Below, in pieces: positions 1 through 32,645 of a stretch of DNA of 32,645 bases. The number at the start of each line of letters is the position of its first letter. Within the stretch, counting starts at the first letter, position 1. Origin of the DNA: Bacteroidales bacterium. GTDB lineage: Bacteria > Bacteroidota > Bacteroidia > Bacteroidales > UBA932. Below the pieces are notes generated by a model that made no database searches, was not told the origin of the DNA, and worked only from the letters and a program-made list of their open reading frames with translations. The position numbers were made by a program, and so were the translations under genes. The stretch spans positions 1-32,645 of the forward strand of contig JAFSQE010000005.1 of NCBI GenBank assembly GCA_017446775.1. The letters are read 5' to 3'.

Positions 1-33
1 CTTTCTTTTTGTGCCCTTGCGGGCACTTATTTT
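1..33. repeat. Direct repeat copy A with a small hairpin
   Basis: This 33-nt sequence recurs exactly at 109-141. It contains the hairpin GTGCCC-TTGC-GGGCAC followed by TTATTTT, which looks like a plus-strand intrinsic terminator; read on the minus strand the loop is GCAA, a GNRA tetraloop. The copy begins at the window edge, so it may extend further left. Confidence 0.85.
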
Positions 34-79
34 ACTAGGGGGCTCTGCCCCCTAAAACCCCTGCGGCGCAAAGCGCCGG
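29..79. repeat. GC-rich interspersed repeat, copy 1
   Basis: These 51 nt match 29045-29095 at 46 of 51 positions by direct alignment. The unit starts ATTTTACTA, then has a G-tract/C-tract hairpin (GGGGG-CTCTG-CCCCC), then CCCCTG and a second hairpin (CGGCGC-AAA-GCGCCG). It is non-coding and lies between two copies of a 33-nt direct repeat. A short REP-like or other interspersed element is the likeliest reading; the family is not known to me. Confidence 0.75.
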
Positions 80-84
80 TAGAC

Positions 85-110
85 TTGAAGTCTGTCTTTG
101 AAGTCTGTCT
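85..110. repeat. 13-nt tandem repeat, two units
   Basis: TTGAAGTCTGTCT occurs twice back to back (85-97 and 98-110). The first unit overlaps the small palindrome AGACTT-G-AAGTCT at 81-93. The tandem joins the GC-rich repeat to the second copy of the 33-nt direct repeat. Confidence 0.8.
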
Positions 111-141
111 TTCTTTTTGTGCCCTTGCGGGCACTTATTTT
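109..141. repeat. Direct repeat copy B with a small hairpin
   Basis: This is an exact second copy of positions 1-33, including the GTGCCC-TTGC-GGGCAC hairpin and the trailing TTATTTT. It ends 8 nt from the stop codon of the minus-strand gene at 150-503. On that strand the hairpin is followed by an A-run rather than a T-run, so it is not an obvious terminator for that gene. Confidence 0.85.
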
Positions 142-149
142 CCAGAAAC

Positions 150-503
150 CTATTGGCCCAGGCCTTCTTCAAGGGCGGCGGTGATGCCTTTGCGCATCTT
201 GCCAAAGACATTGGAGAAATTGAGCACGGTCCCGTCCTTAAGGGTGATCTGATACCCTGCCAGACCCGTTTTCTTGTAGCTGCCTACTTCTGCATATGTA
301 AAGCAGCGGGGTTCGTATAACCCGGCGCCAATGGCATCGTACATGCCGGCATTGTAGTTGGGCATGACATAAACTTTCTCGGTAGTGAAAATGAGTTTGC
401 CGTTAAAGCTCGCCAGGCGGCTCACATTGATAGCCGGAGAAAAATCGCCGATGATGGTCCCTTCTATCTGCGAAGGAGAGAAGTCTTGATCAAGAATTTC
501 CAT
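150..503 (-). CDS. Small PH/GRAM-like hypothetical protein
   Basis: A 117-residue soluble protein with no signal peptide or membrane segment. Alternating beta-rich stretches (a central segment with KLIFTTEKVYVMPN, then a GYQITLKDGTVLNF hairpin) followed by one C-terminal amphipathic helix resemble a bacterial PH or GRAM fold; this is a visual impression of the fold, not a motif match. It lies 27 nt downstream of the DUF2207 gene on the same strand and is probably co-transcribed with it, which would fit a membrane-associated partner. The ATG at 501-503 is the only good start. Function is unknown. Confidence 0.7.
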   Translation of the reverse strand: MEILDQDFSPSQIEGTIIGDFSPAINVSRLASFNGKLIFTTEKVYVMPNYNAGMYDAIGAGLYEPRCFTYAEVGSYKKTGLAGYQITLKDGTVLNFSNVFGKMRKGITAALEEGLGQ

Positions 504-530
504 AGTATTAGTGATTAACAGTTAGTTGCT

Positions 531-2255
531 CTATCGTGCGCCGCCGCCGTGGCCTCCGCCAAAGCCTCCGCCACCTCCGCCAAACGAGACGGATCCGCCA
601 CCTCCTGAAGAACGTCGCGCCTGCGCTGCGGCAGCCCTTCTGTCGGCATCCCTTTCCACCGCAGATGCCATCATGGCAACAGAAGATCTGTTCAGACTGT
701 TGAGAATCAGGTATGTGGTGGCCACATCTGTCATATTGGATTTACGGGTGTACTCTTCCATTACCTTGGGGAACAGCTTCTCAAAGTTCTTGGCCACCTT
801 GTCTGCTATACCAAGTGCCGCCGCAAGTATCATATACTGCTTCCACAGCTCTACTTCGGGGGCTTCCCGCTCGTCCATCAGCGTAAAGTCAGACAAATAG
901 TTCCTGAATTCCACGGCGTGGCAGCGCTCCTGAGTTGAAAGAGATTGCCAGCGGGCCTGTCCGCTGCTTAGAGCCCGGTCGGGCCAGCTTACCACGGTAG
1001 AGTCGTGTCTGTACGACCAGGAGCGGAATTCGTTCTTCTCCAGAAGCAGGTTATCTCCCGCCGCTTCAAGGGCAGCCCGGTATACAACCCCTTCCAAATA
1101 ATCGTCAAACTGAATATCTTCATTGCCCTTTACAAAACGCAGGTTCACCCTTTCCTGTTTATCTCCGTCCCTCTCTACGGTGAGCAGTCCATCCTGGATC
1201 CATTTCAGAAAATATGCGCTCACCAGATTCGGGAACCTTTTCGTGTAATTTGTAATGAGCTTGTCCCCCTTGCAAAGCAGGCTGTACAGAGCAGTGGGGT
1301 TGCCGTCCAGCGGTAAATCCCGCCACCATCCGTCTATTTTGGATTTCCCGAATATCTTTTTCTCGTAATGCCTGCCGGACACTCTCCAGTAAAGGATGCA
1401 AAACAGCCTGTAGATAATCAAGAGAACGATAAGGGCGGGTATCAACAAGATGATGAAAAGCAGAATCCGCCCCGCTTTCTCTTCATCAATGCCTTTGTCC
1501 TCACCATAATCGCTCCCTTCAAAGGCCTCCTTTTTAAGTTTTTCAAAGCTGCCGTCGGCCGTAACGTCGGGTTCGAACATCCCCTTGTCAAAGCTCATCA
1601 GGGCAGAGAAAAAGCTCTTGTAGCGGAACGTCTCGGTAGATTCGAAACGGATCATACCATCTTCTATGCCCGATTCGCCAACCATGCCGAAGCCCCAGAA
1701 ACGGACGTTGCAATCATCCTCGTCGTTCCAGTACCACTCTCCGTTTTCTGTCTCATTGATAAAGGTGATGGAGGCATGCCTGGGCTTCACAGACCACTCG
1801 TCGTTGAGAAAATGCCAGTGGAAGCCGTCAATTTCGCCGTAGTCCTGAACCAGGCCCTCTATGATGTACAGAAGGATAAAGGTGTGGTCGCCATAGGAAC
1901 CAAGCCCCCAGCACAGCTCAATGTCATCTCCTTTTTTGCGGACAATACCGCAGCGCTGAGCTTTTGCTTCCATCGACCGGTTGGAATTCCACTCAAAACC
2001 GTCGCTTTCAAACTCTACTCCATCTTCAAAGACAACGAATTCTGTTATCCGGCTCTTGCCTGGATTGTCTACCGGGATATACCATTCAGTCCCTTCGGTT
2101 GCCGTTAGATCCCATATCTGGGTCACCAGTGCGTCTCCGTTGCGGAACAATTGGACTTTGGTTTCGATATCCCTGATTTCCTGTGCCGATGCGTTTTGGC
2201 ACAGCATTAAGGCCATAATGCCAAGAAAAAGCAATAAAAGTCTGGGGCGCTGCAT
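531..2255 (-). CDS. DUF2207 family predicted membrane protein with Gly-rich tail
   Basis: A 574-residue protein. It has an N-terminal signal peptide (RLLLLFLGIMALMLCQNASA), a large extracytoplasmic beta-rich domain of about 230 residues, a strong transmembrane segment at about residues 262-289, a cytoplasmic domain, and a low-complexity tail of Gly with Ser, Phe and His. This order is that of DUF2207 membrane proteins, whose function is not established. An upstream in-frame TTG at 2282 lies inside the predicted -7 promoter element, so the ATG at 2255 is preferred. The gene is divergent from dnaG and probably leads a two-gene transcript with the small gene at 150-503. Family assignment is from architecture. 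Confidence 0.85.
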   Translation of the reverse strand: MQRPRLLLLFLGIMALMLCQNASAQEIRDIETKVQLFRNGDALVTQIWDLTATEGTEWYIPVDNPGKSRITEFVVFEDGVEFESDGFEWNSNRSMEAKAQRCGIVRKKGDDIELCWGLGSYGDHTFILLYIIEGLVQDYGEIDGFHWHFLNDEWSVKPRHASITFINETENGEWYWNDEDDCNVRFWGFGMVGESGIEDGMIRFESTETFRYKSFFSALMSFDKGMFEPDVTADGSFEKLKKEAFEGSDYGEDKGIDEEKAGRILLFIILLIPALIVLLIIYRLFCILYWRVSGRHYEKKIFGKSKIDGWWRDLPLDGNPTALYSLLCKGDKLITNYTKRFPNLVSAYFLKWIQDGLLTVERDGDKQERVNLRFVKGNEDIQFDDYLEGVVYRAALEAAGDNLLLEKNEFRSWSYRHDSTVVSWPDRALSSGQARWQSLSTQERCHAVEFRNYLSDFTLMDEREAPEVELWKQYMILAAALGIADKVAKNFEKLFPKVMEEYTRKSNMTDVATTYLILNSLNRSSVAMMASAVERDADRRAAAAQARRSSGGGGSVSFGGGGGGFGGGHGGGAR

Positions 2256-2279
2256 AGCTATTTGTCTGCGTATTATCCT

Positions 2280-2311
2280 CAAAAATAATATTAATGAGGC
2301 GAATAATCAAA
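2280..2311 (-). promoter_or_regulatory. Bacteroidota-type promoter for the DUF2207 gene
   Basis: On the minus strand a -33 TTTG (2308-2311) is separated by exactly 20 nt from the -7 element TATTTTTG (2280-2287), a full match to TAnnTTTG. Transcription would begin about 20 nt before the ATG at 2255, which supports that start codon. Confidence 0.7.
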
Positions 2312-2321
2312 CTAAAAAGCG

Positions 2322-2329
2322 TACTTTTG
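2322..2329 (+). promoter_or_regulatory. Putative -7 element for dnaG
   Basis: TACTTTTG matches the TAnnTTTG consensus 27 nt before the dnaG ATG. No TTTG is found at the expected 19-21 nt upstream, so the assignment is weaker than for the divergent promoter. Confidence 0.45.
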
Positions 2330-2356
2330 TAAGTTGACTTGATTAGCGCCTGGCAG

Positions 2357-4405
2357 ATGATCGACCACATCACAAAAGAGAGGATAATGGATGCCGCCCG
2401 CATCGAGGATGTCATCGGCGAGTTTGTCTCGCTGAGGCGTTCCGGTGCGAACTATATCGGCCTGTGTCCTTTTCACCAGGACAATCACCCCTCGCTTAGC
2501 GTCTCTGCCACCAAGCAGATCTTCAAATGCTTCTCCTGCGGTCACTCGGGCAATGTTGTATCGTTCCTGATGGATCACGAACACATAAGCTACCCCGAGG
2601 CGCTCAAGTATCTGGCAAAGAAATACGGCATCGAGGTGGTGGAGAAGGAAGAGTCGCCAGAAGAAGCGGCGCAGCGGATGCGCAGCGACAGCCTGCTGAT
2701 TGTTACGGAAGCTGCCCAGAAGTTCTACCAGGAGGTACTCTGGGACCCTGAGCGCAGCCACATGATTGGCCTTGGATATTTCCGCCAGAGGGGCTTCACA
2801 GACGATACCATCCGCCGCTTCGGCCTGGGCTATGCCCCCGCCGGCTTCGACAACTTTACCAGGTTCGCATTGGACAACGGTTACAAAGAGGAGTATCTGC
2901 TGGAAACCGGCCTCTGCATCAAGCACGATGACGGCCGTCTGTCGGACCGCTTTTACGAGCGCGTGATGTTCCCCATTTACTCGCTTGGCGGCAAGGTCAT
3001 CGCTTTCGGCGGGAGGATAATGTCGTCTGAGAAAAAGGCGGCCAAGTATGTCAATTCGCCCGAGTCGATTATCTACAGCAAGAGTCGCTCTACGCTCTAC
3101 GGCCTCTTCCAGGGCAAGAACGCCATCGCCCGGCAGGACAAATGCATCATGGTAGAGGGTTATGCCGATGTGATATCGATGCACCAGCGCGGCATAGAGA
3201 ACGTTGTGGCCAGCAGCGGCACCGCCCTCACCGAAGGTCACATCAACCTGGTTAAGCGCTTCACAAAACACATTACCTTCATATACGACAGCGACCCGGC
3301 CGGCATAAAGGCATCCATGCGCGGGATAGACATGGTGCTGGAGGCGGGCATGGAGGTCAAGATCGTGCTTTTGCCCGATGGCGAGGACCCCGACTCTTTT
3401 GCTCAGGCAAACGAGAAGGCCGACATAGAAGAGTACATCGCAACCCACGAGCAGGATTTCATATCGTTCAAGATCGGCATTCTCTCAAAGGATATCGCCC
3501 CCAACGACATCTACGGCCGCACGCAGATGATAAACGACATCGTGCAGACGGTCTCCGTGATTCCGGACGACATAACCCGCAACGTCTATATAGAGACGGT
3601 GGCTGGAGTGTTCAACCTGCAGCAGGATTCGCTGTTTTCGCGTATCCGCCGCCTGCGTCAGAAACGGCGCGAGCAGATGGCCGCACGCAGCAATTACAAC
3701 CGCGTCCGCGACGGTCAGCCCCAGAGTGAACCGCCCGCAGATGCGCCATACATGCCCGACGACGGCGGGAGCTACCCTGCCGAGAACCTGGAGCCCGTGG
3801 CGGCCAAAAGCGATACCAAAGCCATCACCAACGAATATCTGGCGGTGTGCGAACGGGAGCTGGTGGAGATGCTTGTAAAATGGGGCGAATATACCATCCA
3901 CTGGGAGAGCAACATGAACTACGGCGGCGAAAAGATTCCGGAGGTGACGGTTGCGCAGTATATCCGCGGCCAGATGGAAGAGGATGCCCTGGAGTTCCAG
4001 AATCCCCTTTACAAGAAGGTCTACGACGAATATTTCTCCCTGGCGAAAACTCCGAGCGAGAATTGCGAAGAGATCCAGGGGCACGTGATAAAGTATTTCA
4101 CCTTCCACGACGACAAGGATGTGCTGCAACTAACCACAGAGCTGCTCTCCGAAAGCCACCCGATAACAATAAAGAATTTTAACGACTCCCTTACCAGCGA
4201 AGAGCACCGGCTCTACAAGGATGTTCCCAGGGCGATGCTCCAATACAAATCGCGGATAGTGGGGCTGCAGCAGACCGCCCTCCAGAAAGAGATAGCGGCG
4301 GCGGGCAAAAGCGGCGACGATGCCAGGCAGAAGGAGCTGATGCGCACCTTTTTGCTGCTAGGCCAGGTTCGCGCCCGTCTGGAAAAAGAACTTAAAAAGT
4401 ATTGA
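2357..4405 (+). CDS. dnaG: DNA primase DnaG
   Basis: Synthesises RNA primers for replication at the fork, in contact with the DnaB helicase. The 682-residue protein has the CHC2 zinc ribbon at the N-terminus (Cys37, His40, Cys58, Cys61). The primase core carries the TOPRIM motifs EGYADV (Glu267) and DSDPAG (Asp311, Asp313). After a Pro/Ala-rich linker near residues 450-490 comes a helical C-terminal region in the position of the helicase-binding domain. An in-frame TTG at 2339 gives a longer frame, but the ATG at 2357 yields the usual N-terminus ([10 protein letters not shown]). The metG start lies 5 nt after the stop, so the two are likely co-transcribed. Confidence 0.97.
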
Positions 4406-4410
4406 ATGAT

Positions 4411-6468
4411 ATGGCAGACAACTACAAACGTACACTTGTAACTTGCGCCCTTCCATATGCGAACGGCCCTGTACACATCGGACACCTTGCCGGCGTCTAT
4501 GTCCCGGCAGACATCTATGTGAGATACCTTCGCATGCGCTCCCGCGATGTGCTGTTCGTATGCGGAAGCGACGAACACGGCGTACCCATCACCATAAAGG
4601 CGCTCCAGCAGGGCTGCACACCCCAGGACGTAGTGGACAAATACCACGGCATAATCAAGAAGGCCTTTGCCGATTTCGGCATCGAGTTTGACATATACTC
4701 CCGCACCACCAGCAAGGTTCATGCGCAAACCGCCTCTGAATTCTTCCGCAAACTGTACGACGAGGGCAAGTTCATCGAGAAGGAGAGCGAGCAGTATTAC
4801 GACGAGCAGGCTCACCAGTTCCTGGCAGACCGCTACATCATGGGCACCTGCCCCAAGTGCGGCAACGAGCGCGCCTACGGCGACCAGTGCGAGAAGTGCG
4901 GCTCTACCCTGAGCCCCGACGAACTGATAAACCCCCACTCCACCATAAGCGGCGCGCCGCTGGTAAAGAAGGCCACCAAGCACTGGTATCTCCCGCTTGA
5001 CAAGTACGAACCCTGGCTGCGCGAGTGGATTCTGGAAAACCACAAGGAGTGGAAGATAAACGTTTACGGCCAGTGCAAGAGTTGGCTGGACGGTGGCCTG
5101 CAGCCCCGTGCCGTTAGCCGCGATCTGGACTGGGGCGTACCCGTTCCGGTCGAGGGTGCAGAGGGCAAGGTGCTCTACGTGTGGTTCGACGCCCCCATCG
5201 GCTACATCTCCAACACCAAGGAGTTGCTGCCCAACGACTGGGAGAAATGGTGGAAAGACCCTGAGACCAGGCTGGTACACTTCATTGGCAAGGACAACAT
5301 CGTGTTCCACTGCATAGTGTTCCCCTCCATGCTCAAGGCATACGGCGGCTATATCCTCCCGGACAATGTCCCCGCCAACGAGTTCCTCAACCTCGAGGGG
5401 GACAAGATATCCACATCCCGCAACTGGGCCGTATGGCTTCACGAGTATCTCGAGGACTTCCCCGGCGGGCAGGACTTGCTCCGCTACGTGCTCACCGCCA
5501 ATGCCCCCGAGACCAAGGACAACGACTTTACATGGAAGGATTTCCAGGCCCGCAACAACAGCGAGCTGGTGGCCATCCTGGGCAACTTTGTAAACCGCGC
5601 CGTGGTGCTCACCCACAAATACTTCGAAGGCAAGGTACCGGAGAACCTCAAACCGGAGGCCATAGACGGCGAGGTAATGAGCCAGATTCCCGCAATCAAG
5701 GCGGCGATAGAAGAGAATATAGAGCACTACCGCTTCCGCGAGGCGCTCAAAGAGGCGATGAACCTGGCGCGACTGGGCAACAAGTATATCAGCGACACCG
5801 AGCCCTGGAAGGTTGCCAAGAGCGACATGGAGCGCTGCGCATCCATCCTCTATCACTCCATACAGCTCTGTGCCGATATCGCGATAGCGTGCGAGCCGTT
5901 CCTCCCCTTCTCCATGGAGCGTCTGGCAAAGATGCTGAATCTTGAAAACCGCAACTGGGAGAGCTTTGGCAATGTAGAGCTGCTGGAGCCCGGCCACCAG
6001 CTGAACCCTGCAGAGCTGCTGTTCGCCAAGATAGAAGATGCACAGATTGATGCTCAGATCAAGCGGCTGGAGGATATCAAGAAGGCCAACGAAGCCGCCG
6101 CTGCCGCTGCCGCACCTCAACCCACGGTGGACCCGGCAAAGGAGCGGTGCACCTTTGAAGATTTCGAGAAGATGGATATCCGCACCGCCACCGTACTGGA
6201 GGCAGAGCGAGTGCCCAAGACCGACAAGCTGCTGCACCTTAAGATCGATACCGGGCTGGATGTGCGCGAAATAGTTTCCGGCATCGCCGAATACTACACC
6301 CCGGAAGAGATGGTAGGCAAACAGATCTGCATCCAGGCCAACCTGCAACCCCGCAAGATCCGCGGCATAGAGTCCAAAGGTATGATTCTGATGGCCCGCC
6401 AGGCCGACGGCAAAATGCGCATCGTCTCCCCCGAAGAGCCCCTTACCAACGGCGCCTGCATCGGGTAA
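4411..6468 (+). CDS. metG: Methionyl-tRNA synthetase with C-terminal tRNA-binding domain
   Basis: Charges tRNA-Met with methionine. The 685-residue class I synthetase has the HIGH motif at residues 22-25, a four-Cys zinc knuckle (Cys147, Cys150, Cys160, Cys163), a KMSKS-equivalent written KISTS at residues 332-336, an anticodon-binding helical region, and after an Ala-rich linker a Trbp111-type tRNA-binding domain from about residue 580. The ATG at 4411 is chosen over an in-frame TTG at 4402 that overlaps the dnaG stop. The stop codon abuts that of the convergent TonB-like gene with no spacer. Confidence 0.97.
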
Positions 6469-7194
6469 TTACTGCGCGATAAAACGATAGACTATTGTAC
6501 CTTTCTGGGGGTCGGGGGCGGAGTCGCTGCGGTTAAAGCGGCTGCGGGAAGCGGCGCGTTCTGCCCACTGCCACAGCGACTTGTCTTTGGATGATGCCGA
6601 TTCGATTACCTGCGCCTTGATTACGCGACCGGCACGGTTCACATAAATTGCAACGGCCACATCGCCGCCGCCAAAACCTTTGTAGGCCGGAATCGGCAGA
6701 TGTGCGGCCTTACGCCCTTCCAAATCCCATGAGAGCACAGAGGGGCCGGTGTATGCCGGAGCATCGGACTTATCGTCGGCAGGCGTCTCTTTGCCACCCA
6801 CATCTGCCATATCTGCCTCGGCTTCTGCGAGAGCCTTGCGGCGGGAGGCTTCCAGCTTTGCATCTACCGATGTGCCAAGCGCCTCGCGCTCTGCCTGCGC
6901 CTTGATCTGGTTGGCATCCACCGCCACATTGCGCACCACCGGCGTAGGCGCGGCGGCAATCATCGCGTCCAGCTCTTTGCTCACGCGGTCTTTGAACTCC
7001 TTGAGCTCTTCCTGCTTCTTGATGAGCTCCTGCTTGTCCTGTTGAGTAAAGTCGAGAATGAAACTGCTCTCCTTCTTAAGCTGCTGCCCAATTGAGAAAG
7101 CGAGCAGGATTATGAGCACGACAAGGTGAAAGATGATTGTCGCGTATAATCCGACCCGGTTTTCGCGCCGCCTCTGCAGGGAGTCATCGACCAT
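6469..7194 (-). CDS. TonB-like energy transducer protein
   Basis: A 241-residue protein with a short basic N-terminus, one transmembrane helix at about residues 15-36 (LYATIIFHLVVLIILLAFSI), a long charged Glu/Lys/Ala region likely to be coiled coil spanning the periplasm, and a C-terminal domain (VAVAIYVNRAGRVIKAQVIE, ending in GTIVYRFIAQ) that fits the TonB C-terminal fold. TonB proteins transmit inner-membrane proton-motive energy to outer-membrane receptors. No exbB or exbD lies nearby, so its partners would be encoded elsewhere. It starts 2 nt after the udk stop and is the last gene of the asnS-udk transcript. Confidence 0.85.
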   Translation of the reverse strand: MVDDSLQRRRENRVGLYATIIFHLVVLIILLAFSIGQQLKKESSFILDFTQQDKQELIKKQEELKEFKDRVSKELDAMIAAAPTPVVRNVAVDANQIKAQAEREALGTSVDAKLEASRRKALAEAEADMADVGGKETPADDKSDAPAYTGPSVLSWDLEGRKAAHLPIPAYKGFGGGDVAVAIYVNRAGRVIKAQVIESASSKDKSLWQWAERAASRSRFNRSDSAPDPQKGTIVYRFIAQ

Positions 7195-7196
7195 TG

Positions 7197-7826
7197 CTAC
7201 TTCCTAAGCCAGGTCTTGTCGCTCAGGGCTTTCTCTATGGTTGCCAGCAGGATGTTGATGGCCACATGGTTGTGTCCGCCCTGCGGGACGATGATATCGG
7301 CGTATCGCTTGCTGGGAGCGATGAACTGCAGGTGCATCGGCTTCACCGTTTCGTTGTAGCGCTGGATAACGGAATCGACATCCTTGCCGCGCTCTGCGAT
7401 ATCGCGCACCATGATGCGGGAGAGGCGGTCGTCGTCGTCGGCATCGACATACACCTTGATATCCATCTGCCTCATAAGCTTGTGGCAGGTAAAAATAAGT
7501 ATCCCCTCCACAATAATGATGTCGGCCGGCTCGACGTGGATGGTCTCATCCTTGCTGCGGCCGCAGGTGATGTAAGAGTACACCGGCTGCTCTATCGCCT
7601 GCCCTTTCTTGATCATCTCCAGCTGCGAACACAGCAGGTCGAAGTCTATGGAATTGGGGTGGTCAAAGTTATAGACAGCCTTCTCTTCTTCACTCAGATC
7701 GCTGCAATCCTTGTAGTAAGAGTCCTGAGGAATCACCACGATGCGGTTTTTGAAGACCTCCTGGAGCCTGCGCACGACGGTAGATTTGCCGCTGCCGCTG
7801 CCACCTGCTATGCCGATGATTAACAT
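7197..7826 (-). CDS. udk: Uridine kinase
   Basis: Phosphorylates uridine and cytidine to UMP and CMP in pyrimidine salvage. The 209-residue protein has the P-loop GGSGSGKST at residues 8-16, the family's QDSYYKD segment, the FDHPNSIDFDLL motif, and the IIVEGILIF strand before the base-binding region. Length is normal for the family. It sits 12 nt after asnS and 2 nt before the TonB-like gene, all on the same strand, so it probably depends on the asnS promoter. Confidence 0.96.
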   Translation of the reverse strand: MLIIGIAGGSGSGKSTVVRRLQEVFKNRIVVIPQDSYYKDCSDLSEEEKAVYNFDHPNSIDFDLLCSQLEMIKKGQAIEQPVYSYITCGRSKDETIHVEPADIIIVEGILIFTCHKLMRQMDIKVYVDADDDDRLSRIMVRDIAERGKDVDSVIQRYNETVKPMHLQFIAPSKRYADIIVPQGGHNHVAINILLATIEKALSDKTWLRK

Positions 7827-7838
7827 GATATTGCGATT

Positions 7839-9230
7839 TTAGAATTCTGCGTTGTTGGGAGTGCGCGGGAACGGAATCACGTCGCGGATATTGCTCATGC
7901 CGGTAACGAACATCAGCAGCCGCTCAAAGCCCAGGCCAAAGCCGCTGTGCGGACAGCTGCCAAAGCGACGGGTATCCAGATACCACTCCAGGGTACGGTG
8001 GCTCATTCCCAGCTCGTCTATGCGGGCATTCAGCTTCTCGAAAGATGCCTCACGCTCGCTGCCGCCTATAATCTCGCCGATCTTGGGGAAGAGCACGTCC
8101 ATTGCGCGCACCGTCCGTCCGTCTTCGTTCTGCTTCATGTAGAAGGCCTTGATATCCTTCGGATAATCTGTAAGGATGACCGGCTTGCAGAAATGCTTCT
8201 CTACCAGATAGCGCTCGTGCTCGCTCTGCAGGTCGATGCCCCAGCCCACCGGATACTCGAACTTTACACCGTCTGCGACAGCCTTCTCCAGTATCTCGAT
8301 GCCCTCGGTGTAGGTCAGGCGCACAAAACTCTCTTTCAACACCCCCTGCAGGCGCTCCAGAAGCTCCTTGTCGAACATGTTGTTCAGGAAGGTGATATCG
8401 TCCAGGCAGTGGTCCAGCGCATACTGCACCAGATACTTGATGAACTCCTCTGCCAGGTCCATGTTGTCCTTGATATCGTAGAATGCCATCTCCGGCTCTA
8501 TCATCCAGAACTCTGCCAGGTGGCGCGGGGTGTTGCTGTTCTCTGCCCGGAAAGTGGGGCCGAAGGTGTAAATCTCGCCCAGCGCGGTTGCGCCCAGCTC
8601 ACCCTCCAGCTGCCCGGAAACGGTGAGCGAGGTGAGGCGGCCAAAGAAATCCTTTGTGTAATCCACCTTGCCCTCCTCTGTACGGGGAGGATTGTCTACG
8701 TCAAGGGTTGTAACCTGGAACATGGCGCCGGCCCCCTCTGCATCGGCAGCGGTGATAAGCGGGGTGTGCAGATAGTAGAAACCCTTGCTGTTAAAGAAAT
8801 TGTGGATTGCAAACGCCATGTTGTGACGGATGCGGAGCACTGCCCCGAAGGTGTTGGTGCGGGGACGCAGGTGGGCTATCTCACGCAGGAATTCCATGCT
8901 GTGGCCCTTCTTCTGCAGGGGATAGGTGGCATCGCACTCGCCGTAAATCTCTATCCCGGTAGCCTGGATTTCAACCGCCTGGCCACTCCCCTGTGAAGCC
9001 ACCAGATCGCCGGTAACCGCCAGGCAGGCGCCGGTGGTAATGCGTTTCATAAGCTCTTCGTCGAACTTGGCAAGGTCGCATACGATCTGGATATTATTTA
9101 TCGTAGAACCGTCGTTGAGGGCGATGAACGCCACATTCTTATTGCCGCGCTTGGTGCGGACCCAACCTTTTGCGAGCACCTTGCATCCGGGTGTCTCTTT
9201 CAACAACTGAGCTACTTTTTTTCTTTCCAT
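7839..9230 (-). CDS. asnS: Asparaginyl-tRNA synthetase
   Basis: Charges tRNA-Asn directly. The 463-residue class II synthetase has an N-terminal OB-fold anticodon-binding domain (residues 1 to about 110), motif 2 ([21 protein letters not shown]) and motif 3 ([12 protein letters not shown]). The N-terminal [18 protein letters not shown] segment is typical of AsnRS. The ATG at 9230 is preceded by a good Bacteroidota promoter lying in the end of the upstream GSCFA gene, so this gene probably starts a new transcript with udk and the TonB-like gene. Confidence 0.97.
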
Positions 9231-9255
9231 GATGGTTTATCGATTAATCAAACTG

Positions 9256-9287
9256 TAAAAATACTCGTTTGGCCACTAATTACCAAA
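9256..9287 (-). promoter_or_regulatory. Promoter for the asnS operon
   Basis: On the minus strand TTTG (9284-9287), a 20-nt spacer and TATTTTTA (9256-9263) differ from TTTG-N20-TAnnTTTG only in the last base. The element overlaps the last codons of the GSCFA gene, and the predicted start of transcription is about 20 nt before the asnS ATG. Confidence 0.6.
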
Positions 9288-10133
9288 TTGGAATTTGCGA
9301 TGGCGGGCCGCCCTGGCCTGTTTGCGGGCCGCCTTTATCTGTTCCAGACACTTATCGTCAAGGGCAAACTGCCTGAAACACTCAAAGATATGCTCCACCG
9401 CCAGGTGGCTGGGATGGGTCATATTCTCTTCGTAAAAACGATAGTCCCGCAGCTCGTCCATCATAATCTCGTACGCCGGGAAATAGTGCACGTTGCCATA
9501 GCGCGCCTGCAGGGCATCGATTGCCAGCAGCAGCGAAGCCTTGCTTAGCTGGTTGCCGTGCGCCCCGTCGGCCATGTGACGGATCGGGCTCACGGTGAAT
9601 ATCCACCGCTTCTGGGGGTGACGTTCCACTACAGGAGAGAGCAACGCCACGCTCTGCTCTGCCGAGAGGCGTTCGCGGATAAACTGCGACGCTGCTATCT
9701 TATGGCAGTTGGAGACAATCATATCCCTTTCGATATGACGGAACACCCAGCTGGTACCCAGCGTCACCACGCACACGTCGGCTGCAGCAAAGGCATCTGC
9801 TGCGGCAAGCAGGGAACTATTGGCGTTTGTAAGGAATTCCTCTGCAGAGGGGCGGGAAAAACGGCTGTGGTGCCAGAAAGATGTGTGCAGGCCCTCGCTG
9901 CAAATGACATCGGCAGCGGTAAACAGATCACGCGACTCCAGCCGCAAGAAAGATTGCGCGATAGAGGCCGGGTTATAGAGCACGCCAAACGGGTTTCGGA
10001 CCACATCAAAGCCCGCCTCTGCCATTATGTCGCCAATCGAATCGGCAAAGCACGACCCGACAAAGAAGAACCTGTCGCCATAGCCCGCCTTATCGGCCAG
10101 CGGCTCAATCGATACCGGTGTCGTGAGATTCAT
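9276..10133 (-). CDS. GSCFA domain protein (SGNH-like hydrolase fold)
   Basis: A 285-residue cytoplasmic protein with the family-naming motif GSCFA at residues 26-30, followed by the conserved blocks VVTLGTSWVFRH, TVSPIRHMADGAHGN and PAYEIMMDELRDYRFY. GSCFA proteins resemble GDSL/SGNH hydrolases, but their substrate is not established. Its start overlaps the end of the S41 protease gene by 29 nt, so the two are translationally close. It is the last gene of a five-gene minus-strand string. It has no signal peptide. Confidence 0.9.
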   Translation of the reverse strand: MNLTTPVSIEPLADKAGYGDRFFFVGSCFADSIGDIMAEAGFDVVRNPFGVLYNPASIAQSFLRLESRDLFTAADVICSEGLHTSFWHHSRFSRPSAEEFLTNANSSLLAAADAFAAADVCVVTLGTSWVFRHIERDMIVSNCHKIAASQFIRERLSAEQSVALLSPVVERHPQKRWIFTVSPIRHMADGAHGNQLSKASLLLAIDALQARYGNVHYFPAYEIMMDELRDYRFYEENMTHPSHLAVEHIFECFRQFALDDKCLEQIKAARKQARAARHRKFQFGN

Positions 10134-11721
10134 TCTTTACAGCGGTCAGAATCAGTTTGTCGGTCTGTTGGTATATCGGATAGAAGGCTTCGTCGCCCAT
10201 CGGGGTAAAGCGGGCAATCAGCGCCCTGACCTGCGTCAGCATAAAGTCTCTGGAGCGTTCCCACTCGCCAGGGCCGGGATTGACCTTGTTGCGGGCGGCG
10301 AAAGACAAGAAGCCATCCTCTATGCCGATGCCGCCTATAAAGCGGTTGAAAGATGCCATATCCCTGGCCGCAGCGATCTGCTCGGTATGGGCGTCAAGCA
10401 CCTCCGATGCATATTTTATCTGGAGACCAAGCCGGTTGCACTCTACATAGAAATCTGTTACACCCACCGTATCCACCGGAACGAATACGTCCGGCACGAT
10501 TCCGCCTCCGCCATACACCGTGCGGCCGCCCACGGTCTTGTACTGGACCTCGTCTTCAAGCTTGATGCTGTCGGCAGAGAACATCTCGCCGTTGGCATAC
10601 CGCTCGTATATTTCGAGTTCATAATCGTCGCTGTAGGGCTTCTGGATGCACCTGCCGGAGGGGGTATAATACCTTGCCACGGTGAGCCTTATGCCAGATC
10701 CGTCGGAGAAATAGACGGGCTCCTGCACCAAACCCTTGCCAAAAGAGCGCACACCGTAAATGGTTCCGCGGTCGTTGTCCTGAATGGCTCCGGCCACAAT
10801 CTCGCTGGCCGATGCGCTGCCGGAATTGATAAGCACCGCAACCTCAACATCCTGGTTGCGGCCGCGTCCGTCGGCACGCATATCGGTACGGGGACGCGCC
10901 TTGCCCTCCATGTAAACTATCATCTGACCCTTGCGGAGCATCTCGTTTGCCAGCAGCATCGCCTGGTCGAGATAGCCGCCGCTGTTGTCGCGGAGGTCAA
11001 GCACCAGACGCTTCATCCCGTTGTCACGGAGCTTCTCCATAGACTTCACAAACTCCATGTGGGTTGTGCGGGCAAACTTGCCAAGCTTGATATAGCCGGT
11101 GGTGTCGTTGATCATATAGGCAATATCGATGCTGTTGAGCGGTATCTTGTCGCGGACAATGGTGAACGGTATCAGTTCGTCGGAACCGTGACGCAGGATA
11201 CTGATAATCACCTTGGTATCCTTGGGACCGCGCATCAGCGATATCATGGTGTCCTGAGGCATCTTGACCCCGGCGATGACCCTCTCGTCTACCTTTATCA
11301 CGCGGTCGCCGACCCTCAGTCCAGCCTTTTCTGACGGGCCGCCGGATATCACGGAATTCACCACAACCGTGTCGTTGGGGACATTGAACTGTATGCCGAT
11401 CCCCTCAAACCCGCCTGAAAGCGACTCCTCTGCCTCTTTGAGTTCCTGCGGAGGGAGATATACAGAGTGCGGGTCAAGCTCCCGCATAACATTGGGGATG
11501 ATATCCTCTATAACCTGCTTGTGGTCTATGTCATCGACATAATTCTTGTCCACGCTCTCCAGCACCAGCAACAGCTTTGACCATTCAGAAGCCACTGCGT
11601 TGACATTCAGTTTGCCCCTGCGCGAAGATGGGAGCGCACGGATCACTATGCCAGCTGCCAAAGCTATGGTAATCACCCACAGAAGCGGGCGGACGACCTT
11701 GTCAAAAACGTTTTTATTCAT
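10105..11721 (-). CDS. S41 family C-terminal processing peptidase
   Basis: A 538-residue envelope protease of the CtpA/Prc type. An N-terminal transmembrane/signal helix (residues about 12-30) is followed by a PDZ domain (GFEGIGIQF ... GLRVGDRVIKVDE) and the S41 catalytic domain. Ser304 in SASASE and Lys329 in FGKG are 25 residues apart, the usual Ser/Lys dyad spacing. Such enzymes trim or degrade periplasmic proteins by their C-termini. It overlaps the dCMP deaminase gene upstream by 8 nt and the GSCFA gene downstream by 29 nt. Confidence 0.94.
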   Translation of the reverse strand: MNKNVFDKVVRPLLWVITIALAAGIVIRALPSSRRGKLNVNAVASEWSKLLLVLESVDKNYVDDIDHKQVIEDIIPNVMRELDPHSVYLPPQELKEAEESLSGGFEGIGIQFNVPNDTVVVNSVISGGPSEKAGLRVGDRVIKVDERVIAGVKMPQDTMISLMRGPKDTKVIISILRHGSDELIPFTIVRDKIPLNSIDIAYMINDTTGYIKLGKFARTTHMEFVKSMEKLRDNGMKRLVLDLRDNSGGYLDQAMLLANEMLRKGQMIVYMEGKARPRTDMRADGRGRNQDVEVAVLINSGSASASEIVAGAIQDNDRGTIYGVRSFGKGLVQEPVYFSDGSGIRLTVARYYTPSGRCIQKPYSDDYELEIYERYANGEMFSADSIKLEDEVQYKTVGGRTVYGGGGIVPDVFVPVDTVGVTDFYVECNRLGLQIKYASEVLDAHTEQIAAARDMASFNRFIGGIGIEDGFLSFAARNKVNPGPGEWERSRDFMLTQVRALIARFTPMGDEAFYPIYQQTDKLILTAVKNESHDTGID

Positions 11722-12127
11722 ACTTGCAAACCTCTATTCCTGCCCTTCTGAGAAGGTCCAACCCATCTGTGATACGATATTCGCGACGATAGACCACACG
11801 GGTGATACCGCTTTGGATTATCAGCTTGGCGCACTCCATGCAGGGCGAGTCGGTTACATACAGGGTTGCCCCCTCGCTGCTGTTGTGGCTCATGGCCACC
11901 TTTGTTATGGCATTGGCCTCGGCATGCAGCACGTAGGGTTTTGTAACCCCGTTCTCTTCGCACACATTTTCGAAGCCGCGGGGGGTACCGTTATAACCGT
12001 CGGATATAATCATCCTGTCCTTCACTATCAGCGCCCCTACCTGACGGCGCTGGCAATAAGAGTTGCGCGCCCAGATGTCGGCCATGTCCAGATAGCTGCG
12101 ATCGAATTGTTGCTGTTTGTCTGTCAT
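11714..12127 (-). CDS. dCMP/cytidine deaminase family protein (ComEB-like)
   Basis: A 137-residue zinc deaminase. The catalytic signature is complete: His68-Ala-Glu70 and Pro95-Cys96-Met-Glu-Cys99. The N-terminal part (SYCQRRQVGALIVKD, then SDGYNGTPRGF) is that of deoxycytidylate deaminase, which makes dUMP for thymidylate synthesis. Length matches the short ComE operon protein 2-like form. It overlaps the start of the protease gene by 8 nt and lies 16 nt after the acyl-CoA ligase gene. Confidence 0.93.
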   Translation of the reverse strand: MTDKQQQFDRSYLDMADIWARNSYCQRRQVGALIVKDRMIISDGYNGTPRGFENVCEENGVTKPYVLHAEANAITKVAMSHNSSEGATLYVTDSPCMECAKLIIQSGITRVVYRREYRITDGLDLLRRAGIEVCKYE

Positions 12128-12143
12128 ATCTAAGCAAAAAGGT

Positions 12144-13781
12144 TTATCGCTGGTAAAGATAGCGTTTTATACTGTTTTTGGGAGTTTTTTCAAACTCTTC
12201 AGAGAAAATCTCGACCCGGGCTATGGTGCAATAGGTGGGCAGCTCCTGGTTGAGGGTGCGGATCTCTGCCTTGAGCGTCTGGTAGAGGTCGTCTTCGCTC
12301 ATGTTATCTGCCACCACCAGCTCCTTGTCGGGCACAATAAGCGCCAGCAGCTGGTTTTTATCTGCCACCACCAGCGATTCCTGCACGTAGGGCAGATTGT
12401 TTATCATGCTCTCTATCTCTTCCGGGAAGATGTTCTGCCCGGCCGCTGTAAGTATCATGCTGTTGCAGCGCCCCTTGAGCGAGAGGTAACCGTCCTTATC
12501 CAAAGTGCCCATGTCGCCGGTGCGGAACCAACCGTCGCTGCCCATAACCTCGGCGGTCTGGCGCGGCATCTTGTAATAGCCAAGAAAGAGATTGCCGCCG
12601 CGGATATACACCTCCCCGGGGATATTCGCCGCATCGGGCGAGTCTATGCGGATCTCGTTATAGAATGCCCGCTGACCGCAGGTGTGGGGCTTGTTGTTTG
12701 CGTGGCTGGAGAGCGACACCAGCGGGCCGCACTCTGTCATACCGCTGCCCACGGTGTACTTAAAGCCGATATCCACCAGGAAATCCTCCATCCGGGAGTT
12801 GAGCGGGGCGCCGCCCACCACCACCTCGGAAAAGTTGCCGCCAAAGGTCTCTGTCAGCAGCCGGTTAGCCTCTCTCTTCTGCTCCGGCGTAAGGTCCGCG
12901 GCATCAATGTCGCAGCCCACCTCCCGCATCACCTTGCGGCACAACTTCTCCATAACCAGAGGCACCGTCATGATTATGTCTGGACGTATCCGGCTAAAAG
13001 TATCCCGTATCACCGTAGGGCTTGGCGGACGCATCAGAAAATGGACGTGCGCACCTATTGTCATCTCAAAGATAAGATCCATCGTGAGTCCGTACATGTG
13101 CGCAGTGGGGAGCATCGATACCACATTTGCATTGCAGTCCAGCTGTGGCGCCACCCTGTGCATCAGCTCTATGTTCTTAACTATCGAGCGGCTGGGGAGC
13201 ATCACCCCCTTGGCAAAGCCGCTGGTGCCGGAGGTATAGTTGATAAGGGCCAGCGTGTCGCTTTCGTCGCTCTGGAATATCAGATCGTCGGGGCCAAAGC
13301 CGCCGGAGTATTCTTCACGCAGGGACGCCTTAACACAGGCCAGAACATCGGCCAGTGCGGCATCGGACGCGCTCACGGGGACGAAATCCTCCATGCGGAC
13401 AACCGCTTTGAGCTGGGGCATGGCCGATTCGTCCAGATTCTCGATACAGGAACTGCCGGCAAACAGCATACGGGCATCGCTATGGTTCACAAGGTAATGG
13501 ATATTGCCGGCGCGGAAATCGCTCAGTATCGGCACCGGAACCGCCCCGGCCGACAGCGTTGCAAGAAACGCCACCGCCCAGTTGACCTGGTTGCGCGAGC
13601 AGATGGCGATCTTATCGCCACGGCCGATACCGCACCCGGTAAACATCCGCTGCAGGGTGACGATACGCCAGGCCAGATCCTTATACAGGATGGTCTCCCC
13701 GTCGCAGTTGGATAGGGCCGGCCTCTCCCAATGCTCACGGATACTGTCTTGAAGCAGTCTATTTAACGATTCACACTCCAT
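12144..13781 (-). CDS. AMP-binding long-chain acyl-CoA ligase-like enzyme
   Basis: A 545-residue adenylate-forming enzyme. It has the P-loop-like motif YTSGTSGFAKGVML, the VGSGMTECGP adenine-binding motif, the TGDMGTLDKDGYLSLKGR hinge, and a C-terminal Lys in the PKNSIKRYL motif that fits the position of the conserved catalytic lysine. These features fit a fatty-acid:CoA or acyl-ACP ligase; the chain length cannot be read from sequence. It lies 9 nt after the ABC exporter gene, so the pair may serve lipid handling together, which is an inference from position only. Confidence 0.92.
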   Translation of the reverse strand: MECESLNRLLQDSIREHWERPALSNCDGETILYKDLAWRIVTLQRMFTGCGIGRGDKIAICSRNQVNWAVAFLATLSAGAVPVPILSDFRAGNIHYLVNHSDARMLFAGSSCIENLDESAMPQLKAVVRMEDFVPVSASDAALADVLACVKASLREEYSGGFGPDDLIFQSDESDTLALINYTSGTSGFAKGVMLPSRSIVKNIELMHRVAPQLDCNANVVSMLPTAHMYGLTMDLIFEMTIGAHVHFLMRPPSPTVIRDTFSRIRPDIIMTVPLVMEKLCRKVMREVGCDIDAADLTPEQKREANRLLTETFGGNFSEVVVGGAPLNSRMEDFLVDIGFKYTVGSGMTECGPLVSLSSHANNKPHTCGQRAFYNEIRIDSPDAANIPGEVYIRGGNLFLGYYKMPRQTAEVMGSDGWFRTGDMGTLDKDGYLSLKGRCNSMILTAAGQNIFPEEIESMINNLPYVQESLVVADKNQLLALIVPDKELVVADNMSEDDLYQTLKAEIRTLNQELPTYCTIARVEIFSEEFEKTPKNSIKRYLYQR

Positions 13782-13790
13782 TGCCGTTAT

Positions 13791-15635
13791 TTACGATACC
13801 GCCTGCCTAGAGCACAGGTGACTGTAGAGTCCACCCCTGGCGATAAGGTCTTTGTGAGTCCCCCGCTCTGCGATGACTCCATCCTGGAGGACAATTATTT
13901 CGTCTGCATGCTGGATGGTGGAGAGCCTGTGCGCGATAACCAGCGAGGTGCGGTTGGCCATAAGCTGTGTCAGGGCATCCTGCACCAGCCGCTCGCTCTC
14001 CGTATCCAGAGCGCTGGTTGCCTCGTCCAGAATCAGCACCGGAGGATTCTTGAGCACAGCGCGCGCTATCGCAATCCTTTGCCGCTGACCGCCCGAAAGG
14101 CGTTGGCCACGGTCACCTATGTTGGTTTGGTATCCCTGCGGCATAGCCGATATAAACTCATCGGCATTGGCCATCCGGGCCGCCTGCACGACATCCTTCT
14201 CTTCTACACCTTCTATGCCAAAGGTTATGTTGTTGTACACGGTATCGTTGAACAGGATTGACTCCTGCGTAACCACGCCCAACTGACGGATCAGATCTGC
14301 AATGCGGTAGCGGCGGATATCCACCCCGTCTATGCGGATGGTGCCGGAAGTAACATCCCAGAAACGCGGCAGCAGGTCCGCAATGGTCGATTTGCCAGCA
14401 CCGGACGGTCCCACGATCGCCACCGTTTTCCCTTTTTCTATCCTGAAGCTGATATGCTTCAGTACCGGTCCGTCGCCATAGTCAAAGGTTACGTCATCGA
14501 ACTCGATGGCCTCTTTGAAACTCTCCAGAGGCAGGGCATCTGGTACCTGTTTGATATCGCTTTCTGCATCCAGTATGGCAAAGATACGATTGCCCGAGAC
14601 AAGCCCCTTGCGGATGCTGGCGTAGGCTGCGGCGATGGCTTTGGTGGGTTCGAGCACCCGCCAGTAAAAGCCGATGTAAACCACAAACGACGGCCAGCTC
14701 ATCCCAAGCTGCCCGCGCAGGTTGAGCCACCCGCCGTAGAAGAGCACCACCACCGCCACCGTAATGCCCAGAAATTCCGACACCGGCGAAGCCAGCTCCT
14801 GCCGGTTGGAGATTGCCTGGCTGACCTGTTTGTGCCGCAGGTTGTCCTTTGCGAACTGCCGCTGCACATATTTCTCTGCGCTGAAGGCCTTGATGATGCG
14901 CGAGCCCGATATCGCCTCTTCGAACCGACTGGTAATCTGCCCCATAAGCGACTGTGTAACGGCCGCCTCCCGCCGCAGGTTGTGGGTGATGCGGCTAATC
15001 ACAAAGGCCGATACGGGTATCGCCACCAGCGAAACGATGGTCAGTCGGGGCGACATGTAAAACAGCATCGCCAGAAAGCCTATGGCCAGCAGCGGTTCGC
15101 GGAAGATGATATGGAAACTGCTCGCCACGGTGTTCTGCACCTCATTCACATCGTTGGAAATGCTGGAGAGGATATCCCCTTTTCGCTTGTCGCTGAAGTA
15201 GCCGATGGCCAGCGTGCTTATTTTGGCAAACAGATCGCGACGGATGTTCATCATCAGCCGGGTCTTCATGCTCACCAGTATCCTTTGCGAGAGGTAGCGG
15301 GTCAGGTTTGACAGCAGCGATGCCGCAACAAGCGCCCCCGATACCGCCAGCAGGCCGCGGAGCACACCGCCAGAGGCAATCGTGCCGCCCAGCAGATACT
15401 GGAACATCTGCTCAAAGTAACTTACGGATAGCGAAAACTCCGGCTTTGAAACCACCGTCGTCATGGTTTCGGGCTCGAAGAGCACCGACAGCACCGGGCC
15501 GATAAGCGCATAGTTGGCTATGCCAAACACTACGGAGAGCAGCGAAAGGGCCAGATAGCCCGGCCAGTAGAGTCCGTAGGGCTTTGCATAAGAGAGTATC
15601 CTGCGAAAGGTGGTCATGTGCCTGTAGCGCGCCAT
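13791..15635 (-). CDS. MsbA-like ABC exporter, fused permease and ATPase
   Basis: A 614-residue half-transporter. The N-terminal part holds about six membrane helices of the type 1 exporter fold. The C-terminal ATPase has Walker A (GPSGAGKST) at about residue 400, the signature LSGGQRQRIAIARA, Walker B (VLILDEATSALD) and the H-loop His in VIAHRLSTI. Homologues move lipid A, lipids or drugs across the inner membrane; specificity is not visible here. An internal ATG at 15617 is an equally possible start, six codons in. It is first in a string with the acyl-CoA ligase, dCMP deaminase, S41 protease and GSCFA genes. Confidence 0.93.
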   Translation of the reverse strand: MARYRHMTTFRRILSYAKPYGLYWPGYLALSLLSVVFGIANYALIGPVLSVLFEPETMTTVVSKPEFSLSVSYFEQMFQYLLGGTIASGGVLRGLLAVSGALVAASLLSNLTRYLSQRILVSMKTRLMMNIRRDLFAKISTLAIGYFSDKRKGDILSSISNDVNEVQNTVASSFHIIFREPLLAIGFLAMLFYMSPRLTIVSLVAIPVSAFVISRITHNLRREAAVTQSLMGQITSRFEEAISGSRIIKAFSAEKYVQRQFAKDNLRHKQVSQAISNRQELASPVSEFLGITVAVVVLFYGGWLNLRGQLGMSWPSFVVYIGFYWRVLEPTKAIAAAYASIRKGLVSGNRIFAILDAESDIKQVPDALPLESFKEAIEFDDVTFDYGDGPVLKHISFRIEKGKTVAIVGPSGAGKSTIADLLPRFWDVTSGTIRIDGVDIRRYRIADLIRQLGVVTQESILFNDTVYNNITFGIEGVEEKDVVQAARMANADEFISAMPQGYQTNIGDRGQRLSGGQRQRIAIARAVLKNPPVLILDEATSALDTESERLVQDALTQLMANRTSLVIAHRLSTIQHADEIIVLQDGVIAERGTHKDLIARGGLYSHLCSRQAVS

Positions 15636-15643
15636 TATCTAAA

Positions 15644-15681
15644 ACGCAGTATGTCGGGCAAACGTTTCCGGCATACTGCGT
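15644..15681 (-). terminator. Terminator hairpin after the FKBP gene
   Basis: A 14-bp stem with one mismatch pairs ACGCAGTATGTCGG (15644-15657) with CCGGCATACTGCGT (15668-15681) around a 10-nt loop. On the minus strand it is followed directly by TTTT, so it reads as an intrinsic terminator for the FKBP gene, 36 nt past its stop and just before the exporter start. It could also act as an attenuator for the exporter string, which has no other visible promoter. Confidence 0.7.
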
Positions 15682-15717
15682 CTTAGGCTTATCGTCGGCC
15701 GAAAAGCTCCGGCCAGT

Positions 15718-16431
15718 TTATTTCTTCTCCTCTTCTACGAAAGGCATAACCTCATGAAGCTCAACCTTGAACTTCAGGGTCTGGTTGGGGCCCATGGGGC
15801 CGCGTACGCCGTATGCCAGCTCGGAAGGGATCCAGAGAATGACCTCGCTCCCCTCGTCGCAGAACATCAGACCATCCTGCCAGCCCTCGATAACGCGGCT
15901 CAGCACGAAGGTAGCTGTGTCGCCACGCTCGTAAGAAGAATCGAACACTTTGCCGTCCAGGGTGCAGCCCTCGTAGCTAACCTTTACGGTATCCTGCTGG
16001 CTGGTGGGGAACACGCCGTTACCCTTGCGGACAACCATATACTGGAGACCTTTGAAAGTGGTCTCTACGCCCTCTGCAGTGGTGTTCTTTGCGAGGAACT
16101 CTTCGCCGGCCTTCTTGTTGACCTCTGCCATGATGTTCTCGCGCTTCTGCATGAACTCGCTCATCTTGGTATTTACATACATCTGGTCCAGTGCGGGGTT
16201 GTCGCCCTTCATCACATCCTTCATACCGCGCAGTATAGCGTTCAGGTTCAGGTCACCAAGGTTGTTCAGGGTGATCATCTGGCCAAAATAAACGCCAAGT
16301 GCATAACTTGCGGTATCGACCTCAGCCTTGGAAATACCTGCGGGCTGTTTTTCAACGGAGGGAAGGGTGTAGCAAGAAACAGTCATAAGGGCCACCATGG
16401 CGCCGACTGCAAAAAACTTAAAAGATTTCAT
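15718..16431 (-). CDS. FKBP-type peptidyl-prolyl isomerase, probable lipoprotein
   Basis: A 237-residue protein. The N-terminus is a signal peptide ending in a loose lipobox with Cys20 (ALMTVSC), so it is probably anchored to the envelope. A helical FKBP N-terminal domain (YALGVYFGQMI, about residues 45-125) precedes the FKBP catalytic domain (VKVSYEGCTLDGKVFDSSYERGDTATF ... PSELAYGVRGPMGPNQTLKFKVEL). It would catalyse proline isomerisation or chaperoning of envelope proteins. It is monocistronic: an upstream -7 element lies between it and divergent recQ, and a terminator follows it. Confidence 0.92.
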   Translation of the reverse strand: MKSFKFFAVGAMVALMTVSCYTLPSVEKQPAGISKAEVDTASYALGVYFGQMITLNNLGDLNLNAILRGMKDVMKGDNPALDQMYVNTKMSEFMQKRENIMAEVNKKAGEEFLAKNTTAEGVETTFKGLQYMVVRKGNGVFPTSQQDTVKVSYEGCTLDGKVFDSSYERGDTATFVLSRVIEGWQDGLMFCDEGSEVILWIPSELAYGVRGPMGPNQTLKFKVELHEVMPFVEEEKK

Positions 16432-16480
16432 TGCGTGATTAAATTATTTTTAAACTCTATAAATATCTAATTGTGAACTG

Positions 16481-16488
16481 CAAATATA
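16481..16488 (-). promoter_or_regulatory. Putative -7 element for the FKBP gene
   Basis: On the minus strand TATATTTG is an exact TAnnTTTG match about 50 nt before the ATG. No TTTG lies at the 19-21 nt distance upstream, so only half of the promoter is supported. Confidence 0.45.
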
Positions 16489-16529
16489 TTCAATATTTCA
16501 AAAATAGGGTAAAATAGTCCATAAGTTTT

Positions 16530-16561
16530 TTTGGTGAAGTTGTTTTTTGAGGGTATATTTG
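16530..16561 (+). promoter_or_regulatory. Promoter for recQ
   Basis: TTTG (16530-16533), a 20-nt spacer and TATATTTG (16554-16561) fully match the Bacteroidota TTTG-N20-TAnnTTTG pattern. The expected transcript begins about 25 nt before the recQ ATG at 16592. This supports that ATG over the in-frame TTG at 16547, which lies inside the promoter. Confidence 0.75.
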
Positions 16562-16591
16562 GTATTCGGGACGATTTGTGAACGATCCGCT

Positions 16592-18802
16592 ATGACCATC
16601 AGCAGAGAAGAATTACACACAAGATTAAAGACCTTCTTCGGGTTCGATTCTTTCAAGGGGAACCAGGAAGAGATTATCACCCACCTCATTGAGGGGCACG
16701 ACGCCTTTGTGCTGATGCCCACCGGAGGCGGCAAGTCGCTGTGTTACCAGTTGCCGGCCCTTTGCCTGCCCGGCTGCGCTATTGTAATCTCCCCCCTGAT
16801 AGCCCTGATGAAGAATCAGGTGGATGCCCTGCGCGAGTTTGTCCATACGGAAGACAGCGCCCACATCGCCCACTTTCTGAACTCCTCGCTAAGCAAGACG
16901 CAAATCCAGCAGGTCCGCGCCGACCTGGTGGCGGGCCGCACCAAGCTGCTCTACGTCGCCCCCGAATCGCTCACCAAAGAAGAGAACGTGGCGATGCTCA
17001 AATCTATCAGGATTTCGTTCTACGCCATCGACGAGGCGCACTGTATCTCAGAGTGGGGACACGACTTCCGCCCGGAATACCGGCGCATCAACGAGACGGT
17101 GACGCAGATTGGCAAGGCACCCATCATCGCCCTCACGGCAACCGCCACTCCCAAGGTCCAGTCCGATATCCAGAAGAACCTGGGGATGACCAACGCCAAG
17201 GTGTTCAAATCGTCTTTCAACCGCCCCAATCTCTACTACGAAATCCGCGACAAGAGCGATGCAAAGCGGGAAATCATCAAGTTCATCAAAGAGAACAAGG
17301 GCAAGAGCGGCATAATCTACTGCCTGAGCCGCAAGAAGGTAGAGGAGCTGTCGGAACTGCTCAACGTGAACGGTATCAAGGCGCGCCCCTACCACGCCGG
17401 GCTGGACGCTGCCACCCGCGCCGCCAACCAGGACGACTTTTTGATGGAACGGGCAGATGTGATTGTGGCGACCATCGCCTTTGGTATGGGCATAGATAAG
17501 CCCGACGTCCGTTTTGTGATTCATTACGACGTCCCCAAGAGCCTGGAGGGTTACTATCAGGAGACCGGACGGGCCGGGCGCGACGGCGGCGAGGGCAAGT
17601 GCATCACCTTCTACAACCACAAGGACATCCAGAAGCTGGAGAAGTTCATGCAGGGCAAACCCATCTCGGAACAGGAGATCGGCAAGCAGCTGCTGCTGGA
17701 TGTGGTATCCTATGCAGAGAGCAACCAGTGCCGCCGCAAGATACTGCTCAACTACTTTGGCGAAGACTATCCGCACGACAACTGCGGCTGCTGCGACAAC
17801 TGCCTCTACCCCAAGGAGCAGTTCAACGGACAGCAGCAGATGCTCTATGTGATGGAGCTGATTCTCTCCCTCAAGGAGAATTTCAAGACGGAACATCTTG
17901 CCGATATACTCTCCGGTTCCTCCAACTCCCTTATAAAGTCTTACAACCACCACAAGCACCCGCTGTTCGGCATCGGGAGCGACCGCGACACCCGCTTCTG
18001 GGCTGCCGTGATACGACAGGGGCTGGTACTCCACCTGCTGGACAAGGATATCGACCGATACGGCCTGATAAACATCACCCCCAAGGGGATGGAGTTCTAC
18101 AGGAACCCCTACCCGATCATGCTCACAGAACAGCGTTCTTTCACAGAATACGACGATGACGACGACGATGGTATCGTCACCCGTCCAAAACCGGGCGCTG
18201 CCGGCGGTGGCGGAGACCCCATCCTGCTGGCCATCCTCAAGCAGGTGAGAAGCGATCTTAGCCGCAAGCTCAACCTCCCGCCGTGGGTGATATTCGCCGA
18301 CCCGTCGCTTGAAGACATGTCGATACTGTATCCCGTCACGCTTGAAGAGCTGCACCACTGCCAGGGTGTCGGCGAGGGCAAGGCGCGCAAGTTTGGCAAG
18401 GAGTTTATCAAGGTCATAGAGCGGTATGTAGAGGAGAACGACATACTGCGCCCCGACGATATCATGGTGCGCAACATCGCCAACAAATCCGGGGTGAAGA
18501 TCTTCATTATCCAGAGCATCGACCGCAAGATGCCCTTCGAGGAGATATGCCGCGCCAAGGATATGGATATGTGCGAGCTGCTGGACGAAATAGAATCCAT
18601 AGTAAACTCCGGCACCCGCATCAACATAGACTACTATATCCACCGTGCAGTGGATATGGACGATATGGAGGATATCTACACCTACTTTAAGGAAGAGGCG
18701 CACAGCGACTCGATAGACGATGCGATGCGCGACCTTGCCGGATACGACGAGATGGAGGTACGCCTGGTACGCATCAAGTTTATCTCGGAGATAGGGAATT
18801 AA
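16592..18802 (+). CDS. recQ: ATP-dependent DNA helicase RecQ
   Basis: A 736-residue 3'-5' helicase for recombination and fork repair. It has the Walker A motif TGGGKS (Lys48), the DEAH box at residues 147-150, the helicase C domain ending with the QETGRAGRDG motif, a zinc site (Cys380, Cys398, Cys401, Cys404), the RQC winged helix, a short Asp-only linker (DDDDDD) and Gly/Pro linker, an HRDC domain from about residue 540, and a further C-terminal helical region. The length is at the long end for RecQ, as expected from the extra C-terminal part. The stop codon overlaps that of the convergent miaA gene in the palindrome TTAA. Confidence 0.96.
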   Translation: MTISREELHTRLKTFFGFDSFKGNQEEIITHLIEGHDAFVLMPTGGGKSLCYQLPALCLPGCAIVISPLIALMKNQVDALREFVHTEDSAHIAHFLNSSLSKTQIQQVRADLVAGRTKLLYVAPESLTKEENVAMLKSIRISFYAIDEAHCISEWGHDFRPEYRRINETVTQIGKAPIIALTATATPKVQSDIQKNLGMTNAKVFKSSFNRPNLYYEIRDKSDAKREIIKFIKENKGKSGIIYCLSRKKVEELSELLNVNGIKARPYHAGLDAATRAANQDDFLMERADVIVATIAFGMGIDKPDVRFVIHYDVPKSLEGYYQETGRAGRDGGEGKCITFYNHKDIQKLEKFMQGKPISEQEIGKQLLLDVVSYAESNQCRRKILLNYFGEDYPHDNCGCCDNCLYPKEQFNGQQQMLYVMELILSLKENFKTEHLADILSGSSNSLIKSYNHHKHPLFGIGSDRDTRFWAAVIRQGLVLHLLDKDIDRYGLINITPKGMEFYRNPYPIMLTEQRSFTEYDDDDDDGIVTRPKPGAAGGGGDPILLAILKQVRSDLSRKLNLPPWVIFADPSLEDMSILYPVTLEELHHCQGVGEGKARKFGKEFIKVIERYVEENDILRPDDIMVRNIANKSGVKIFIIQSIDRKMPFEEICRAKDMDMCELLDEIESIVNSGTRINIDYYIHRAVDMDDMEDIYTYFKEEAHSDSIDDAMRDLAGYDEMEVRLVRIKFISEIGN

Positions 18803-19659
18803 TCCAGCTTAATCCAGTTTATAGAGATGTCGCGGCGCCAGTAAGTCATCTGCTTCTTGGCGTAGTGACGGGTGTTTCGCTTGATAAGCCGCTCCGCCTC
18901 TTCCAGGGGGTATTTCCCGTCGAAATAATCGAACAGCTCTTTGTAGCCCACTGTATTCAGCGCCGGCAGGTCGCGGTATCCCGCCAGCGAGCGCGCCTCC
19001 TGCTCCAGCCCCTCCTCCATCATCTTCTCTACACGGGCATCAATGCGGGCATACAGCGCCTCCCGCTCCCGGGTAAGACCGATTTTCTCTATCTGGAACG
19101 GACGCTGCTTGGCTGGCGAAGTCTTGAAAGAGGAGAACTTGCGGCCGGTGGCGATTGTCACCTCCAGGGCACGCACCACCCGCTGCCGGTTGGCAATATC
19201 GATTGAGTGGTAGCTCTCAGGATCCAGTTGCTCCAGCTGCCGCTGCAGTGATTCGATGCCTTCAGTATCCATACGGCGCATGAGTTCGCTGCGGATTTGC
19301 AGCTCCGACGGCGGGAAATCGTCCAGCCCGTCGCACAGCGCATCGATATAGAATCCGGAACCGCCTGTCATAACCAGCGTGTCGTGGTCTTTGAAGAGTT
19401 CCTGGAGCAGCGCCATCGCCTCCAGCTCAAATATGCCGGCGGTGTAATGCTCTTCAACAGAGTGGTTGGCTATCATATAGTGCTGCACGGCAGCCAGCTG
19501 CTCCTCTGAGGGTCGCGCCACGCCTATTTTCATCTCGCGGAAGATCTGCCGCGAATCACAATTGATTATCGGGGAATGTAACTGCTGCGCCTTCGCGATT
19601 GCAAAGTCGCTCTTGCCCACCGCCGTGGGACCGAGTATAATCAGCAGTTTTTTAGTCAA
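18799..19659 (-). CDS. miaA: tRNA dimethylallyltransferase MiaA
   Basis: Adds the dimethylallyl group to A37 of tRNAs reading UNN codons. The 286-residue protein has the P-loop GPTAVGKS near the N-terminus, then INCDSRQIFREMKIGVARP, VMTGGSGFYIDALCDGLDD and the C-terminal NTVGYKELFDYFDG and RNTRHYAKKQMTYWRRD blocks. The start is uncertain. An ATG at 19737 would add 26 Thr/Arg/Lys-rich residues that merely read the acidic tail of the upstream gene in another frame. The TTG at 19659, overlapping the upstream stop, gives the usual N-terminus and is preferred. Confidence 0.93.
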   Translation of the reverse strand: MTKKLLIILGPTAVGKSDFAIAKAQQLHSPIINCDSRQIFREMKIGVARPSEEQLAAVQHYMIANHSVEEHYTAGIFELEAMALLQELFKDHDTLVMTGGSGFYIDALCDGLDDFPPSELQIRSELMRRMDTEGIESLQRQLEQLDPESYHSIDIANRQRVVRALEVTIATGRKFSSFKTSPAKQRPFQIEKIGLTREREALYARIDARVEKMMEEGLEQEARSLAGYRDLPALNTVGYKELFDYFDGKYPLEEAERLIKRNTRHYAKKQMTYWRRDISINWIKLD

Positions 19660-20194
19660 GGGTGTCGTCTTCGAGGCCGCCGTCGTAGATCTCCTCCTGC
19701 CCGTCCTCGTCGTCTTCGTCTTCCTCGTCGTCGTCAAAATCTATAGCGGGTGCACCTGCGCCACGGACGGGATTCTCGTAGAGGTAATCTTCATATTTGT
19801 CGGCAAACTGGCCGGGGTTGTGCCCTTTTTCTGCAATCAGCAGCGGATAGCTGCGACGCGGATCCTCTTCCATCTCGCCCTCGATAGACAGGTTGATGGT
19901 ACGCTTGCTGCGCAGGTCATAGACCAGATCGAAGCGGACCTGCTCCCTGCCGGCCACATCGGCAAAGGTAATCCTGTCCAGGGTACCGTCGCCAAGATCA
20001 AAGAGACCGTACTGGCTGGTGCACTTGCCGGAAGCATCGTATGCCCTGTATATCACCATCTGGTCTGTAGAAAAGCACAACTCGCCCAGTATGAACTTGT
20101 TGAAACGGAACAGGTTCATATCGGCGCGGACTGCCCACTCGCGCATAAATACCCTGCTGACAGGGACGGTAGCCTTTATCTTATATATCTTCAT
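19652..20194 (-). CDS. pRiA4b ORF-3-like / IS1096 passenger TnpR-type protein
   Basis: A 180-residue protein of a family often labelled plasmid pRiA4b ORF-3-like or IS1096 passenger TnpR; despite the name it shows no resolvase motif and no mobile element surrounds it. The N-terminal two-thirds is beta-rich (MVIYRAYDASGKCTSQYGLFDLGDGTLDR and VRFDLVYDLRSKRTINLSIE as two separate stretches) and ends with a PLLIAEKG-like block; the last 30 residues are almost wholly Asp/Glu. A longer frame extends upstream to 20752 but only by reading antisense through yigZ, so the ATG at 20194 just after the promoter is chosen. Its end overlaps the miaA start. The family's function is unknown. Confidence 0.8.
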   Translation of the reverse strand: MKIYKIKATVPVSRVFMREWAVRADMNLFRFNKFILGELCFSTDQMVIYRAYDASGKCTSQYGLFDLGDGTLDRITFADVAGREQVRFDLVYDLRSKRTINLSIEGEMEEDPRRSYPLLIAEKGHNPGQFADKYEDYLYENPVRGAGAPAIDFDDDEEDEDDEDGQEEIYDGGLEDDTLD

Positions 20195-20217
20195 ATCACA
20201 CGTATGTCTTTTGACAC

Positions 20218-20249
20218 TTTGCAAAAGTACAAATAATGGCGTATATTCG
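20218..20249 (+). promoter_or_regulatory. Putative promoter for yigZ and the pyr-ser string
   Basis: TTTG (20218-20221), a 20-nt spacer and TATATTCG (20242-20249) match the Bacteroidota pattern with one change in the -7 element. Transcription would begin only a few nucleotides before the ATG at 20258, leaving almost no leader. Confidence 0.45.
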
Positions 20250-20252
20250 CAA
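20222..20252 (-). promoter_or_regulatory. Promoter for the pRiA4b-like gene and miaA
   Basis: On the minus strand TTG (20250-20252), a 20-nt spacer and TACTTTTG (20222-20229) fit the Bacteroidota consensus. It lies about 28 nt before the ATG at 20194 and interleaves with the plus-strand yigZ promoter. Confidence 0.65.
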
Positions 20253-20257
20253 CATAA

Positions 20258-20872
20258 ATGAACCTCGGGCCACAATCTCACTCCGATTGCTACAAGAGCA
20301 TAAGCGCCCCCTGCAAAGGCATCTTCAAGGACAAGGGGAGCAAGTTTCTCGCTTTTGCATATCCCGTAGACAGCGAAGAGCAGGTAAAGGAGATCATCTC
20401 GGGTATCAGGAAAGAGTATTTTGACGCCCGGCACCATTGCTACGCCTACAGGCTGGGCCTGATGGCGGACAAATGGCGCGCCAACGACGACGGCGAGCCC
20501 TCTTCCACCGCCGGGAAGCCGATACTGGGGCAGCTTGTCGCAAACGACCTTAGCGACATCCTTATAGTCGTGGTCCGCTATTTTGGCGGCATACTGCTGG
20601 GCACGCCCGGCCTTATCAACGCCTACAAATCGGCTGCTGCCGATGCTATCGCCAATGCCACGGTGGTAGAGAAAATCGCCACGGTGCGCTATCGTATCCG
20701 CTTCGATTATGCCAGGATGAACGCCGTAATGAAGTGTCTCAAAGATTTCCACCTGCCGGTGGAGGTTCCCGAATACGGCGACGAGTGCACTCTGGAAACA
20801 TCCGTAAGGCTCACATCCGAAGCTTCATTTACCGATACAATGAACAAGATCTGCATATGTCAAAGAGTCTGA
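20258..20872 (+). CDS. YigZ/IMPACT family protein
   Basis: A 204-residue member of the YigZ/IMPACT family. The N-terminal IMPACT domain shows the conserved [42 protein letters not shown] and [21 protein letters not shown] blocks; a smaller C-terminal domain follows. Eukaryotic IMPACT acts in translational stress control, while the bacterial role is unsettled. The ATG at 20258 is the only start before the conserved blocks. The 3' end overlaps the pyrB start by 16 nt, so they are co-translated on one transcript. Confidence 0.93.
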
Positions 20873-21762
20873 TATCAATCAACGATTTCTCCCGGGACGA
20901 ACTCCTGCACATCCTTTCTGTAGCCCGCGAAATGGAGGAGACCGGCAGCAGCAAGCTGCTGGACGGCAAGGTGGTGGCGTGCCTGTTCTTTGAACCCTCC
21001 ACCCGCACCCGCCTCAGCTTTGAGACGGCCGCCAAACGCCTTGGGGCAAAGGTCATCGGCTTCAGCGACGTGGCCAACACCAGCATCAGCAAGGGAGAAA
21101 CCCTCAAGGACACCATAAAGATGGTATCCAATTATGTAGATATCATCGTGATGCGGCACCCGCTGGAGGGGGCCGCCCGCTACGCCAGCGAGATATGCGA
21201 CATTCCGGTGGTGAATGCCGGCGACGGCGCCAACCAGCACCCCAGCCAGACACTGCTCGACCTCTACACGATCCTCCAGACCCAGGGTCGTCTGGAGAGG
21301 GTTGCCGTGAACATGGTGGGCGATTTGAAATACGGGCGCACGGTCCATTCGCTGCTGCAGGCCCTATCACACTTTGACCCGGAGTTCATATTCACCGCAC
21401 CAGAGGCCCTGCGCATGCCGGCGGAATACAAGACCTTCCTTGAAAAGCGCGGCATCCCGTTCCTGGAGACCGACTCGCTCATGGAGCACCTCTGCGACTG
21501 CGACATTCTGTACATGACCCGCGTACAGCAGGAACGGTTCAGCGACCCCATGGAATACGAGAAGTTCAAGGATGTCTACCGCCTGGAGCGCTCTATGCTT
21601 GCCGGAGTGCGCGAGAACATGAAGATACTGCACCCCCTGCCGCGCGTGGGCGAGATTGCAGAAGATGTGGACAACACCCCCTATGCATATTATTTCAAGC
21701 AGGCCCAGAACGGCATGTATGTCCGCATGGCCATCATCGCCTGCCTGCTGGGTTACAGATAA
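20857..21762 (+). CDS. pyrB: Aspartate carbamoyltransferase catalytic subunit
   Basis: Joins carbamoyl phosphate and aspartate in the first committed step of pyrimidine synthesis. The 301-residue protein has the carbamoyl-phosphate motif Ser48-Thr-Arg-Thr-Arg52, the [11 protein letters not shown] loop, [17 protein letters not shown] and the late HPLPR motif. The frame extends upstream to 20734 inside yigZ, but the ATG at 20857 gives the normal N-terminus. The pyrI gene follows 9 nt later, so this is the dodecameric, allosterically controlled class of the enzyme. Confidence 0.97.
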
Positions 21763-21771
21763 ACCACCGAT

Positions 21772-22236
21772 ATGTCAGAGAGAAACACACAACTCAAGGT
21801 GAGTGCCATAAAAGACGGCACCGTACTGGACCATATCCCGGCGCAGAGCCTCTTCCAGGTAATCGATATCCTGGATCTGAGCCACTGCGGCAATCCCGTC
21901 ACCATCGGGGTCAATCTGGAGAGCAAGACTCTGGGACGCAAGGGAATCATCAAGATTTCCGACCGCTTCTTTTTAGACGAAGAGCTCAGCCGCATCGCAC
22001 TGGCAGCTCCCGATGCCACGGTGAACATCATCCGCGACTATCAGGTGGTATCCAAGAAACGGATAGAACTCCCCGCCGAGGTCATCGGCATAGCCAAATG
22101 TTCCAACCCGATGTGCGTTACAAACAACCAGGCCGTAACCACCCGCTTTGCCACCGTTGTCGAGGATAAAAAAGTCAAACTTTTGTGCCACTATTGCGAG
22201 AAAACCACAGAGGAATTTATACCTTTACGCCATTAA
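21772..22236 (+). CDS. pyrI: Aspartate carbamoyltransferase regulatory subunit
   Basis: Binds the nucleotide effectors (CTP, ATP) and holds PyrB trimers together. The 154-residue protein has the N-terminal effector domain (DGTVLDHIPAQ ... VNLESK) and a C-terminal zinc domain with Cys110, Cys115, Cys139 and Cys142, as in Escherichia coli PyrI. It lies between pyrB (9 nt) and serC (28 nt), all on the plus strand. No terminator or promoter is visible before serC. Confidence 0.96.
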   Translation: MSERNTQLKVSAIKDGTVLDHIPAQSLFQVIDILDLSHCGNPVTIGVNLESKTLGRKGIIKISDRFFLDEELSRIALAAPDATVNIIRDYQVVSKKRIELPAEVIGIAKCSNPMCVTNNQAVTTRFATVVEDKKVKLLCHYCEKTTEEFIPLRH

Positions 22237-22264
22237 AAGAGTAACATTATAACAGATACAGGCA

Positions 22265-23338
22265 ATGAAAAAAGCTTACAACTTCAACGCAGGCCCCTGC
22301 GTTCTTCCCCAAGCCGCCATCGACGCTGCGATAGCCGCCCTCAAGGATTTCAAAGGTACCGGAATGTCGGTTATTGAGGTTTCGCACCGCAGCAAAGAGT
22401 GGGGCGAGGTTATGGATGAATGCCGCGCGCTCTGGCGCGAGCTTCTCCACATTCCCGAAGAATATGAGATACTGTTCATGGCGGGCGGTGCTTCCACCCA
22501 GTTTTTGACAGTGCCGATGAACCTTCTGGAGAAAAAAGCCGCGTACCTTGAGACGGGCGTCTGGGCAAAGAAGGCCTGCAAAGAGGCATCCGCGCTGGGC
22601 GAGACAGTTGTTGTGGCATCTTCTGCCGACAAGACCTTCAGCTACATCCCCAAGGGGTGGACAATCCCCACCGACGTGGACTATTTCCATATCACCACCA
22701 ACAACACCATCTACGGCACCGAGATCCGCACCGATATCGACAGCCCCGTACCGCTGGTAGCCGATATGTCTTCTGATATCATGAGCCGTCCCGTGGATGT
22801 AAGCAAATACGGCGTCATCTACGGCGGCGCCCAGAAGAACGTAGGCCCCGCCGGAGTGGCTTTCTGCATCATCCGCAGGGATCTGCTGGGCAAGGTGAGC
22901 CGCCACATCCCCACCATGCTCAACTACCAGACCCATATCGACGGCGCATCCATGTTCAACACCCCGCCCGTATTCTCAATCTTCGTCATGAACGAGACCC
23001 TCAAGTGGCTCAAGGGGATTGGAGGGGTAGAAGCCATCCACAAGATCAATGTCAGCAAGGCCCAGATGCTTTACGACGAGATTGACCGCAACAGCATGTT
23101 TGTGGGCACCGCAGCCAAAGAAGACCGCTCTATCATGAACCTCTGCTTTGTGATGGCTCCCGGCAAAGAGGCTTTGCAAGACGAATTCCTCGCCTTTGCA
23201 AAAGAGCGTGGCATGGTGGGCATCAAGGGGCACCGCAGCGTGGGCGGGTTCCGCGCATCGCTCTACAACGCCTGCCCCGTGGAGGCCGTCCAGGCACTTA
23301 TCGCCTGCATGCAGGAATTCGAAAAAATCCATAAGTAA
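22265..23338 (+). CDS. serC: Phosphoserine aminotransferase
   Basis: A PLP enzyme that converts 3-phosphohydroxypyruvate to phosphoserine, and also serves pyridoxal phosphate synthesis. The 357-residue protein opens with [10 protein letters not shown], has MAGGASTQF, the [11 protein letters not shown] block and the PLP lysine Lys191 in AQKNVGPAG, and ends with [17 protein letters not shown]. Length is normal. The dehydrogenase for the previous step follows 6 nt later. Confidence 0.97.
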
Positions 23339-23344
23339 CATATC

Positions 23345-24268
23345 ATGAAAGTTCTTGTTGCTACAGAAAAGCCCTTTGCAGCCGCTGCCGTGGCTGGTAT
23401 CAGAGATATCGTAGAGGGTGCTGGACACACTCTCGCCCTGCTTGAGAAATATACCTGTAAAGAGGAGTTGCTGGCAGCTGTTGCCGATGCCGACGCGCTC
23501 ATAGTCCGTTCCGACAAAGTCACCGCAGAGGTGGCCGATGCGGCCAAAAACCTCAAGATAGTTGTACGCGCCGGTGCCGGTTTCGACAATCTGGACCTCG
23601 ACGCCCTCAGCGCGCACAAGGTGGTGGCCATGAACACCCCCGGCCAGAACGCCAACGCAGTGGCCGAGTTGGCCATTGCCATGATGATTTACATGTGCCG
23701 GAACCAGTTCACCCCCGCCACTGGCAGCGAAATCATGGGCAAGAAGATCGGCATCCAGGCCTTCGGGAATGTGGGCCGTCTGGTGGGCAAGAAGGCAGAG
23801 GCGCTGGGCATGGGCGTGATGGCCATAGACCCGTTTATCCCTGCAGAAAAGATTAAAGAGATGGGCGCAGAGCCGGCCGCAAGCCTGGAAGAACTTTACG
23901 GCAGCTGCAATTTTGTGTCTATCCATATCCCCGCAACCCCCGAGACCATCGGCAGCATCGGCTACGACCTTATCACCAGGATGCCCAAGGGTGCGACCCT
24001 TATCAACACCGCGCGCAAGGAGGTCATTGACGAGTCCGGGCTGGAAAAGGCCCTGGAAGACCGTCCCGATTTGAAATACGCCACCGACATCGCCCCGTCC
24101 AACTACGCCGCACTGCGCGAGAAGTTTGGCGAACGGGTATTCGCGACCCCCAAGAAGATGGGCGCCCAGACCGCAGAGGCCAACCTCAACGCCGGCCTGG
24201 CTGCAGCAAATCAAATCTGCGCCTTCTTTGAGACTGGATGTACTAAATTTCAACTCAACAATTTTTAA
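23345..24268 (+). CDS. serA: D-3-phosphoglycerate dehydrogenase, short form
   Basis: Oxidises 3-phosphoglycerate to 3-phosphohydroxypyruvate, the first step of serine synthesis. The 307-residue protein is the short form without the C-terminal ACT domain, so serine feedback through ACT is not expected. The catalytic Arg is in NTARKEV. The NAD loop reads AFGNVGR, with Ala for the first Gly. Where most family members have TPHxG, with the catalytic His, this one reads TPKKMG (Lys270-Lys271). This Lys-containing type is, to my knowledge, found in Bacteroides and in Entamoeba. It lies 6 nt after serC and 6 nt before the DUF1015 gene. Confidence 0.95.
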   Translation: MKVLVATEKPFAAAAVAGIRDIVEGAGHTLALLEKYTCKEELLAAVADADALIVRSDKVTAEVADAAKNLKIVVRAGAGFDNLDLDALSAHKVVAMNTPGQNANAVAELAIAMMIYMCRNQFTPATGSEIMGKKIGIQAFGNVGRLVGKKAEALGMGVMAIDPFIPAEKIKEMGAEPAASLEELYGSCNFVSIHIPATPETIGSIGYDLITRMPKGATLINTARKEVIDESGLEKALEDRPDLKYATDIAPSNYAALREKFGERVFATPKKMGAQTAEANLNAGLAAANQICAFFETGCTKFQLNNF

Positions 24269-24274
24269 TCACAT

Positions 24275-25570
24275 ATGGTAAAAGTCAAACCTTTTGCTGC
24301 ACTTCGGCCGCCCAGAAAATTCGCGGCCGAAGTTGCTTCTCGCCCCTATGATGTCCTGAATTCAGAAGAAGCCAGGGCAGAGGCCGGCGAGAAATCGCTA
24401 CTGCACATCATAAAGCCGGAGATCGATTTTGACCCGATTGCCGGCGAGCACGAACCCCGCGTATATGCAAAGGCTGTGGAGAATCTGCACAAATGGCAGG
24501 CAAACGGCTGGCTGGTCCAGGATAGTGCAGAGCACTATTATGTGTATGCCCAGACTATGGATTCCCGCACCCAGTACGGGCTGGTGCTCTGCGCCTATGT
24601 AGATGATTACCTGAGCGGCGCCATCAAGAAACACGAGCTCACCCGCAAAGAGAAGGAAGACGACCGCATGCGCCACTTCCGCGACCAGAACGCCAACGTA
24701 GAGCCGGTGTTCCTGGCATTCCGCGACAATGCCGTGCTTGAAGAGATCATCCGCCGCACCATCGCCGCCGAACCGGAATACGATTTTGTGGCAGAGGACG
24801 GCATCGGGCATACATTGTGGGTTGTCAACGACAAGGCTGACACCGCCGCCATCACCGCCGCTTTTGCCGGCATCGATGCGATGTATATCGCCGACGGGCA
24901 TCACCGCACCGCAGCCAGTGTCCGTATCGGGGTAGAGAAGCGCGAGCAGAACCCGAATCACCGTGGCGACGAGGAGTACAACTATTTCATGGCTGTGGCA
25001 TTCCCGCAGAGCGAGCTCAAGATAATGGATTACAACCGCGTTGTGAAAGACCTCAACGGCCTTAGTACCAAGCAGTTCATAGAGGCTCTGCAGAAAGATT
25101 TCGTTGTGGAGTGCCGCTGCGACTGCACCCTGGACGGGGGCAAATGCGAGTGTGAACTCCCCTGCCACTGTCCGTCAACAGTTCCTTACAGGCCGGAGAA
25201 ACTTCACAACTTCTCCATGTATCTGGAGGGCGTATGGTATTCCCTCACTGCAAAGCCGGGCACTTACAACGACAGCGACCCCATAGGCGTGCTGGACGTT
25301 ACGGTGCTCTCCAACCTGGTGCTGGACAAGATTCTGGGCATAAAAGACCTGCGCACCGACAAGCGTATCGACTTTGTGGGCGGCATCCGCGGCCTGGGCG
25401 AACTCAAAAGGCGTGTGGATTCCGGAGAGATGGCTGTAGCTTTCGCCCTCTATCCCGTGTCCATGGACCAGCTGATAACCATTGCCGACACCGGTAACAT
25501 CATGCCACCCAAGACGACATGGTTCGAACCCAAGCTCCGCAGCGGTCTGTTTATTCACTTTTTGCAATAA
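24275..25570 (+). CDS. DUF1015 family protein with cysteine-rich insertion
   Basis: A 431-residue cytoplasmic protein recognised as DUF1015 by its N-terminus (VKPFAALRPPRKFAAEVASRPYDV as a continuous opening), HHRTAASVRIG and NRVVKDLNGLS blocks, and the C-terminal PKTTWFEPKLRSGLFIH. It starts 6 nt after serA, closing a serC-serA-DUF1015 cluster that recurs in Bacteroidales, so a role in serine or phosphoserine metabolism is likely though unproven. Residues 280-299 hold seven Cys and one His in a short insertion, in a place where I would expect a brief variable loop. No signal peptide or membrane segment is present. Confidence 0.92.
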   Translation: MVKVKPFAALRPPRKFAAEVASRPYDVLNSEEARAEAGEKSLLHIIKPEIDFDPIAGEHEPRVYAKAVENLHKWQANGWLVQDSAEHYYVYAQTMDSRTQYGLVLCAYVDDYLSGAIKKHELTRKEKEDDRMRHFRDQNANVEPVFLAFRDNAVLEEIIRRTIAAEPEYDFVAEDGIGHTLWVVNDKADTAAITAAFAGIDAMYIADGHHRTAASVRIGVEKREQNPNHRGDEEYNYFMAVAFPQSELKIMDYNRVVKDLNGLSTKQFIEALQKDFVVECRCDCTLDGGKCECELPCHCPSTVPYRPEKLHNFSMYLEGVWYSLTAKPGTYNDSDPIGVLDVTVLSNLVLDKILGIKDLRTDKRIDFVGGIRGLGELKRRVDSGEMAVAFALYPVSMDQLITIADTGNIMPPKTTWFEPKLRSGLFIHFLQ

Positions 25571-25576
25571 AATTTT

Positions 25577-25584
25577 TACCTTAG
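25577..25584 (+). promoter_or_regulatory. Possible -7 element for the sugar transporter gene
   Basis: TACCTTAG differs from TAnnTTTG at one base and lies in the 62-nt gap before the transporter ATG at 25633. No convincing TTTG is present 19-21 nt upstream, so this is a weak call. Confidence 0.3.
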
Positions 25585-25632
25585 TCGAAATTTACCCGTT
25601 TGGACAATTATTATCAACAAACAAATAACACT

Positions 25633-26901
25633 ATGACACAAACTAAATCACAGAACTACACACCTGCAATCATTGTGATGTTCGCCCTCTTCTTCATGAT
25701 CGCCTTCGTCACAAACCTCGCCGGTTCGATGGGTGTGGTTGTTACCAACCAGTTTGGCGCCAGCAAGGCTCTCAGCCAGCTTGGCACTCTCGCAAACTTT
25801 ATCGCATACGCCTGCATGGGTATTCCCGCCGGCCTGATTCTGCGCCGCAAGGGTTATAAATTCACTGCCCTGGCTGCAGTTATCGTGGGCTTCATAGGCG
25901 TTGCAATCCAGTTCGTTTCTGGTTATGCAGAGAGCTTCTTCGTATATGTGCTGGGCGCATTTGTGGCTGGTTTCTCAATGTGTATGCTCAACATCGTGGT
26001 CAACCCCATGCTCAACACCCTGGGCGGCGGCGGTAACAAGGGCAATCAGCTCATCCAGATGGGCGGAAGCTGCAACTCCATCGGTGGTACCATAGCTCCT
26101 ATCCTGGTAGGCTGGCTTGTGGGCGGTTCCATAGCAGATGCAACCGTTGCAAAGGCAGCGCCCGTGATGATTATCGCCATGGCCATCTTTGCCATTGCGT
26201 TCCTGGTGATTATGCTCACCAAGATTCCCGAGCCCCACATGGAAACTGCAGAAGAGAAAGCGGCACGCCGCCAGGGCAAGGCAGTCAAGGATGCACACAG
26301 CCCCCTGAGCTTCCGTCACTTCATGCTGGGTGCAATCGCCATCTTCTTCTATGTAGGTATCGAGGTCGGTATCCCCAACACCGCCAACATCCACTTCTCC
26401 AGCCTTGAAACCGTAGGTCCCGCTGTCGCAGGCTTCTTTATCGGTGCATACTGGTTCTGCATGCTCATCGGCCGTCTTATCGGCAGTGCCATCGGCGGTA
26501 AGGTCTCCAGCAAGGCCATGCTCATCACCACATCTTCAGTAGCTATCCTGTTCCTGATTCTGGCGATGTTCATCCCCGAGACATCTACCGTTACCGTCGG
26601 CTCCAGGACCATCCCTCTGAGCTTCGGTTTTCTGACCCTCTGCGGTCTGTGCACCTCCGTGATGTGGGGCGCCATCTTCAACCTGGCAACCGAAGGCCTG
26701 GGCAAATACACTGCACCCGCTTCCGGTATCTTCATGACCCTGGTTTGCGGCGGTGGTATCATCCCGTTCCTGCAGAACCTGCTGGCAGACAAGGTTGGCT
26801 CCATCCCCAGCTACTGGCTGATTGTAGCCTGCCTCGCATTCCTGCTTTACTACGGTCTTGCAGGTCACAAGAACGTGAACAAAGACATCCCTGTAGAATA
26901 G
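25633..26901 (+). CDS. MFS sugar transporter, FHS/glucose-galactose type
   Basis: A 422-residue inner-membrane permease with about twelve hydrophobic segments. MFS features include GIPAGLILRRKGYK between helices 2 and 3, the NIVVNPMLNTLGG stretch in helix 4 typical of the fucose:H+ symporter-like (FHS) group, and a charged central loop (EEKAARRQGKAVKD) between the halves. Members carry glucose, galactose or fucose with protons. A TTG at 25600 gives a longer frame, but the ATG at 25633 is preferred. The ROK kinase follows 28 nt later, so the pair likely imports and phosphorylates a hexose. Confidence 0.93.
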   Translation: MTQTKSQNYTPAIIVMFALFFMIAFVTNLAGSMGVVVTNQFGASKALSQLGTLANFIAYACMGIPAGLILRRKGYKFTALAAVIVGFIGVAIQFVSGYAESFFVYVLGAFVAGFSMCMLNIVVNPMLNTLGGGGNKGNQLIQMGGSCNSIGGTIAPILVGWLVGGSIADATVAKAAPVMIIAMAIFAIAFLVIMLTKIPEPHMETAEEKAARRQGKAVKDAHSPLSFRHFMLGAIAIFFYVGIEVGIPNTANIHFSSLETVGPAVAGFFIGAYWFCMLIGRLIGSAIGGKVSSKAMLITTSSVAILFLILAMFIPETSTVTVGSRTIPLSFGFLTLCGLCTSVMWGAIFNLATEGLGKYTAPASGIFMTLVCGGGIIPFLQNLLADKVGSIPSYWLIVACLAFLLYYGLAGHKNVNKDIPVE

Positions 26902-26929
26902 TCTAAAACCTTCTAAATAGAGATTCAAG

Positions 26930-27883
26930 ATGGACAAACCTTACGTAGTAGGCGTTGACATAGGTGGACAGACCACCAAGATAGGCATCGTTGACCGTCG
27001 CGGCGAGATTGTTGCGCAAACCGTTATCACCTCTAAATACGGTGCCGACGAAGGCGAAAAATTTATGGATTCTGTGTGCGCTGCCATCCGCGACCTTTCA
27101 AAGGGCGTGGGTATGGACCAGATTGGCGGTGTGGGCATCGGCGCCCCCAACGGCAACTTCTATACCGGCGAGATTGCCTTCGCACCCAATTTGCCCTGGG
27201 CAAAGAACGGCGCAGTGCCTCTGAAGAGATACATGGAGAAGAAGCTGGGTGTGCCTGTAACCCTCACCAACGACGCCAATGCGGCGGCCATGGGCGAGAT
27301 GAAATATGGCGCAGCCCTGGGTATGAAGAACTTCATCATGATTACCCTGGGTACCGGCGTGGGCAGCGGCATCATAATTAATGGCGAGCTGGTCTATGGC
27401 CACGACGGTTTTGCCGGCGAGCTGGGACACACCAATGTAGTTCGCCACAACGGCCGCCAGTGCGGCTGCGGCAAGCTGGACTGTCTGGAAGCGTACGCAT
27501 CTGCAATCGGCGTTGCCCGCACCGCCCGCGAGTGGCTCGCAAGCGGCAAATACGAAGGCAGTGCACTGGCCGATGTAGAAGATATCACCTCCAAGGATGT
27601 CTATGAGGCTGCCGTAAAGGGTGACCAGCTGGCACTGGACGTGTTCAATTTCACAGGTACCGTGCTGGGTCGTCAGTTTGCCGATTTCGTGGCATTCAGC
27701 GCCCCCGAGGCCATCGTTGTGTTCGGCGGCCTTGCTCGTGCCGGCGACTTTATCTTCAAGCCCATCAAAGAGGCTATGGAGGCGAACCTGCTCCCCATCT
27801 GGAAGGGTAAGGTAGCCGTCATCCCCTCTGCCCTCAAGGAGTCCGACGCCGCAATCCTTGGCGCCAGCGCCCTTGCATGGTAA
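26930..27883 (+). CDS. ROK family sugar kinase (probable glucokinase)
   Basis: A 317-residue ATP-dependent kinase. It has the N-terminal phosphate loop VDIGGQTTK (Asp10 to Lys17), the GIGAPNGNF block, the NDANAAAMGE catalytic region with the active-site Asp, GELGHTNV, and the ROK zinc motif with Cys178, Cys180 and Cys185. ROK enzymes phosphorylate glucose, mannose, N-acetylglucosamine or similar; the transporter next door makes a hexose likely. There is no N-terminal DNA-binding domain, so it is an enzyme rather than a ROK repressor. Confidence 0.94.
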   Translation: MDKPYVVGVDIGGQTTKIGIVDRRGEIVAQTVITSKYGADEGEKFMDSVCAAIRDLSKGVGMDQIGGVGIGAPNGNFYTGEIAFAPNLPWAKNGAVPLKRYMEKKLGVPVTLTNDANAAAMGEMKYGAALGMKNFIMITLGTGVGSGIIINGELVYGHDGFAGELGHTNVVRHNGRQCGCGKLDCLEAYASAIGVARTAREWLASGKYEGSALADVEDITSKDVYEAAVKGDQLALDVFNFTGTVLGRQFADFVAFSAPEAIVVFGGLARAGDFIFKPIKEAMEANLLPIWKGKVAVIPSALKESDAAILGASALAW

Positions 27884-27901
27884 CCGGTAACGTTTACGGA
27901 T

Positions 27902-28894
27902 ATGAGAAGCTTCTTTTCAATAATACTGATTGCTGCTGCGGCTCTTTCCTGCAGCAGCAACACTTTTACCGTTAAAGGGACCCTTACCCCGACAGACGAT
28001 GTAAAAGACGCGCTGGTTATCATGCGCAACGAGATCACCGATGTGGCCGACACCGCCGTCGTGGTAGGTGGCAAGTTTACCTTCAAGGGTGTGGCCGATC
28101 CCACCGCACTGGTTTCTGTATCTCTGGACAACGGCAAGCGGAGCATCCATCACGCCCTGTTCGTCCCGGAAGCAGGAACCATCACCATCGACCTTGACTC
28201 TACCGACCGCGTTAAGGCCGGCCCGGTGACAGAGAGTCTGCACACTCTTATGGCAGAGGCAAACGCCGCCACCACCGAAGAGGACTTTTTGGAGATCTGC
28301 GACAAGGCTTTTGCAGACAATAAAGACAATGCTGTCGGCTATCTGGCATGCATGAGGCGGGTGTTCCTCTTTGAGACCCCGGAAGAGTTGGACGAGTATC
28401 TGGCAGACGCTGCTGACTTTATCAAGAACGACGAGTATGTGCAGATGCAGCGCGAAATGCTTTCTGCCCAGCAGTCAACTGCCGCAGGATGCCAGTACAA
28501 GGATATCGAAGGTACCGATGCCGCCGGCAAGCCGCTTGCGCTGTCTGCCTTCGTGGGCAAGGGCAAGTATGTGCTGATAGACTTCTGGGCGTCCTGGTGC
28601 GGTCCGTGCCGCGCAGAGATCCCCAACCTGATAGAGATACACAAGGCATACGCCAAGAAGGGTGTACAGGTTGTCGGCATCAATGTGTGGGACAAGATGG
28701 ATGCAGCCCTCAAGGCTGTGGAGCAAATGGGCATGAAGTATCCCATCATCTACACAGACGATAAGGTCGCTACCGACGATTATGGCATATCCGGCATCCC
28801 GCAGATACTGCTCATCGGCCCGGACGGCACTATCCTTAAACGCAATCTGCGCGGAGACGGTATTGCCGCCGCTATTGACAAATATGTGAAATAA
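27902..28894 (+). CDS. DUF4369/TlpA-type thioredoxin-like lipoprotein
   Basis: A 330-residue envelope protein. A signal peptide ends in a lipobox-like AALSC with Cys17. A DUF4369-like beta-sandwich (VKGTLTP ... GKFTFKGVADPTALVSV) covers about residues 20-110. After a helical linker comes a thioredoxin fold with the active site Trp-Cys233-Gly-Pro-Cys236 and the cis-Pro in SGIPQILLIG. It probably reduces or exchanges disulfides in periplasmic or surface proteins. It starts 18 nt after the kinase stop, though no functional link is obvious. The tRNA-Thr promoter lies across its last codons. Confidence 0.93.
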   Translation: MRSFFSIILIAAAALSCSSNTFTVKGTLTPTDDVKDALVIMRNEITDVADTAVVVGGKFTFKGVADPTALVSVSLDNGKRSIHHALFVPEAGTITIDLDSTDRVKAGPVTESLHTLMAEANAATTEEDFLEICDKAFADNKDNAVGYLACMRRVFLFETPEELDEYLADAADFIKNDEYVQMQREMLSAQQSTAAGCQYKDIEGTDAAGKPLALSAFVGKGKYVLIDFWASWCGPCRAEIPNLIEIHKAYAKKGVQVVGINVWDKMDAALKAVEQMGMKYPIIYTDDKVATDDYGISGIPQILLIGPDGTILKRNLRGDGIAAAIDKYVK

Positions 28895-28905
28895 CTCTAT
28901 ATTTG
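28875..28905 (+). promoter_or_regulatory. Promoter for tRNA-Thr
   Basis: TTG (28875-28877), a 20-nt spacer and TATATTTG (28898-28905) match the Bacteroidota consensus. The -33 element lies inside the last codons of the TlpA-type gene, and the start of transcription would fall a few nucleotides before the tRNA. Confidence 0.7.
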
Positions 28906-28915
28906 CGCTCTCAAA

Positions 28916-28988
28916 GCCTTTTTAGCTCAGTCGGTAGAGCAGCTCATTCGTAATGAGCAGGTCGCGGGTTCGAGTCCCGTGAAAGGCT
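28916..28988 (+). tRNA. tRNA-Thr (anticodon CGU)
   Basis: A full cloverleaf folds by hand. The acceptor stem pairs GCCTTTT with GAAAGGC (one T-G pair). The D arm is GCTC...GAGC, the anticodon stem is GCTCA/TGAGC with loop TTCGTAA (anticodon at 28949-28951), and the T arm is GCGGG-TTCGAGT-CCCGT with its usual loop. The discriminator is T and no CCA is encoded. It would read ACG codons. Confidence 0.96.
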
Positions 28989-29022
28989 CGAAACAAGCCA
29001 GGCGATTGCCTGGCTTGTTTCG
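28989..29022 (+). terminator. Perfect 15-bp hairpin after tRNA-Thr
   Basis: CGAAACAAGCCAGGC pairs exactly with GCCTGGCTTGTTTCG around the loop GATT, beginning right after the tRNA discriminator base. It is followed by TCCTTTC rather than a clean T-run. Pairing can extend into the tRNA itself: 28976-28986 is complementary to 29024-29034. Confidence 0.7.
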
Positions 29023-29036
29023 TCCTTTCACGGGCC
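29012..29036. repeat. 25-nt direct repeat, copy A
   Basis: Made of the 3' arm of the tRNA terminator plus CCTTTCACGGGCC. It is repeated exactly at 29106-29130, with the GC-rich interspersed repeat lying between the two copies. Confidence 0.85.
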
Positions 29037-29044
29037 TTTGGCCG

Positions 29045-29095
29045 ATTTTACTAAGGGGCGCTGCCCCCGAAGACCCCTGCGGCGCAAGGCGCCGG
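29045..29095. repeat. GC-rich interspersed repeat, copy 2
   Basis: This matches 29-79 at 46 of 51 positions, keeping ATTTTACTA, the G-tract/C-tract hairpin, CCCCTGCGGCGCAA and the GGCGCC end. Like copy 1, it sits between direct duplications of terminator-like local sequence. Confidence 0.75.
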
Positions 29096-29105
29096 CCGCG
29101 CCCGC

Positions 29106-29130
29106 GGCTTGTTTCGTCCTTTCACGGGCC
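29106..29130. repeat. 25-nt direct repeat, copy B
   Basis: An exact copy of 29012-29036. Its CCTTTCACGGG core (29118-29128) is again the reverse complement of the tRNA-Thr 3' end at 28976-28986. Confidence 0.85.
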
Positions 29131-29141
29131 ATTATACATTC

Positions 29142-29253
29142 GACGGGCAGATAATTGCCGTAGGCTTGAAAGGGTTTGCGACCGGCGTTAGGGAGGGAGG
29201 GGACTGACCGACCGTCAGGGAGCAAAACTTTCAAGCGGAGGCATCTGCCCGTC
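29142..29253. other. 112-nt nested inverted repeat (structured RNA or MITE-like element)
   Basis: The ends GACGGGCAGAT (29142-29152) and ATCTGCCCGTC (29243-29253) are perfect complements. Inside them CTTGAAAG (29165-29172) pairs with CTTTCAAG (29228-29235) and TTTGC with GCAAA. The apex holds a G-rich run (GGGAGGGAGGGG) and a small CTGAC-CGACC-GTCAG hairpin. It lies 54 nt before the PCC-domain gene. No target-site duplication is seen. Together with 28989-29130 it fills the gene-free stretch between tRNA and PCC gene. Confidence 0.6.
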
Positions 29254-29307
29254 AATATAGGTTCAATTATTTTTCGTATCTTAGCGGTTACTGATAAACA
29301 AAATAGT

Positions 29308-29736
29308 ATGTACAAGTACAAAGAGGCTTCTGGCAAAAGGTATATCCTGAGTGTGGCAAATCATACCGAAATCGGCACAGCGCTGGCAGCGTTCTGCAGG
29401 GAAAAGGATATCCGCAGCGGCGTGGTGGGCGGCATCGCAGCCATATCGCAGGCCACTTTCCGCTTTCTTGATCCAGCCACCAAGAAGTATGTAGACAAAA
29501 CCTTCGACGAGCAGATGGAGATCACCTGCCTGGCGGGGAACATCTCGCGCAAAGATGGCGAGCCATATCTGCATCTGCACGTAACGGCCAGCCGGCGCGA
29601 CTACACCTGCATCGGCGGCCACCTCCTTTCTGCCCGTGTAAACGGTGCCTGCGAACTTTATGTAGAAGATTACGGCCTGGACGGCATCGGCCGCCGTTTC
29701 GACCCCGAAACCGGCCTCAATCTCTACGACTTTTGA
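29308..29736 (+). CDS. PCC/PPC-domain (DUF296) protein
   Basis: A 142-residue protein covering a single PCC/PPC domain, the DUF296 fold also found in plant AT-hook proteins and in bacterial putative DNA-binding proteins. The key region is YLHLHVTASRRDYTCIGGHL, whose His residues fit the family's conserved metal or ligand site; the family GxGGI-like turn appears as GVVGGIAAISQATF. The frame extends upstream to 29176 through repeat sequence, so the ATG at 29308 is chosen. It lies downstream of the 112-nt inverted repeat. The molecular role of bacterial single-domain members is unsettled. Confidence 0.88.
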   Translation: MYKYKEASGKRYILSVANHTEIGTALAAFCREKDIRSGVVGGIAAISQATFRFLDPATKKYVDKTFDEQMEITCLAGNISRKDGEPYLHLHVTASRRDYTCIGGHLLSARVNGACELYVEDYGLDGIGRRFDPETGLNLYDF

Positions 29737-29756
29737 TTTATCACTAAACGTATACC

Positions 29757-30368
29757 ATGAAAAAGTATTTATTATCAGCCTTGTTTGCTCTTTCATGCAT
29801 CTTTGCATCCCTGCCTGCCTCTGCCGTAGAGGACCCCTATCCTTCTGGCACCCTTTTGGTTGGCGCCCAGATTGGTCCCGACTTCGTAGTTGGAATAAAT
29901 AGTGGTTTCACTCTTGGTATTGCACCTGCACTGATTGCAGATTATGTCCTGGCAGATTCCTGGTGGATTGGACATTTCACGGTTGGTGGAGCAGTCGGCT
30001 GCACATATGTAGGCGGCATCGATATGAGTACTGGCGTAGAGACCCGCGCGAACTTCTTTGTTGCGCCGCGCGTTACATACGGGATCAATCTCGGGGATGG
30101 TTTGGAGGTTCACGCCGGACTTACAGCCGGCCCATACCTGCATTACGACCAGGTAATCCTGACCAGTGGCGACAAAAAATACGACCACCCCTCCAGCCTT
30201 AAGTTCGACCCTGGATTTATCCTTGGTGCACGCTATTTCTTCAACGACCGCTTTGGCGTCTCTGCAGAGTTCAATAGCGCCGACTTCAAGCCCATCCTTG
30301 GTGCCGGCCTCGTATACCTGCTTGATAACAGCATGGGCAAAACCACCCAGAAGTCGCACAAGAAATAA
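29757..30368 (+). CDS. Outer-membrane beta-barrel-like protein
   Basis: A 203-residue secreted protein. A clear signal peptide (MKKYLLSALFALSCIFASLPASA) is followed by alternating amphipathic strands rich in Gly and aromatic residues (TLLVGAQIGPDFVVG, NFFVAPRVTYGINLG, FGVSAEFNSADFKPILGAGLVYLL) as in small outer-membrane barrels. A Lys-rich tail follows the last strand, so the C-terminus is not the aromatic residue usual for barrels inserted by Bam. It lies 20 nt after the PCC gene and is followed by a terminator. The function is unknown. Confidence 0.75.
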   Translation: MKKYLLSALFALSCIFASLPASAVEDPYPSGTLLVGAQIGPDFVVGINSGFTLGIAPALIADYVLADSWWIGHFTVGGAVGCTYVGGIDMSTGVETRANFFVAPRVTYGINLGDGLEVHAGLTAGPYLHYDQVILTSGDKKYDHPSSLKFDPGFILGARYFFNDRFGVSAEFNSADFKPILGAGLVYLLDNSMGKTTQKSHKK

Positions 30369-30396
30369 CCACCTCCTGGTTTTATCCACACAGCTA

Positions 30397-30437
30397 CCCC
30401 GACCACAGGCAATGCCGTGGCCGGGGATTCTCTTTTG
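30397..30437 (+). terminator. Terminator after the barrel protein gene
   Basis: CCCCG and CCAC-GGC (30397-30410) pair with GCC-GTGG and CGGGG (30414-30426) with one mismatch and one bulge, and TTCTCTTTT follows. It ends the PCC/barrel transcript before the next gene. Confidence 0.7.
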
Positions 30438-30473
30438 TTTATATCAAGTGAAGGCACAAAAAGATTAATCATC

Positions 30474-31244
30474 ATGAACGACAGCAAGTTCTATATGGAC
30501 ACCTTCCGTAGCTACAGGGGTGTAGAAGACATCAGTATCAACAAAGTCAACAAAAGAGTCAATATTCTGGTAAATGGAGAGTACATGTGGGAGCCGGCAA
30601 TATTAGTGACCGTCGCCAGACGTACCCCAACTGTTGACACCGTACCAAAATCCAGCGAATCGATGAAGGTTAAACGGATTACCGAAGATACGTTTACAGA
30701 ATACTTCGACCGCAATTATGCCTCCCTGCAAAAGATGAATATCCGCGGCGGCGATTATTATGTTGAAATCGAGTCGTATTATGAAATGTACTCTTTCCAC
30801 GGCTTCATCGACAGCCCCCGCCTGCATTGCATTATCTGCTGCCAGCAGACCATTGCCAATTCCGAGTTCACTATTTCATGCGAGCATTCATTTAGCAAAA
30901 GGCCCACCATAAAGCAACGCGGGCGGCGGATATCAGAAGATATCTTCTGCAAAGTGTATAAGCTCGTTCTTGAATTTTTCTACGAGGGTTCTGCAATGCC
31001 GTCCTTACAAGACAACCTCTATAACGCGATACAGTTATTGGTTGGCCCCGACAGTAAGGAGATGCAGGTTGTAATCAATCAGGACTCCTACTATCAAAAA
31101 GCCCGTAATCTTATGGTCAAGCGCAAAGAAGAGATCAAATCCCGCCTAATCGAGCTGGACGACAGCCCCTCCACCAGACGAGTATTACGGGCCCAGATCA
31201 AGGCCATCGACTACTGCATATACGTATTGGACAGCAATCATTGA
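30474..31244 (+). CDS. Hypothetical protein, unrecognised family
   Basis: A 256-residue protein that I do not recognise. It has no signal peptide or membrane helix. The N-terminal half is mixed strand with many charged and Tyr residues (GGDYYVEIESYYEMYSFHG), the middle has a Cys cluster (LHCIICCQQ), and the C-terminal third is helical and basic (YYQKARNLMVKRKEEIKSRLIEL), possibly coiled coil. Base composition looks less GC-rich than the housekeeping genes, which hints at later acquisition. A longer frame starts at 30417 inside the preceding terminator, so the ATG at 30474 is used. Nothing adjacent suggests a function. Confidence 0.7.
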   Translation: MNDSKFYMDTFRSYRGVEDISINKVNKRVNILVNGEYMWEPAILVTVARRTPTVDTVPKSSESMKVKRITEDTFTEYFDRNYASLQKMNIRGGDYYVEIESYYEMYSFHGFIDSPRLHCIICCQQTIANSEFTISCEHSFSKRPTIKQRGRRISEDIFCKVYKLVLEFFYEGSAMPSLQDNLYNAIQLLVGPDSKEMQVVINQDSYYQKARNLMVKRKEEIKSRLIELDDSPSTRRVLRAQIKAIDYCIYVLDSNH

Positions 31245-31309
31245 CTCCCCGGCAAGAAGCCCGCAACCACTGTGCCGCCAAGCGGGCAGGCCTCGACATT
31301 CTCTGATGA

Positions 31310-31432
31310 CTTAGCCCTGGCGCCGACAAGCAATTCCACGCGCAGTATCCGGAGATAAACTGGAAAGCCGGCAAACTGCTTAACGGTGCATCAATGAAGG
31401 ATTTGAAAGAGTGGGTTACCAGCAACAAGTAA
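31310..31432 (+). pseudogene. Gene remnant, possibly the C-terminus of a flavodoxin-like protein
   Basis: A short open stretch with no start codon runs from after a stop at 31307-31309 to the TAA at 31430-31432. It reads as protein-like sequence: GADKQFHAQYPEINW, then KAGKLLNGASMKDLKEWV. The WxxGKxxNG...WV ending resembles C-termini of short flavodoxin-like proteins, but this is pattern memory only. The rest of the gene is absent: 31245-31309 has stops in the relevant frame and no flavodoxin P-loop. The intergenic block 31245-31528 holds only this, a terminator and a palindrome. Confidence 0.45.
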
Positions 31433-31469
31433 AACAATCAACTAGATAAATCGGAATTTAACAAAACAA

Positions 31470-31502
31470 TCCCCTGGTTTCCACTATTAGGAAGCCAGGG
31501 GA
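31470..31502 (-). terminator. Bidirectional-looking terminator hairpin
   Basis: TCCCCTGGTTTCC (31470-31482) pairs with GGAAGCCAGGGGA (31490-31502) over 13 bp with one T-G pair. On the minus strand it is followed by TTGTTTTG, fitting termination of the MBL-rubredoxin transcript; on the plus strand the following sequence is CTATTTG. Confidence 0.7.
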
Positions 31503-31512
31503 CTATTTGTTC

Positions 31513-31534
31513 GCATAACCATGAATGGTTATGC
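31513..31534. repeat. Perfect 10-bp palindrome over a stop codon
   Basis: GCATAACCAT and ATGGTTATGC are separated only by GA. The palindrome covers the last codon and stop of the MBL-rubredoxin gene (31529-31534) and lies just before its terminator hairpin. Confidence 0.75.
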
Positions 31535-32470
31535 CGGATTGAACCTCTCTTTAGGTTGTTTGCAACGGGGGCAGCGCCAGTCATCGGGCAGATCATCGAA
31601 AGCAACACCGTCGTGCTCTGCGGGGTCATAGACGTAGCCGCAGATTGAGCAGACGTACTTTCCGGTCGCTTGCTGTTTGGAGAAATCGACTTCTGCCAAA
31701 AATGTAGGAACGGGGTTATCGAGATCCATCACGCGCTTGGCTTCCAGGTTCTCATAGCCCTGTGGCGTGTGGGTTCCGCAATAGACCGTGGGGTGGTTGC
31801 GGACGAATTCGCGGACGCGGTTCTGCGTCTCGCGGGCAGCAGGCAGGTCGTCATAGACCACCGACAGTTTATCCGCGTAGAGTGCCTCGTCCACGTAGGT
31901 GATATCTCCGTGAATCATATAGAACAGACCGTCCTTCTCCACCACTATGATGCTATTGCCCTTGGTGTGGCCCTTTGCCTTGATGAGATAGATGCCGTCC
32001 TGAATCTCCTGACTCTCTGGAAAGTTGTAGTAGGCTCCGTCTGAATAGCTGACAGGAACGAGGTTCGTGAGTCCCTGAAGCTCTGCGGCGTCCATCTCTT
32101 CCTGGTTAACATAGATTTTGGCATTAGGGAAACTTTTCAGTTCGCCGGTGTGGTCACCATGCCGATGGGTAACGAGTATCTTCGTAACCTGTTCAGGCTT
32201 GTAGCCGAGTGCTTTGAAGGCATCCATATAACTGCAGATGTCCTTGCCAGTGAAGATGGGAGAGTTCTCGTCTGGAACCTCTTCGGGAGTCCCTGCGGGA
32301 ATGCCAGTGTCCACCAGAATCACCTCGGTGCCTGTGTCAATCAGATAGTTCTGAAGACTGCCGCGATAGCGGATGTTATTGTCGAATTTGTCCGGCCCTT
32401 CCTCTCCTCCGAAAACGAAAGGCTGAGTATAGAATCCGTCTTTACGGAATTTTACTGCTTTGATTTCCAT
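31529..32470 (-). CDS. Metallo-beta-lactamase-fold hydrolase fused to rubredoxin
   Basis: A 313-residue cytoplasmic protein. The MBL domain carries the dinuclear metal motif His102-Arg-His104-Gly-Asp106-His107, a later GHTKGNS His and HGDITYVDE Asp, and GTHTPQG; this is the hydrolase/lactonase type (HxHxDH), not the HxExD type of flavodiiron proteins. Residues about 271-313 form a rubredoxin with Cys274, Cys277, Cys300 and Cys303 (CSICGY and CPRC). A frame start at 32503 lies in the upstream gene, so the ATG at 32470 is used. It lies 11 nt after a winged-helix-like gene and is probably co-transcribed with it. A redox role is inferred from the rubredoxin. Confidence 0.9.
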
Positions 32471-32481
32471 TGTATAATGGC

Positions 32482-32645
32482 TTACTTCTGCGCAGGCTCC
32501 CACTTGCAGCGGACGGGAGAGACGATGGCGCCTTCCTTCTTGAGTTCGGCGAAGACTTTGTCTACGTCCTTGCGGTCGGCCCCAAGTGCCTTTGTCACGT
32601 CGCCTGCCGAGACGGGCTTGCCAGCCTCGCGCATGGCCTGTAATA
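32482..32645 (-). CDS. Small winged-helix-like protein, 3' end only
   Basis: The last 53 or so codons of a gene that runs off the window. The readable part ([49 protein letters not shown]) has the helix-turn-helix plus wing layout of small winged-helix regulators, including a recognition-helix-like [14 protein letters not shown] and a final VSPVRC wing. The start lies outside the window. It precedes the MBL-rubredoxin gene by 11 nt and may regulate it; that is inference from position. Confidence 0.7.

Follow-up and report, generated by a model that had tools for sequence, protein, structure and literature searches.

A structured repeat dispersed in stable-RNA trailers of a Bacteroidales genus and some of its relatives

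The window, by which we mean the whole 32,645-nt stretch analysed, is the entire contig C11 of a 2.0-Mb Bacteroidales draft genome in 35 contigs, and it holds a short GC-rich repeat twice, each time between two identical pieces of terminator sequence. What is this repeat, where else does it sit, and how does it come to lie between copies of a terminator? A preliminary description, made from the sequence alone, had reported a 51-nt repeat with exact flanking duplications and had proposed a small element that arrives with, or provokes, duplication of terminator hairpins. Its measurements stand: 46 of 51 positions agree between 29-79 (copy 1) and 29045-29095 (copy 2), the 33-nt flanks of copy 1 (1-33 and 109-141) are identical, and so are the 25-nt flanks of copy 2 (29012-29036 and 29106-29130). 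Here we find that a structured, dispersed repeat occupies the stable-RNA trailers of a group of uncultured gut bacteria, one Bacteroidales genus and some relatives, at a nearly constant spacing and in one orientation.

Two repeat copies in tRNA trailers of the window

All features mapped at the two copies lie on the plus strand. Copy 2 stands in the trailer of a tRNA-Thr(CGT) gene (28916..28989; ARAGORN, and Rfam RF00005 at 65.2 bits). The gene is followed by its primary terminator-type hairpin (28989..29022), recognised as an inverted repeat and by folding, with 15-bp arms at 28989-29003 and 29008-29022 and a 4-nt loop. The left copy of the 25-nt duplication (29012..29036) does include the 3' arm of this terminator, as had been stated; it also continues into an inverted copy of the tRNA-Thr 3' end, on which the preliminary description was silent. 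This inverted copy, here called X' (29024..29037), is 93% complementary to 28973-28986 and pairs with it in the predicted fold. A small fold-back hairpin, GGCC-TTT-GGCC (29033..29043), read from the sequence and of the same type as at other loci, precedes the element proper. The 47-nt core of copy 2, a member of what we term family A, occupies 29049..29095 and scores 67.0 bits with R1, a covariance model of that core; pairing places hairpin 1 at about 29055-29067 and hairpin 2 at 29080-29094. A hairpin scan adds a third, terminator-like hairpin (29094..29109), and the right copy of the duplication follows at 29106..29130, the pair being extendable to 28 nt at 96% identity. Directly behind copy 2 (29142-29253) lies a second repeat of ~110 nt with GACGGGCAGAT / ATCTGCCCGTC ends; stretches resembling it occur at many sites of the genus (query positions about 282-395), at least eight of them in genome G017.

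Copy 1 opens the window. The window start shares 130 nt with the end of contig C6, next to tRNA-Leu(CAG), so the first bases belong to the trailer of that gene and both copies thus stand behind tRNA genes. Positions 1..33, the left 33-nt copy, comprise the end of the tRNA-Leu(CAG) terminator, X' and a fold-back hairpin (11-26), as judged from the repeat and the C6 overlap. The family A element follows at 33..79 (R1 78.2 bits; hairpin 1 at 37-53, hairpin 2 at 64-78), then a third hairpin of copied terminator sequence (81..93, hairpin scan) and the right 33-nt copy (109..141). The overlap with C6 is an assembly break in the tRNA-Leu(CAG) trailer and perhaps a collapsed tandem array.

Besides these 25-nt and 33-nt pairs, the window has no exact direct repeat of at least 25 nt spaced within 150 nt, and 20 mononucleotide shuffles of the window gave no 15-mer direct repeat of that spacing. 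A 41-nt core of the repeat occurs twice, against 0.00 expected from 100 dinucleotide shuffles. Folding exceeds that of shuffled sequence for 28970-29117 (z -6.47) and for 33-141 (z -4.65); the core of copy 2 plus its flanks folds no better than shuffles (z -0.08 and -0.55). A promoter search at 28900-29300 found none, and Rfam 15, applied to the window and 20 loci, returned tRNA, rRNA and tmRNA, with no family above its gathering score on the repeat.

The same order recurs at most loci: primary terminator hairpin, X', small fold-back hairpin, leader, hairpins 1 and 2, and mostly hairpin 3. X' is an inverted copy of the 3' end of the RNA gene and prolongs the 3' arm of the terminator, while the fold-back hairpin is composed of X' plus a partial copy of X'. 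The leader has a consensus close to CCTATTTTAC, and the linker between hairpins 1 and 2 contains ACCCC. In a MAFFT alignment of 59 copies (58 distinct rows, 13 pairs), pairing holds in 98.3% of 744 cells; column shuffles give 91.7%, and sliding the partners gives no more than 54%. Here 32 cells carry two-sided changes, against 4.1 +/- 1.8 in shuffles, and five pairs covary, although related rows inflate these scores and template switching at the DNA level would also yield compensatory changes. A third hairpin begins within 5 nt downstream in 52 of 66 distinct right flanks, compared with 17 of 195 control places, and 25 of those 52 are followed by a T-rich tail (at least five T in the next 9 nt), compared with 2 of 17 controls; the other 27 lack such a tail, as do hairpins 1 and 2. 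The primary hairpin, and often the third, resembles an intrinsic (rho-independent) terminator in having a GC-rich stem and then T. Intrinsic terminators share structure and not sequence, whereas the sequences of hairpins 1 and 2 recur at unrelated loci.

Occurrence behind stable RNA genes and at orthologous sites

In the window's own genome (G000), a pattern search with the 41-nt core, allowing up to three mismatches, gave nine matches, and the reversed pattern used as control gave none. All nine lie 3' of stable RNA genes: tRNA-Leu(CAG), Thr(CGT), Met, Arg(ACG) twice, Arg(CCG), tmRNA and 5S rRNA, with two of the nine being a single locus viewed from two contig ends. The ends of contigs C4 and C35 (L006 end, L007 start) have 270 nt around tRNA-Arg(ACG) in common with 5 mismatches, and their copies may represent one locus in two strains or a duplication. 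R1 recovers the same copies at 67-78 bits, plus one cut by the end of contig C10. The latter may belong to tRNA-His, since the tRNA-His flank on C16 ends inside such an element and the sequence downstream of the C10 copy resembles, by eye, that downstream of tRNA-His in G021. The total is about 8-10 loci, fewer than in typical REP families. Weaker R1 matches are a diverged tandem pair behind tRNA-Leu(GAG) and otherwise mostly a second family, B, with five of its ten places behind tRNA genes and five having no tRNA called within 1.5 kb. A third family, C, is a palindrome of CCCCCTTCCC-GGGAAGGGGG type with six distinct places in this genome, all behind tRNA genes (up to three mismatches; L292, L293, L294, L295, L296 and L299). 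That the repeat is a general terminator element is rejected for family A by its position, the picture for family B being mixed. A second, sub-threshold tmRNA match (32.9 bits) lies ~2.5 kb behind the tmRNA gene of the same genome (L289; G000:C32:114157-114288).

Across 60 genomes, R1 has matches in 21: the window's own, 19 of 25 congeners and, with weak scores, one genome of another genus. Among 95 tabulated matches, 94 reach 25 bits, and 55 of these lie within 90 nt (0-83) 3' of a tRNA, tmRNA or 5S gene on the same strand, with RNA genes called by ARAGORN and, in 20 loci, by Rfam. The distance is 41-76 nt for 52 of the 55; the remaining three are 5S cases at 0, 81 and 83 nt. Another 17 matches stand 91-260 nt from an RNA gene and are further array units or nested or displaced copies; for 14, fewer than 150 nt are available upstream, with no RNA gene in them, and eight lie in other contexts; one own-genome locus is counted twice here (L001 and L002, the latter in the class without upstream sequence). 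At 60 bits or more (n=41), the corresponding numbers are 29 near, six at 91-260 nt, two without upstream sequence and four other. The preliminary description had raised the position of copies relative to gene 3' ends; nearly all placeable copies stand behind stable RNA genes, which it had not seen.

Four of the eight copies in other contexts keep, by eye, traces of a stable-RNA trailer: an inverted tRNA-Leu(CAA) end (L099 and L081), an inverted tmRNA end (L067) and an inverted tRNA-Thr end (L126). In G021 (L335; G021:C2:126800-132300), ~5.1 kb lie between tRNA-Leu(CAA) and a trailer with the inverted end and the repeat (L099), and two ORFs of this stretch are serine recombinases by Pfam match (Resolvase, 83 and 106.9 bits). 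The stretch is probably an island that displaced the tRNA-Leu(CAA) trailer, which explains why L099 is not next to an RNA gene.

A second model, R2, built from 59 copies, was run on 199 genomes of the family and matched 31, which fall into 4 of 25 genera. Outside the window's genus, 14 of the 28 matches listed have a stable RNA gene no more than 90 nt upstream (11 by ARAGORN, three more by Rfam). Among the listed matches, both of those in genus g2, 10 of 18 in g39 and 2 of 8 in g46 are so placed, and the variant in g46 is therefore not tied to RNA genes. In public sequences, a stringent pattern found 12 stretches of named contigs (six MAGs), all labelled Bacteroidales or Bacteroidia, the scan being of an exact pattern in a collection from which near relatives of the window's genome may be absent. 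Sheep reticulum, yak rumen and goat omasum each appear in one MAG title; two further MAGs carry RUG labels, which denote rumen genomes, and the sixth gives no source. All genomes compared are MAGs and drafts, and the wider model search covered one family.

Empty orthologous sites, which had been suggested as a thing to look for in relatives, exist at both RNA genes that we followed, as do sites with other contents. At tRNA-Thr(CGT), 20 loci were read by eye. Family A stands there in G000 and G009 and truncated in G006; G018 has family C plus a fragment of A between two terminator copies, and G023 and G025 have family C. A B-type element is present in G010, G016, G003 and G011. G021 has the terminator and X' and nothing more, G014 has the terminator with neither X' nor element, and eight genomes have neither terminator nor element. 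At tmRNA, where 24 loci were read and four (G008, G013, G024 and G025) were not classed, nine genomes carry family A and G012 an A-like copy cut by a contig end. X' is kept with no recognised element in G006, G023, G016 and G002, B-type elements or B fragments stand in G007, G020 and G021, and neither X' nor element is found in G004, G011 and one of the two tmRNA genes of G001. The two tmRNA genes of G001 have different trailers (L263, L288), perhaps through contamination of the MAG. These mixed contents mean that flanks and repeat are separable. Orthologous sites are patchy, but by themselves they do not distinguish gain from loss.

Duplicated terminators and inverted RNA gene ends

At 51 loci, four others with short flanks having been dropped, we compared the stretch from RNA gene to repeat with as much as 110 nt downstream of the repeat, and took 2362 cross-locus pairs from different RNA genes as background. 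Exact matches of 15 nt or more join the two sides at 9 of 51 loci versus 0.30% of mismatched pairs, and matches of 11 nt or more at 16 of 51 versus 3.3%; the other 35 loci fall short of 11 nt. Duplicated terminators go with the repeat much more often than chance would give, though in a minority of about a fifth to a third of loci. The flanking duplication noticed in the window therefore recurs above background but is no rule, and the generalisation from two of two copies to an element always arriving with a duplication is refuted by the copies that have none.

The duplications of at least 15 nt at the nine loci vary in length (17-33 nt). Behind tRNA-Arg(CCG) in G006 (L098) and G020 (L096) stand tandem arrays of three units with a 97-nt period, which look like an extended form of the duplications. 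By eye, duplications also occur at four loci of another genus (L311, L319, L330 and L334), and family C likewise lies between duplications at the own-genome tRNA-Leu(CAA) and tRNA-Lys(TTT). Because they also surround this unrelated family, the duplication seems to belong to the site and not to one repeat. The earlier view that the flanks are local terminator sequence and the repeat a distinct dispersed element is borne out. That flanks and repeat form one fixed longer unit is rejected by the orthologous sites and the family C duplications.

X' was scored, at 6 nt or more, against the presence of a family A, B or C element within 200 nt of the RNA gene, with one gene per genome omitted for a flank below 100 nt. 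In the window's own genome, X' accompanies 13 of 17 RNA genes with an element versus 2 of 23 without (p=2.8e-5), the family C pattern having been loosened once after own-genome flanks were inspected (earlier p 0.001 at 6 nt). With the loosened pattern unchanged, and with some of their loci previously inspected, the numbers are 7 of 10 versus 5 of 30 in G021 (p=0.0033) and, a weak link, 5 of 6 versus 10 of 30 in G017 (p=0.063 at 6 nt, 0.039 at 7 and 0.0076 at 8); in this test tRNA-Ile genes are credited with an element that is actually behind the next gene, tRNA-Ala. Some trailers in G021 and G017 lack an element while having both X' and the fold-back hairpin; some truncated elements there stop after hairpin 1. 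X' and the repeat can be independent, in that X' also stands without the repeat.

Spread, function and rival explanations

The observations to be explained are the position, strand and pairing of the repeat, its several copies per genome, its patchiness, the duplications and X'. We tentatively favour, with slightly less than even confidence, a reading drawn from sequence comparison in which this is a REP-like repeat of stable-RNA trailers that serves as a predicted back-up terminator and spreads by template switching. In the transcript, the element would act as a back-up terminator module after the primary terminator, by way of the third hairpin. Copies would originate when replication switches template at the terminator, a nearly perfect palindrome. 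There, the nascent strand would fold back and copy the 3' end of the RNA gene, giving X' and the small fold-back hairpin; it may then copy a repeat out of another trailer. On its return, the strand would re-copy part of the terminator, so that the element ends up between two terminator copies. Such a route would require no dedicated transposase.

Template switching is described in PMC8794818 as making reverse-complement copies, perfect hairpins and compensatory changes, and we prefer it to an unknown transposase on that account. Quasipalindrome or template-switch mutation (PMC8794818; see also PMC7202029) would account for X' and the fold-back hairpin; the abstract and outline of PMC8794818 report no sequence family spread among tRNA trailers such as we see here. 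Copies behind different RNA genes within one genome have a likeness of 0.837 (51 pairs), compared with 0.784 for the same RNA gene across genomes (92 pairs) and 0.782 for different genes in different genomes (675 pairs), the comparison having pooled tRNA-Met genes of different kinds; in a closer clade, within-genome and orthologous copies are about equal (0.854 vs 0.846). This pattern fits within-genome copying together with inheritance. Against the template-switch and terminator reading stand the roughly half of third hairpins without a T-rich tail, the 35 of 51 loci without a duplication of at least 11 nt, the weak X' link in G017, the trailers in which X' occurs with no repeat, the core and flanks of copy 2 that fold no better than shuffles, and the variant in g46 that is not tied to RNA genes.

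A further-reaching proposal, which we regard as no better than a minority possibility, is that stable-RNA terminators are self-organising insertion sites, with near-perfect palindromes, extended by fold-back into the RNA gene, that capture and exchange families A, B and C without a transposase, so that a repeat family of tRNA, tmRNA and 5S trailers would spread through errors of replication. In a bolder variant, a retro route, the terminated transcript would prime copying from its own 3' end.

Among the rivals, the one we rate marginally highest, though we consider it rather unlikely, is a vertically inherited trailer module acting in termination, protection or 3'-end processing, its patchiness being due to loss or replacement and its duplications to tandem duplication provoked by hairpins. 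The covarying stems, the near-constant distance to the RNA gene, the same architecture behind tmRNA in nine genomes with changed stem sequences, and the same arrangement in a second genus (the 10 of 18 matches in g39) would all suit it. It sits poorly with a single orthologous tRNA-Thr site that holds three different families or nothing, and with within-genome copies that are as alike as orthologous ones or, over the whole sample, more so.

The preliminary description had offered a REP/REPIN-like element moved by a transposase as one possible explanation. Stated more fully, a RAYT (Y1 tyrosine transposase) would prefer single-stranded DNA near terminator hairpins, which would fix the orientation. 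The element is short, palindromic, dispersed and of uniform orientation, and 21 of the 26 genomes of the genus have Y1_Tnp genes (17 above the cut-off), with open reading frames some 250-400 aa long. Yet ten stretches with Y1 genes from eight genomes, a subset of these genes, hold no copy above 10 bits, the single match scoring 9.5 bits. G002 and G006, both drafts, carry the repeat and have no Y1 transposase at E<=0.001. Nor are the tags conserved: GTAG occurs at two places, in 7/69 and 2/69 copies, and CGTC in 7/69, with none at the other places tested. Long terminator duplications are not a known product of IS200/IS605-type transposition. With tags not conserved, no copy beside the Y1 genes examined and two draft carriers without a match to such a gene, a REP transposase as mover is not supported, and we judge it improbable.

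A conventional MITE, moved by some transposase and making long target-site duplications of terminator sequence, would account for the 9 of 51 loci with exact duplications (15-33 nt) on both sides of the element; since the duplications vary in length and ends, most loci have none, and the aligned copies show no evident terminal inverted repeats, we consider it very unlikely. An assembly artefact, in which k-mer collapse at repeats created the duplicated flanks, could draw on the contig break and 130-nt overlap at the window start and on the 14 of 94 matches with a contig end within 150 nt upstream, and is given next to no credence because copy 2, like its two flanks, is internal to the contig, whose right end is 3.5 kb away, and the architecture recurs in separately assembled MAGs and in another genus.

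How does the repeat compare with known systems? GTAG or CGTC tags mark REPs (PMC3733652). With REPs and REPINs, our repeat has in common that it is a short palindromic intergenic repeat with several copies per genome, near gene 3' ends and in a plausibly transcribed orientation. It differs from them in having neither a conserved GTAG/CGTC tag nor a Y1 gene beside a copy examined, in being bound to stable RNA genes, and in the terminator duplications at a minority of loci. In Methanopyrus kandleri, about half of the tRNA genes are followed, at a constant spacing, by a palindromic motif (PMC5217627). That motif is archaeal, short and 10 bp from the tRNA end, and the part of PMC5217627 at hand shows for it none of the dispersal, arrays, duplications or association with tmRNA and 5S genes found here. 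In the open-licence PMC papers, we found no published description of an element such as ours.

The distal repeats of E. coli tyrT are tandem, lie behind a tRNA gene at one locus and carry direct copies of the tRNA 3' end; here, there are many loci, inverted copies of the RNA end and a shared hairpin repeat.

The repeat also accounts for a share of the contig breaks at tRNA genes in MAGs of this kind. Descriptions of short palindromic repeats usually place them behind protein genes and ascribe them to a transposase, whereas this family sits, across species, at the ends of stable RNAs. Its orthologous sites can be compared as empty, truncated and filled, with locus-specific inverted copies of the RNA gene adjoining. 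Two questions thereby become testable: whether replication errors suffice for a repeat family to spread, and whether RNA genes under heavy transcription may carry a second, shared terminator module.
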